NCBI GenBank assembly: GCA_937871815.1
Contig: CALMOJ010000216.1
Span: 1 to 42,427, forward strand
Source: an uncultured Neisseriales bacterium
GTDB lineage: Bacteria; Pseudomonadota; Gammaproteobacteria; Burkholderiales; Aquaspirillaceae
DNA length: 42,427 nt
Direction of reading: 5' to 3'
The position numbers and the translations under genes are program-made. Of the stretch, positions 1 through 42,427 are shown piece after piece (positions within the stretch are counted from its first letter, which is position 1; every line of letters starts with the position of its first letter). Below the pieces are notes generated by a model. The model did no database searches. It had not been told where the DNA came from and was given only the letters and a program-made list of their open reading frames with translations.

Positions 1-16
1 CGTAAACAGCTTCTTA
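1..16 (-). repeat. Dispersed TIR element, right-end fragment (copy A)
   Basis: The window opens with the last bases of the dispersed miniature element: CGTAAACAGCTTC followed by the flanking TTA. The same end occurs in the copies near 11958 and 30967. The rest of this copy lies outside the window. The strand is nominal, since only the shared terminal repeat is present. Confidence 0.7.
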
Positions 17-111
17 GCGCGGGGACACCGCTTGTTAGCTTGTGGAGAGTCGGCGCAACTAGGCCGCTCGGTGAAGCAAGAACCCGCCGAAGTGTGTTAG
101 CTAGCTTTTAG

Positions 112-160
112 CTGACCGCCGTAGGAATCCCCTGCTTTTAAGCAGGGGAGGATGGCAACG
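112..160 (+). mobile_element. IS200/IS605-type right-end remnant
   Basis: A short scar reads in frame as the last residues of a TnpB-type protein (LTAVGIPCF then stop), with an in-frame stop immediately upstream. It is followed by a hairpin, CCCCTGC / GCAGGGG around a TTTTAA loop, and GGATG. TnpB genes of IS605-type elements commonly end in an AVGIP-like tail overlapping such a hairpin, and the tnpB at 24831-25905 in this window ends the same way. No upstream tnpB body is visible in bases 1-111, so this is a scar or the edge of an element largely outside the window. Nothing else is recognisable in 17-188. Confidence 0.6.
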
Positions 161-188
161 AGTAATGCCGTCCCCAACGAATAACGAA

Positions 189-1481
189 TTAAGCAGAATG
201 GCTGACCGTCGCCAACGCCGCAAAATACTCAGGGAAGGTCTTGCCCACACATTTGGGGTCGTTAATCCGCACCGGCACACCCAGCAGCGCGACCAGCGAA
301 AAGCACATCGCCATGCGGTGGTCGTCGTAGGTGTCAATAGCGGCGTGGGGAATCAGCGTAGTCGGCGGGGTTATGGCCAGCCAGTCTTCACCTTCCTCGA
401 CCGTTGCACCGACTTTGCGCAGCTCGGTGGCCATTGCGGCGATACGGTCGGTTTCTTTCACCCGCCAGCTGGCGATATTCCGCAGCACGCACCGCCCATC
501 CGCCGCCAAGGCCGCCACCGCCAAGGTCATGGCGGCATCGGGGATATGGTTAAAGTCGGCATCAAAGGCTTTGAGCTTGCCGGTGCCGCTGGCGGCAATC
601 CAATTGTCGCCCCACGTCAGCGTCGCGCCCATCGCGGCCAGCGCATCGGCAAAGCGCACATCGCCCTGAATGCTGTTTGCGCCCACCCCTTCGACCCGTA
701 CCGCGCCCCCACCCAACGCCCCTGCCGCCAAGAAATACGAGGCACTGGACGCATCGCCTTCGACGTAAATCTCGGTAGGCGATTGGTAACGCTGGCCGCC
801 TTCTACCGAGAATGCTTGCCAGCCTTGGCGGGTGACCTGCACGCCAAATCGCGCCATCAAATTTAAGGTGATGTCGATATAGGGCTTGGAAATCAGCTCG
901 CCCACCACTTCCACCGTCACCGCCCGCCCCAGCAGGGGCAGAGCCATTAGGAGGGCGGTCAGAAATTGGCTGGACACATCGCCCCGCACCCGCACGGTGC
1001 TGGCACCACTGTCTTGAGCAGGGGCTAAGGCGAGGGGCGGATAGCCTGCGGTGCCGAGGTAGCGAATATCCGCCCCCAGTGTCACCAAAGCATCGACCAA
1101 ATCGGCAATTGGCCGCTCGTGCATCCGAGGCACACCCGAAAGCTGGTAATGCCCGCCAGACAAGGCCAATGCGGCTGTGAGTGGCCGAAACGCCGTACCC
1201 GCATTGCCCAAAAAGAAGTCGCCGGTTTTGACGGGGAAAGCCCCGCCTACACCGGTTACGCGGAAGCTGCGGCTGTCGCCTTGCTGCGCTAGCGTCACCC
1301 CTAGCTGGGCGAGGGCGGCCAGCATGACGCGGGTGTCGTCAGAATCCAGCAGGCCATGAACCGTTGTCGTGCCTTCCGCCAAGGCAGCCAGCAGCAAGGT
1401 GCGGTTAGAAATGCTTTTAGAGCCGGGGAGCGTGATGCAGCCTTCGGCGCGGGCAATGGGGGCAAGGTCGAGAAAGTCCAT
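189..1481 (-). CDS. aroA: 3-phosphoshikimate 1-carboxyvinyltransferase (EPSP synthase)
   Basis: This cytoplasmic enzyme of the shikimate pathway transfers enolpyruvyl from PEP to shikimate-3-phosphate. The chosen ATG gives 430 residues, close to the E. coli length of 427; the longer open frame upstream runs into cmk on the other strand and lacks family similarity. The substrate-binding [10 protein letters not shown] is at about residues 18-27, followed by [11 protein letters not shown] (PEP/glyphosate loop, class I form), [22 protein letters not shown] and the C-terminal DDHRMAM. All expected motifs are present. It is divergent from cmk with about 130 bp between the starts, which must hold both promoters. 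Confidence 0.95.
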
Positions 1482-1610
1482 TGGATTCCGTGTGAGGTCG
1501 AAAAATAAAAGCGGGACGCTATCACAAAACCACGCAAAACAACGCAAAACAAGCGGTCGAAATACCCTAAAATGCCGCCCTTTAATGGCTTGTATGGAAA
1601 GAGGCGCAGG

Positions 1611-2270
1611 ATGGGAATTCCCGTTATTACCTTGGATGGTCCTTCGGCTTCGGGCAAAGGGACGGTCGCCGGTTTGGTCGCGGCCAAGCTGGGGTTTCAC
1701 TATCTGGACTCGGGGGCGTTGTATCGGTTGATGGCACTGTATGCCACGCGCCACGGCATCGCGTTTGATAACGAAGCACGGCTGGCCTTGGCGGCGGTGC
1801 GTTTGCCGGTGGTGTTTCAGGCGGGGCAGGTGCTGCTAGAGGGTGAAGACGTGACAGATGCCATTCGCAGCGAAGCGATGGGCTTGGGGGCATCCAGTGT
1901 GGCGGTATTGCCGGCCTTGCGCTCGGCCTTGTTGCAGCGTCAACGAGACTTTCGTGCCGCCCCTGGCTTGGTGACCGATGGCCGCGATATGGGGTCGGTG
2001 GTGTTTCCCGATGCCACGCTCAAAATCTACCTGACCGCCAGTGCCGAAGAGCGTGCCCGCCGCCGCCATAAGCAGTTGATAGACAAAGGGGAAGCTGCTA
2101 GTATCCGCCAGATTCAGCAGGACATTGAAGCACGAGACGCACGCGATGCAGCGCGCACCGTCGCCCCGCTGAAAGCCGAAGCCGATGCCCATATTTTGGA
2201 CACCACCTCCCTGAGTATTCAGGCGGCGGTTGACCAAGTACTAAGCTGGTTCTCGGCGAAAAATCCCTAA
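1611..2270 (+). CDS. cmk: Cytidylate kinase
   Basis: Phosphorylates CMP and dCMP with ATP in the cytoplasm, recycling pyrimidine nucleotides. The ATG at 1611 gives 219 residues and starts [18 protein letters not shown], placing the P-loop at residues 10-18. An upstream in-frame start at 1572 would add 13 residues with no family similarity. YLDSGALYR (CMP-binding side) and [13 protein letters not shown] follow, and a basic RARRRHKQL segment forms the lid. A GAGG-like Shine-Dalgarno sequence lies just upstream. It heads the cmk-rpsA-ihfB-lapA-lapB order common in beta- and gammaproteobacteria, with rpsA 96 bp downstream. Confidence 0.95.
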
Positions 2271-2286
2271 TCCTTGCATTTTTATC

Positions 2287-2313
2287 GCCGCGCCTAGGCA
2301 ATCTAGGGGCGGC
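2287..2313 (+). promoter_or_regulatory. Stem-loop in the rpsA leader
   Basis: Between cmk and rpsA, GCCGCGCCTAG (2287-2297) pairs with CTAGGGGCGGC (2303-2313) over 11 positions with a single mismatch and a 5-nt loop, then ATTTTG. It could be a weak terminator for cmk or part of a structured rpsA leader. In E. coli the rpsA leader is folded and used for autogenous control by S1; whether that holds here is inference. Confidence 0.5.
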
Positions 2314-2366
2314 ATTTTGCAACTAACCCGCAGCCTGCATTGCTTGCACTTTTGAGTTCCTGATTG

Positions 2367-4058
2367 ATGACTACCACCCTAGAAAGCTTTGAAGCCCTGT
2401 TCGAGGAGAGCCTTGCTCGCCAAGAAATGCGTACTGGCGAAGTAATTACCGCCGAAGTCGTAAACGTTGACCAAAATTTTGTGACGGTTAACGCAGGTCT
2501 GAAGTCCGAATCGCTCATTTCTGTTGATGAATTCAAAAACGACAACGGCGAAGTCGATGTCAAAATTGGCGATTTCGTGACCGTAGCGATTGATTCGCTG
2601 GAAAACGGCTACGGCGAAACCAAGCTGTCCCGCGAAAAAGCCAAGCGCATGGCCGCTTGGATTGAGCTGGAAGAAGCACTGGAAAGCGGCACCATCTTGT
2701 CCGGCATTATCAGCGGCAAGGTTAAGGGCGGTCTGACCGTCATGGTTAACAGCATCCGCGCCTTCTTGCCCGGTTCGCTGGTTGACACCCGTCCAGTCAA
2801 AGACACCACCCCATTCGAAGGCAAGCAAGTCGAATTCAAGGTCATCAAGCTGGACCGTAAGCGCAACAACGTGGTGGTAAGCCGCCGTGCTGTGCTGGAA
2901 GAAACCCTCGGCGAAGAACGCAAAGCCCTGCTGGAAAACCTCTCCGAAGGCGCAGTGGTTAAGGGTATCGTCAAGAACATCACCGACTACGGCGCGTTCG
3001 TTGACCTCGGCGGCATTGATGGCTTGCTGCACATCACCGACTTGGCATGGCGTCGTGTTAAGCACCCTTCCGAAGTCTTGGCGGTGGGCGACGAAGTCGA
3101 AGCCAAAGTGCTCAAGTTCGATCAAGAGAAAAACCGCGTTTCCTTGGGTCTCAAGCAGTTGGGCGAAGATCCTTGGGTGGGCCTGTCCCGCCGTTACCCA
3201 CAAGGCACTCGCCTGTTCGGTCGCGTAACCAACCTGACCGACTACGGTTCCTTCGTGGAAATCGAACAAGGTATCGAAGGTCTGGTACACGTTTCCGAAA
3301 TGGACTGGACCAACAAGAACGTTCACCCATCCAAGGTTGTTGCGCTGGGCGACGAAGTCGAAGTCATGATTCTAGAAATCGACGAAGACCGCCGCCGTAT
3401 CTCCTTGGGTATGAAGCAGTGCCAATCCAATCCTTGGGATGATTTTGCTGCAACCTACAACAAGGGCGACAAGATCAGCGGCACCATCAAGTCGATTACC
3501 GACTTTGGCGTGTTCATTGGTCTGCCAGGCGGCATTGATGGTCTGGTTCACTTGTCTGACCTGTCTTGGCACGTTGCCGGCGAAGAAGCCGTTCGCAACT
3601 TCAAGAAGGGCGACGAAGTGGAAGCCGTTGTGTTGTCCATCGACGTAGAGCGCGAACGCATCTCTATGGGCATCAAGCAGTTGGAAGGCGACCCCTTCAA
3701 CAACTTCTTGTCCGTCAACGACAAAAACAGCCTCGTTAAGGGTACTGTCAAGTCGATGGATGCCAAGGGTGCTGTGATTGCCTTGGGCGATGACATCGAA
3801 GGCTACCTCCGTGCCTCCGAAGTGTCCCGCGACCGCGTGGAAGACATCCGCACCATCCTCAAAGAAGGTGAAGAAGTCGAAGCCGTGATCATCAACGTTG
3901 ATCGTAAGAGCCGTTCCATCCAATTGTCGATTAAGGCAAAAGATGCGGCTGACGAATCCGGCGCGATGAGCAAGCTGCAAGCCGATGCCAACGCCAGCAC
4001 AGGTTCGACCAACCTGGGCGCGCTGCTGAAAGCTAAGCTGTCTGGCAGCAACGAGTAA
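2367..4058 (+). CDS. rpsA: 30S ribosomal protein S1
   Basis: S1 binds mRNA on the 30S subunit and promotes translation initiation. The product has 563 residues starting [16 protein letters not shown]; a TTG codon precedes the ATG, but the ATG matches the family start. Six tandem S1 (OB-fold) repeats follow, the later ones recognisable by [43 protein letters not shown] and [22 protein letters not shown]-like blocks. The length matches full six-domain proteobacterial S1. The codons are strongly biased, as expected for a highly expressed gene. It is followed 22 bp later by ihfB. Confidence 0.97.
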
Positions 4059-4080
4059 CTTTTGCACGTAAGGTAAAGCG

Positions 4081-4383
4081 ATGACTAAGTCAGAGCTCAT
4101 CGCTAAGCTCGCAGAACGCTACCCTAGCCTCGTTGCCAAAGATGCAGAAGCGGCCGTTAAGACCCTTCTGGATGCCATGGCAACGAGTCTTTCTCGGGGA
4201 CAGCGGATTGAAATTCGGGGATTCGGTAGTTTTGATTTGAACTACCGTCCTCCCCGCCTTGGGCGTAACCCCAAGTCTGGTTCGAGTGTCGAAGTGCCCG
4301 AAAAGCACGTTCCCCACTTTAAAGCAGGCAAAGAGTTGCGCGAGCGTGTTGATGCGCGGTGCGGTGAAGCGATTCAGTCCTAA
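4081..4383 (+). CDS. ihfB: Integration host factor subunit beta
   Basis: A 100-residue HU/IHF-family DNA-bending protein that pairs with IhfA. It starts [15 protein letters not shown], contains the IHF-beta signature around [25 protein letters not shown], and has the DNA-intercalating proline in the RNPKSG beta-arm. The position directly after rpsA is the classical ihfB location, which favours the beta subunit over HU. A Rho-independent terminator starts about 57 bp downstream. Confidence 0.96.
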
Positions 4384-4440
4384 AGATACCGCTTCCCGCC
4401 CATGGCTCATCCGCATAGCGAGCTGGCTGTTATGACAAAA

Positions 4441-4469
4441 CTGCGCTGAGGCAACTCAGCGCAGTTTTT
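4441..4469 (+). terminator. Intrinsic terminator after ihfB
   Basis: A perfect 10-bp stem CTGCGCTGAG / CTCAGCGCAG with a GCAA tetraloop, directly followed by TTTTTG. It closes the cmk-rpsA-ihfB transcript before lapA. Confidence 0.93.
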
Positions 4470-4575
4470 GTTTGTGCGCAGCCTATTTGCACGCCAAGAC
4501 CCCCACGGGGCATACCGGCAAACCGTACTTATCGTTTAAACTACCCCCCTTATTTTGCGACAACGGAAAAGCCCC

Positions 4576-4866
4576 ATGCGCTACGTCCTCTTGTTTTTCA
4601 AACTGCTGGTGTTCGCGCTCTTGCTTGGACTCGCGCTGCAAAACAGCACAGTCGTCCCCTTTTACCTGTTCTTTGGTCAGGCATGGCAAGCCCCGCTGAT
4701 TGTGCTGCTGCTCAGTTTTTTTGTGGTGGGCACGGTTTTTGGGCTGACGGCAGGCTTTGTCTATTCCCTGCGCCAACGCCGCGAACTCTCCGCGCTTAAA
4801 AAAGAGCTGCGCCAGCAAACCCAAGCCAAAGTGATCAGCGACCCTAGCGATGCGATTGGCCAATAA
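4576..4866 (+). CDS. lapA: Lipopolysaccharide assembly protein LapA
   Basis: A 96-residue inner-membrane protein (DUF1049/YciS family) with two hydrophobic helices at about residues 4-24 and 43-65 and a basic cytoplasmic tail (LRQRRELSALKKELRQQ) likely to form a coiled coil. The conserved ALQNSTVVPFYLFFG block between the helices is typical. The ATG at 4576 was preferred over the earlier TTG. LapA acts with LapB in regulating LPS synthesis through LpxC turnover, and lapB follows 31 bp later. Confidence 0.92.
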   Translation: MRYVLLFFKLLVFALLLGLALQNSTVVPFYLFFGQAWQAPLIVLLLSFFVVGTVFGLTAGFVYSLRQRRELSALKKELRQQTQAKVISDPSDAIGQ

Positions 4867-4897
4867 TTCCCCGCAACCCCTCGTGTGAAAGAACACT

Positions 4898-6076
4898 GTG
4901 CAGGATTTTGAACTCTGGTGGCTGCTGGTTTTTCCCGTATTTTTTGGCTTAGGCTGGTTTGCCGCGCGGGTCGATATGCGTGCCGTCTTGGGGCAAGCCA
5001 AAGCGATTCCTGCCGCGTATTTCAAAACGCTGCTGGCCTTGGTCAACAACCACTCCGACCGTGCGGTAGAAGCCCTGACCGAAGTGGTGCGCCATGCCCC
5101 GCGTGACCACGAACTGCCGCTGGTGTTGGCACAGCTCCACAAAAAGCGCGGTGAGCATGACCTCGCTATCCGCTTGCTGACCCCCATTTTGCAGCAGGTG
5201 GACGACCTCCAACCCAGCCAGCGCGATGCCTTGCGCTTTGAACTGGCACAGAATTTCTTGCGGGCAGGGCTGGTGGATAGAGCCGAAGAGCTGCTGCTCC
5301 ACCTGACCCAAGGCAACCACCCCAGCAACAGAGCGCACGAAGCCCGCAAACTGCTGCTCGAAATTTACCAGCAAGAGCGCAATTGGCCGCTGGCAATTGA
5401 ATTGGCACGCACCCTCAAAAGCCAAGACTTCAGCTTTCAGCACGAACTCGCCCAATACCACTGCGAATTAGCACAAGCCGCGCTGATTAAATCCGACTGG
5501 TCTGCTGCCCGTGCTCATGTCGCCGATGCCCTCGCCGCCAGTCGCCGTTCTTGCCGCGCCAGCCTAATTGCCGGTGACATCGAACGCGCCGAAGGGCAGT
5601 GGGAAGCCGCCATTGCCCGCTGGCAAGGGATTGAGTCGCAAAACCCCGATTACCTGTCGCTGGTTGGCGAACGGCTGATGGATGCCTACGAGCAACAAGG
5701 CAAGCCCCAAGAAGGCATCGCCCTGCTGACTGGCTATCTGCGCCAGTACCCTCAACTTGAGCTGGGCGACGTGCTGTACCCCAAAATTGCCGCGCTGTCC
5801 GGCGAGCGGGCGGCACTGAGCTTTCTGCGCGAGACCGTCCACTCCCAGCCCAGCCTGACCGGTTTGGGCAAGCTGATAGAAGCCCAAATCGGCGGGCTAG
5901 ACCCCGAGCAACGCTTAGATGCCGAGGTGGCGCGTAATCTGGTGCAGTCGCATGGCAAGCGGCTGAATGTTTACCGCTGCAAACGCTGCCATTTCCGCGC
6001 CAAAATCTTTTTCTGGCATTGCCCTGCGTGCGGCGAGTGGGAAAGCTTTACCCCCAACCGCAGCGAAACGCAGTAG
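4898..6076 (+). CDS. lapB: Lipopolysaccharide assembly protein LapB (YciM)
   Basis: In E. coli this TPR protein links LPS synthesis to FtsH-dependent degradation of LpxC. The 392-residue product starts at GTG, has an N-terminal membrane anchor (WWLLVFPVFFGLGWFAAR), then about eight TPR-like helical repeats. A rubredoxin-type zinc site lies at the C-terminus (YRCKRC and CPACGEWESF), characteristic of the family and needed for function in E. coli. Length matches the E. coli protein (389). Confidence 0.94.
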   Translation: MQDFELWWLLVFPVFFGLGWFAARVDMRAVLGQAKAIPAAYFKTLLALVNNHSDRAVEALTEVVRHAPRDHELPLVLAQLHKKRGEHDLAIRLLTPILQQVDDLQPSQRDALRFELAQNFLRAGLVDRAEELLLHLTQGNHPSNRAHEARKLLLEIYQQERNWPLAIELARTLKSQDFSFQHELAQYHCELAQAALIKSDWSAARAHVADALAASRRSCRASLIAGDIERAEGQWEAAIARWQGIESQNPDYLSLVGERLMDAYEQQGKPQEGIALLTGYLRQYPQLELGDVLYPKIAALSGERAALSFLRETVHSQPSLTGLGKLIEAQIGGLDPEQRLDAEVARNLVQSHGKRLNVYRCKRCHFRAKIFFWHCPACGEWESFTPNRSETQ

Positions 6077-6116
6077 CCCCCTTGCCCGCGTCTCCCCCTT
6101 TTTTAAATAAAAATTG

Positions 6117-6133
6117 ACGGGCAGCCTGCCCGT
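6117..6133 (+). promoter_or_regulatory. Small hairpin in the pyrF leader
   Basis: ACGGGCA and TGCCCGT flank a GCC loop 14 bp before the pyrF ATG, after an A/T-rich stretch. It could affect ribosome access or be incidental; no T-run follows, so it is not a terminator. Confidence 0.3.
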
Positions 6134-6147
6134 GAAGGTCTCTCCGA

Positions 6148-6879
6148 ATGAACCCTTACGTTGATATTCCGCTGGCGACGGCTGTGACCTCGCCGGTGAT
6201 TGTGGCCTTGGATTTTCACGATGAAGCCGCGGTGCTGGGCTTTGTTTCCCGCCTTGACCCCCGCACCTGCCGCCTTAAAGTGGGCAAAGAATTGTTTACT
6301 GCCACCGGCCCCAAGCTGGTTGAAACCCTTGTGGCGCGGGGCTTTGAAGTCTTTTTGGATTTGAAATTTCACGACATCCCCAATACCGTGGCTTCGGCGT
6401 GCAAAGTCGCGGCGGAACTCGGGGTGTGGATGGTCGATGTCCATGCCAGTGGTGGCCGCCGGATGATTTCCGCCGCGCGTGAGGCGTTAGAAAGCTACAG
6501 CCAACGCCCCTTGCTGATTGCCGTCACCGTTTTGACCAGCCTTGATGCCAGCGACCTCGCCGAGCTGGGGATTGCCGATGCCGCCAGCCAAGCCTCCATG
6601 CTGGCCAAGCTGGCCGCCGAAGCCGGTGCGGATGGCGTGGTGTGCTCTGCCCACGAAGCCGCCCGCCTGAAAGCCGAGCGCGGCGCGGATTTCGCCTTGG
6701 TGACCCCAGGTATCCGCCTAGACCATGCCCCTGCTGACGACCAACGTCGCGTCATGACCCCTACCGCTGCGTTAGCGGCGGGCAGCCATTATCTGGTGAT
6801 TGGTCGCCCCATTACCCAAGCGGCTGACCCCCATGCGGTGCTGACCCGCATCTTGGCTGACATTGGAGTCCGTGCATGA
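6148..6879 (+). CDS. pyrF: Orotidine 5'-phosphate decarboxylase
   Basis: Catalyses the last step of UMP synthesis, decarboxylating OMP. The 243-residue protein has VALDFHD near the N-terminus, LKVGKELF, and the catalytic [11 protein letters not shown] block containing the Asp-Lys-Asp array. VTPGIRL and VIGRPITQA follow as phosphate-binding loops. The stop overlaps the ugd start (ATGA at 6876-6879), so the two are probably translationally coupled. Confidence 0.96.
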
Positions 6880-8201
6880 AAATCACCGTGATTGGCAGTG
6901 GCTATGTGGGTTTGGTGACGGGCGCGTGCTTGGCCGAGGTCGGCAACCAAGTGATGTGCGTCGATGTGGACAGCCGAAAAATCGCTACCCTCAACGCAGG
7001 GGGCATCCCCATCTATGAACCCGGACTAGAGGACATGGTGCGGCGCAATGTGGCCGAAGGGCGGCTGCATTTCACCACCGACGTAGCGCAGTCTGCGGCC
7101 TTTGGTGACATTCAATTTATCGCGGTTGGCACCCCGCCGGGCGAAGATGGTTCGGCAGATTTGCAGTATGTGGTCGCCGCTGCCCGCAATATTGGCCGCT
7201 ACATCAACCGCTATACCGTGGTGGTGGACAAATCGACCGTCCCCGTCGGCACGGCAGACCGTGTGCGCGAAGCCTTGGCGGCGGCCTTGGCTGAGCGGGG
7301 CGAGACGCTGGACTTTAGCGTGGTGTCCAATCCCGAATTCCTAAAAGAAGGGGCGGCGATTGAGGACTTTATGCGCCCTGACCGCATTGTGATTGGGGCA
7401 GATGACGACCGCGCCACGGCCTTGATGCGCCGCCTGTATCAGCCTTTTCAGCGTAACCACGAGCGGCTGATTGTTATGGATGTGCGCTCTGCCGAGCTGA
7501 CCAAATACGCCGCCAACGCCATGCTGGCCACCCGTATTTCGTTTATGAACGAGCTGGCTAATCTAGCCGAAGCCCTTGGTGCCGATATTGAGCGCGTCCG
7601 CCAAGGTATCGGGGCCGACCCCCGCATTGGCTACCATTTCTTGTATCCGGGCTGCGGCTATGGCGGCTCGTGTTTCCCCAAGGATGTGAAAGCCCTGTCG
7701 CGCACCGCCGCAGAAAACGGCCTGACGCTGCAAGTGCTGAACGCGGTAGAAGCCGCCAACGAGGTGCAAAAGCAGCGGCTGGCCGATAAGGTGGTTGCAG
7801 AATTTGGCGAATCGCTGGTGGGCAAGCACTTTGCCCTGTGGGGCTTGGCCTTTAAGCCCAACACCGACGATATGCGTGAAGCCCCAAGCTTGACCATTAT
7901 CGATGCACTGGTTCGGCGCGGCGCAACCCTCACTGCCTATGACCCCGTAGCCGAGCACGAAGCCAAGCATCTGTTGGCTGACCAGCCTGCCGTGACCTTT
8001 GCCGACAGCATGGAAGCCGCGTTGACCGGTGCCACCGCCTTGCTGATTGTCACCGAATGGAAGGCCTTCCGCAGCCCTGACTTTGCCCATATTAAAGCCA
8101 CGCTGCTCACCCCCCACGTCTTCGATGGCCGCAATATGTACGATCCCGAAGCCGTGCGCGAAGCGGGCTTGGTTTACCACGCCATTGGTCGGCCAGTCTG
8201 A
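6876..8201 (+). CDS. ugd: UDP-glucose 6-dehydrogenase
   Basis: Oxidises UDP-glucose to UDP-glucuronate with two NAD+, feeding surface polysaccharide or lipid A sugar modification. The 441-residue protein begins with the Rossmann [18 protein letters not shown]. It carries the catalytic cysteine in [13 protein letters not shown] and [17 protein letters not shown] in the C-terminal domain, all hallmarks of the UDP-sugar dehydrogenase family. GDP-mannose dehydrogenase is the main alternative; the length and motifs favour UDP-glucose. It overlaps pyrF by 4 nt. Confidence 0.94.
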
Positions 8202-8216
8202 CGGCTGTTTTGCCCC

Positions 8217-8275
8217 AAAGCACGCCCACCCCCGTTTGCCCTGTGCCAAACGGCGCGAAGGGCGTGCTTTTATTT
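8217..8275 (+). terminator. Terminator-like hairpin after ugd
   Basis: AAAGCACGCCC (8217-8227) pairs perfectly with GGGCGTGCTTT (8260-8270), followed by TATTTT. The 32-nt loop holds a nested CGTTTG / CAAACG stem. It sits between ugd and rfaE1, so rfaE1 probably has its own promoter or depends on read-through. Confidence 0.75.
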
Positions 8276-8300
8276 TCCCTTATTCCACGAAACACACGCC

Positions 8301-9260
8301 ATGCTCTTAACCGACCTTCAGCTTGACCCCTCCGCGCTGTCTGCCCAACTGTCTGCTGCCCGTGTGCTGGTGGTGGGCGATGTGATGCTGGACCGTTACT
8401 GGTTTGGCGATGTCAACCGAATTTCGCCCGAAGCCCCCGTGCCGGTGGCACAAATTCGCCGCATCGAAGAGCGTGCCGGTGGCGCGGCCAACGTGGCGCG
8501 GAACATCGCCTCGCTGGGGGGGCAAGCCACCTTGATGTCGGTGGTGGGCAATGACGAAGCCGCCAACGCGCTGCAAGCCCTGCTGGAACACGACGGCATT
8601 CGCACTTCTTTGCACCGTGATGCCAGTATTGCCACCACCATCAAGCTGCGGGTGGTGGCGCGGCAGCAGCAGTTGATTCGCATCGACTTTGAAGACACTC
8701 CCAGCCACGAGATTCTCGCGACTAAGCTGCATGATTTTGCCGCTGCACTGCCTGAACATGATGTGGTGATTTTGTCGGATTACGGCAAAGGGGGGCTGAC
8801 CCATGTGGCCAAGATGGTTACGTTGGCGCGGCAAGCTGGTAAGCCGGTGCTGATTGACCCCAAAGGCGAGGACTGGTCGAAATATGCCGGTGCAACCTTG
8901 CTTACGCCCAATAAGAGCGAATTTCGCCAGGTGGCAGGGGGCTGGCCAGACGAAACCGCACTGGCCAGCAAAGCCGAGCATTGGCGCAGTCTCTTGGCAC
9001 TGGATGCCTTGCTGGTGACACGCAGCGAAGAGGGGATGAGTCTGTTTCGTGCCGAGGGGGTCGAGCACCAGCCGACCTTGGCGCGTGAAGTCTTTGATGT
9101 GTCCGGCGCGGGCGACACGGTGATTGCCACGCTGGGGCTTTCGTTGGCAGCGGGCTTGTCCTTGCCGGTGGCGATGACCTTGGCGAATGCGGCGGCGGGC
9201 GTGGTCGTCGCCAAGCTGGGGACGGCTTTGGTGCATCAGGAGGAGCTGTTTGCGTTGTGA
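8301..9260 (+). CDS. rfaE1: D-glycero-beta-D-manno-heptose-7-phosphate kinase
   Basis: A PfkB-family kinase that phosphorylates heptose 7-phosphate at C1 for ADP-heptose and inner-core LPS synthesis. At 319 residues it covers only the kinase half of E. coli HldE, as in betaproteobacteria where the adenylyltransferase is separate. Motifs are VLVVGDVMLDRYWFGDV at the start, GGAANVARNIASLGG, and the catalytic DVSGAGDTVIATLG near the C-terminus. The TGA stop is also the TNA trinucleotide flanking a dispersed repeat. The next gene is a toxin-antitoxin pair rather than an LPS gene. Confidence 0.93.
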   Translation: MLLTDLQLDPSALSAQLSAARVLVVGDVMLDRYWFGDVNRISPEAPVPVAQIRRIEERAGGAANVARNIASLGGQATLMSVVGNDEAANALQALLEHDGIRTSLHRDASIATTIKLRVVARQQQLIRIDFEDTPSHEILATKLHDFAAALPEHDVVILSDYGKGGLTHVAKMVTLARQAGKPVLIDPKGEDWSKYAGATLLTPNKSEFRQVAGGWPDETALASKAEHWRSLLALDALLVTRSEEGMSLFRAEGVEHQPTLAREVFDVSGAGDTVIATLGLSLAAGLSLPVAMTLANAAAGVVVAKLGTALVHQEELFAL

Positions 9261-9305
9261 GAAGCTGTTTACGATCTGCGAGACTCGGGTGATCCTGCGT
9301 TAAAA
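9258..9305 (+). repeat. Dispersed TIR element, left-arm fragment (copy B)
   Basis: Begins TGA-GAAGCTGTTTACG and continues through GCGAGACTCGGGTGATCCTGCGTT, matching the left arm of full copies such as 34607-34752, then diverges. The right half is missing. Its first three bases are the rfaE1 stop codon. Confidence 0.85.
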
Positions 9306-9338
9306 CTCGGTAAATCCACGATTCTGCACACACACAAT

Positions 9339-9374
9339 GTACTCGCGCTTTCGTGCACGTTTTGCGTCGAGTAC
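9339..9374. promoter_or_regulatory. Imperfect palindrome upstream of relBE
   Basis: GTACTCG (9339-9345) and CGAGTAC (9368-9374) form perfect 7-bp outer arms, with a CGTGCACG palindrome between them. It lies about 50 bp before the antitoxin start. Ribbon-helix-helix antitoxins usually repress their own operon at such sites, so this is a candidate operator; it could also be a hairpin. Confidence 0.45.
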
Positions 9375-9422
9375 CCACGCTTGTGATACAGTAAGTCCGT
9401 GTATTCACTTGGGAATTTTATT

Positions 9423-9650
9423 ATGGCTACCTCTGTACGTCTCGCTCAAGAAACGGAGCAACGGCTTGATTTCCTCGCCTCAAACACTGGCCGGACAAAG
9501 GCTTACTACCTGCGAGAAATCGTTGAACGGGGCATTGAGGATATGGAGGACTACTACCTTGCCGCCAACGTGCTGGAACGTGTCCGCAAGGGGCAAGAAC
9601 AGGTGCATTCCGCTGCTGACGTGAGAAAAGACCTTGGCTTGGACGATTGA
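9423..9650 (+). CDS. RelB/StbD-like ribbon-helix-helix antitoxin
   Basis: A 75-residue protein starting MATSVRLAQETEQRLDFLA, the beta-strand-helix pattern of a ribbon-helix-helix DNA-binding domain (strand at about residues 2-7, helices at about 8-20 and 24-40). The acidic C-terminal segment (YLAANVLERVRKG to RKDLGLDD) is where such antitoxins wrap the toxin. The ATG at 9423 is preferred over an upstream GTG at 9399 because family members start at MA(T/S)SVRL. Its end overlaps the toxin start by 17 nt, which supports a coupled type II toxin-antitoxin pair. Confidence 0.88.
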   Translation: MATSVRLAQETEQRLDFLASNTGRTKAYYLREIVERGIEDMEDYYLAANVLERVRKGQEQVHSAADVRKDLGLDD

Positions 9651-9906
9651 TTACGCCGATACGGCCAAGGGACAGCTTGGCAAGCTCGACAAGCAGACGG
9701 CACGGCGCATCGTCGATTACATGGATGCGCGCATTACTGGGCTGAATAACCCGCGCAGCACCGGCAAGGCGTTGACCGGCCCGCTTGGCGGCCTCTGGCG
9801 TTATCGGGTAGGCGACTGTCGGGTCATCTGCGATATACAGGACGGTGCTTTGCGCGTCCTTGTGGTGCAGGTTGGCAACCGGCGCGAGGTATACCGAAAG
9901 ACTTAA
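9634..9906 (+). CDS. RelE/ParE-family toxin
   Basis: A 90-residue basic protein starting at TTG (MAWTIDYADTAKGQLGKLDK), typical of the RelE/ParE superfamily. The helical hairpin is followed by a beta-sheet with LGGLWRYRVGDCRVICDI and the C-terminal VVQVGNRREVY, containing the basic and Tyr residues common in RelE-type mRNA interferases. The GLWRYRVGDCRV form favours RelE over ParE gyrase poisons, but this cannot be settled here. It is translationally coupled to the upstream antitoxin. Confidence 0.88.
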   Translation: MAWTIDYADTAKGQLGKLDKQTARRIVDYMDARITGLNNPRSTGKALTGPLGGLWRYRVGDCRVICDIQDGALRVLVVQVGNRREVYRKT

Positions 9907-10017
9907 CGGCTATGCCCCTGTCCGTCTTGGCTTTTCTCGGTGCGCTGCGCTTGCAGTGCTTGCTCTTGCCGGTGCTGCTAAAAATGGGGAATTACTGCGG
10001 AATACACAAAAAATTGG

Positions 10018-10094
10018 CGTTTAACTTAAATCCACACACCGTTTTTTGTGCATTTCAACGCAGAAACCCCCACGTTTCCCAGACCGTAAACAGC
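10018..10094 (-). repeat. Dispersed TIR element, degenerate copy (copy C)
   Basis: AACTTAAATCCACACACCG, then CATTTCAACGCAG, and finally CCGTAAACAGC, match the internal and terminal parts of reverse-oriented copies such as 23485-23631. The middle has diverged, with CCCCCACGTTTCCC in place of ATCACCCGAGTTTCG. Homology further left, near 9985, is too weak to claim. Confidence 0.65.
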
Positions 10095-10121
10095 AGCCAA
10101 ACCCCGCGCCCAATTTCGTCT

Positions 10122-10175
10122 GCCCCAAAACAGCCCGCCTTCCTCTTTAACGGGGAAGGCGGGCTGTTTTGGGGC
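10122..10175. terminator. Long bidirectional terminator between relE and purF
   Basis: Perfect 22-bp arms, 10122-10143 and 10154-10175, contain GCCCCAAAACAGCCCGCC and its complement around a 10-nt loop. It lies 22 bp beyond the purF stop and is best read as the purF terminator. A/T runs within both arms would let it work in either direction. Confidence 0.85.
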
Positions 10176-10197
10176 GCGGGTGAACGCCGACCGTGTC

Positions 10198-11724
10198 TTA
10201 CATCAGGTTTTGTTCCGCGACATTCAGGTTTAAATCCACCATCCCTTCGCCTTCCGCCCCTTTGCGCTGCGACAAGCTGTGTTCGCGGGCGGCTTCGATT
10301 TTGGCTAAGAACGCCTCGTCAATATCGCCGGTCACGTACACGCCATCAAAGCACGAGGTTTCGAACTCGGACAGCTCGCCACGGGCGGCATGAACCGCCG
10401 CTTTCAGCGCGTCAAGGTCTTGGTAAATCACCGCGTCGGCTCCGATTTCGCGGGCAATGGCCGCATCGTCGCGCCCCGTGGCCAGCAGCTCGGCGCGGGT
10501 TGGCATATCAATGCCGTAGACGTTGGGGAAGCGCACCGCAGGGGCAGCGGAAGCGAAATACACTTTCTTCGCCCCTGCATCACGCGCCATTTGCACGATT
10601 TCGCGGCTGGTGGTGCCCCGTACAATCGAATCATCGACCAGCAGCACGTTTTTACCCGCAAATTCGGTAGCGATAGCATTCAGCTTTTGGCGGACAGATT
10701 TTTTCCGTACCGCTTGCCCTGGCATGATAAAGGTGCGCCCGACATAGCGGTTTTTGATAAAGCCCATGCGGAACGACAGCCCCAGATAATTGGCCAATTG
10801 CAGGGCAGAAGGCACGCTGGTATCAGGGATGGGGATGACCACGTCAATGTCCATTTCTGGCAAGACACTCCGCACCTTATCGCCCAGCTTTTCACCCATC
10901 AGCAAACGGGCTTCATGCACAGAAGCCCCGTCAATAATCGAGTCAGGGCGGGCAAAGTAAACGTATTCAAACAGGCAAGGCGCGTGGCGGGTGTCTTCGG
11001 CGCAGATTTGGGTATGGCATTCGCCGTCAAAGGTCAGGTAGACCGCCTCGCCAGGGGCCACATCGCGCACCAGCTTAAAGCCGGAGCAATCCAACGCAAC
11101 GGACTCCGAGGCCAGCATATATTCGCCGTTATCGTTGCGCCCCAGCACCAGTGGGCGGATGCCACAGGGGTCGCGGAAGGCCACCAAGCCATGTCCGGCA
11201 ATCATCGACACCACGGCATACGCACCTCGGACACGGTGATGCACCCCCGCCACGGCTTTGAATACTGCTTCGACCGGCAGGGTGGTGCCTTGGATATGCT
11301 TTTCCAGCTCGTGCGCCAAGACGTTAAGCAACACTTCCGAATCGGAGTTGGTGTTGATATGGCGGAGGTCTTTCTCGTACATCGCTTTTTTCAGCGACTC
11401 GGTATTGGTCAGGTTGCCGTTGTGCGCCAACACAATCCCAAACGGGGAGTTGACGTAAAACGGCTGTGCCTCAGCCAAACTAGAGGCGGAGCCCGCCGTG
11501 GGATAGCGCACATGCCCAATGCCGGCATTGCCCATCAAGGAGCGCATATTGCGGGTGCGGAACACGTCGCGCACCATACCGCTGCCTTTGTGCAGATGGA
11601 AGCCGTTACCGCAGGCGGTGACGATCCCTGCGGCATCTTGCCCCCGATGCTGCAAAACTTGAAGACCATCGTAGAGCAACTGATTAACCGGTGTTTTCCC
11701 TACTACCCCAATAATTCCGCACAT
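10198..11724 (-). CDS. purF: Amidophosphoribosyltransferase
   Basis: First committed step of purine synthesis, converting PRPP and glutamine to phosphoribosylamine. The start [10 protein letters not shown] puts the catalytic N-terminal nucleophile cysteine directly after the initiator Met, so the longer upstream frame (to 11796) is not the real start. The 508-residue length is close to the E. coli 505. The glutaminase domain carries RYPTAGSAS and LAHNGNLTN, and the PRTase domain has the PRPP-binding [18 protein letters not shown]. cvpA lies upstream in the usual order, but a dispersed repeat separates them. Confidence 0.96.
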
Positions 11725-11814
11725 AACAGACGATTCCCAACCAAAAAAGCGCGAAGCAGCCTTCGCAAAACGGGCGTGTTGCTGTGGTGCAAGCACACGC
11801 CGAATGAAAAATCC

Positions 11815-11961
11815 TTAGAACCTGTTCAAAGTCTGTGAGACTCGGGTGATCCTGCATTGAAATGAACCAAAAAATGCGTGTCGATTCAAGTCCAACGCCG
11901 CTTTTTCGACCCCTTTCGCCTTGATAGCCCCTGTGCTGGCTAAGGCGTAAACAGCTTCTTG
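11815..11961 (+). repeat. Dispersed TIR element (copy D) in the cvpA-purF gap
   Basis: Core 11818-11958 is 141 bp, flanked by TTA and a degenerate TTG. The left arm TTAGAACCTGTTCAAAG...GAGACTCGGGTGATCCTGC is well kept; the right arm CCCCTGTGCTGGCTAAGGCGTAAACAGCTTC is diverged. The 301-bp gap between cvpA and purF holds little else. Its T-runs and near-palindromic structure could reduce read-through into purF. Confidence 0.9.
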
Positions 11962-12025
11962 CAGGGTGGGGCACAGCATGGTTCGCACCCCTTCCCCTTG
12001 TTGTCGTTACTTGAAATTAAGACCG

Positions 12026-12631
12026 TTAAAGTACCGCCGCCCGTGGTGCAGGCGGCAAAAAAGAAGGCTCGTTGCGCTGCACCGTAGGCTGGGGCAAAGC
12101 CAGCCAGCCGTCATCCGTGGTGGTCGGAAACTGAAGACGGGTACGAATCTCGCTGGGAATCAGCGGACGCAATTGCCACGCGGTGCGCTCAAAAAAAGGC
12201 AGGGCGACGGAGGCTTGCCACGTCGCGCTTTTAGGCCAATCGGTCAGCCCTGCCAGCAATACGGCGGCGGTGACCAGTAGCCCCCCCCGCGCTAGCCCAA
12301 ATCCCATGCCCAGCAGCCGGTCTATGCCGCCCAGCCCCACGCCGCGCACCAAGCTACTCAGCACATTTTTAAGCAGGGCAAAGCCCAGCCACGACCCCAC
12401 CAGCACCACCACAAAGCCGCCCACCCAGCGCAAAGCCTCGGTATCGGCAGTCAGCGGCAGCATCTGCCCCGCTGTCTCGGCAAAAGCCCGCGCCAACACA
12501 AAAGACACGACCCAGCCCGCAAGGTTCAGCACTTCGCTAATCAACCCCCGCATCAGCCCCAGCAAAATAGACAGGCCGAGCACCCCTGCAATCAGCAGGT
12601 CGAGTGAGGTCATGCTGCTCAATATCCCCAT
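12026..12631 (-). CDS. cvpA: CvpA family membrane protein
   Basis: Inner-membrane protein of the colicin V production family, 201 residues with four hydrophobic helices. These include the conserved start TSLDLLIAGVLGLSILLGLMRG and a central GFVVVLVGSWLGFALLK. The Gly-rich SSLVRGVGLGGIDRLLGMGFGLARG loop is the family signature. The tail is proline-rich and hydrophilic. The start overlaps the stop of the SPOR gene by one base (TAATG), so they are probably coupled. An internal Met at residue 7 is an alternative start. Confidence 0.9.
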   Translation of the reverse strand: MGILSSMTSLDLLIAGVLGLSILLGLMRGLISEVLNLAGWVVSFVLARAFAETAGQMLPLTADTEALRWVGGFVVVLVGSWLGFALLKNVLSSLVRGVGLGGIDRLLGMGFGLARGGLLVTAAVLLAGLTDWPKSATWQASVALPFFERTAWQLRPLIPSEIRTRLQFPTTTDDGWLALPQPTVQRNEPSFLPPAPRAAVL

Positions 12632-13662
12632 TATTTAGACACCAGAATGCCGGTCACACCGGCAGCAGACATTTTATTCAGCACAGTTTTGGCTTCTTCT
12701 TGGCTGGCAAAGGGACCCACCCGCACACGGCTAATCTGACCCTTGCTGGTTTCGGCGCGGCTAATACTGGCGTGGATGCCCATACCGGCCAGCTTGGTTT
12801 TGAGGGCTTCCGCCTTGGCAGGGTCAGACAGGGCGGCTAACTGAATCAAGTGTGTGCCGCCTTTGCTGGCTTCTTTTGGTGGCTTGTCGGCGGCCACTTT
12901 GGCTTCGGGCTTCTCGGCTTTTTCGGGAACAGGCTTGGCGGCAGGCCTGCTGGCGACCGGCTCGCTGGTGCCACTGAGAATGGAGGCAGGGTCTTTGCTG
13001 GCTTTGGCGACAGGCACCAGTTTCTCGGACTTCTCGGACTTCTCGGGCTTGCTAGTCGGCTTGTCTACCGGTTTTTCTACCGGTTTTTCGGGGGGCACTT
13101 TGTCGTGGGTAGGCTTGTCCGCTGGTTTTTCGATCGGGGCTTTTTCATGCGCGGGCTTGGCAGCCGGTTTTTCAATCGGCAGCGGGGGCACCATCGCCGG
13201 CGCTACCGCCAAGGCGGGTGGGGCTTTTTCGGGTTTGGGCGCGGGCGCGACCGGTTTAGGCTCGGGAACCACCAGCTGCGGCATGGGCTTGCTGACCTTG
13301 GCCATCGGGGTAACCGGTGCAGAGGGCACATCCGCTTTACCAGCGAGAGCCAGCGGTGGAACAGGTGGCATGGGTGGCAGTGCCTCGCCCGTCGCTGGTG
13401 CGGCGGTGGCTTCGGCTGCCGCAGGGGCGGCCGCTGCTTCTGGTGGCGGCTCGGCCAGTGGGGCGGTGGCGGAACGGATTTCGGGGAGGTTACTCACCAC
13501 GTTGACCGTCTCGGGGTGCATATTGATTTGCGGTTTGTTGTCGAGCACATTCCACAACACGCCCCCCGCCGCCGACATCAACACCAACGCCCCAATCAGG
13601 CGGCGGCGCGAAGCTTTTCTAAGGCGGTGCAGCTCGTCTTGGGGAGAGGGTGTGTCGGACAT
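12631..13662 (-). CDS. SPOR domain-containing membrane protein (DedD-like)
   Basis: A 343-residue bitopic protein. A short basic cytoplasmic segment (LHRLRKASRRR) precedes one transmembrane helix at about residues 24-40. A long periplasmic linker rich in Pro, Ala and Lys follows, with repeated EKP-type units (APIEKPADKP, VPPEKPVEKP). The C-terminal SPOR domain of about 70 residues (HLIQLAALSDPAKAEALKTK... RVRVGPFASQEEA) binds denuded septal peptidoglycan. In the folC-dedD-cvpA-purF order this position is DedD, a division-associated protein. MSDTPSPQDE was chosen as the start. Confidence 0.85.
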   Translation of the reverse strand: MSDTPSPQDELHRLRKASRRRLIGALVLMSAAGGVLWNVLDNKPQINMHPETVNVVSNLPEIRSATAPLAEPPPEAAAAPAAAEATAAPATGEALPPMPPVPPLALAGKADVPSAPVTPMAKVSKPMPQLVVPEPKPVAPAPKPEKAPPALAVAPAMVPPLPIEKPAAKPAHEKAPIEKPADKPTHDKVPPEKPVEKPVDKPTSKPEKSEKSEKLVPVAKASKDPASILSGTSEPVASRPAAKPVPEKAEKPEAKVAADKPPKEASKGGTHLIQLAALSDPAKAEALKTKLAGMGIHASISRAETSKGQISRVRVGPFASQEEAKTVLNKMSAAGVTGILVSK

Positions 13663-13734
13663 CAGGATTCCGTGTGGAGGAAGAGAAGGTGTTGGTTGCA
13701 AAAAGAAAGGGCGACGCAGTGCCGCCTAGTCTTA

Positions 13735-15018
13735 TCAGGGCTTAACGGGGGGATGGCGGGCTTGCATCACCGCTGCCACCGTCTGAAACGACCCGAAGAC
13801 CGTAATTCTATCATTTTCACCTGCCAGAGACGATGCCGCCTGCCACGCAGCCCCTACGTTATCAAAGCCACGCACATCGACAATCCCCTCTGCGGCCAAG
13901 GCTGCCGCGAGCTCAGCCACAGGTGTGGCACGAGGACCAGAGAGCGGCGCAATCAGCCAAGTGTCGATATGCGGCTTCAGCGCGGCGATAACTGCCGCGC
14001 AATCTTTGTCGGCCAGCATCGAAAAGACCGCGTAACGGTGCTCGGCAAAGCCCAGGAGCCCAAGGTTGGCGGCCAAGCCGCGTGCGGCATGGGGATTGTG
14101 TCCTACGTCCAGCACCACAACCGGTCGCCCTGCCAGCACTTGGAAACGCCCCGCCCATTCCACTTGCACCAAGCCCTGCCGAATTGCGCCCATATCCACC
14201 GGCAAGCGGGCGGCCAGCGCGTCCAGCACCGCCAAGGCCGCGCTGGCATTGGCCAATTGATAGGTGCCGCGCAGGGCGGGCATTGGCAAAGCACTGCGGC
14301 GACGCGAGCCGTGCCAAAACTGCCACTGGGGCGCGCCTTCGGTGCGGGTAAAGCCAAAGTCGCGCCCTATCAAGGTCAGCGGGGCACCCAGCGCGTGGGC
14401 ATGGTCAATCAGGCTTTGCGGCGGCTGGGGGTCAGCGCACAGGGCAGGGCGACCGGCGCGGTAAATACCCGCTTTCTCAAAGCCAATCGCCTCGCGGGTG
14501 TCGCCCAGCCAGTCTTGGTGGTCCAGGTCGATGGGGGTGACGAGGGCGCAATCGGCATCAAACACATTGACCGCATCCAGCCGCCCGCCCAAACCAACTT
14601 CCAGAATCATCACATCGACCTGTGCGGCTTGAAACGTATAGACCGCCGCCAAGGTGCTGAACTCAAAATACGTCAGCGGCGTATCGCCACGCGCGGCCTC
14701 AATCGCTTCAAAACCCGCAAGGAGCTGGGCATCGCTGGCGGGGGTCAGGTTGATACAGACCCGTTCGTTGTAATGCAGCAAATGCGGCGAGGTATAGGTG
14801 CCAACGGTGTAGCCCGCCGCCCGCAAAATCGCTGACAAAAATGCCGCTGTTGAGCCTTTACCGTTGGTGCCAGCCAGCGTAATGACAGGGCAGGTTGGGG
14901 TGAGCTGCATGGCTGCCCGCACTTTGGCCACCCGCGCTAAGCCCAGTTCAATGTGGTGGATATTGAGGTTTTCAAGGCGGGTCAGCCAGTCGGCGAGGGA
15001 AGAAGCAGCAACAGTCAT
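13735..15018 (-). CDS. folC: Bifunctional dihydrofolate / folylpolyglutamate synthase
   Basis: Adds glutamate to dihydropteroate and to folates in the cytoplasm. The 427-residue protein has the P-loop LAGTNGKGSTAAFLSAIL at about residues 46-63, then GTYTSPHLLHYNERVCIN, EVGLGGRLDAVN and the metal/ATP-site TPIDLDHQDWLG. The C-terminal domain has VLDVGHNPHA. Length matches the proteobacterial enzyme. Its start overlaps the stop of the upstream ygfX-like gene (ATGA). Confidence 0.95.
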   Translation of the reverse strand: MTVAASSLADWLTRLENLNIHHIELGLARVAKVRAAMQLTPTCPVITLAGTNGKGSTAAFLSAILRAAGYTVGTYTSPHLLHYNERVCINLTPASDAQLLAGFEAIEAARGDTPLTYFEFSTLAAVYTFQAAQVDVMILEVGLGGRLDAVNVFDADCALVTPIDLDHQDWLGDTREAIGFEKAGIYRAGRPALCADPQPPQSLIDHAHALGAPLTLIGRDFGFTRTEGAPQWQFWHGSRRRSALPMPALRGTYQLANASAALAVLDALAARLPVDMGAIRQGLVQVEWAGRFQVLAGRPVVVLDVGHNPHAARGLAANLGLLGFAEHRYAVFSMLADKDCAAVIAALKPHIDTWLIAPLSGPRATPVAELAAALAAEGIVDVRGFDNVGAAWQAASSLAGENDRITVFGSFQTVAAVMQARHPPVKP

Positions 15019-15584
15019 CAGAAAGGAGTCTCGTGGGGGAGGGGGGCCGCGTGGGCGACTTGGGCAAAAAGAGGGCGACAGTGCCAGCGCAGGTAAACCC
15101 GCAGTTGGCGGTGAAAATCAGCCGGCACACTGTCCGGCAGCAAAACCACATCGTGCCGACCGCTGACCGCGTCAAGGCGCAGCACAATCAGCCAAGGCGA
15201 AACATAGCTATCTGGCCGCACTTGGGCAATCTCTTCGTAGTGTGCCCAGCCGAGCACCAGCTCGGCCTGTGCGGTGACCGCCAAGCGCAGGGGTGCGGCG
15301 GGGGCAAGCCATCTTGGCTGCGGTATGCCCCAGCCACATTGCTGCCCTGACCGCCACCCCGCCCACAGCACCAGCGGCAGCCCAGCCAAAGCCATCGGGG
15401 AGGGCAGTTGCTGCAAGGCCAGCCCTGCAGCCAAGACGATACCGACCGCCAGCCCTAAGCCCCAGCGCGAGGGGCGTAGCACCGCCGAAAACGGCGCACG
15501 GTTTTTAATCGGGCGGGGGCGGTGGTCAGTGTGTTCGGGGAGTGGAAGGTTCACAGGGAAGGGCTCGTGCGGCATGGGAAGCAA
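15018..15584 (-). CDS. YgfX/CptA-like membrane protein
   Basis: A 188-residue protein with a hydrophilic N-terminus and two close hydrophobic helices (about residues 40-57 and 62-78). A soluble domain ends in DSYVSPWLIVLRL and VLLPDSVPADFHRQLRVYLRW. This pattern, in particular SPWLIVLRL plus LLPDS...RRLRVWLRW-like, resembles the YgfX (CptA) family, described in E. coli as the membrane partner of SdhE and proposed as a toxin. No sdhE gene is adjacent here. Function is inferred from family resemblance only. The start may be either the first or the fourth codon (both Met). Confidence 0.65.
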   Translation of the reverse strand: MLPMPHEPFPVNLPLPEHTDHRPRPIKNRAPFSAVLRPSRWGLGLAVGIVLAAGLALQQLPSPMALAGLPLVLWAGWRSGQQCGWGIPQPRWLAPAAPLRLAVTAQAELVLGWAHYEEIAQVRPDSYVSPWLIVLRLDAVSGRHDVVLLPDSVPADFHRQLRVYLRWHCRPLFAQVAHAAPLPHETPF

Positions 15585-15596
15585 CAGGGCGCGGCC

Positions 15597-15742
15597 TTAG
15601 AACCGGTTTACGATTCAGCCAGCACAGGGGTTGCCAAGGCGAAATTCGCAAAAAAAGCGGCGTTGAAACTGAATCAACAAGCATTTTTTGCGAATTTCAA
15701 CGCAGGATCACCCGAGTCTCGCAGACTTTGAACACGTTCTTA
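15597..15742 (-). repeat. Dispersed TIR element (copy E)
   Basis: Core 15600-15739 (140 bp) is flanked by identical TTA trinucleotides, consistent with a 3-bp target duplication. It lies in reverse orientation, with CAGCACAGGGGTTGCCAAGGC on the left and CGCAGGATCACCCGAGTCTC on the right. It sits just upstream of the ygfX-folC operon start. Confidence 0.93.
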
Positions 15743-15770
15743 GCGGGGTAGGGCTTGCGCAAAGGGAGGG

Positions 15771-16118
15771 TTAGCTCAGGGGAATGTTTTCCAGTTCACC
15801 TTCTTGCGAATCAATCACCGTGGCGTGAATTTCCACATCGAACCACTCCCAAAAAGCTTTGAGTGAGCGGTCAGTCGGCCAGACGCTTTCATCGTCATAC
15901 CATGTAGACAGTTCCATCGCAAAAAGCTGTTCGTAGATGTCATCAATGTAGGCCACGCCTTCTTCTGGCTCGTTGAATTCGGGAATCAAAATCACCGTGC
16001 AGTCGGCGCGGAGGTTGTCTAAAGTCAGCTCGGTGTCGTTCTCTGGCACGGCATTGAGCCACGCCAAAAAAGGTTCTTTCGGCTTAATGACGGCAACAGC
16101 GCGGTCAACAAAATACAT
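15771..16118 (-). CDS. Conserved hypothetical acidic protein
   Basis: A 115-residue acidic cytoplasmic protein starting MYFVDRAVAVIKPKEPFLAWL, preceded by AGGAG at a good distance. The upstream open frame is ignored for that reason. No signal peptide or transmembrane helix is visible. I recognise the general pattern (KPKEPFLAWL..., YIDDIYEQLFAMELSTWYDDESVWP) from uncharacterised proteobacterial proteins but know no function. It stands alone between a repeat and the copper block. Confidence 0.8.
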   Translation of the reverse strand: MYFVDRAVAVIKPKEPFLAWLNAVPENDTELTLDNLRADCTVILIPEFNEPEEGVAYIDDIYEQLFAMELSTWYDDESVWPTDRSLKAFWEWFDVEIHATVIDSQEGELENIPLS

Positions 16119-16244
16119 GGCAAAGCTCCTAGACGAGGGATAACGCCGCATTCTAGCAGTCTGTTTTGCTTCGGTGGGGGCGGGGTGTTGCGGTGCAAGG
16201 TCCTCGCGCTCTGTCGTACGGGGCATACGCCCCACAGACATGCT

Positions 16245-16745
16245 TTACTTCAGCGTCACCCCCAGCCGCATCCCTTCCGCGTAGTGGTCGCCGACATGGC
16301 AGGCCAGCTCAATCGGCGAGGCCGGCGTTTTGTCGAATGTCCACACCAGCGTTTTGGTTTCCCCTGCCGCAATGCTGACCACAGCGGGGTCGGCATCGTG
16401 CTTCATATCAGGGTCTTTTTTCATCATCAGGGCATGCGCCCGCTGGCTGGCGCGGTCGCCGACTGCAAATTCATGCCGATGCTCGCCGGCATTGGTAATC
16501 ACAAACTGAATCGTTTCCCCTTTTTTGATCACCAGCGGGTCTTGCGCCACAAAGCGCGGGGTGTCGTTGGCGGTAATGCGAATCGTGCGGGCGGTGTTGG
16601 TGGCTTGGGCAGGACTGCCAAAGCTGTATTGACCCTGCTCACCGCCACCGTGGTGGTGGTCGTGCTCGCCCGCTGCAAAAGTGGGCGCGGCAGCCAAGAG
16701 GCACAGGGCAGCCAAGAGGGGTTTGGTTTTTAGCGCGGTCAGCAT
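16245..16745 (-). CDS. Exported cupredoxin-like copper protein
   Basis: A 166-residue protein with a Sec signal peptide (to about residue 25, PTFAA) followed by a His-rich GEHDHHHGGG stretch likely to bind metal. The C-terminal cupredoxin domain has candidate type 1 copper ligands His91 (GEHRHEF), Cys149, His154 and Met159 (C-x4-H-x4-M in ACHVGDHYAEGM). It is probably periplasmic and may exchange copper or electrons with the multicopper oxidase encoded 84 bp upstream. The start was chosen for the signal peptide and a purine-rich ribosome site. Confidence 0.88.
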   Translation of the reverse strand: MLTALKTKPLLAALCLLAAAPTFAAGEHDHHHGGGEQGQYSFGSPAQATNTARTIRITANDTPRFVAQDPLVIKKGETIQFVITNAGEHRHEFAVGDRASQRAHALMMKKDPDMKHDADPAVVSIAAGETKTLVWTFDKTPASPIELACHVGDHYAEGMRLGVTLK

Positions 16746-16829
16746 GGGGGATTCCTTTAGATGGTTTAAATCAGGGTTAAAGGGTGTCAAGCAAGATTCG
16801 TGTTCTATGGGATGGTGTTGGTCACGGCA

Positions 16830-18110
16830 TCAGTCGATTAAATAGGCCACCGTCCCCTTGGGGTGGCGATACCAGCCAGGGTCGCGGTAGTCGCCCGCTT
16901 TCAGCCCATCGCGCACCTTGAGCACGGTAAACATCCCGCCCATTTCCAGCGCACCAAACGGCCCTTCGCCAGTCATCATCGGGATGGTGTTGTCTGGCAG
17001 CGGCATACTCTTGCCCATAGCCGCCATATCTTGCATCTCGGCCATACCGGATTCGCCCATCGACATATAGTGTTTGTCTGGGAATAGCTTCTGGATTTTT
17101 TTGTCCACGCCGCTTTGCTTAACCCCCAGCAAATTCGGCGTGCCATGCCCCATCGCCCCCATCGTGTGGTGGCTTTTATGGCAGTGCAAAGCCCAATCGC
17201 CCGGCGCGTCGGCGACAAACTCAATCACCCGCATCCCGCCCACCGGCACATCAGTCGTCACCTCTGGCCACTGGGCAGAAGGCGGCACCCAGCCGCCATC
17301 GGTTCCCGTCACCTTAAACGTCACGCCGTGCAGGTGAATCGGATGGTTGGTCATGGTCAAATTCCCCACCCGAATCCGCACCCGCTCACCGGTTTTGGCC
17401 ACCAGCGGCGCAATCGCCGGAAACACCCGATTGTTAAAGCTCCAGACGTTGAAATCCAACATTTCCGACGGGTTGGGGGTCAGGCTGCCCGGGTCCACCT
17501 TGTAAGAAGCCAGCAAAAAGGCATAGTCGCGGTCCACATGCCGTTCGCTCGGGTTTTTCGGGTGGACAATAAACAAGCCCATCATCCCCATTGCCATTTG
17601 CAGCATTTCATCCGCGTGGGGGTGGTACATAAACGTGCCGCTTTTTTTGACCGTGAATTCATAGACACAGGTTTTGCCCGACGGAATCTGCGGCTGCGTC
17701 AGCCCCCCGACCCCATCCATTCCATTGGGCAACAGCAGCCCATGCCAATGCACCGTCGTGTGCTCCGGCAGCTTATTGGTCACCAAAATCCGCACACGGT
17801 CGCCTTCCACTACCTCAATTGTCGGGCCGGGGGCGGTGCCGTTATACCCCCAGCAATTCACCACAAAGCCAGGGGCAAATTCCTGTTTCACGGGCTCGGC
17901 CACCAAGCGAAACTCTTTGACCCCATTGCGCAGGGTGTAGGGCAAGGAACGCCCATTGAGGGTGGTAATCGGCGTGCGTCCGGCCAACGGGGGCGCGCTG
18001 GCTGCCGCCAGCGCGGCGGGGGCGGCGGATACGGCAGTGGCCGTCTCGGTCAGCAGCGCGAGACCCGCCACCCCTGCTGCACTGTTACCTAAAAATTGGC
18101 GACGATTCAT
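16830..18110 (-). CDS. Tat-exported multicopper oxidase
   Basis: A 426-residue multicopper oxidase with a twin-arginine signal (NRRQFLGNSAAGVAG). All four copper motifs are present: HWHG at 121-124, HPH at 163-165, HPIHLHG at 256-262, and HCHKSHH at 309-315 with axial Met320. A Met-rich stretch follows (MSMGESGMAEMQDMAAMGKSM, about 350-370), reminiscent of the Cu(I)-binding region of CueO-type cuprous oxidases. The likely role is periplasmic oxidation of Cu(I). It is shorter than CueO (516). ATG at 18110 was chosen over the preceding TTG; AGGAG lies upstream. Confidence 0.92.
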   Translation of the reverse strand: MNRRQFLGNSAAGVAGLALLTETATAVSAAPAALAAASAPPLAGRTPITTLNGRSLPYTLRNGVKEFRLVAEPVKQEFAPGFVVNCWGYNGTAPGPTIEVVEGDRVRILVTNKLPEHTTVHWHGLLLPNGMDGVGGLTQPQIPSGKTCVYEFTVKKSGTFMYHPHADEMLQMAMGMMGLFIVHPKNPSERHVDRDYAFLLASYKVDPGSLTPNPSEMLDFNVWSFNNRVFPAIAPLVAKTGERVRIRVGNLTMTNHPIHLHGVTFKVTGTDGGWVPPSAQWPEVTTDVPVGGMRVIEFVADAPGDWALHCHKSHHTMGAMGHGTPNLLGVKQSGVDKKIQKLFPDKHYMSMGESGMAEMQDMAAMGKSMPLPDNTIPMMTGEGPFGALEMGGMFTVLKVRDGLKAGDYRDPGWYRHPKGTVAYLID

Positions 18111-18252
18111 CAATCAAAGCTCCTAGCAAAATAAAGTCAAGGTGTGGGCGGCGGTTGAGGGAGGGGTGCCGTTTTGGCGACTGTTCCACAAAAGGCACAT
18201 TTTGCGCCGCTCGGTGTGGCCTAGAGGTCCGCTTTCGAGCCGCAAGCGCGGG

Positions 18253-19662
18253 CTAATGCCCCGCATGGGCATTCCCCGTTGCCGGTTTTGCAGCGGGTAG
18301 ACGCGGCAGGGGCGGCACCAGCGGTGCAGCTTGGTTACGCGAAGCCGCCGTTGGGGCAGCAGCGGGGGAGGCCGTCGCGGCTTCGCTCTTCTGCTCGGCC
18401 TCACCCGTCGTCTTACCGACTTCTGTCGGTGCCGGTGCGGGTGTTGCCGCCACCGCCGAGGCCGTCAGCAGCGGCACTTCCCCGCCCACCGCCGCCTCTA
18501 ATGCCAACCAGCGCAGCCAAAAATCCTGCAGTGCGTCCGTGGCTTCTGCTTGGGCTTCTAGCTCCTTGCGGCGGCTTTCTAGCAGCTCAAACGTGCCTAT
18601 CAGCATCCCGTTGTAGAGCTTAAATAACTCGCCGACATGTTGGGCATGGAGCGGCAACAGGTGGTCTTGGTAGCGGCTGGCACGGGCATGGGCAGCGACC
18701 AGATGGGCATGGCTGCCCTGCACCTCTGCCACCCCTTTGGCCGAGATGGCTTGGGCGGTCAGGTCACTTTCCCGCACCGCCACGCTGCGCCGAAAGGCGT
18801 TGTTTTGGGTCAGCAGCGGCAAGGTGAAGTGGGCGCGGCTTTCGGCCAGTACCCCGCCCAGCGGGGCTTCGCGGCGTTGGGCGGCGCGTGCGCTCAGCCA
18901 GTCCGCCCGCTGCTGCTGTGCCACTGCCAGCATCGCCGACAAAGCGGGCAGTTGGCGGGGCAAGGCGGGCAAGGTCGCCAAGCGCAAAGCGGACGTGTGC
19001 TGTGGGTCCAGCCCCAGTGCCGCAGCTAACGCACCTCGGCTGGCGAGGGCTTCGGCTTCGGCTTTGTCACGGTCACTGGCCAAGCGGTGCTGCTCCAGCA
19101 GAATCGGCAGGGCGTGCGCCGCGCCGGTGTTGCCGACTTTGCGCTGCCCGCTGGCAAGGTCACCGGCGGCTTCTCCGGCAAGGGCAATGTCTTGGAACAG
19201 GGCGCGTTTGTGCTCGGCAGCGGCAGCCGTCAGCCACGCCTGCTGTATGCCCTCTAACTGCTTGGCCAGCGCAGTACGGAAATCTTGCTGGTAGCGCGCC
19301 GCTGCACCTTGTCCGATACCCAGCACGTCGCGCTGCAAGGCCAAGGGCGCGGGCAATTTCAGCACGCCTGCCAGCAAGAGGTCATGCGGCGTGATGCCAA
19401 AATCCGCCCACACTTGTTGGGTTTGCGGGCTGTTGAGTAGCCCAATACGGCTGGCGGCATCCAGCGTCAGGGGCTGCGCCAGCAGCGGGGCAATGGCCGC
19501 AGCAACGCCTTGGTGGTAGGTGGCGTGCCCGCTACGGGCAACGGCTTCGGTCGGTGCAGCCGGTGGTGAGACCGGCTCAGCGGCCAGCGCATAAGGCAGC
19601 CCACCGGCCAGCAAAATGGCCAGCAGCCGCCGTGCTTGGGCGAGGAAAAAGGGGTGGGGCAT
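18253..19662 (-). CDS. TolC-family outer membrane channel protein
   Basis: A 469-residue exported protein with a signal peptide (cleavage near ALAAEP) and the alpha-helical, Ala/Gln/Leu-rich composition of outer membrane efflux proteins. Recognisable segments are LTLDAASRIGLLNSPQTQQVWADFGI near the N-terminus and LYNGMLIGTFELLESRRKEL in the second half. The C-terminal 70 residues are Ala/Pro-rich and end AHAGH. Divergent TolC homologues of this kind occur beside copper oxidases. No RND pump or membrane-fusion gene is adjacent, so its inner-membrane partner is unknown. A GGAG ribosome site precedes the ATG. Confidence 0.82.
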   Translation of the reverse strand: MPHPFFLAQARRLLAILLAGGLPYALAAEPVSPPAAPTEAVARSGHATYHQGVAAAIAPLLAQPLTLDAASRIGLLNSPQTQQVWADFGITPHDLLLAGVLKLPAPLALQRDVLGIGQGAAARYQQDFRTALAKQLEGIQQAWLTAAAAEHKRALFQDIALAGEAAGDLASGQRKVGNTGAAHALPILLEQHRLASDRDKAEAEALASRGALAAALGLDPQHTSALRLATLPALPRQLPALSAMLAVAQQQRADWLSARAAQRREAPLGGVLAESRAHFTLPLLTQNNAFRRSVAVRESDLTAQAISAKGVAEVQGSHAHLVAAHARASRYQDHLLPLHAQHVGELFKLYNGMLIGTFELLESRRKELEAQAEATDALQDFWLRWLALEAAVGGEVPLLTASAVAATPAPAPTEVGKTTGEAEQKSEAATASPAAAPTAASRNQAAPLVPPLPRLPAAKPATGNAHAGH

Positions 19663-19814
19663 AGGGTGCTCCAGTCAAAACAAGAGGGGGCAAGGCCATG
19701 CGGCGGGCAGACAGGGCAGGCGTGTTTTCCCGCTGCACAAGCAGGGAACGCACGCCGACCATCGCGGCCTGAGCGGCATTGGGCGCAGCTAGAAAAGGGG
19801 AGCGGCGGGGGGAT

Positions 19815-19961
19815 TAAGAGCCTGTTTACGATCTAGCGAACGAAGGGTCAGCCAAGGCGAAATTCGGAAAAAAAGCGCAGTTGACACGAGGTCAATGAGC
19901 ATTTTTTTCCGAATTTCAACGCAGGATTACCCGAGTATCGCAGAGCGTAAACAGGCTCTTA
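19815..19961 (-). repeat. Dispersed TIR element (copy F)
   Basis: Core 19818-19958 (141 bp) has strong terminal repeats, TAAGAGCCTGTTTACG on the left and CGTAAACAGGCTCTTA on the right. It is reverse oriented (CGCAGGATTACCCGAGTATCG on the right). The right terminal TTA is read on the minus strand as the TAA stop of the His/Cys-rich gene, so the copy sits between that gene and the TolC-type gene. Confidence 0.94.
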
Positions 19962-20408
19962 CGCCGTCGGGGGGCGGTGCTGAGGGGGCACAAAGGCCGA
20001 GGGCGGAGTGAACTCGGTAGGGCGATGCCAAGTGCGCGTCCATGCCAACGTGGGCAGGGTGGGCAAGCCGGAGAAGGTCAGGGCAGGGCAACAGGCTCCG
20101 CATGACGGACTATCGTCACAGCAGGGCGGGGTAGACAGCGGGGCGGGGTCTGCCGCAGTGGCCAACGGGACGTGGGATACAGCGGCGTGGGGCGTGGCGT
20201 GTGCCAAAACAGGGTGTGCCGTAGCGGCGGGGTGAGTCTGGTCATGGCCGGTGTGGGCTGTCACAGCGAGGCCAGGGGTGGCGGGGTGCGCGGCATGGTC
20301 ATGGACGTGGGCTGTCCCGCACAGACGCACGGCCACACCGGCAAACCCCTGAACGGGGAGTGCCAGCAATACCAGTAGGCTAAGCAGGAAGCGCAGTCGG
20401 GGGAGCAC
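19959..20408 (-). CDS. His/Cys-rich exported protein of the copper block
   Basis: A 149-residue protein with a clear signal peptide (FLLSLLVLLALPVQGFAG). The mature part is packed with His (CGTAHVHDHAAH, HTGHDQTHPAATAHP) and ends in a Cys cluster, PCCDDSPSCGACCPAL. No catalytic motif is visible; it looks like a metal-binding periplasmic protein, possibly related to DUF2946-type proteins, but I am not sure of that family. Its place upstream of the TolC-type, oxidase and cupredoxin genes on the same strand suggests a copper role. Its TAA stop is contributed by repeat copy F. Confidence 0.75.
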   Translation of the reverse strand: MLPRLRFLLSLLVLLALPVQGFAGVAVRLCGTAHVHDHAAHPATPGLAVTAHTGHDQTHPAATAHPVLAHATPHAAVSHVPLATAADPAPLSTPPCCDDSPSCGACCPALTFSGLPTLPTLAWTRTWHRPTEFTPPSAFVPPQHRPPTA

Positions 20409-20454
20409 GGGGGGCTTTCGGGGTTATCTTGCGGGGTGTGGTCAAAGGCAGGGC

Positions 20455-21210
20455 TTACTCACGCGGCGGGGTAGGCAAGGCACGCTGCACATAGTTCAAC
20501 ATCCCCCGCAAAATATCCACCTCTTCACGCTGAAGCTGGCTGCGGTTAAACAGGGCTTTCAGCCGCCGCATCAAACGGTCAGAAGGGCGACGGGCAAAGG
20601 CACCGACGTTGTCTAGGGTCTGCTCCAAATGCAGATAAAAACCGCTGACCTGCTCATGGGTTGCCAAATCGACCGTAGGGCGCAGATGGGCAAGGCCGGC
20701 TTCGGTCTGGCTGAAAATTTCGTAGCTCAATACCTGCACCGCTTGCGCCAAGTTCAGCGAAAAATAATCAGGGTTGCCCGGAATCGTCACCAGTAGATTG
20801 CACAGCGCGACCTCTTCAATCGACAGGCCAAAGGTTTCGTTGCCAAACACAAGGGCGACGGATTCGCCCTGCCCTGCGGCGGCCAGCAGCGCACCGGCGG
20901 CTTCGCGGGGGGTGTGCAGCGGCGTGGCAATTTCTCGTCGGCGGCTGGTCAGCGCGGCAGACAGCGTCACCCCTGCCAAGGCCTGTTCCAGCGTGTCGCA
21001 GACCACGGCGTTTTCAAGCACATCCGCCGCCCCCGAAGCCAGCGTGACCGCTTCGGGGCTGGGAAAGGTGCGCGGCGCGACCAGCACCAATTGGGTCAAA
21101 CCCATGGTTTTCATGGCTCTGGCCGCCGAGCCAATATTGCCCGGATGCGAAGGGCGGGACAGCACGACGCGGATATTTTGGAGGGGGGCGGGTAATTCTG
21201 GTTTCGTCAT
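20455..21210 (-). CDS. trmJ: tRNA (cytidine/uridine-2'-O-)-methyltransferase TrmJ
   Basis: A SPOUT-class methyltransferase that 2'-O-methylates position 32 of tRNAs. The 251-residue protein begins near NIRVVLSRPSHPGNIGSAARAMK and has the knot motifs LVFGNETFGLS and PGNPDYFSLNLAQAVQVLSYE, typical of the TrmH group 1/TrmJ type. The C-terminal extension of about 90 residues is also typical. MTKPELPA was chosen over an earlier Met. The divergent pairing with suhB is a known arrangement in beta- and gammaproteobacteria. Confidence 0.93.
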   Translation of the reverse strand: MTKPELPAPLQNIRVVLSRPSHPGNIGSAARAMKTMGLTQLVLVAPRTFPSPEAVTLASGAADVLENAVVCDTLEQALAGVTLSAALTSRRREIATPLHTPREAAGALLAAAGQGESVALVFGNETFGLSIEEVALCNLLVTIPGNPDYFSLNLAQAVQVLSYEIFSQTEAGLAHLRPTVDLATHEQVSGFYLHLEQTLDNVGAFARRPSDRLMRRLKALFNRSQLQREEVDILRGMLNYVQRALPTPPRE

Positions 21211-21245
21211 CGAAAAAATCACATTAAAATAAGGGAATTGCAAAG

Positions 21246-21271
21246 CCCGAAAGCCGTTTTCGGGTTTTTTT
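21246..21271 (+). terminator. Intrinsic terminator in the suhB upstream region
   Basis: CCCGAAA and TTTCGGG enclose a short loop and are followed by seven T on the plus strand. It lies between the divergent trmJ and suhB starts, so it faces suhB without an upstream plus-strand gene. It may block antisense transcription from trmJ or attenuate suhB. Confidence 0.85.
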
Positions 21272-21364
21272 GTTCGTTAAAATACCATGCCCATTCGCCC
21301 TAGAATGGAGTCAGCCCCTGCGGGGGCATGGCTTGATTCGCGGGGTGAGAGAGAAAGGCCTCCC

Positions 21365-22147
21365 GTGCATCCGATGCTATCTACTGCGGTCAAATCCGCC
21401 CGCCGTGCCGCGACTGTTATCCAACGTGCGTCCAACAACCTCGACATTCTGAAGCCAGAGCAAAAACGCCCGAATGACTTTGTCAGCGAAGTGGACCGCG
21501 CGGCTGAAAATACCATCATCGACACGCTGCGCTCGGCTTACCCCGACCACGCCATTCTAGCAGAGGAGTCCGGCGCGTCTGGTATGGGTCAATCCGACTA
21601 CGAATGGATTATCGACCCGCTGGATGGCACGACCAACTATCTGCATGGCTACCCTTACTATTGCGTGTCGATTGCCTTGGCGGTCAAAGGCGTGCTGACT
21701 TTGGGCGTGGTGTACGACCCTGCACATAATGACTTGTTTACCGCAGAGCGCGGCGGCGGGGCGTTTCTGAACGAACGCCGGATTCGGGTGGGCAAACGCA
21801 CACAGCTCACCGATTGTCTGGTTTCCACCGGCCACCCACACGTCAACACCGACCAGCTCGATACCGATATGGCCATGCTTAAAGCCATGATTCAAACCAC
21901 CGTGGGCGTGCGTCGCCAAGGCTCGGCGGCATTGGATTTGGCTTATGTGGCTTGCGGGCGCACGGATGGCTACTGGGAAATGAACCTCAATCCTTGGGAC
22001 ATCGCCGCAGGGGCGTTGCTGGTGCAAGAAGCCGGCGGGATTGTGACCGACCTCGACGGCAACGAAGGCTGGTTGGATTCGGGCAATGTGGTCGCCGCTA
22101 ACCCTAAGGTGATGCACCAGATGCTGCAAACCTTGGCTAAAGCGTAA
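21365..22147 (+). CDS. suhB: Inositol-1-monophosphatase SuhB
   Basis: Mg-dependent inositol monophosphatase; in E. coli SuhB also joins the Nus complex that supports rRNA antitermination. GTG at 21365 gives 260 residues starting MHPMLSTAVKSARRAATVI, the usual family start, preceded by GAAAGG. Metal-binding motifs are EEVDRAAE-like SEVDRAAENTIID, ILAEESG, the signature DPLDGTTNY, and WEMNLNPWDIAAGALLVQEAGG. The open frame to 21287 is probably untranslated leader. Confidence 0.93.
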   Translation: MHPMLSTAVKSARRAATVIQRASNNLDILKPEQKRPNDFVSEVDRAAENTIIDTLRSAYPDHAILAEESGASGMGQSDYEWIIDPLDGTTNYLHGYPYYCVSIALAVKGVLTLGVVYDPAHNDLFTAERGGGAFLNERRIRVGKRTQLTDCLVSTGHPHVNTDQLDTDMAMLKAMIQTTVGVRRQGSAALDLAYVACGRTDGYWEMNLNPWDIAAGALLVQEAGGIVTDLDGNEGWLDSGNVVAANPKVMHQMLQTLAKA

Positions 22148-22203
22148 GCGTTGGTTTAAATTCGAGTAGGTCACCCCGCCAGCTCCCGCTACGGGGCGAG
22201 GAT

Positions 22204-22238
22204 GTAAAAAAGCCGCGATTTTGTCGCGGCTTTTTTAC
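22204..22238. terminator. Bidirectional terminator between suhB and the convergent small gene
   Basis: Perfect 15-bp arms GTAAAAAAGCCGCGA / TCGCGGCTTTTTTAC around a TTTTG loop, with T-runs in both directions. It serves suhB on plus and the 97-residue gene on minus. Confidence 0.95.
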
Positions 22239-22262
22239 ATCCTTACACCGCACCCGTCGGGC

Positions 22263-22556
22263 TTACTGGGGCGGGTTTTCAGCAATCAAGGCTTTGATCA
22301 CTGCGTCAGGACGTTTATGCACGGCCAGCACACGGCGGAGGCGGTTAAACGCATCGGCAGCCTGTTGGGGGTGCTTAGAGAACGTGGTCAGGCCATCGAA
22401 AGGCCACCCTGCCGCGTTCAGTGCTTCTTTACGGAAATTATTGCCACGCACACCGCCTTCGCCCATTTGGGACAGTGTTTGCTCAATCAACACATGAGGA
22501 AAAGGTTCGCGCCGCAAAGTACTGAAATGGGTTGGGTCAACTTCCTCGAATTCCAT
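22263..22556 (-). CDS. Small conserved-looking protein of unknown function
   Basis: A 97-residue soluble protein starting MEFEEVDPTHFSTLRREPFPH with GGAG about 8 bp upstream, and ending just before the shared terminator. That gene architecture makes it credible. It looks mostly helical (LIEQTLSQM, DAFNRLRRVLAVHKRPDAVIKALI). No family is recognised and no motif points to a reaction. The opposite-strand open frame in the same place is longer but lacks a plausible ribosome site and crosses the terminator. The 207 bp upstream, to coq7, shows nothing I can name. Confidence 0.72.
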   Translation of the reverse strand: MEFEEVDPTHFSTLRREPFPHVLIEQTLSQMGEGGVRGNNFRKEALNAAGWPFDGLTTFSKHPQQAADAFNRLRRVLAVHKRPDAVIKALIAENPPQ

Positions 22557-22763
22557 CGTGCTTACTCCGGTTTAGTATTATGTAGTAACGCTACCGCCCA
22601 AGGCGGCAACCTGTTGGGGAAAGAGAGGGCAAGGAGCGCATCCCCCTGACCCTAGCCCACCATAGTATAGGATGTTGCTAGGGCATGGGCATAGATAGTG
22701 GGAAATGTGTGATGGTGGACGGAATGCGTCATATCACGGCTTACCCAGTGCTTTGTTCTCGCC

Positions 22764-23384
22764 TCACACCCAGTAGCTGGTCTTTTTCATAATCTGTGAA
22801 GTCACAAACATCAGCCCTTTGACTGGTGCGGGCAAGGCCGCCGCGCCAAGGGCATGGGCAGTTTCGGCATGGCGCAATTCGTCGTCGCGCATTTGGGTCA
22901 CGATGGCGCGGCTTTTTGCGTCATGTGTGGGCAGCGTTTCGAGGTGGTGGTTTAAGTGCGCCGTGACTTGATATTCGGTCTCTTCCAAAAAGCCCAAATT
23001 CCACTTATCGCCGAGTATGCCAGCAGTAATCCCCATGGCCAACGAACCCACGTACCACACTGGATTCAGTACACTTTTATGCCCGCCTAGCTCAGCAATA
23101 CGTTTTTCTGTCCACGAGAGATGTTCGGTCTCTTCCCACGCTGCATGTTTAAGGGCTTCGCGGGCAGCGGGGTCACGGGCGGTCAAGGCTTGGCCTTGGT
23201 AGAGGGCTTGGGCGCAGACTTCACCGCAGTGATTGACCCGCATCAAACCCAACGCCACCTGCCGCTCGGAGTCAGTCATGGTGGTTTCTTCTAGCCCTGT
23301 ATCAGGGTAAGCCCGCAGCGTAGGCGCGGGGGCAAAGAGAGTGCGGAGTCCCTTGTCAAATTCAATGATAAGCCGGTCAAGCAT
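22764..23384 (-). CDS. coq7: Demethoxyubiquinone hydroxylase Coq7
   Basis: A membrane-associated di-iron monooxygenase that hydroxylates 2-polyprenyl-3-methyl-6-methoxy-1,4-benzoquinol in ubiquinone synthesis. The 206-residue protein has the paired ligand motifs MRVNHCGEVCAQALYQGQ, EETEHLSW (ExxH) and DDELRHAETA (second ExxH). LNPVWYVGSLAMGITAGILGDKW forms the hydrophobic membrane-facing region. Length and motif order match betaproteobacterial Coq7. It is monocistronic; repeat copy G lies about 100 bp upstream. Confidence 0.94.
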   Translation of the reverse strand: MLDRLIIEFDKGLRTLFAPAPTLRAYPDTGLEETTMTDSERQVALGLMRVNHCGEVCAQALYQGQALTARDPAAREALKHAAWEETEHLSWTEKRIAELGGHKSVLNPVWYVGSLAMGITAGILGDKWNLGFLEETEYQVTAHLNHHLETLPTHDAKSRAIVTQMRDDELRHAETAHALGAAALPAPVKGLMFVTSQIMKKTSYWV

Positions 23385-23484
23385 GGAGCAACCCCGTCAT
23401 TTAGCGCGTCAAAAAGATGCGATGGATTATAGCGTGGTCGCCCCTGTCCAACACGATGTAGGTCAAGCCTTGCGCCGACTCCCC

Positions 23485-23631
23485 TAAGAACCTATTTACG
23501 ATCTAGCGAACAACCGGTCAGCCAAGGCGAAATGAACCGAAAAAACGGCGTTGGACTTAAATCAACACGTATGTTTCGGGGCATTTCAACGCAGGATCAC
23601 CCGAGTTTCGCAGATCGTAAACAGGTTCTAA
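23485..23631 (-). repeat. Dispersed TIR element (copy G)
   Basis: Core 23488-23628 (141 bp) is flanked by identical TAA trinucleotides. Ends are TAAGAACCTATTTACG and CGTAAACAGGTTCTAA. It is reverse oriented (CGCAGGATCACCCGAGTTTCG on the right). It abuts the truncated edge of an IS5-family remnant 4 bp away. Confidence 0.94.
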
Positions 23632-23985
23632 GGCGTGTCATGCCGCGATTGCTGCACGCGATGCTTCTGCGCTTATTCCTACGCGTAAAAATGGGCGGCC
23701 TTGGAAAGAAAATACCGCTGGAGCCAAGGCGCGTAATGAAATAGTGCGGGCAACGCGTTGTCTGGGGCAAATGGTCTGGCAGAGGTGGCGCAACGACCAC
23801 CGACGGGGTTTGGTGAGCGCGTGATGGCGCGCGAGCCTTTGACCGACAGGTGGCAGCGTTGCAAGTGCGTGCTGCACTGCTCAATTGCTTCACCCGGCCC
23901 GGCACGCCCGTGACGGTGCGCATGGCATAAATCCGTTTGGGATAAGGGGAAACTCAAGCTGAGATGGGTTTGTGCAACAAAGCCC
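23632..23985 (+). mobile_element. IS5-family (IS903-like) insertion sequence, 3' remnant
   Basis: Only the right end remains: a decayed C-terminal transposase segment followed by GGGTTTGTGCAACAAAGCCC (23966-23985). Its complement, GGCTTTGTTGCACAAACCC, is the kind of terminal repeat seen in IS903-group members. The left part is missing and its edge coincides with repeat copy G. Bases 23986-24095 carry nothing recognised. Confidence 0.8.
23636..23930 (+). pseudogene. IS5-family transposase, C-terminal fragment, frameshifted
   Basis: One frame reads CHAAIAARDASALIPTRKN, then GRPWKENTAGAKARNEIVRA, then CLGQMVWQRWRNDHRRG before a stop near 23826. This matches the familiar IPTRKN..PWK..SAGA.ARNEALRA and W..W.GYHRR pattern of IS5-family DDE transposases. 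A second frame then continues RAFDRQVAALQVRAALLNCF to TRPGTPVTVRMA and a stop at 23930, the usual C-terminus. At least one frameshift and loss of the N-terminal two thirds make it inactive. Confidence 0.82.
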
Positions 23986-24095
23986 CGTGAAGGCCAATAT
24001 GTACCCGCAGGGACGCAGAGTATCTGTGGGTGTGTGCGCTGGAGCCAAAGGGCAATCCAGCATGGCTCCATGATTTGGCCCCGTTCCGCACCCAT

Positions 24096-24135
24096 AAAAA
24101 GAAAAACCCCTTGAAAATCAAGGGGTTTTTCTTTT
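24096..24135 (-). terminator. Terminator after tRNA-Ser
   Basis: AAAAACCCCTTG (24102-24113) and CAAGGGGTTTTT (24119-24130) pair perfectly around AAAAT, with extra A/T pairing outside. On the minus strand it lies just beyond the tRNA 3' end. Confidence 0.93.
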
Positions 24136-24140
24136 GTTCT

Positions 24141-24230
24141 TGGCGGAAGTGGTGAGATTCGAACTCACGGGGGACTCACATCCCCGACGGTTTTCAAGAC
24201 CGCTGCCTTAAACCACTCAGCCACACTTCC
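24141..24230 (-). tRNA. tRNA-Ser (anticodon UGA)
   Basis: A 90-nt class II tRNA on the minus strand. The acceptor GGAAGTG pairs with CACTTCC, the discriminator is G, and CCA is encoded. The anticodon loop CTTGAAA holds UGA between 5-bp stems. A long variable arm follows (GGGGATGTGAGTCCCC region) and the T-arm contains GTTCGAATC. All serine-type features are present. Reads UCA/UCG-type codons. Confidence 0.97.
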
Positions 24231-24241
24231 GAAGCGGGCGC

Positions 24242-24271
24242 ATTGTAACGGAAAACGCTGACCATGGGCAA
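24242..24271 (-). promoter_or_regulatory. Predicted promoter of tRNA-Ser
   Basis: On the minus strand, TTGCCC (24271-24266) and TACAAT (24247-24242) are separated by 18 bp, a good sigma-70 match whose start point would fall about 5 bp before the mature tRNA. The -35 box lies near the edge of the adjacent IS605-type element. Confidence 0.6.
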
Positions 24272-24362
24272 GAGAGTTAGCCTGATTTATCACCCAAGTG
24301 CGAGAAGCCTCGGGGTTCGGTCCGAGGTCGAGAGCACGGACACCGTAGGTGTCCTTAAAGGC

Positions 24363-24806
24363 TCAATGAGGTGTTTGCTGATCTTCGATGTACTGTCTCA
24401 GAATATCAATCGGCGCACCGCCGCAGGACGAGGCGAAATAGGACGGCGACCAGAGCACACCGCGCCGTTTCAACCAAGGATGAAAATCCCCGAACTGCTG
24501 CCGAAGCAACCGGCTGGATACCCCTTTTAGCGATGCTACGAGCTTCGATAAGGCTACTTTTGGCGGGTAGTTAACCAACAGATGCACATGGTCATGTTCG
24601 CCGTTAAATTCCACCAGTTCCGATTCAAAGTCTTTGCACACACTGGCGAGCATCGGCTGCATCGCATCGAGGTGTTCTTTTTGAAATACGTTCCGGCGAC
24701 ACTTCGTTACAAACACCAAATGAACGTGAAGCGCAAAAACACAATGTCTCCCGTGCCGTAAATCGCTATCTAAATTGCGTGGTCGCCCCATTGTTCCCTC
24801 TTTCAT
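24363..24806 (-). CDS. tnpA: IS200/IS605-family transposase TnpA (Y1 HUH)
   Basis: A 147-residue HUH single-strand transposase. Family blocks are HCVFALHVHLVFVTKCRR near the N-terminus, the metal-binding HUH motif GEHDHVHLLVNYPP, KLVASLKGVSSRLLRQQF, LWSPSYFASSCGGAPIDIL and the catalytic tyrosine in LRQYIEDQQ. It appears complete and could be functional. MKEGTMGRPR was chosen as the start because the longer frame upstream overlaps tnpB on the other strand. The second Met at 24791 is possible. Confidence 0.94.
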   Translation of the reverse strand: MKEGTMGRPRNLDSDLRHGRHCVFALHVHLVFVTKCRRNVFQKEHLDAMQPMLASVCKDFESELVEFNGEHDHVHLLVNYPPKVALSKLVASLKGVSSRLLRQQFGDFHPWLKRRGVLWSPSYFASSCGGAPIDILRQYIEDQQTPH

Positions 24807-24830
24807 AATTTCAAAGACCAAATCATAATT

Positions 24831-25905
24831 TTGCCTATAGCATCCGTCAAGACACTTCGACTCCGCATCAAAGACAAGCACGCAAAAGCGATGCTTGCGA
24901 TGGCGCGTGACGTGAACACGGTTTGGAACTACTGCAACGAAACCCAGTATCGGAGCCTGCGCCGCTACACGAATAAGCCGAAAGTCTGGCTGTCTGGGTT
25001 TGACCTGCAAAAACTAACCAACGGTTTTAGCAAGTGCGACGGTGTGAGCATCGGCTCGGCAACCCAACAGGCGGTCTGCGAAGAATTTGCGACCCGACTC
25101 AGGCAGTTCAAAAAGCAACGACTCAACTGGCGTGTGAGCAATCGCAAATCAGCAAAATATTCGCTGGGCTGGATTCCGTTCAAGGCGCGTGCATTGACGT
25201 ACAAAAACGGCCAAGTGCGCTTCAACGGCCATATCCTCGGCTTATGGGATTCCTATGGCCTCTCGCAGTTTGAGTTTCGCGCCGGGTCATTTAGCGAGGA
25301 TTCGCGTGGACGTTGGTATCTCAACGTGGCCGTCAAGGTCGAATCGGAAACACCGCGCGTACCGGAAAGCACGTCGGCCATCGGCATTGACTTGGGCCTT
25401 AAAACACTTGCCACGGACAGCAATGGCCGCAAGTTTGAGCCAACGCGATGGCATCGCACAGCGGGCCAACAAGAAACGCCGCGTCAAGGCGATCCACGCC
25501 AAAATCGCGAATCAGCGAAAGGACGCGATCCATAAGAAAACGTCCAGTCTGGTTCAGGAACATGCAGTAATCTTCGTCGGTAACGTGAACGCGAAAGCGA
25601 TGGCTAAAACACGCATGGCAAAGTCCGTGCATGATGCCGCGTGGACGACGTTCCGAACACAACTCAAGTACAAGGCCATTGGGCGGTGCGTGGTGTTCGA
25701 GGAGGTAAACGAAGCGTTTTCAACCCAAACGTGCTCCTGCTGTGGATTAATTTCCGCCAGCAGTCCGAAAGGTAGAGCCGGTTTGCGAATAAGAGAATGG
25801 GCGTGCGGTTCGTGCGGGGCAGTACACGACCGCGACACGAACGCAGCACGAAACATTCTCGCGGCGGGACTTCGCCGTCTAGCTGTAGGAATCTCCGAGG
25901 TTTAG
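24831..25905 (+). pseudogene. tnpB: TnpB RNA-guided nuclease, frameshifted
   Basis: TnpB proteins are RNA-guided RuvC-type nucleases related to Cas12. The first frame, starting at TTG, runs MPIASVKTLRLRIKDKH through the RuvC-I GIDLGLKTLATDSNGRKFE. After about 25450 the homology moves to another frame: QRANKKRRVKAIHAKIANQR, then VGNVNAKAM, RuvC-II FEEVNEAF, the zinc ribbon CSCCG...CGSCG, RuvC-III DRDTNAARN and the tail LAVGISEV. Comparison with family spacing suggests a small deletion, roughly 8-10 codons not in a multiple of three, between FEP and AQRAN. All RuvC residues survive in DNA but not in one protein. Confidence 0.9.
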
Positions 25906-25924
25906 CTCGGTGAGGAAGTCAAGA

Positions 25925-26143
25925 TTAAGCCGGATGCGGTGGCGAAGCCAAGTCCAATCCCTCGCCCAGCAACTCCGCCATCTGCGTGGCCTTGGCCAGC
26001 TCTGCCGAACCAAAGCTCTCGGCGTAATCGTCGCGGGTGCAGCGCGGAGCCGTGCCGATAAGGGCATCGGTCGCACCGCAATCTTGGCAAGCGGTTTGCC
26101 CAATCACACGCTGCCCTTGTTCGCAAAATCCCTGTTGACTCAT
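25925..26143 (-). CDS. Small CxxC protein of unknown function
   Basis: A 72-residue acidic protein starting MSQQGFCEQGQR with AAGGA upstream. Cys7, the CQDC pair and a later Cys suggest a small zinc ribbon (QTACQDCGATDALIGTAPRC). The C-terminus ASPPHPA lies 4 bp from the IS605-type right end, so the insertion may have replaced the original tail. No family recognised and no neighbour suggests a role. Confidence 0.6.
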   Translation of the reverse strand: MSQQGFCEQGQRVIGQTACQDCGATDALIGTAPRCTRDDYAESFGSAELAKATQMAELLGEGLDLASPPHPA

Positions 26144-26365
26144 AGCGTTCCTTCTCCCTGTGGCAGTCACGGTTTGTACACTCTCCTATCGTAGAGTGCC
26201 CACCGCGAAAATAAAGCCTTTTTTCGGGGAAAAGCCTCCCTGTCTGTTGAACTTTTTGGGGCGGACTCAAACAGCAGCAAGCTGCCCAACCAAGGAGAGC
26301 CCATTCACCCCTTGCACCAAAGCAAAGCACCCCCCGCCAAAATGGTGTCCTTGTTGGTGCAGCCT

Positions 26366-26393
26366 GCCCCCTTCGGTCGCAGGGGGCGTTTTT
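26366..26393 (+). terminator. Hairpin with T-run upstream of acnB
   Basis: GCCCCC (26366-26371) pairs with GGGGGC (26381-26386) and is followed by GTTTTT. No plus-strand gene precedes it; it lies upstream of the acnB promoter and may insulate acnB from IS605 transcription. Bases 26144-26365 hold no gene; a small CACTCT / AGAGTG palindrome at 26179-26198 is the only other structure seen. Confidence 0.6.
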
Positions 26394-26427
26394 CTGCGTC
26401 AATCAGGCATGAAAGTGCTGCATATTC

Positions 26428-26456
26428 TTCACAGGGTAGCCGTATTCCGCTAAAAT
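26428..26456 (+). promoter_or_regulatory. Predicted sigma-70 promoter of acnB
   Basis: TTCACA (26428-26433), a 17-bp spacer, and TAAAAT (26451-26456) match consensus at five of six positions each. The predicted start near 26463 leaves an unusually long leader of about 168 nt before the GTG start codon. Confidence 0.65.
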
Positions 26457-26630
26457 TCGCGGGTTTCGGGGGCTTAGCCCGCATGGATTTTTTTGCCTGA
26501 CCTTGAGGGCGTTTTTCGCAAGACTTTCACTTTGCGAGGCCACTCAAATACAGCGGATTTTCCCCGCGTTCCAACCCGCCGGAGTGTGTTTCCATTTTGC
26601 CCGCAACCGAGAATTAGAGAGGATGACGCT

Positions 26631-29228
26631 GTGCTTGTAGCCTACCGCCAACATGTAGCTGAACGTGCTGAACTGGGTATCCCCGCCCTGCCGCTGACCG
26701 CCCAACAAACCACCGAGCTGGTCGCCCTGCTGAAAAACCCACCCGCTGGTGAAGAAGCCACCTTGGTGGAACTGATTGCTTACCGCGTGCCTGCTGGCGT
26801 GGACGACGCAGCCAAAGTCAAAGCTGAATTCTTGGCTGCGGTGGCTCAAGGCACCGAAACCTCCCCGCTGATTTCCCGCGAAAAAGCCACCGAACTGCTC
26901 GGCACCATGCTGGGCGGCTTCAACGTCAAGCCAATGATCGACCTGTTGCCTGATGCACTGGTCGGCGGCATCGCAGCAGAAGGCCTGAAAAAAACGCTGC
27001 TGGTATTCGACTTCTTCCACGACGTGAAAGAACTCGCCGACAAGGGCAACGCCAACGCCAAGGCTGTGCTGCAATCGTGGGCTGACGCAGAATGGTTCAC
27101 CAGCCGTCCTGAAGTCCCTGCTTCGCAAAAGCTGACCGTGTTCAAAGTCACCGGCGAAACCAACACCGATGACCTGTCCCCCGCCCCAGATGCCACCACC
27201 CGCCCTGACATTCCGATGCACGCCTTGGCGATGCTGAAGAACCCACGTCCAGGTATCGAAGCCGACGAGCCAGGCAAGGTCGGCCCTATCAAGCAATTGG
27301 CCGCACTGACCGCCAAGGGCAATCTGGTTGCCTACGTTGGCGACGTGGTCGGTACCGGTTCTTCGCGCAAATCCGCGACCAACTCCGTGCTGTGGTTTAC
27401 CGGCCAAGACATCCCCTTCATCCCCAACAAGCGTTTTGGTGGGGTGTGCTTGGGTAACAAAATTGCACCGATTTTCTTCAACACTATGGAAGACGCGGGT
27501 GCATTGCCTATCGAGCTGGATGTCAGCCAGATGGACATGGGCGACGAAATTGAACTGCGCGTAGACCAAGCGACTGCCAGCGTCACCGCCCTGAAAAACG
27601 GCGTAGTGATTGCTGAATCCCAGCTCAAAACCCCCGTGATTTTGGACGAAGTCCGTGCCGGTGGTCGTATCCCCTTGATTATCGGTCGTGGCCTGACCAC
27701 CAAGGCACGCGAAGCACTGGGTCTGCCAGTTTCGACCCTGTTCCGCCTGCCCCAAGACCCTGCTGATAGCGGCAAGGGCTTCTCCTTGGCGCAGAAGATG
27801 GTCGGTCGCGCCTGTGGTCTGCCAGAAGGCAAGGGCGTACGTCCTGGCACTTACTGCGAACCTAAGATGACCACTGTTGGCTCGCAAGACACCACCGGCC
27901 CGATGACCCGTGACGAGCTGAAAGACTTGGCTTGCTTGGGCTTCTCCGCCGATATGGTCATGCAGTCGTTCTGCCACACCGCTGCTTATCCTAAGCTGGT
28001 GGACGTGCGCACCCACAAAGACTTGCCTGCCTTTATCAGCACCCGTGGCGGCGTGGCTTTGCGTCCAGGTGACGGCGTGATTCACTCTTGGCTCAACCGT
28101 TTGTTGCTGCCTGACACTGTTGGTACCGGCGGCGATAGCCACACCCGTTTCCCTATCGGTATTTCTTTCCCAGCGGGCTCGGGCTTAGTAGCGTTTGCAG
28201 CGGCGACCGGTGTGATGCCTTTGGACATGCCAGAGTCCGTGTTGGTGCGCTTTAAGGGTGACCTGCAACCTGGCGTGACCCTGCGTGACTTGGTGAACGC
28301 CATTCCGCTGTACGCCATCAAGGCCGGTCTGCTAACCGTTGAGAAAAAGGGCAAGAAAAACGTCTTCTCCGGTCGCATTCTGGAAATCGAAGGTCTGCCA
28401 GACCTGAAGGTTGAGCAAGCTTTTGAACTGTCCGATGCGGCTGCCGAACGCTCGGCCGCTGCCTGCGCGGTTCAGCTCAACAAAGAACCGATCATGGAAT
28501 ACATGCGCTCCAACATCACCCTGATGAAGTGGATGATTGCGAGCGGCTATTCCGATGCCCGCACCTTGGGTCGTCGTATCAAGGCGATGGAAGCATGGCT
28601 GGCCAACCCATCCTTGCTGAAGGGCGATGCCGATGCCGATTACGCCGCTGTAATCGAAATTGACTTGGCCGACATCAAAGAGCCTATCGTGGCTTGCCCG
28701 AACGACCCCGATGATGTGAAGCTGCTGTCCGAAGTCGCTGGCAACAAGATTGACGAAGTGTTTATCGGCTCTTGCATGACCAACATCGGTCACTTCCGTG
28801 CAGCAGGTAAAGTGCTGGATGGCAAGTCCGACATCCCAACCCGTCTGTGGATTGCCCCTCCAACCAAGATGGACGCGATGATCCTGAACGAAGAAGGCTA
28901 CTACGGCATTCTCGGCAAGGCTGGCGCACGGATGGAAATGCCAGGGTGCTCTTTGTGCATGGGTAACCAAGCACAAATCCGCAAGGGCAGCACCGCCATG
29001 TCCACTTCGACCCGTAACTTCCCGAACCGTCTGGGTCTGGATACACAGGTTTACTTGGGCTCGGCTGAGCTGGCTTCGATTTGCGCACTGATGGGCAAAA
29101 TCCCAACGGTTGCCGAATACATGGAGCAAGTGAAGGTCGTCAACGCCAAGGCTGCTGACGTATACCGCTACATGAACTTCAACCAAATCCCTGCTTTCCA
29201 AGAGCTGGCTGATACGGTTGAAATCTAA
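26631..29228 (+). CDS. acnB: Aconitate hydratase B
   Basis: Bifunctional TCA-cycle aconitase and 2-methylisocitrate dehydratase with a [4Fe-4S] cluster. GTG at 26631 gives 865 residues, the same length as E. coli AcnB; the start [22 protein letters not shown] aligns with the family and GAGAGGAT lies upstream. The N-terminal helical domain ([24 protein letters not shown]) and swivel domain ([26 protein letters not shown]) precede the catalytic core. Cluster ligands are in [14 protein letters not shown] and [10 protein letters not shown]. Codons are strongly biased. The open frame extending to 26493 is leader, not protein. Confidence 0.97.
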
Positions 29229-29284
29229 GCGGTAGTAAGCCAAGACCGGCGGGCGCGTCCTGCTGGTCGCGGTCTGCGCTGAAT

Positions 29285-29330
29285 AAAAAGCACCCCCATC
29301 CGTCGAGAGGCGAATGGGGGTGCTTTTTTA
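29285..29330 (+). terminator. Intrinsic terminator after acnB
   Basis: AAAAAGCACCCCCAT (29285-29299) and ATGGGGGTGCTTTTT (29314-29328) pair perfectly over 15 bp, followed by more T. The A/T-rich arms make it usable for the convergent lipoprotein gene too. Confidence 0.95.
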
Positions 29331-29351
29331 TGGGGGGCGAGGCCGTCTTGC

Positions 29352-29759
29352 TTATGATTTTTTAGCGTTGCTTTTCGATGTTGCAGGTGTTTCTGGCTCA
29401 TTGGCGGCCATACCACATTTCTTGACGATAGCGGCTTGCTGAATCGCGTCGTGCTCCCCTTTTAGGCGAGCATACTCTGCCTCTTGCTGCTTAGTCCCAC
29501 CCAAGGCAAAGAGTGCTGGCCAGAACAGCAATGCCCCTACGCCTGCAATCGCTTTATCATTTGCAGCGGCTTCATCTAATCGACCCCCCAGCTGCCCTAC
29601 CCGAGATTGGATGCGTAGGGTTTCGCTGGCAATTTGGCTGCAGTCGTAGGTCTGATATTGCATCGGGGAAATATAGTGTGCGGAAATATCTTTGGATGCT
29701 GTCGCACAGCCAGTCAGGGCGATAACGCTGCTCAAAACGGCGGAAATAATGATTTTCAT
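29352..29759 (-). CDS. Predicted lipoprotein
   Basis: A 135-residue protein with a short signal peptide and lipobox (IALTGC, Cys18), so probably anchored in the outer or inner membrane facing the periplasm. The mature part starts with ISAHYISPMQYQTYDCSQIA, has predicted coiled-coil helices (LRIQSRVGQLGGRLDEAA, EAEYARLKGEHDAIQQAAI) and a small hydrophobic segment GVGALLFWPALFALGG. The YISPMQYQ...LFWPALF pattern resembles a widespread family of small proteobacterial lipoproteins of unknown function. Confidence 0.82.
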   Translation of the reverse strand: MKIIISAVLSSVIALTGCATASKDISAHYISPMQYQTYDCSQIASETLRIQSRVGQLGGRLDEAAANDKAIAGVGALLFWPALFALGGTKQQEAEYARLKGEHDAIQQAAIVKKCGMAANEPETPATSKSNAKKS

Positions 29760-29978
29760 CTCAATGCCTTCGTGTTTAAAAGCGCATTGTTCTATGTTAT
29801 CAGGCTAAAAACAATCTAAGTATTCAAACTGTTGAAAAAAACAGTACATAAGCATCTTTACTGTCAATTTTATCCCTCAAGGCCGCAGCAACATCGGTGT
29901 AGTCAGCGGCTTGGGGTCAAGGACAGGGCGGCGGTCAGTGCGTGCTGGCCGTTACACCCTGCGCATCGCAGCGCGTCG

Positions 29979-30125
29979 TTAGAACCTGTTCAAAGTTGGC
30001 GAGACTCGGGTGATCCTGCGTTGAAATTCATAAAAAAATCCTCATTGACCTTGTGTTAACTCCGCTTTTTTTGCGAATTTCGCCTTGGCAACTCCTGTGC
30101 CATTGAGGTCGTAAACAGGCTCTTG
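29979..30125 (+). repeat. Dispersed TIR element (copy H)
   Basis: Core 29982-30122 (141 bp) has TTA on the left and degenerate TTG on the right. It is forward oriented: GAGACTCGGGTGATCCTGCG on the left and CGCCTTGGCAACTCCTGTGCC on the right. It ends 5 bp before the stop of the hydrolase gene. The 220 bp to its left (29760-29978) hold nothing recognisable. Confidence 0.93.
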
Positions 30126-30129
30126 GTGC

Positions 30130-30669
30130 CTAGCGCAAATATTGCTTAGACATCTGCCGAAACAATGGCGTACCCGAGGCACGGAGCAGCTCAAACAGTA
30201 CCATCTCCCGCGTCACCAGACGCACCCCTTCTTGCTGGTAGCGAATCAGCGCAGTGTCGAGGTCAATTTGGGCGCGGCTGGTGATGCAGTCCGCTACCAC
30301 AAACACGTCTTTACCCAATGCTTTCAGCTCTAGCGCGGTTTGCAGCACACACACATGGGCTTCCATCCCCACCAGCAGCACTTGCGGACGCGCCAGCAGG
30401 CTGTCCGGCAAACACTGCCCTGCCACGCACGAAAAATGCAGCTTTTCGACCACAGGGGCAGTCGGCACCCGTTGGCGGAGCACCGGCAAAGTCGCCCCCA
30501 AGCCCGCCGGATATTGCTCAGAGAACACCACCGGCAAATCCATATCCCGCGCCACATCCAGCAGCCAGCCCACCCGCTGCACATGGGCTTCGGAATTGAG
30601 CACTGCAGGCACGAGTTTTTCTTGAATATCCACTACTAGCAGGGTGGCTTGAGCGAGGTCGATGAGCAT
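30130..30669 (-). CDS. Isochorismatase-family cysteine hydrolase
   Basis: A 179-residue soluble enzyme of the isochorismatase-like fold. The triad is visible as Asp in LLVVDIQEKL, Lys in VVEKLHFSC and the nucleophilic Cys in GMEAHVCVLQTALEL; the cis-peptide segment precedes that Cys. LFRQMSKQYLR closes the protein. Members hydrolyse amides or vinyl ethers, and the substrate cannot be read from sequence. It stands alone with no pathway neighbour. Close relatives of this form are often called YcaC-related hydrolases. Confidence 0.88.
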   Translation of the reverse strand: MLIDLAQATLLVVDIQEKLVPAVLNSEAHVQRVGWLLDVARDMDLPVVFSEQYPAGLGATLPVLRQRVPTAPVVEKLHFSCVAGQCLPDSLLARPQVLLVGMEAHVCVLQTALELKALGKDVFVVADCITSRAQIDLDTALIRYQQEGVRLVTREMVLFELLRASGTPLFRQMSKQYLR

Positions 30670-30778
30670 GGAAATATCCTTGGTAAGAGAGAAAAAGGTA
30701 GTATGCCGATAGGAAGCGGTTTACGTCCCGCGATAACAAGCTGACAAGCTGAAAGCTTAGACCAAGTGCTCACCCCTT

Positions 30779-30809
30779 GCGCGGGAAGCCTCGGGGTTTA
30801 GCCCGAGGT
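30779..30809. mobile_element. IS605-type end scar
   Basis: GAAGCCTCGGGGTTTAGCCCGAGG folds as CCTCGGG / CCCGAGG. It closely matches the hairpin at 24302-24326 beside the IS605-type element; both are preceded by CCAAGTGC and followed by GAG(A)GC. No transposase sequence accompanies it. Upstream, GAAGCGGTTTACG near 30714-30726 resembles a repeat end but is too short to call. Confidence 0.5.
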
Positions 30810-30970
30810 TAAGAGCCTGTTTACGATCTCAATGGCACAGGGGTTGCCAAGGCGAAATTCGGAAAAAAAACGCCGTTGGACTTGAATCCACACGCATGTT
30901 TTTACACGCATTTTTTGGGGTATTTCAACGCAGGATCACCCGAGTATCGCAAATCGTAAACAGGTTCTTA
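30810..30970 (-). repeat. Dispersed TIR element, long variant (copy I)
   Basis: Core 30813-30967 is 155 bp, about 15 bp longer than the others because of extra sequence near TTTTTACACGCATTTTTTGG. Terminal repeats TAAGAGCCTGTTTACGATCT and ATCGTAAACAGGTTCTTA are well kept. Reverse oriented. It directly follows the IS605-type hairpin scar. Confidence 0.93.
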
Positions 30971-31083
30971 GGGCGGGGAGGAAGTTAATACACTAAACAT
31001 CTCCGTTCTGCACGCACCAATACGCGTTTCCCCTACCCCTGCAGGGGTGCCCCTGCGCAGCCTCCAGCGCATCAAATGCCAAA

Positions 31084-31122
31084 AAGCCAAAAGCCCAACC
31101 TTGTGAGTTGGGCTTTTGGCTT
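31084..31122 (-). terminator. Terminator after tRNA-Asn
   Basis: AAGCCAAAAGCCCAAC (31084-31099) and GTTGGGCTTTTGGCTT (31107-31122) form a perfect 16-bp stem. It lies 7 bp beyond the encoded CCA end of the minus-strand tRNA. The stretch 30971-31083 contains no gene, only a 14-bp ACCCCTGCAGGGGT palindrome at 31035-31048. Confidence 0.93.
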
Positions 31123-31129
31123 GATTTTT

Positions 31130-31205
31130 TGGCTCCCCGACCTGGGCTCGAACCAGGGACCTGCGGATTAACAGTCCGTCGCTCTACCGACTGAGCTATC
31201 AGGGA
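31130..31205 (-). tRNA. tRNA-Asn (anticodon GUU)
   Basis: A 76-nt tRNA including encoded CCA. Acceptor TCCCTGA pairs with TCGGGGA (one G-U), the D-arm has AGCTCAGTCGGTAGAGC, the anticodon loop CTGTTAA carries GUU, and the T-arm has GGTTCGAGCC. Complete cloverleaf on the minus strand. Confidence 0.98.
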
Positions 31206-31292
31206 ACAGCGGATGCAATCTTGCCAAATCTTAACGCCGCTGTCAACTGCCGTGGTGATGTTGACCGCTCTCCGCCGTGGTGCGGCGCGGTG

Positions 31293-33317
31293 TTAGCCCA
31301 CCATGCCGGTGTGCCGCAGCAGCGCGTCAATCTCGGGTTCGCGGCCTCGGAAAGCGCGGAAAGAATCCATCGCCGGACGCGAGCCCCCCACCGCCAGCAC
31401 TTCACGCTGAAACGCCGCCCCCGTGGCGGGGTTCGCGCCGCCGGTTTCCTCAAACGCCGCGTAAGCATCGGCGGAGAGCACCTCCGCCCACTTGTAGCTG
31501 TAATACCCCGCCGCATAGCCCCCCGCAAAAATATGGGTAAAGCTGTGAGGCAAGCGGTTATAGGCCGGCGGCAGGTTGACCGCCACATCGCGGCGCACCT
31601 CGGCCAGCAAGGCCATAAAGTCGCCGCCCTCGGCAAAGCCCGCATGGAGCTTCATATCAAACAGCGACAGCTCCATTTGGCGCACGGTCTGCATCCCCGA
31701 TTGGAAATGTCGCGCCGCCAGCATTTTGTCGTAGAGGGCGCGAGGCAGGGGTTCACCGCTGTCAGCGTGGGCGGTCATGCCTTGCAGCACGTCCCATTCC
31801 CAGCAGAAATTCTCAAGGAACTGGCTGGGCAGCTCGACCGCATCCCACTCCACCCCGTTAATCCCCGACACGCCCAGCTCGTCCACTTCGGTCAACATGT
31901 GGTGCAAGCCATGACCGCATTCGTGGAACAGGGTAATCACTTCGTCGTGGGTAAACAGGGCAGGGCTATCGCCCACAGGGGCGGTGAAATTGCAGGTCAA
32001 CAAGGCTACCGGCAGCTGAATCGTACCGTCTGCCAAGCGTTTGCGTCCGCGCACATCGGCCATCCACGCCCCGCCCCGTTTGCCTTCTCGGGCATAAAGA
32101 TCGGTGTAGAACGCCGCCACAGCCTGCCCATCACGGCGCACTTCATAGTAGCGGGCATCAACATGCCACACAGGCAGGGCGACCTCGGCAATGGTTACAC
32201 CAAACAGGATTTCAATCAGCCCAAACAAGCCCGCCAGCACCTTGGGTTCGGGGAAATAGCGTTTGACCTCCTGCTCAGAAAACGCATACCGCGCCACCCG
32301 CAGCTTTTCGCTGACATAGGCCAAATCCCAAGCTTCTAGGGTGTTTAAGCCGAGGGTGTCGCGGGCAAAGGCTTCAAGCTCGGCGCGGTCACGCAGGGCA
32401 AACGGCTTGGCACGGGTGGCCATATCGGTCAAAAAGTCCATCACTTGGGCGGGGCTGTCGGCCATTTTGGCCGCCAATGAGACTTCTGCTGCATTGGCAA
32501 AGCCCAGCAACTGGGCTTCTTCCTCGCGCAGCGACAGCGTATCGCCAATCAGCGCGGTGTTGTCCCAGTCTGGTTTGCCGAACTCGGCGGCGCGGGTGGC
32601 ATAGGCGTGGTAGAGCGATTCACGCAGGGGGCGGTGGTCGGCGTATTGCATCACCGGCAAGTAAAACGGCAGATGCAGCTTGAGCTTGTAGCCGGTCTTG
32701 CCATCGGCTTCAGCAGCGGCCTGCATCATGGCCAGCGTGTCGTCCGGTAGCCCTGCCAATTCGGCAGCATCGTCCACATAGCGGGCAAAGTCATCGGTGG
32801 CATCCAGCACGTTCTGGGCAAAGCGGGCAGACAGCTCGGACAGCCGCGCCTGAATGTCGGCAAAGCGGGCTTTTTCAGCCTCGGGCAAATCGGCACCCGA
32901 CAGCCGGAAATCGCGCACGTCGTTGGCCACAATCCGCTGTTGGGCGGGGGTCAGTTGGGCATAGTCCGCCGAGGCAGCAATCGCCTTGACTTGCTGGAAC
33001 AACGCCAAATTCTGCCCCAGCTCAGTGTAGAACTCGGTCAGCTTGGCGAGGTTCTCGTTGTAGGCATCGCGCAGGGCGGGGGTGTTGACCACGGCGTTGA
33101 GGTGGGACACCACATCCCACACCCAGCTAATTTTTTCGGTGCTGTCAGACAGCGGCACCATCACGGCTTCCCAGCGGGCAGGGGTGGCGACATCGATGAC
33201 GCGTGCCAGTACAGTACGGGCTTCGGCCAGTACGCTGTCCACGGCGGGGGAAACATGCTCGGGCAAAATCTCGGTAAAACGAGGCAGGGCAGCAAAATCA
33301 AGAAGGGGATTGGTCAT
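31293..33317 (-). CDS. prlC: Oligopeptidase A (M3 family metallopeptidase)
   Basis: A cytoplasmic zinc oligopeptidase that degrades short peptides, including signal-peptide fragments. The 674-residue length is close to E. coli PrlC (680). The zinc motif is LFHECGHGLHHML (HExxH), with the third ligand region EVDELGVSGINGVEWDAVELPSQF downstream, as in family M3A. The N-terminal helical lid starts MTNPLLDFAALPRFTEILPEH, and the C-terminus has the conserved HIFAGGYAAGYYSYKWAEVL. All landmarks are in order, so it should be active. Confidence 0.95.
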   Translation of the reverse strand: MTNPLLDFAALPRFTEILPEHVSPAVDSVLAEARTVLARVIDVATPARWEAVMVPLSDSTEKISWVWDVVSHLNAVVNTPALRDAYNENLAKLTEFYTELGQNLALFQQVKAIAASADYAQLTPAQQRIVANDVRDFRLSGADLPEAEKARFADIQARLSELSARFAQNVLDATDDFARYVDDAAELAGLPDDTLAMMQAAAEADGKTGYKLKLHLPFYLPVMQYADHRPLRESLYHAYATRAAEFGKPDWDNTALIGDTLSLREEEAQLLGFANAAEVSLAAKMADSPAQVMDFLTDMATRAKPFALRDRAELEAFARDTLGLNTLEAWDLAYVSEKLRVARYAFSEQEVKRYFPEPKVLAGLFGLIEILFGVTIAEVALPVWHVDARYYEVRRDGQAVAAFYTDLYAREGKRGGAWMADVRGRKRLADGTIQLPVALLTCNFTAPVGDSPALFTHDEVITLFHECGHGLHHMLTEVDELGVSGINGVEWDAVELPSQFLENFCWEWDVLQGMTAHADSGEPLPRALYDKMLAARHFQSGMQTVRQMELSLFDMKLHAGFAEGGDFMALLAEVRRDVAVNLPPAYNRLPHSFTHIFAGGYAAGYYSYKWAEVLSADAYAAFEETGGANPATGAAFQREVLAVGGSRPAMDSFRAFRGREPEIDALLRHTGMVG

Positions 33318-33522
33318 GCGGGGCGTTCCTTTGCGGGAGAGGGCTGGGTATGATGGCGCGTCATTTCTACCGACGGCTGTGGTCTCAAAAAGGTCGGTCG
33401 ACGCGCCTCCCTATTGAATCAGGAGGTCACTTTTGATGATAACGCGGTCATGCCGCGTTGGCTAAACTTCTCCATGCCGCCCCCACACTGCAGGGCGGCT
33501 TTAAACCCAGAAAGGTGTTTTG

Positions 33523-34062
33523 ATGACACGCAATATCCGTACCTTTGACGGCATACGTCCCGCCCTCGCCGAAAGCTGCTTTGTCGATGAAACCGCCTTG
33601 GTGATAGGCGATGTGGTCTTGGCCGAAGATGTCTCGGTGTGGCCGATGGCGGTGATTCGGGCCGATGTAAACTCGGTGCGGATTGGTGCGCGCAGCAATG
33701 TGCAAGATTTCACCATGATTCACCAATCGCACAAAAGCCAAAAAGACCCTGCCGGCGCACCCGTGGTTATCGGTGAAGATGTCACCATCGGCCACCACGT
33801 CACCCTGCATGGCTGCTTAATTGGCGACCGCGTTTTGGTTGGCATGGGCGCGATTGTGCTGGATAAAGCGGTGATTGAATCCGATGTCATCATCGGCGCC
33901 GGTAGCCTCGTCCCCCCAGGCAAGCGGCTGGCCTCGGGCTATTTGTATGTTGGCAGCCCCGTCAAACAAGCCCGCCCCCTGACCGACGAAGAACGTACCT
34001 TTCTGACCTACTCCACCGCCCACTACGTCCGGTTGGCGGCCAAGCATAAGGCAGACCAATAA
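33523..34062 (+). CDS. Gamma-carbonic-anhydrase-like hexapeptide protein
   Basis: A 179-residue left-handed beta-helix protein of the YrdA/PaaY/gamma-CA group. It starts MTRNIRTFDGIRPAL and shows hexapeptide turns (VIGDVVLAEDVSVWPMAVIRAD, IGHHVTLHGCLIGDRVLVGMGAIVLD). Metal-ligand candidates are the His in MIHQSHKS and those in GHHVTLHG. Members bind zinc or iron as trimers, and activity varies. ATG at 33523 was preferred over the preceding TTG; AAAGG lies upstream. It is coupled to the next gene by a one-base overlap (TAATG). Confidence 0.88.
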   Translation: MTRNIRTFDGIRPALAESCFVDETALVIGDVVLAEDVSVWPMAVIRADVNSVRIGARSNVQDFTMIHQSHKSQKDPAGAPVVIGEDVTIGHHVTLHGCLIGDRVLVGMGAIVLDKAVIESDVIIGAGSLVPPGKRLASGYLYVGSPVKQARPLTDEERTFLTYSTAHYVRLAAKHKADQ

Positions 34063-34610
34063 TGCAGCGGGGTTTGTGGGGGATGCTGTTGGCCGCGTGG
34101 CTGGGCTGCGGGCTGGTCGCGCCCAGCATGGCCGCCGAGCCCGCCAATTTAGATGGCCTCTTGGCAGGGATTGAGCAGGGCTGCGCGGGCAATCCGACGT
34201 TAACCACGCTGCTGCAATCGCTCGGGACGGTATCGGGGCAGCCGCCCACCGTCGTCCCCGCTACCCAAGCCACCCTGCCGCCTCACCTCGCCGAGAGCGT
34301 GGGGGTGCCGCTGCGGGTGGCGGTGAACGAGGATATGTTTTTGCTCGGCGTGCCCGTCGAAGGCCGCTGGCAGGGGCTAAACGTCACGGCAATTACCCGC
34401 ACCGTCAGCTTGTCCTCCCCAGCCGGAGAATTTGCCATTGAGGTGGACGGCAAGCCCGCCGAGGTCGAGAAAATCCTCACCCACAGGCTGCTGTTTACCG
34501 CCGCACGGGTAGCCAGTGCCGACGGCCAGTGGGAAAAACGCCTCGCCAGCTTTGTTGATGGCATTAACGGCGAAAGCACCACTGCCGTGGTCTGCCCTGT
34601 ACCGTTTTAG
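34062..34610 (+). CDS. Exported protein of unknown function
   Basis: A 182-residue protein with a signal peptide (MLLAAWLGCGLVAPSMAAEP, cleavage after SMAA). The mature part has two Cys (IEQGCAGNP and VVCPVPF) that could form a disulfide, a central beta-rich region (VNEDMFLLGVPVEGRWQGLNVTAI, FAIEVDGKPAEVEKIL) and no catalytic motif I know. It is translationally coupled to the gamma-CA-like gene. Its TAG stop overlaps the left boundary of repeat copy J, so the original C-terminus may have been different. Confidence 0.78.
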   Translation: MQRGLWGMLLAAWLGCGLVAPSMAAEPANLDGLLAGIEQGCAGNPTLTTLLQSLGTVSGQPPTVVPATQATLPPHLAESVGVPLRVAVNEDMFLLGVPVEGRWQGLNVTAITRTVSLSSPAGEFAIEVDGKPAEVEKILTHRLLFTAARVASADGQWEKRLASFVDGINGESTTAVVCPVPF

Positions 34611-34752
34611 AAGCGGTTTACGATCTGCGAGACTCGGGTGATCCTGCGTTGAAATTCGTAAAAACATGCGTGTGGATTCAAATCCAACGGCGTTTTTTTC
34701 CGAATTTCGCCTTGGCAACCCCTGTGCCATTGAGATCGTAAACAGGCTCTAA
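34607..34752 (+). repeat. Dispersed TIR element between convergent genes (copy J)
   Basis: Core 34610-34749 (140 bp), forward oriented and well preserved: TTTACGATCTGCGAGACTCG on the left and TTGAGATCGTAAACAGGCTC on the right. Its left edge provides the TAG stop of the exported protein and its right edge provides, on the minus strand, the TAG stop of apbE. It fills the entire intergenic space. Confidence 0.95.
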
Positions 34753-35660
34753 GCAGGGGGCTGCCCAAACTGGCCATGTGCATCAATCGTCAGATACATC
34801 AACCCCGTCTGCGCCAAGAAGGCCGCCCCATCTGCGGCTTTGAGCATGGCAATCGTGGTGCAACTGCCTGCCGTAATCGACAGCGGGGCCAGCACGCTCA
34901 CCGACTGCCAGTGCGCCACGGGATAGCCGGTGTGCGGGTTGAGAATGTGACAGTACCGCCGTCCCTTATGTTCAAAAAACCGTTCGTAGTCGCCGCTGGT
35001 CGCCAACGCCCCTGAGCTTACGGGGATGGTGGCAATCACCTGCCCCGCCCGACGGGGGTCTTGAATGCCCACCGCCCACGGCGAACCATCGGGCTGCGGG
35101 CCTATCACCCGCATATCGCCGCCCAAATTCACATAGCCTTGGGTCACGCCCACATCCATCAGCACCGCAGCGGCACGGTCGGCGGCGTACTCCTTGCCAA
35201 AGCCGCCGAAGTCCAGCTCCATGCCGGCCTGTGGCAGCCGAATCCGTGCCCCGTCCCGTTCCACCCGCGCCCAGCCAACCAAATCCAGCAAAGGCTTGAG
35301 ACGGCTGGGGCTGGGCACTTTGGCCTGCTTGAAGTTCCACGCCTGCCGCAGCACGCCAGAGGTGATGTCAAATAGCCCATCGCTCATAGCAAACAGCGAA
35401 CCGGCGTAATCCAGCAGCGACACGGTTTCGGCATCGCACAACACCGCACTTTTGCCGCCTGCCGCCGCGTTGATGCGCGACACCACGCTGTCTGGCCGAT
35501 AGCGAGAATAAGCGTGTTCAATCCGCTTCACCTCGGCAATGGCCAAGTCGGCGTAGCGTTGCGCCGCCGCAGCGGTCGGGGCGTTGAGCTTGACCTCGCA
35601 GCGGCTGGCCATCGCTTCAAACGGCGTGTGAAACAGGGTGGCGGGGGCAGCAATCGACAT
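34749..35660 (-). CDS. apbE: FAD:protein FMN transferase (ApbE family)
   Basis: Flavin transferase that attaches FMN from FAD to Ser/Thr of target proteins. The 303-residue product has ASRCEVKL, the Mg/FAD-site GGFGKEYAADRAA, GYVNLGGDMRV, SGDYERFFEHKGRRYCHILNP followed by HTGYP, and the C-terminal SVLAPLSITAGSCTTIAML block. Unlike most ApbE proteins, no lipobox or signal peptide is seen before MSIAAPATLFHTPFEAMASR; no better upstream start is apparent. AAGGG precedes the ATG. It is the last gene of a four-gene minus-strand operon, 11 bp after the DUF3570 gene. The stop codon is set by repeat copy J. Confidence 0.93.
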   Translation of the reverse strand: MSIAAPATLFHTPFEAMASRCEVKLNAPTAAAAQRYADLAIAEVKRIEHAYSRYRPDSVVSRINAAAGGKSAVLCDAETVSLLDYAGSLFAMSDGLFDITSGVLRQAWNFKQAKVPSPSRLKPLLDLVGWARVERDGARIRLPQAGMELDFGGFGKEYAADRAAAVLMDVGVTQGYVNLGGDMRVIGPQPDGSPWAVGIQDPRRAGQVIATIPVSSGALATSGDYERFFEHKGRRYCHILNPHTGYPVAHWQSVSVLAPLSITAGSCTTIAMLKAADGAAFLAQTGLMYLTIDAHGQFGQPPA

Positions 35661-35671
35661 GGTTTCTGCCC

Positions 35672-36829
35672 TTAAAACAGCCGCGATACGCCAAGCTGAA
35701 TCATGCGGGCATCAAACGGCGCGATGTTTTTGCTGCCCGTTCCAAACACCCGCCACGCGCCGTTTTGTTGGTATTGCTCCACCTTCACATCCATCGACCA
35801 GTCTTTATCCAATTGCTTGGCGACTTTTAGCCCATAGGTGAACGCACCAAAAGCCGACAGCCGTTGGTCTTCGGATACGATTCGGCCTGGGGCATAGTCA
35901 GGCGGCAAGACCGGATAGCCCGAGCCATCGGCTTCGACGTAAAACGAGGCCGCACCTTGGGTATGGAAGCGCAGCATCGGGGTCAGCGTCCAGCCCGAAG
36001 CCAAGGGCTGCACGTATTCGGCGGTCAGGGTGTGGGCTTTGACGTGATAGGTGTCGGTGTAATAGCGATAGCTCAGGCGGGTGGTGCCGTCGGTGCTGTC
36101 CAGATGGTGATTCCAGCGGAGCAGCATGGCCGTTTGGTTGCGATTGCGCGGGCGGTTGTCCAGCAGCTTGTAGGGGTCGGAGTAGTAGCCGGTGCCGTGA
36201 ACATAGGTCAGGTTCAGTTGGGCAATGTCGTTAGGCGACAGCACCTGCGTGACCCCCACCATCAGGTCGGTGATGTTTTTGCGCTCGTTAACCACCACTT
36301 TATTGTTTGGGTTGATTTGGTCACTGGTCAGCCCCAGCCCACCGCTAAACGTGGTGTTTTTGTCTTCGCTGGCAAAGCTGCCTTGGGCGGTAATGCCTCG
36401 CGACACATAGTCGGATTCGGTGGAGTAGCTCGCCCCCAGCGCAAATGTGCCCCGTGGCAAATAGCGGGTCACGGTAAAGTCCCCTGCCTTGCGGTGCTCG
36501 TGGATTTTGAATGGGTTGGGTTCGGCGTGGTAAGCCGGTGACGCACCAGACAGCACGTCGGAAACCAGCGAGCCAGCCACTGACCAGTTTTCACCCACAG
36601 GGGCTAAAACGGCCACAGATGGGGCGTGAACCCAGATGCGATTCCAGCCGGGTTGGCTGTCTTTGTAATCAAGGTATTTCAGCGTAATGCTGCCGCGCTC
36701 GGGCTGGGATTCGGCTTGCGCAAGGGGCGCGAGGGGCAGGCATAGGGCGGCGGTCAGCAGCGCCATGCCCAAGGGGGGCAAGGCGGCGGGGGTGGCGGGT
36801 GCAGTAGGGCAAAGGGGGGTCGAAGTCAT
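35672..36829 (-). CDS. DUF3570 family predicted outer-membrane beta-barrel
   Basis: A 385-residue exported protein with a long N-region and hydrophobic signal (LLTAALCLPLAPLAQAES). The mature chain starts RGSITLKYLDYKDSQPGWNRIWVHAP and is built of alternating beta strands with aromatic girdle residues, ending in ARMIQLGVSRLF. The terminal Phe is typical of outer-membrane barrels. Residues 91-97 read DVLSGAS, similar to ApbE flavinylation motifs (D-x-x-[ST]-G-A-[ST]). The family has no established function that I know. It lies between DUF4266 and apbE on the same strand, which suggests a shared redox role. MTSTPLCP was chosen as the start, with AGGACT upstream. Confidence 0.88.
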   Translation of the reverse strand: MTSTPLCPTAPATPAALPPLGMALLTAALCLPLAPLAQAESQPERGSITLKYLDYKDSQPGWNRIWVHAPSVAVLAPVGENWSVAGSLVSDVLSGASPAYHAEPNPFKIHEHRKAGDFTVTRYLPRGTFALGASYSTESDYVSRGITAQGSFASEDKNTTFSGGLGLTSDQINPNNKVVVNERKNITDLMVGVTQVLSPNDIAQLNLTYVHGTGYYSDPYKLLDNRPRNRNQTAMLLRWNHHLDSTDGTTRLSYRYYTDTYHVKAHTLTAEYVQPLASGWTLTPMLRFHTQGAASFYVEADGSGYPVLPPDYAPGRIVSEDQRLSAFGAFTYGLKVAKQLDKDWSMDVKVEQYQQNGAWRVFGTGSKNIAPFDARMIQLGVSRLF

Positions 36830-36885
36830 GGCGTAGTCCTCAGGCAAAAAGTCGGGGGGTGCGGATGGTGCGCGGCGCGGGGCGT

Positions 36886-37128
36886 TTAGTTACAGCCACA
36901 GCCGCCGCCGCCCACCCCTGCGCCGCCTGACGCGCCTTCTTTGCTGCCATAGATGTGCTCGGTAAATTTGGCATCGAGCTTATCGCCCTCAAACGTCATT
37001 TCAGGGCGAGCCAACGTACCTTTTTCCCACGGCTGCACGGGCTTCACCAGCCCGCAGCCGGCCAATACCATCAATGCGCTAACCGCCAGTACCGCGCGGC
37101 TGAGTGTGGTTTTGGTGATAAAGCGCAT
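36886..37128 (-). CDS. DUF4266 lipoprotein with Cys-Gly-Cys tail
   Basis: An 80-residue lipoprotein with lipobox LAGC (Cys25). Mature residues are VKPVQPWEKGTLARPEMTFEG, then KFTEHIYGSKEGASGG and the terminal GVGGGGCGCN with Cys77 and Cys79. This matches the DUF4266 family as I know it, with the PWE-G-LA-P-M core and Gly-rich CGC end. The tail could be a redox thiol pair, a metal site or a modification site; this is not established. It lies 2 bp after the TlpA-like gene, whose end contains its AGGAG ribosome site, so the two are tightly co-expressed. Confidence 0.88.
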   Translation of the reverse strand: MRFITKTTLSRAVLAVSALMVLAGCGLVKPVQPWEKGTLARPEMTFEGDKLDAKFTEHIYGSKEGASGGAGVGGGGCGCN

Positions 37129-37130
37129 GA

Positions 37131-37649
37131 TTATTTCGCTCCTAAAGCTTGTTGTAAGGTCTTTTCAAGCTCGGCGCGTTGGCCATCATGAAAGCCGGTG
37201 TGTTCGGAAATGATTTTGCCGTCTCGCCCGACCAAAAAGCTGGTGGGCATCCCTTTGACCGCATACAGCCGTGGAGTCGTGCCTTTGGGGTCAAACGCCA
37301 CGGTAAATTGGGCAGGCGTTTCGGCTAAGAATTTGCTGGCATCGGCGGGCTTGGCATCGAGGTTAATCCCGACAACCTGCAAGCCTTGGGCGCGATACTT
37401 GGCCTGCATCGCATTCATCCACGGAAACGACTGACGGCAAGGCCCACACCACGAAGCCCAAAAATCGACATACACCACTTTGCCTTGGTACTGGCTGAGT
37501 TTGAACGTGCCATCGGCACTGGGCAGCTCAATGGCGGGCGCGACCGTGCCTTTGTCGAGGGCCAAAGCGGGCTGGCTTAGGCTGAGGGCGGCGGCAAGGA
37601 TGGCACTACGGCACAGCAATCGGCTAAGGGGGGTGAGGCGGAAAGACAT
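37131..37649 (-). CDS. TlpA-like periplasmic thioredoxin
   Basis: A 172-residue exported thioredoxin-fold protein with a signal peptide (RSAILAAALSLSQPALALD). The active site is WCGPC with Cys68 and Cys71, inside VVYVDFWASWCGPCRQSFPW. The cis-proline loop is GMPTSFLVGRDGK, and the AhpC/TSA-like insertion GINLDAKPADASKFLAE is present. Likely a periplasmic thiol reductant or oxidant. It heads the operon with DUF4266, DUF3570 and apbE, so the DUF4266 Cys pair is a natural candidate substrate. AAGGAG precedes MSFRLTPL; the longer frame lacks a ribosome site. Confidence 0.92.
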   Translation of the reverse strand: MSFRLTPLSRLLCRSAILAAALSLSQPALALDKGTVAPAIELPSADGTFKLSQYQGKVVYVDFWASWCGPCRQSFPWMNAMQAKYRAQGLQVVGINLDAKPADASKFLAETPAQFTVAFDPKGTTPRLYAVKGMPTSFLVGRDGKIISEHTGFHDGQRAELEKTLQQALGAK

Positions 37650-37879
37650 CGCAATCTCCTTGGAAACATCAGGGCGTGGATTGTAGGGGGAAGCCACGCG
37701 GCGGGCGATAGCCCTATCACAGGTGTGGAATTTCTGCACCAGTGTGGCGCGGATGGCTTAATCCAGTCTTACCGTTGGGAATTTTTGCGGGGGGAAGGGA
37801 GGCGATGGGCCGTGTTTGTCTGGTTGTCACCCGACCTCACCGTAACCGCCCCTCGCCCCCCCCTCACCGTGTCATGCCA

Positions 37880-38737
37880 TTACGCCAAAGCACTCAAGCG
37901 GGTGCGGGTGTTTTGCGTATCAGCGGCCACAGCGATCGAAACCCCTGCCGTCGCTTGGTCACGGTACTGCTTCATCAAATCCAAGATGCGCTTAAACACC
38001 AAGGTCTCGCTCTCGCTCTTGCTGCTGTCGGTGGCGGTGGTGCTGTCGGTGCTGGTTGCAGCTGTACTGGTCGTCTTGCTCGTACTCGCCGTGCTGCTAG
38101 TGCTTTGGGTCTTTTGGTCATAGGTCATCGCCTCGGTACGCGAGACTTTGCCATCCCCATTGGTGTCCGCTGCGTCAAAATTGCTGGCCATTTTGCTGGT
38201 CAGTGCGGCCAGTTTGCTGTCGGTAGTGGTGCTGGCGACTTGGGTGAGCTGGTCTTTGCTCATCCCTGCATCGTTATCGCCATCACGGTCACTATCACGG
38301 GGCGGCGGTGGCGGCATCCCACCGGCTTGACCCCCTGCCTGTGCCATCCGCATCGCGTTGAACTGACTATCCAACTCTGCCGCCATTTTCTTCAGATTGG
38401 ACGACATTTCATCCTTGGTGACTTTGCCATCGCCGTTGGTATCCAGCGCCGACAGCACTTGGTCTGCACTGACGCTGGTGTTGGTGTTGGTGCTGCTGGC
38501 GGTTAGACCGGTGCCGCTGGTGCTGGTACTGGCCGTGGTCGTGCTGCTGGTGCTCGTTTTGCTGCTAAGACCCTGCAAGGCATTGGCAAAGTCTGCCGTA
38601 TCCAGATAGCCCTTATTTTGGGTATCGAGCTTAGAAAACAGGTTTTCCGCCATCTTGCTGGGGTCAAGGCGCGGGGGGCGTGTTGTCTGGTTGAGGGCGC
38701 TAGCGTAGCTGCTGGTGCTGCCGATGCTCATAGCCAT
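37880..38737 (-). CDS. EF-hand calcium-binding protein with Ser/Thr-rich linkers
   Basis: A 285-residue protein with four EF-hand-like loops: DTQNKGYLDTAD (38-49, degenerate), DTNGDGKVTKDE (99-110, canonical), DSDRDGDNDAGM (148-159, degenerate) and DTNGDGKVSRTE (191-202, canonical). Between them are low-complexity Ser/Thr/Ala stretches (60-90 and 210-245). No signal peptide or membrane helix is visible, so it is cytoplasmic or exported by a non-Sec route. MAMSIGSTSSY was chosen as the start, with AAGGAG upstream. It is divergent from the CpxR-like regulator, with three GTAAA boxes in between. Confidence 0.87.
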   Translation of the reverse strand: MAMSIGSTSSYASALNQTTRPPRLDPSKMAENLFSKLDTQNKGYLDTADFANALQGLSSKTSTSSTTTASTSTSGTGLTASSTNTNTSVSADQVLSALDTNGDGKVTKDEMSSNLKKMAAELDSQFNAMRMAQAGGQAGGMPPPPPRDSDRDGDNDAGMSKDQLTQVASTTTDSKLAALTSKMASNFDAADTNGDGKVSRTEAMTYDQKTQSTSSTASTSKTTSTAATSTDSTTATDSSKSESETLVFKRILDLMKQYRDQATAGVSIAVAADTQNTRTRLSALA

Positions 38738-38885
38738 GGTAAAGCTCCTTCTTTGGGGGCGACCGGTTGGGGTCTTGCTGGCAAAAACCGTCAAGGTGAC
38801 GGGGCAGGGCGACGTGCCCATTTTGGGGTGCTTGTGTGATGCCCAGATTTTTGCATAAGCCCCAGAATCGAAAATCAAAGTCCAT

Positions 38886-38910
38886 GTAAAGATGGGTAAA
38901 GCTTTGTAAA
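38886..38910. promoter_or_regulatory. Triple GTAAA direct repeat, candidate CpxR boxes
   Basis: GTAAA occurs at 38886-38890, 38896-38900 and 38906-38910, each exactly 10 bp apart with 5-bp spacers. The CpxR consensus in enterobacteria is GTAAA-N5-GTAAA, so this is two overlapping perfect sites. The array lies 82 bp before the CpxR-like gene and about 150 bp before the EF-hand gene, between their divergent starts. Autoregulation of the two-component system and control of the EF-hand gene are inferred. Confidence 0.78.
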
Positions 38911-38991
38911 GGCCCGCGCATTCCCTGCCGCCACCCCCTTGCTGCCCGCTATCATGACTTCCCCCGCCACCGACACCCCGAGCCCGCCACC

Positions 38992-39681
38992 ATGCCCCAC
39001 CTCTTGCTGGTTGATGACGACACCGAACTTGCCGAGCTGCTGCAAGAATATTTGAGCCAAGAAGGCTTTGAAGTCAGCATGGCGCACGATGGCGAAAGCG
39101 GCATTCGGCTGCTGGATGCCACGCCCTATGCCTTGGCCGTGCTGGACGTGATGATGCCGGGGCTCAGCGGCATCGACGTGTTGCGCCACCTGCGTCGCCA
39201 CAGCGATATGCCGGTGATTATGTTGACCGCCAAGGGCGACGACGTGGACCGGATTGTGGGCTTGGAGCTGGGCGCGGATGACTATGTGCCCAAACCCTGT
39301 AGCCCCAGAGAGCTGGTGGCGCGGATTCGCGCAGTCCTGCGGCGGTTTCAGGCGGGCAAAGCCACGGCCAGCAGCCAAGAGGCGCTGGCCGTGGGGGATG
39401 TGCTGCTGGCCCCCGCCCAGCGCACCGCCCATTGGCGAGGTCAGCCGCTAAATTTGACCAGCACCGAATTCAATATCCTGCTGGTGTTGGTGCGGCAGGC
39501 AGGCCAAGTGGTGAGCAAAGCAGAGCTCTCCGAACAAGCCCTTGGGCGCAGCCTCGCCCGCTTTGACCGGAGCTTGGATGTGCATTTAAGCAGCATCCGG
39601 CAAAAGCTCGGCGAGCACCCCGATGGCCAGCCGTGGATACACACCATCCGAGGGGTGGGCTATCAGTGGCGCGGCGCGTAA
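38992..39681 (+). CDS. cpxR: OmpR-family response regulator, CpxR-like
   Basis: A 229-residue regulator. The receiver domain has the acidic pocket VDDD (8-10), the phosphoacceptor Asp52 (LDVMMPG), Thr in MLTAKG and Lys in VPKPCSP. The winged-helix domain contains LTSTEFNILLVLVRQAG, LDVHLSSIRQKLG and TIRGVGYQW. The receiver is CpxR-like (MPHLLLVDDDTELAELLQEYL, ELGADDYVPKPCSPRELVARI). GTAAA boxes upstream support that assignment. The TAA stop is also the edge of repeat copy K. The kinase gene follows, but only after 373 bp. Confidence 0.9.
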   Translation: MPHLLLVDDDTELAELLQEYLSQEGFEVSMAHDGESGIRLLDATPYALAVLDVMMPGLSGIDVLRHLRRHSDMPVIMLTAKGDDVDRIVGLELGADDYVPKPCSPRELVARIRAVLRRFQAGKATASSQEALAVGDVLLAPAQRTAHWRGQPLNLTSTEFNILLVLVRQAGQVVSKAELSEQALGRSLARFDRSLDVHLSSIRQKLGEHPDGQPWIHTIRGVGYQWRGA

Positions 39682-39713
39682 GAACCTGTTTACGATCTGC
39701 GAGACTCGGGTGA
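39679..39713 (+). repeat. Dispersed TIR element, left-end fragment (copy K)
   Basis: TAAGAACCTGTTTACGATCT followed by GCGAGACTCGGGTGA matches the left arm exactly, then homology ends. Its TAA is the stop codon of the response regulator. Confidence 0.9.
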
Positions 39714-40054
39714 GGTGAACGCGGGTTGTGCTTATTGCGCCACTGGTGGCAGCGGGGTTTGGCCGTGATTCCCCTCTTCATCGGAGGAGGCGTGCCCCGT
39801 CGAGGCGGGGTGGTTGGGTTTTGGTTTGGGCTCTGGCAGCGTCGCCACCAACCACCCCGTCCGGCTGCACCGTCGCCCCCCCCTTCGCCGAAGGGGAATA
39901 ACAGCCCGTCGGCGAAGGGGCGCGGTGTGGTAGGTCGGACTTCAGCCCGATAGCGGAGGGCATCCCACGGCAACGGCGCATTTAGCGTGGCGAACCGCTG
40001 GGGCGGCAGGAATGCGCGGCGCGGCATGAGCCAGCAGGCAAAAAAGGAAGACAC
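39714..40054. other. Structured spacer between response regulator and kinase genes
   Basis: This 341-bp stretch has no credible gene. It holds a perfect 12-bp inverted repeat, CGGGGTGGTTGG (39806-39817) with its complement at 39848-39859. A second block can fold two ways: CCCCTTC (39880-39886) with GAAGGGG (39890-39896), or CCCCTTCGCCGA (39880-39891) with TCGGCGAAGGGG (39909-39920). A partial repeat lies at its left edge, so part of it may be insertion debris. AAGGAAG near 40044-40050 serves the kinase start. Confidence 0.6.
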
Positions 40055-41473
40055 ATGGGACGGTTGTTCTGGAAGTTTTTTATCGCGTTTTGGCTGGCAC
40101 TGTTGCTGACGGCGGGTTTGGCGGGGAGCTTGGTTTGGCTCAGCCACGCCCAAGAAAACGAAACCCATACCGACCCCTTCACCCGAGAGCAGCTGACCAT
40201 TGTCGCCAGTATTTTGCGCACCGCTGGCGGTGACAGCCTGCGCCAGATGCTGCCCAGCTGGACGCACCGTGGCCGCCCCACGCCGATTTTTGTGGTGGAT
40301 GCCCACGGCCAAGAGCTGATGAACCGCCCCCTTCCCCCCGAGAAACTGGCGCAAGCACGCCGCCTTGCCGACCTGAATCAGCCCGAGAGTGCCGCCCGCT
40401 GGTTGCCGACCCGCGACGGCGAAACGTACTTGGTTTTTGTCCATGCCACCGATGCACACCGCCCCCCGTTTGACGGGATTTTTTCGCTAGGCGGGAGGCA
40501 TCAGCCACCGTCTGCGCCGCCGCCCTATCGACCCCATGTGCCGTGGCGGCATATTGTGGCGGGGCTCTTGGTCAGCCTTGGTTTTAGTGTCGTACTGGCA
40601 TGGTATGTGGTTAGCCCCATCCGTCAGCTACGCCAAGCGGTCAAATCCGTGGCAGCGGGGCAGCTGGATACCCGTGTCTCGCCACGGATGGGACGGCGGC
40701 GGGATGAGCTGGGCGAGCTGGGGCAGGACTTTGATGCCATGACCCAGCAGCTCGAGACCCTGATTGGGGCACAACGCCGCCTGCTGCACGATGTCTCGCA
40801 CGAGCTGCGTTCCCCCTTGGCGCGGCTCCACGTTGCCATTGGGCTGATTGCCCAAACACCGGACAAATTGCCCACCATGCTGACCCGATTAGAGCGCGAA
40901 ATTGGGCGGCTCGACACGCTGGTGGGCGAAGTGCTGACCTTGGCACGGCTGGAATCGGGTATGCCGCACGCCCCCGCCGAAGCCTTTGATGGCGTGGCAC
41001 TGTTGGAAGACCTGCTGGCCGATGCCCAGTTTGAAGCCGAAGCGCAGGGGCTTTCCCTCTGCTACCAAGGCGCGACCGAAGCCCCGCTGCATGGTCAACC
41101 TGCCCTGCTGGCGCGGGCTTTTGAAAACGTGATACGCAATGCCATCAAATACAGCCCTGCCCACGGCGTGGTCACCATCGAAAGCCACCTCGACCGCCAC
41201 TGTCGGAGTTGGGTGGTGTCGGTATCGGATACGGGAGACGGCGTACCCGAAGACACCTTGCCACTGATTTTTAGGGCATTTTACCGTGGCAGCCCGCCGC
41301 CGCCCCGCCCTGATGCGCCGCCCTCACCCTCTGCCAGCAACCCCGCTGGCTACGGATTGGGACTGGCGATTGCCGAGCGTGCTTTGGCTACCCACGGCGG
41401 CACGATGCACGCAAAAAACCGCCCAGAAGGCGGTTTGGTGGTGGTGATGCGTGTGCCCTTGGCGGGGCGATGA
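40055..41473 (+). CDS. cpxA: Sensor histidine kinase, CpxA-like
   Basis: A 472-residue membrane kinase. TM1 is at about residues 7-29 (FFIAFWLALLLTAGLAGSLVW). A periplasmic sensor of about 135 residues follows, ending in a Pro-rich stretch. TM2 lies near 167-187 (IVAGLLVSLGFSVVLAWYVV), then a HAMP domain (SPIRQLRQAVKSVAAGQLDTRV). The phosphoacceptor is His249 in HDVSHELRSPLARL. ATP-binding motifs are N (ENVIRNAIKYSP), G1 (VSDTGDGVPE), F and G2 (GYGLGLAIAERAL). It is the evident partner of the CpxR-like regulator, although separated from it by a partial repeat and a structured spacer. Confidence 0.92.
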   Translation: MGRLFWKFFIAFWLALLLTAGLAGSLVWLSHAQENETHTDPFTREQLTIVASILRTAGGDSLRQMLPSWTHRGRPTPIFVVDAHGQELMNRPLPPEKLAQARRLADLNQPESAARWLPTRDGETYLVFVHATDAHRPPFDGIFSLGGRHQPPSAPPPYRPHVPWRHIVAGLLVSLGFSVVLAWYVVSPIRQLRQAVKSVAAGQLDTRVSPRMGRRRDELGELGQDFDAMTQQLETLIGAQRRLLHDVSHELRSPLARLHVAIGLIAQTPDKLPTMLTRLEREIGRLDTLVGEVLTLARLESGMPHAPAEAFDGVALLEDLLADAQFEAEAQGLSLCYQGATEAPLHGQPALLARAFENVIRNAIKYSPAHGVVTIESHLDRHCRSWVVSVSDTGDGVPEDTLPLIFRAFYRGSPPPPRPDAPPSPSASNPAGYGLGLAIAERALATHGGTMHAKNRPEGGLVVVMRVPLAGR

Positions 41474-41480
41474 AGGGGGG

Positions 41481-42317
41481 CTACAACGTGCGAATCACAC
41501 TACGCACCACGCCCAATATCTGCAAATCCTGCTCCGGCAGCAGCGTGAGCGGCGCGTAGGCGGCGTTTTCGGGGCACAACTGCACTTGGTCGCCGCGCAG
41601 TGCCAGCCGCTTCACCGTTAATTCCCCCTCGATGGCGGCCACCACAATTTTGCCGTGGACAGGCGGCAAGGTGCGGTCCACCAGCAGCATATCGCCCTCT
41701 TCGATACCGGCACCCTGCATCGAATCTCCTTTGACCTTGACCATAAACGTGGCTTCGCGATGCGGAATCAGGTGGGTGTTCAGGTCAATTACATCCTCCA
41801 CCGCATCGTCAGCCAATAGCGGCGAGCCCGCAGGGACGGTGTGGCTATACAGCGGCAGAGAGGGCGGAATAGCGGTTGGGGCGGCGGGCAGCCATGCCCC
41901 CAAATCATGCAACAGCGTCCGGTCTGCCGCCGATAGCAGTACCCGTTGCCGTGTGTCGTTCAGGGCACGCAAAAGCTGCAATTGCTGATATTCGACCGGT
42001 TTCAGTGCCACATACTTCACCCCCCGTGCCGCGCGTGAACGGGCTTGGCGCAGGGTGGCCAATAAGCGGCGGCGGCAGTCGGTGCTGAGATGGGCATCGA
42101 CCCATTCTGCAGCGGGGTGGGGCGTGGCAGCAGAGGGCGGCGCAAGGCCAAGCAGGGCGGTGCGGGCGGCTTCTGCCTCGGTTTTGACCGTCAACCGCCC
42201 TGTGGTCAGGCCGGTCAGCAAACGTTCCCGCAGCGCGGCTTCATTCCACTGGTAATGGACGGGCAAAGCCGCTGGGGCAGCATCCGAGGGGGAAGGCGGG
42301 GCGGATACAGTGGGCAT
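41481..42317 (-). CDS. S24 (UmuD/LexA-type) self-cleaving protein with extended N-terminus
   Basis: A 278-residue protein whose last 115 residues are a UmuD/LexA-type serine-lysine peptidase. The predicted cleavage site is Ala163-Gly164 (VPAGSPL), the nucleophile is Ser199 (GDSMQG) and the base is Lys236 (LTVKRL). Spacings Gly-Ser (35) and Ser-Lys (37) equal those of E. coli UmuD (25-60-97). The first 160 residues are not the short UmuD arm; they are helical and basic (CRRRLLATLRQARSRAARGVKYVALKP) with no helix-turn-helix I can confirm. No umuC or imuB is adjacent. It could be an SOS-type repressor or a UmuD variant. Convergent with cpxA, 7 bp apart. Confidence 0.85.
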   Translation of the reverse strand: MPTVSAPPSPSDAAPAALPVHYQWNEAALRERLLTGLTTGRLTVKTEAEAARTALLGLAPPSAATPHPAAEWVDAHLSTDCRRRLLATLRQARSRAARGVKYVALKPVEYQQLQLLRALNDTRQRVLLSAADRTLLHDLGAWLPAAPTAIPPSLPLYSHTVPAGSPLLADDAVEDVIDLNTHLIPHREATFMVKVKGDSMQGAGIEEGDMLLVDRTLPPVHGKIVVAAIEGELTVKRLALRGDQVQLCPENAAYAPLTLLPEQDLQILGVVRSVIRTL

Positions 42318-42358
42318 GGTCTGGCTTTCTCTGAATATCGGGGCGGAAGGGGCGTTGC

Positions 42359-42396
42359 GGCCTCCGCCATTTTGCGGTGTACCGCATGGGGAGGCC
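42359..42396. promoter_or_regulatory. Nested inverted repeat upstream of the S24 gene
   Basis: GGCCTCC (42359-42365) and GGAGGCC (42390-42396) enclose TGCGGT (42373-42378), GT and ACCGCA (42381-42386). The inner palindrome lies about 57 bp before the S24 start and could be an operator recognised by that protein; it does not resemble the canonical LexA box. Confidence 0.4.
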
Positions 42397-42412
42397 GGTC
42401 TATTTGTCGGGC

Positions 42413-42427
42413 TGAGAACCTGTTTAC
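42413..42427 (+). repeat. Dispersed TIR element, left-end fragment (copy L)
   Basis: The window closes with TGA-GAACCTGTTTAC, the first bases of the same element, cut by the window end. The flanking trinucleotide is TGA, again of TNA form. Confidence 0.8.

Follow-up and report, generated by a model that had tools for sequence, protein, structure and literature searches.

An operon that sets a thioredoxin, a small lipoprotein, a predicted outer-membrane barrel and a flavin transferase side by side raises the question of which product carries the flavin, where it is attached, and in which direction electrons would pass between flavin and thiols. It lies in the window, a 42,427-nucleotide stretch of DNA from an uncultured Neisseriales bacterium. 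The nearest named relative is a Burkholderiales MAG, from which the organism probably belongs to Burkholderiales. All four genes are on the minus strand: a TlpA-like gene (37649-37131, with its ATG at 37649 behind AAGGAG and a longer GTG frame from 37739), DUF4266 (37128-36886), DUF3570 (36829-35672, with its ATG behind GAGGA, while the mechanical ORF runs from a TTG at 36847) and ApbE (35660-34749). The open reading frames leave gaps of exactly 2, 56 and 11 bp, which confirms the layout given in a first-pass annotation of this DNA. Pfam backs the four identities proposed there, with PF14086 for DUF4266 (5.5e-23), PF12094 for DUF3570 (9.7e-66), PF02424 for ApbE (9.6e-78; 261.8 bits against a cut-off of 25.6) and Redoxin (4.3e-23) and AhpC-TSA (3.2e-22) for the TlpA-like protein, which also matches the NCBIfam ResA model at 2.1e-27, below that model's own cut-off. 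The genome holds one copy of DUF4266, two of ApbE and one full DsbD. The last has no place in the operon; this single canonical DsbD is encoded elsewhere in the genome, on contig C207.

Clusters of ApbE, DUF3570, a thioredoxin-like protein and DUF4266 have already been described as "DsbD systems" by Meheust et al. (2021), whose main text gives 200-odd clusters with DsbD and 316 without it (PMC8238504). According to the same text, co-expressed C. luteolum ApbE flavinylates the DUF3570 protein of that organism at two [ST]GA[ST] sites, even though most of the protein was recovered in the pellet; its authors also point out the CXC of DUF4266 and suggest DsbD as the donor (PMC8238504). Electron exchange between flavin and thiols, which that paper infers, is likewise what we infer for the window operon. 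The first-pass annotation had called the system uncharacterised, and this does not hold, as both the cluster and the DsbD/thioredoxin/CXC hypothesis appear in the 2021 main text (PMC8238504). Its core claim was already known, and the window operon is a further member of a known system. It shares with the clusters presented in that text the four families, the [ST]GA[ST] motif of DUF3570, the C-terminal CXC of DUF4266 and, with 316 of them, the lack of DsbD. It differs in that its thioredoxin is TlpA/ResA-like (Redoxin/AhpC-TSA), whereas the published one is given there as PF13899, and in that its DUF3570 has one FMN site instead of two. A cytosolic ApbE, the barrel topology and the carboxylate swap described below are all absent from the main text of 2021 (PMC8238504); signal-less linked ApbEs, a carboxylate-swap subfamily and a predicted 16-strand barrel with an extracellular FMN site go beyond it. 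A later paper of the same group does not mention DUF3570 (PMC11334425), and a review of ApbE names no DUF family (PMC12052999). What seems to be new is an ApbE that appears to act inside the cell before export of the barrel, and a flavin carrier that is probably exposed on the cell's exterior.

A survey of DUF3570 loci covered 300 genomes at the level of the order, 31 of which have the family, and 398 at the level of the phylum (Pseudomonadota), 29 of which have it. DUF4266 is a neighbor of DUF3570 in all 63 Pseudomonadota loci, a TlpA-like gene lies within 2.5 kb in 53/63, and ApbE adjoins in 45/63. Additionally, pairwise distances are correlated among the four proteins, with Mantel r values from 0.71 to 0.84, and none of 2000 permutations was as high. 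The linkage of the four genes is not due to chance. The earlier proposal had been made to depend on co-conservation in relatives, and co-conservation is what these loci and correlations reveal. The operon is absent from all five sampled relatives in the window's own genus and family; its distribution is patchy, and the four genes thus seem to move, or to be lost, together. Comparison with viral contigs, and with plasmids by tblastn, gave no match. DsbD is near the operon in seven loci, and no extra conserved gene accompanies the window operon in more than a few loci.

The candidate flavin carrier is DUF3570. Its sequence DVLSGAS is an exact match to the flavinylation motif D-x-x-[ST]-G-A-[ST] (PMC12052999), and the SGAS portion (36539-36550, minus strand) places the predicted FMN on Ser97, numbered from the ATG at 36829. 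The Gly and Ala of this site are invariant in 16 of 16 sequences (alignment A1 of homologues). Many homologues possess a second SGAS 11-19 residues further on, which reads SSAS in others and is deleted in the window protein, so only one FMN is expected here. The [ST]GA[ST] motif occurs in 43/45 DUF3570s with an adjacent ApbE versus 12/18 without one, and as the rows are related the Fisher p of 0.005 is indicative only. Flavin is not always needed, since the motif is missing from some DUF3570s that once had it. Based on the motif and on the flavinylated homologue, DUF3570 is very probably flavinylated. This upholds the first-pass view of an envelope module for flavins and thiols whose genes are conserved together, with ApbE attaching flavin to one of the operon's own products. 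That view had extended to DUF4266 as a second possible FMN carrier, which is unsupported, and DUF4266 was rejected as an acceptor since it has no [ST]GA[ST] motif.

DUF3570 begins with a Sec signal, continues as a predicted outer-membrane beta-barrel and ends in Phe. An AF2 model (pLDDT 74, pTM 0.70) has 16 strands, and it was built on an alignment of three sequences, as a single-protein search of genome contigs yielded only two relatives. No sequence relative was found in the PDB at E<=10; by Foldseek/VIA-align, the model matches the barrels PelB, OmpG, CymA and OmpC with Z of 17-20 over 250-270 residues. The barrel proposed on first inspection is thus borne out by predicted strands, terminal Phe and structural matches to porins, and on this modeling DUF3570 is almost certainly an outer-membrane barrel. 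The topology assumes that both termini are periplasmic, and turn and loop lengths were compared over 16 homologues. The seven periplasmic (even) turns comprise 2-5 residues, with a standard deviation in length of 0 for six of them and 0.33 for the remaining one. On the extracellular side, loops 2, 5 and 7 vary, with standard deviations of 3.1, 6.5 and 5.3. Ser97 falls in the model at the end of strand 3, at extracellular loop 2, where the second site of the family would also fall; confidence is low just after it (loop 2 pLDDT <50). Judged from the termini and the asymmetry in loop length, the FMN site is probably extracellular.

The operon ApbE has neither signal peptide nor lipobox, and its N-terminus, MSIAAPAT, leads directly into the FHTPFEAMAS core. 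Among the 45 ApbEs adjacent to DUF3570, none possesses a convincing hydrophobic signal as judged by hydrophobicity, not by SignalP; they begin shortly before the FxFxAM core, or with an upstream stretch that has no convincing hydrophobic segment. The same short form is seen in four detached copies in one genus, whereas most of the other ApbEs of these genomes carry a lipobox or a strong hydrophobic segment. A few unrelated signal-less ApbEs also exist (L090, L120-L124). The first-pass annotation was right to make this enzyme the flavin transferase of an operon protein but overlooked the missing signal peptide, without which the enzyme cannot simply modify its target in the periplasm. Since all 45 linked ApbEs are without a signal peptide, flavinylation of DUF3570 in the cytosol before export is rather probable, as far as sequence can indicate. 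The pellet-bound yet flavinylated DUF3570 reported in the main text of 2021 would fit an unfolded substrate (PMC8238504). This order of events presupposes that Sec can pass a chain that bears FMN, and a literature search for Sec passage of bulky adducts returned only general Sec papers.

Two known arrangements resemble this one in part. ApbEs that serve NqrC, RnfG and NosR likewise attach FMN as a phosphoester to Ser or Thr of the same motif, and both kinds are encoded in the window's genome. In contrast to the operon ApbE, those enzymes are exported as lipoproteins, contain the KG and AD motifs and work outside the cytosol. The second ApbE of the genome is such a lipoprotein, located beside genes resembling those for glutathione synthesis; RnfG and a NosR-like protein in the same genome are its likely targets. 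The cytosolic ApbE of Klebsiella, which modifies a soluble fumarate reductase, is a parallel in having no signal peptide and in flavinylating within the cytosol, but its target remains cytosolic (PMC12052999), whereas that of the window operon carries a signal peptide and is predicted to form an outer-membrane barrel.

The linked ApbEs also differ in their active-site motifs. When aligned to TM1553, FmnB and Treponema Ftp, the window enzyme has Gly in TAGSCTT (34866-34868, minus strand) at the position of the canonical catalytic Asp (TADALST), and it has Glu in DFGGFGKE (35190-35192, minus strand) where canonical ApbEs read ...IAKG; the two positions are the halves of a carboxylate swap. Canonical enzymes combine ...IAKG with [AN]D[AG]xxT, the motif that holds the catalytic Asp, and DUF3570-type enzymes combine ...KE with [ACS]Gxx[STA]T. 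The catalytic residues have been given as Asp285-Ser241-His257 in the Vc enzyme and as Asp301 in FmnB (PMC12052999), and in our reading of the alignment both Asp residues correspond to that of [AN]D[AG]xxT. The window Gly aligns with an Asp that differs between the deposited Treponema Ftp chains 4xdt and 4xdr; a search of PMC4767422 for the role of the lost Asp under the Treponema numbering gave no match. Automatic reading of the motif pairs gave 41 Glu/Gly and 32 Gly/Asp, with two discordant rows that are wrong motif matches. Those unresolved rows that were read by eye follow the same rule, except for sequences cut by contig ends. The ApbEs linked to DUF3570 thus appear to be a subfamily in which the catalytic Asp is replaced by Gly and a nearby Gly by Glu.

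Because Gly replaces the catalytic Asp of characterized enzymes, activity of the window ApbE is not guaranteed. It may be, then, that this signal-less enzyme is not the DUF3570 transferase, and that the barrel is either unmodified or modified by the second, secreted ApbE of the genome. This explanation is highly improbable: the window enzyme retains the triad Ser (TSGDY) and His (HILNP) and has gained the nearby Glu in step with the loss of Asp, and the adjacency of the genes (45/63), their co-inheritance (Mantel r 0.82) and the retention of the motif (43/45) all tie the operon ApbE to DUF3570.

The thiol side of the operon begins with the TlpA-like protein, which has a signal peptide that, read by eye, ends in ...QPALA before LDKG, and a CGPC redox motif (WASWCGPC; 37437-37448, minus strand). 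DUF4266 is, as first noted, a small lipoprotein with a C-terminal Cys pair: it has the lipobox LAGC, Gly at +2 (outer-membrane sorting) and a Gly-rich tail, GGGGCGCN, which ends in a CGC dithiol (36892-36900, minus strand). In 63 homologues the C-terminus is CGCN (49), CGCY (9) or CGCT (5), nearly always preceded by GG, and Asp at +2 was found in only 1 of the 59 with a recognized lipobox. This strict CGC[NYT] ending and the near absence of Asp at +2 identify DUF4266, on sequence grounds, as a predicted outer-membrane lipoprotein with a flexible dithiol tail. In four loci (L071, L073, L075 and L076), from one genus-level group or its neighbors, the gene directly upstream of DUF4266 encodes a monoheme cytochrome c, with no TlpA-like gene found. 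That a cytochrome takes the place of the thioredoxin favors a role in electron transfer.

The same substitution in one genus weighs against the view that the TlpA-like protein and DUF4266 are assembly factors, which keep cysteines reduced or assist barrel insertion and pass no electrons to the flavin. DUF3570, DUF4266 and TlpA do persist together in six loci without the flavinylation motif or an adjacent ApbE (L052, L170, L171, L174, L177 and L180), as such a role would allow. Past the signal, however, short-form DUF3570s contain hardly any cysteines or none at all and need no disulfide care, and a role in assembly is quite unlikely.

The best reading of the operon is an electron chain from DsbD through the TlpA-like protein and the DUF4266 dithiol to a surface FMN and on to an acceptor, with a probability of roughly 0.4. 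ApbE would move FMN from cytosolic FAD to Ser97 of the unfolded DUF3570 precursor, which would then cross the inner membrane via Sec and insert as a 16-strand barrel, so that the flavin would end up either in extracellular loop 2 or tucked into the mouth of the barrel. DsbD would re-reduce the TlpA-like thioredoxin, and this in turn the CGC of DUF4266, whose Gly-rich tail may serve as a swinging arm that delivers electrons to the FMN. The final acceptor, at or near the cell surface, could be a metal ion or a quinone.

Most known outer-membrane electron routes consist of multiheme cytochromes. If correct, a barrel that carries covalent flavin and is fed by a dithiol would take electrons across that membrane without heme. 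ApbE is usually held to act on exported proteins once they have been secreted, and flavin attached in the cytosol to a barrel still to be exported would alter that view. The combined proposal, in which a cytosolic, carboxylate-swapped ApbE subfamily flavinylates the precursor before Sec and the surface flavin is fed by a lipoprotein dithiol, is put forward tentatively, with the odds against it.

The outward direction of the electrons is about an even bet. The potential is -167 mV for a CGC tripeptide (PMC3173608) and -184 mV for a covalent multi-FMN protein, which reacts with oxygen (PMC12052999); as these values are close, exchange is feasible in either direction. The surface FMN could instead be an oxidase, to which the TlpA-like protein and DUF4266 pass electrons from periplasmic thiols, and from which they reach oxygen or another oxidant; the module would then oxidize thiols or dispose of electrons, and no external target would be reduced. 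The reactivity of flavin with oxygen agrees with this, but the thioredoxin is ResA/TlpA-like and clusters in the 2021 main text often carry DsbD, a source of reductant (PMC8238504), so that the oxidase is unlikely.

A role in metal handling is doubtful. The CGC of DUF4266 would then bind or pass copper or iron, the thioredoxin would keep it reduced, and the flavin would reduce the metal at the mouth of the barrel, so that it could be taken up or detoxified. Long DUF3570s of 900 aa (L061, L063-L067), whose second region is rich in Met and His, would suit such a role, as would the VIT1 iron transporters found in 25 gene clusters in the 2021 main text (PMC8238504). Around the window operon and its close relatives, however, no metal transporter or metal regulator is found repeatedly, and the neighbors of the long-form DUF3570s have no Pfam match. 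As a separate observation, a histidine kinase is encoded near 12 of 62 loci, a frequency that may be close to chance expectation.

Five of the compared loci (L070, L071, L073, L075 and L076) contain no thioredoxin gene, and in L071, L073, L075 and L076 its position is occupied by a gene for a monoheme cytochrome c. In most of these genomes the ApbE is detached from the operon, while it is still signal-less and of the KE/AG form, in which Gly replaces the canonical catalytic Asp. The DUF3570 proteins of L061 to L067 are longer, at about 900-1000 aa, and possess an extra C-terminal part that is Met/His-rich and contains a close Cys pair, indicating a possible link to metals.

Nine loci (L052, L170, L171, L174 and L176-L180) have DUF3570-DUF4266-TlpA enclosed in a larger conserved cluster, which also encodes two small outer-membrane barrels and repeat-like proteins of about 1000 aa, together with a lipoprotein of about 940 aa in which CxxCH and a domain of the HZS_alpha type occur. 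The DUF3570 motif has decayed to SSAS or SNAS in six of the nine. No signal-less ApbE is adjacent to the three genes in these loci, and in several an ApbE with a signal peptide lies about 12-18 kb away.

The window's own genome encodes a second ApbE, a lipoprotein, in the region 167-4660 of contig C136 (L059). Its gene is directly 3' of what look like glutathione-synthesis genes, with a diacylglycerol-kinase-like gene downstream.

Upstream of the window operon, the minus strand encodes an EF-hand-rich protein (37880-38878). Its match to XopAW-type EF-hand proteins is weak and below the cut-off, and probably reflects only the shared EF hands. Also upstream, on the plus strand, opposite to the operon, is a two-component pair (38992-41473) of a response regulator and a membrane histidine kinase, which by eye appears CpxRA-like.

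Follow-up and report, generated by a model that had tools for sequence, protein, structure and literature searches.

The window analysed here (42,427 nucleotides of contig CALMOJ010000216.1, from an uncultured Neisseriales bacterium) carries a DUF3570 gene beside an apbE gene, which raises the question of whether the DUF3570 product is a flavinylated outer-membrane barrel and, if so, where and by which enzyme its flavin would be attached. The open reading frame runs from an ATG at 36829 to a stop at 35672 on the minus strand, encodes an exported protein of 385 residues that ends in Phe385, and matches PF12094 far above the gathering cut-off (E = 9.1e-66; 222.8 bits, cut-off 25). A preliminary description had proposed an FMN attachment motif at residues 91-97. 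These residues do read D-V-L-S-G-A-S, and the coordinates given for them (36538-36558) were one base off, the exact position being 36539-36559 on the minus strand. The strict D-x-x-[ST]-G-A-[ST] pattern occurs here and nowhere else in the six-frame translation of the window (84,850 residues), and residue shuffles of the mature DUF3570 chain yielded the pattern in 0.36% of trials. The apbE gene, correctly described as adjoining, starts 11 bp past the DUF3570 stop and encodes a flavin transferase of 303 residues (34749-35660, minus strand; PF02424, E = 9.6e-78). A Pfam search returned no FMN_bind (PF04205) match in the window DUF3570 protein. NqrC/RnfG-type substrates have the seven-residue acceptor consensus in common with DUF3570 but contain FMN_bind, whereas DUF3570 has none and is a predicted outer-membrane barrel.

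In kind, the hypothesis of a flavinylated DUF3570 protein is correct, but the motif idea is not new, since earlier work had published it for this family and demonstrated flavin attachment at serines of this type (PMC8238504). Méheust et al. (2021) described DUF3570 in clusters with orphan apbE and with two conserved [ST]GA[ST] motifs (PMC8238504). In E. coli co-expression, DUF3570 of Chlorobium luteolum was flavinylated by its cognate neighbouring ApbE, and flavinylation was abolished only with Ser-to-Ala substitutions at both motifs (PMC8238504). The window protein resembles this homologue in its Pfam family, its position beside apbE and its [ST]GA[ST] type of serine site, but it is a single-site protein that carries the core site alone, instead of the two modified sites of C. 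luteolum and the two motifs of the 2021 description. Its core site agrees with the minimal seven-residue acceptor, D-x-x-[S/T]-G-A-[S/T], given in a 2025 review of ApbE (PMC12052999). Within the literature searched, DUF3570 was mentioned solely in PMC8238504, the main text of which makes no mention of a barrel.

We collected DUF3570 proteins from a phylum sample, relatives, 80 named genome loci (chiefly Oxalobacteraceae, other Burkholderiales and Chlorobiaceae) and the phylum of a Chlorobi genome, and assessed conservation in 63 apbE-linked proteins with mutual identity below 70%. Asp91 was present in 61 of the 63 (97%), Ser or Thr94 in 62 and Ala96 in 59, while Gly95, one of the invariant residues of the whole protein, and Ser or Thr97 were found in all; the full consensus was matched by 57. 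Chlorobiaceae copies are ~49% identical to the window protein. Poor conservation of Asp91 or Ser97 beside apbE had been named in advance as grounds for giving up the motif, and these counts point the other way. Together with the flavinylated homologue (PMC8238504), the conservation supports the earlier proposal that D-V-L-S-G-A-S is an ApbE target, FMN and barrel both being predictions for the window protein, and Ser97 is very probably the residue modified. The motif might instead be conserved chiefly because the barrel needs it structurally where strand 3 reaches the top, with the window copy unmodified. Its residues indeed lie at a strand end in the AlphaFold2 (AF2) model, and 14 DUF3570 proteins without adjacent apbE retain Asp (14 of 14) as well as Ser or Thr94, Ala96 and Ser97 at the same place; because the clade without adjacent apbE keeps the Asp and the Ser, part of the conservation may be structural. 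However, Gly95, invariant when linked to apbE, is replaced by Ser, Asn or Ala in 7 of these 14, extra [ST]GA[ST] sites are much more frequent than expected and group next to the core, and a homologue has been shown to be modified (PMC8238504), and we hold a chiefly structural role to be quite improbable.

Seven sampled genomes (G001, G007, G015, G186, G342, G366 and G368) encode DUF3570 with no apbE found beside it, and their ApbEs are all unlike the leaderless subtype described below. The core glycine was lost in six of the seven, where the site reads S-S-A-S, S-N-A-S or T-A-A-S. G015 keeps S-G-A-S despite the lack of an apbE found beside DUF3570, and G001, the locus of which ends near a contig edge, combines a T-A-A-S core with S-G-A-S at a second position. 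Four other genomes (G448-G451) have S-G-A-S and no adjacent apbE, and encode the leaderless ApbE subtype elsewhere. As read from these sequences, the ApbE distribution fits a dedicated enzyme-substrate pair, for which the independent evidence is weak because one deep clade carries nearly all losses (seven phylogenetically independent pairs for apbE loss versus motif loss, ~0.8 of them informative). In this deep clade, which is without the linked ApbE subtype, the glycine is mostly lost, and the barrel, the thioredoxin-like protein and DUF4266, still with CxC at its end, are kept; barrel, lipoprotein and thioredoxin thus appear as a constant core, and the flavin as an addition or a loss on a tree that is unrooted. 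At three loci of the clade without adjacent apbE (L184, L185 and L186), an ApbE of a different type lies 6-12 kb from DUF3570, and in L186 (5231-16165) the intervening stretch encodes small barrel proteins, an HZS_alpha-domain protein and a laminin-G-like protein.

In the window, the two genes belong to a compact operon, kept across relatives, that encodes a TlpA/ResA-like protein, DUF4266, DUF3570 and ApbE. The TlpA/ResA-like gene (37131-37739, minus strand; PF08534, PF00578 and ResA/TlpA models) encodes an exported thioredoxin-fold protein with a WCGPC motif, the true start of which is likely an internal ATG near 37649. DUF4266 (36886-37128, minus strand; PF14086, E = 5.5e-23) is a small lipoprotein with the lipobox LAGC and a C-terminal GCGCN (CxC). 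A seemingly conserved N-terminal segment, EAAVAATK, ahead of many DUF3570 starts was discarded, being an out-of-frame reading of this GCGCN terminus and not part of DUF3570. Four of the five components of the published cluster of DsbD, thioredoxin-like protein, DUF4266, DUF3570 and ApbE (PMC8238504) are therefore adjacent in the window, which differs in its DsbD: none is encoded beside the operon, and the clear DsbD match of the genome is on another contig. A DsbD-like gene was found within the DUF3570 flanks in 35 of 80 relatives, and 316 clusters that are without DsbD have been reported (PMC8238504).

The AF2 model of the window protein, built from a 100-sequence alignment, is a 16-strand barrel with a mean pLDDT of 87.9; the score drops below 50 over a single segment, residues 1-38, and is intermediate in the loop that follows the motif. 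The closest solved structures in VIA-align were BamA, CdiB, FhaC, PelB and OmpG-like barrels (Z ~16-22), and Foldseek also matched the model to outer-membrane barrels; a DUF3570 profile search against PDB sequences returned nothing useful. The export signal, the even strand number and the C-terminal Phe are all consistent with the predicted outer-membrane barrel. The leader (36704-36829) has no basic residue ahead of its hydrophobic core (MTSTPLCPTAPATPAALPPLGMALLTAALCLPLAPLAQA), and most relatives differ in this respect. Strand 3 comprises residues 82-97 in the model, so that the motif closes the strand at its top, which in the usual orientation would be the extracellular side; it lies at a loop boundary, and the earlier concern that it might be buried in the membrane strand was not borne out. 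At the end of the barrel that holds both termini, every turn is 2-5 residues long, whereas the opposite loops measure 2 to 35 residues, with the long ones on the motif side. Outer-membrane proteins have periplasmic termini and short turns on that side, and because these general rules set the orientation, the modelled flavin would likely sit at the extracellular rim. A flavin site in the periplasm or inside the lumen, with electrons passed within the periplasm only, would accord with the known partners, all of them periplasmic, and with the lumen-facing parity that Asp91, Gly95 and Ser97 share on strand 3, and the orientation of the barrel is itself one that we infer. Against such a placement, which we consider rather unlikely, stand the short turns at the termini, as in known outer-membrane barrels, the position of the conserved Trp82, Trp280 and Trp344 at this bottom end, and the location of the extra sites across the barrel, where the loops are long.

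The sites beyond the core are lineage-specific. Among 158 DUF3570 frames (some of them repeats), we counted one [ST]GA[ST] in 60, two in 85, three in 2 and none in 11, and shuffling of the best-endowed proteins gave an expectation of 0.07-0.19; the one-versus-more state changed at least nine times on the tree. In a comparison of 106 proteins, 59 of the 61 extra sites fell in loops L1 and L2 or in the adjoining very top of strand 4 and start of strand 2, the remaining two in loops L4 and L7, and none in the periplasmic turns, whereas composition-matched control motifs gave 3-18 scattered occurrences. Loops tolerate insertions, a general bias in their favour, but the long loops L7 and L8 hold almost no extra sites, and the clustering beside the core site is thus the informative part. 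Loop L2 at the top of the barrel (~residues 98-107; 36508-36538, minus strand) is the second-site position in many relatives, and the window protein is without a second site because it reads AEPNPFK there. Oxalobacteraceae proteins often have PRYHTAVSGAS, with the second site downstream, and in Chlorobi the second site lies upstream or downstream of the core. Three loci of the window's order (L015, L034 and L039) contain long DUF3570 open frames of 912-1002 residues with a D-T-W-S-G-A-[ST] core, and those of L034 and L039 have one extra site. A Chlorobiaceae contig (L109, 1156-9439) carries four closely spaced DUF3570 genes, with one to three [ST]GA[ST] each and a single ApbE at the end.

Canonical ApbEs work in the periplasm (PMC12052999). 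The window ApbE has neither the signal peptide nor the lipobox of canonical exported enzymes; a second ApbE encoded in this genome starts with a leader of the usual lipobox type (LTAC). We searched for leaders by a simple hydropathy scan (not SignalP) that accepted every possible start codon within 60 upstream residues, and detected a possible hydrophobic leader in 10 of 118 DUF3570-linked ApbEs; in 36 of the 118, the domain is preceded by fewer than 10 available residues. The same scan was passed by 127 of 138 DUF4266, 102 of 114 TlpA-like, 140 of 153 DUF3570 and 14 of 23 other ApbE proteins. The linked enzymes of both Proteobacteria and Chlorobi share an N-terminus, F-x-A-M-x-S-x-C-E, that begins a few residues past the initiator, and they read TAGSC[ST]T (TAGSCTT in the window) where other ApbEs mostly have A-D-A-x-S-T, the usual Asp being Gly in 96% of 117 linked enzymes. 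By sequence, the ApbEs linked to DUF3570 form a subtype of their own, almost always without a signal peptide, unlike the rest of the operon. The replaced Asp is a Mg2+ ligand in characterised ApbEs, and the Gly in its place speaks against the window protein being a target. By analogy with a Chlorobi ApbE that worked in a published experiment, the construct of which is described as signal-peptide-truncated (PMC8238504), the change to Gly may leave activity intact. ApbEs both leaderless and with the Asp-to-Gly change occur in the window (34749-35660), in L109, L054 and L026, and at other loci.

We propose that the neighbouring ApbE transfers FMN from FAD to Ser97 of DUF3570, most likely in the cytosol and on the unfolded precursor, since the linked ApbE is without an export signal; the basis for action on an unfolded chain is that a seven-residue linear motif is enough for ApbE (PMC12052999). 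Flavinylation before export is the simplest reading of the sequences and one that we moderately favour. The cytosolic ApbE of Klebsiella pneumoniae that serves fumarate reductase (PMC12052999) is likewise without a signal peptide, but its substrate is a soluble cytosolic enzyme, whereas DUF3570 carries an export signal. If DUF3570 is a true target, the linked ApbE might also enter the periplasm by an unrecognised route and flavinylate there, as canonical systems do. All three partner proteins are exported, canonical ApbEs act in that compartment, and, for a different ApbE, a cytosolic form failed to replace the periplasmic one (PMC12052999). However, no leader is possible in the 36 linked ApbEs with the shortest N-termini, and in both Proteobacteria and Chlorobi the positions of in-frame stops and start sites allow no space for one, so that periplasmic action appears doubtful. 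Under cytosolic flavinylation, the modified precursor would leave the cytosol through Sec, BAM would fold it into the 16-strand barrel, and the flavin would end at the extracellular rim near strands 1-4, as the model topology suggests. Electrons would probably reach the flavin from a DsbD-type protein of the inner membrane, by way of the TlpA-like protein and then DUF4266, the CxC lipoprotein, and might leave it for an acceptor outside the cell, for example ferric iron, both direction and acceptor being putative. The complete scheme, in which a cytosolic ApbE subtype flavinylates the precursor, the flavin travels through Sec and BAM, and one to three clustered surface flavins are fed by thiol carriers without heme, is put forward tentatively.

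Taken alone, the motif adds one more single-site protein to a family already known to be flavinylated. The new elements are two hints from computation, a flavin at the outer rim of the barrel and an attaching enzyme without an export signal, which are the parts that a specialist would expect less; neither is mentioned in the literature searched, although others may have noticed them before. Exported flavoproteins are usually thought to be modified after membrane crossing, which needs exported FAD. If true, flavin attachment before export would depart from this view, and a barrel with flavins on its outer rim would provide a heme-free electron route through the outer membrane.

Proteobacteria and Chlorobi both contain the operon, so that cultured strains can serve to test the two proposals. 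None of the five genomes sampled from the genus or family of the window genome (G398-G402 versus G000) has DUF3570, and the operon may therefore be a recent gain or a case of patchy survival. The EF-hand, two-component, M3 peptidase, carbonic-anhydrase-like and LexA-like genes of the window were rejected as parts of the module, as they were not conserved beside DUF3570 in the 80 loci, with scattered regulator matches as the exception; the EF-hand protein was not found beside DUF3570 elsewhere. In the window, the EF-hand gene (37880-38878) lies upstream of the operon on the same strand and adjoins the divergent two-component pair.

Follow-up and report, generated by a model that had tools for sequence, protein, structure and literature searches.

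What does a perfect run of three GTAAA words control when it lies between the genes of a CpxRA-like two-component system and a divergently oriented gene for an EF-hand protein? GTAAA boxes are the textbook signature of CpxR binding. A motif of the form GTAAA-N5-6-GTAAA has been published for this regulator (PMC9600279), and the CpxR site, the position of cpxP as both neighbor and target, the need for a phosphorylatable Asp, and the interaction of CpxP with CpxA have all been described (PMC9600279, PMC5063474, PMC2912261, PMC4160245). The window, as we call the whole stretch of DNA that was analyzed, comprises 42,427 nucleotides from an uncultured Neisseriales bacterium, and we followed its box through the organism's own genome, through orthologous cpxR loci, and through relatives of the EF-hand gene.

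A genome-unique triple box conserved beside orthologous cpxR genes

The preliminary description of this locus had reported three GTAAA words at an exact 10-bp period between the EF-hand gene and the CpxRA-like genes, in a divergent region. Both observations were confirmed: the words occupy 38886–38890, 38896–38900, and 38906–38910 of the plus strand, the EF-hand coding sequence runs from 37880 to 38737 on the minus strand, and the regulator gene from 38992 to 39681 on the plus strand. Together the words make up a predicted triple CpxR box, GTAAA-N5-GTAAA-N5-GTAAA (38886–38910, plus strand), whose true repeat unit is GTAAAG, as a G follows every GTAAA. By shuffling, the window is expected to hold 0.92 GTAAA pairs with at most one mismatch and 0.43 triples with at most three mismatches; the pair and the triple observed are exact. 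When we scanned the organism's own genome (2.34 Mb, 99.8% complete) for exact GTAAA-N5-GTAAA pairs we found eight, only two of which overlap, so the triple of the window is the sole exact one in that genome. The reversed control pattern matched once. The genome has five more OmpR-family regulator genes, all without an adjoining GTAAA pair. Two of the other exact pairs are near gene starts and the rest are intragenic or at the end of a gene; as most pairs are not at gene starts, no convincing set of genes for a wider regulon could be drawn from them.

The earlier proposal had been made to depend on conservation of the boxes beside orthologous cpxR genes, and conserved they are. Among 80 orthologous cpxR loci (L058–L137), mostly from beta- and gammaproteobacteria, 69 have a GTAAA-N5-GTAAA pair in the 250 bp that precede the regulator gene, in a single orientation. 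The pair was found on the opposite strand upstream of cpxR in none of the 80, control words gave zero to one match at the same loci, and only 16 of 2306 control 250-bp windows from these loci (0.7%) contained a pair. Ten of the 80 loci have the exact triple with spacers of five and five, and most of the 11 that are without an exact pair have a one-mismatch version of it. The cpxR-cpxP intergenic region of E. coli contains GTAAAACAACGTAAA, in the same orientation as the pair of the window. A genome of the same genus as ours has one GTAAA pair at cpxR and one at the EF-hand gene.

Promoter elements on both sides of the box

On the cpxR side, the last GTAAA begins 44 bp from a predicted −10 element, TATCAT (38950–38955, plus strand), which has no −35 match and would put the start of transcription at about 38962; the genome of the same genus has the same element at the same 44-bp spacing. 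This arrangement recurs at the orthologous loci, where a TATNAT-like −10 lies 32–33, 42–45, or 52–55 bp from the last GTAAA in 58 of 61 cases (59 of 70 loci), and where no conserved −35 was found in the cpxR promoters. The distance from box to −10 is strongly phased, with a Rayleigh p of ~1e-18 at a period of 10.5–11 bp.

The best −10 that the window offers in the leftward direction is AAAAAT (38847–38852, minus strand), the predicted −10 of the EF-hand promoter, which matches at only four of six positions, lies 38 bp from the leftmost box, and would put the start of transcription at about 38840. A −10 at this very offset was found on the divergent side of 21 of 70 loci, the window included, and over these 70 loci it is the only enriched divergent offset, the others averaging 0.87 and never exceeding 4; the 38-bp signal is weak in the few EF-hand loci alone and clear over all 70. 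In the window the boxes are ~149–173 bp from the EF-hand ATG. Divergent CpxR-box promoters of betaproteobacteria often have an extra TTTAC at 21 bp, which in many cpxP-type loci lies 17 bp from the −10. The window does not have it, and this absence is what most weakens the argument that the EF-hand gene is controlled at this locus. The helical-turn steps (33, 44, and 54 bp) on one side and the 38 bp on the other provide a predictive rule for betaproteobacterial CpxR promoters.

An EF-hand protein in the position of CpxP

The divergent gene (37880–38737, minus strand) codes for a protein of 285 aa, assigned from its Pfam EF-hand families, its EF loops, and an alignment of the family (A2). We placed its start at the ATG at 38737, which is preceded by AAGGAG, and rejected as over-long an ORF of 332 aa beginning at 38878. 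Canonical 12-residue DxDxDG loops are present at residues 99–110 and 191–202, and, a weak dockerin match aside, all Pfam matches are to EF-hand families. An AlphaFold model, whose confidence is low to moderate (mean pLDDT 67), contains helix-loop-helix segments. The N-terminus is not hydrophobic and has no signal peptide, and Pfam gave no LTXXQ (PF07813) match in the protein; on these two grounds, although it holds the position of cpxP, the gene does not code for a CpxP. Nor did we accept it as XopAW (NF041410), which is the best curated model, yet at 54.5 bits falls short of its cut-off of 120; the protein of the window shows no sign of being an injected effector, and its family is tied to two-component systems. 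The aligned family members (A2) also have no signal peptide, and most end in LS-x-x-A after a conserved helix. This C-terminus is a possible export signal, so export without a signal peptide stays an alternative to a cytosolic location.

The only LTXXQ match in the organism's own genome is a methionine-rich protein (C56:6288–6566, L214), which we rejected as its Cpx-linked CpxP: the gene lies outside the cpx locus, and no GTAAA pair accompanies it. Directly downstream of the EF-hand gene there is a cluster on the minus strand (34749–37739) for an ApbE flavin transferase, DUF3570 and DUF4266 proteins, and a TlpA/ResA-like thioredoxin.

EF-hand genes retain CpxR-type boxes away from cpxR

A CpxP-type protein is the usual divergent partner of cpxR. 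The first divergent ORFs at the cpxR loci, which were picked mechanically so that the counts are approximate, matched LTXXQ in 33 cases and Metal_resist in 31, both CpxP-type, followed by EF-hand families in 11 (the window included), outer-membrane efflux proteins in eight, and M48 peptidases in five. An EF-hand gene thus occupies the slot in the window and in about ten other loci, and at some cpxR loci it is found farther upstream or behind another gene. Azonexus, Sulfuricella, and Methylobacillus are relatives that share the layout of the window. A profile search recovered the family in 39 of 399 genomes of the order, and a class-wide search in only two further genomes. OmpR-family regulator genes are within ~4 kb at 32 of 37 sampled EF-hand loci: the linked gene is cpxR in 17 cases and that of a different member of the family in 15, and the remaining five loci show no such link in the DNA retrieved. 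In the second group (L185, L195–L202, L207–L212) the gene adjoins OmpR/EnvZ-type systems, either divergently or downstream of the kinase gene, and the eight non-Cpx regulators that were scanned all matched best as OmpR, two of them above the curated cut-off.

Since a box shared by divergent cpxR and EF-hand genes is not independent evidence for control of the latter, we examined EF-hand genes that are displaced or separately boxed. Sixteen such genes from CpxR lineages (displaced, co-directional, or with a second box of their own) were compiled by hand; some of their start codons are uncertain and the related species are not fully independent. With one mismatch allowed, 14 of the 16 have a TTTAC-N5-TTTAC pair of their own within 260 bp, always in one orientation; seven of these pairs are exact, and the others read TTAAC in the deviating half-site. 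A pair of this type, with the same tolerance, occurs in 0.6% of random windows and at none of the 15 EF-hand genes beside OmpR-type regulators (Fisher p 5e-7). The EF-hand gene at L206 has a perfect triple; cpxR is absent from the 4 kb around it, and no other regulator gene is nearby.

These results weigh directly on the reading in which the box serves cpxR autoregulation alone and the EF-hand gene is a bystander, transcribed constitutively from a promoter of its own. The orientation of the box and the spacing of TATCAT do suit cpxR best, and the EF-hand side of the window has no second, promoter-proximal box. We nevertheless consider a bystander unlikely, because displaced EF-hand genes keep CpxR-type boxes that are missing beside other regulators and because the AAAAAT of the window sits on the conserved 38-bp offset. 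The spacing of the −10 elements, the boxes owned by displaced genes, and their absence beside OmpR-type systems make dual control well supported computationally, and the suggestion of the preliminary description that phosphorylated CpxR could govern both its own gene and the EF-hand gene gains support from all three. We conclude that the triple box is probably the operator for dual transcriptional control of cpxRA and the EF-hand gene.

The regulator and kinase are of the CpxR and CpxA type

The regulator (38992–39681, plus strand; 229 aa) has the receiver and winged-helix output domains of the OmpR family (Response_reg and Trans_reg_C), and its phosphorylatable Asp, D52, is invariant in alignment A3. 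The CpxR model (NF008199) comes out on top of about 100 family models with 250.9 bits, short of the curated equivalog cut-off of 341 bits; this model is presumably centred on enteric sequences. Identity to E. coli CpxR is 50%, with strong conservation of the DNA-binding region. We also built a maximum-likelihood tree that included E. coli OmpR, PhoB, BaeR, CreB, RstA, ArcA, and CpxR, other OmpR-type regulators of the organism's own genome, and regulators adjoining EF-hand genes elsewhere. The regulator of the window falls within a group of 16 orthologues (support 99/96), which is joined to E. coli CpxR with moderate support (92/66). Downstream, a gene for a sensor histidine kinase of 472 aa (40055–41473, plus strand) adjoins cpxR and has the layout of CpxA, with HAMP, HisKA, and HATPase_c domains; its top NCBIfam models are those of CpxA, at 246.8 and 217.4 bits, below their cut-offs.

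The regulator could in principle be another OmpR-family reader of GTAAA that is functionally not CpxR, for example that of a metal or redox system, a reading to which the missed cut-offs of both proteins, the 50% identity to E. coli CpxR, and a kinase sensor domain that has no assignment lend some weight. We regard it as quite improbable, given that the best models for regulator and kinase are nonetheless CpxR and CpxA, that the tree places the regulator with E. coli CpxR and not with OmpR, PhoB, BaeR, or RstA, and that cpxP-type genes are neighbors at many of the orthologous loci. The designation as a CpxRA-like system therefore held, and the identification of the regulator as CpxR is supported by its sequence, the tree, its partner kinase, and the layout of the locus. 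That the triple is a functionless chance repeat can be dismissed: the words are short and the genome has other GTAAA pairs, some of them intragenic, but the conservation of the pair at 69 of 80 orthologous loci, in fixed spacing and orientation, has already refuted it, and the phased −10 elements speak against it as well.

The cpxR-cpxA gap (39682–40054) contains an interspersed repeat with ~50 matches in the organism's own genome; in most relatives only a few bp separate the two genes. One motif, GAACCTGTTTAC, is seen again at the end of the window (42416–42427). Beyond the kinase gene, a UmuD/LexA-type S24 peptidase is encoded at 41481–42317, with an N-terminal extension of ~150 aa that has no family match.

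A model for dual control and its relation to known Cpx systems

Regulators of the OmpR family dimerize head to tail on tandem half-sites. We infer that phosphorylated CpxR would occupy adjacent GTAAA half-sites, all facing the same side of the helix, and activate transcription in both directions. To the right it would recruit polymerase to the TATCAT element and raise expression of cpxRA, in positive autoregulation; to the left, recruitment to AAAAAT would raise expression of the EF-hand gene. Boxes 2 and 3 may serve cpxR and boxes 1 and 2 the EF-hand gene or, alternatively, three regulator subunits may sit on the triple together. The EF-hand protein would bind Ca2+ in vivo, and Cpx signaling may be subject to feedback from it.

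Like the window, the Cpx locus of E. coli has a regulator-kinase pair, a divergent partner gene, and GTAAA-N5-GTAAA in the same orientation. Unlike the window, it has two boxes instead of three, has no repeat between the regulator and kinase genes, and its divergent product is the periplasmic LTXXQ protein CpxP, in place of an EF-hand protein without a signal peptide. Outside the enteric bacteria, cpxR of Pseudomonas aeruginosa also has cpxP as its neighbor, with a conserved box there, and the phosphorylatable Asp was shown to be required (PMC5063474); the partner is likewise an LTXXQ protein, in contrast to the EF-hand protein of the window. Sinorhizobium meliloti has GTAAAN5GTAAA upstream of the CpxP-CpxR-CpxA-like locus SMb21562-21561-21560 (PMC2912261), where, unlike in the window, the genes are a predicted operon with SMb21562 as the CpxP-like gene and no EF-hand protein has been reported. 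EfhP (PA4107) of P. aeruginosa, comparable by description, is an EF-hand protein linked to calcium and stress responses, and the abstract of its report (PMC4053335) showed no link to CpxR. In the open-access literature, judged from titles and abstracts, CpxR and EF-hand occur together only in unrelated co-mentions, and on that basis an EF-hand protein without a signal peptide appears to be unreported as a recurrent Cpx target. The boxes themselves are ordinary for a Cpx system; what stands out is that an EF-hand gene takes the place of cpxP and has boxes of its own when displaced.

What the protein does there can be suggested only tentatively. The most economical reading, which we hold at somewhat less than an even chance, is that it acts as a cytosolic Ca2+ sensor or buffer made during envelope damage. 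The presence of the family beside OmpR/EnvZ-type systems suggests that it functions in envelope sensing more generally, and it is conceivable, if rather doubtful, that the family is a calcium-dependent accessory factor of betaproteobacterial envelope-sensing two-component systems that couples cytosolic Ca2+ to envelope stress, as a CpxP-like partner of CpxRA in some lineages and of OmpR/EnvZ-type systems in others. Calcium signaling in bacteria is poorly tied to known stress pathways, and a defined, conserved promoter that would place an EF-hand protein, in the slot of CpxP, under the Cpx regulator offers a directly testable link between the two; if the dual control is real, the protein would be a component of the bacterial envelope-stress response that has so far been overlooked.
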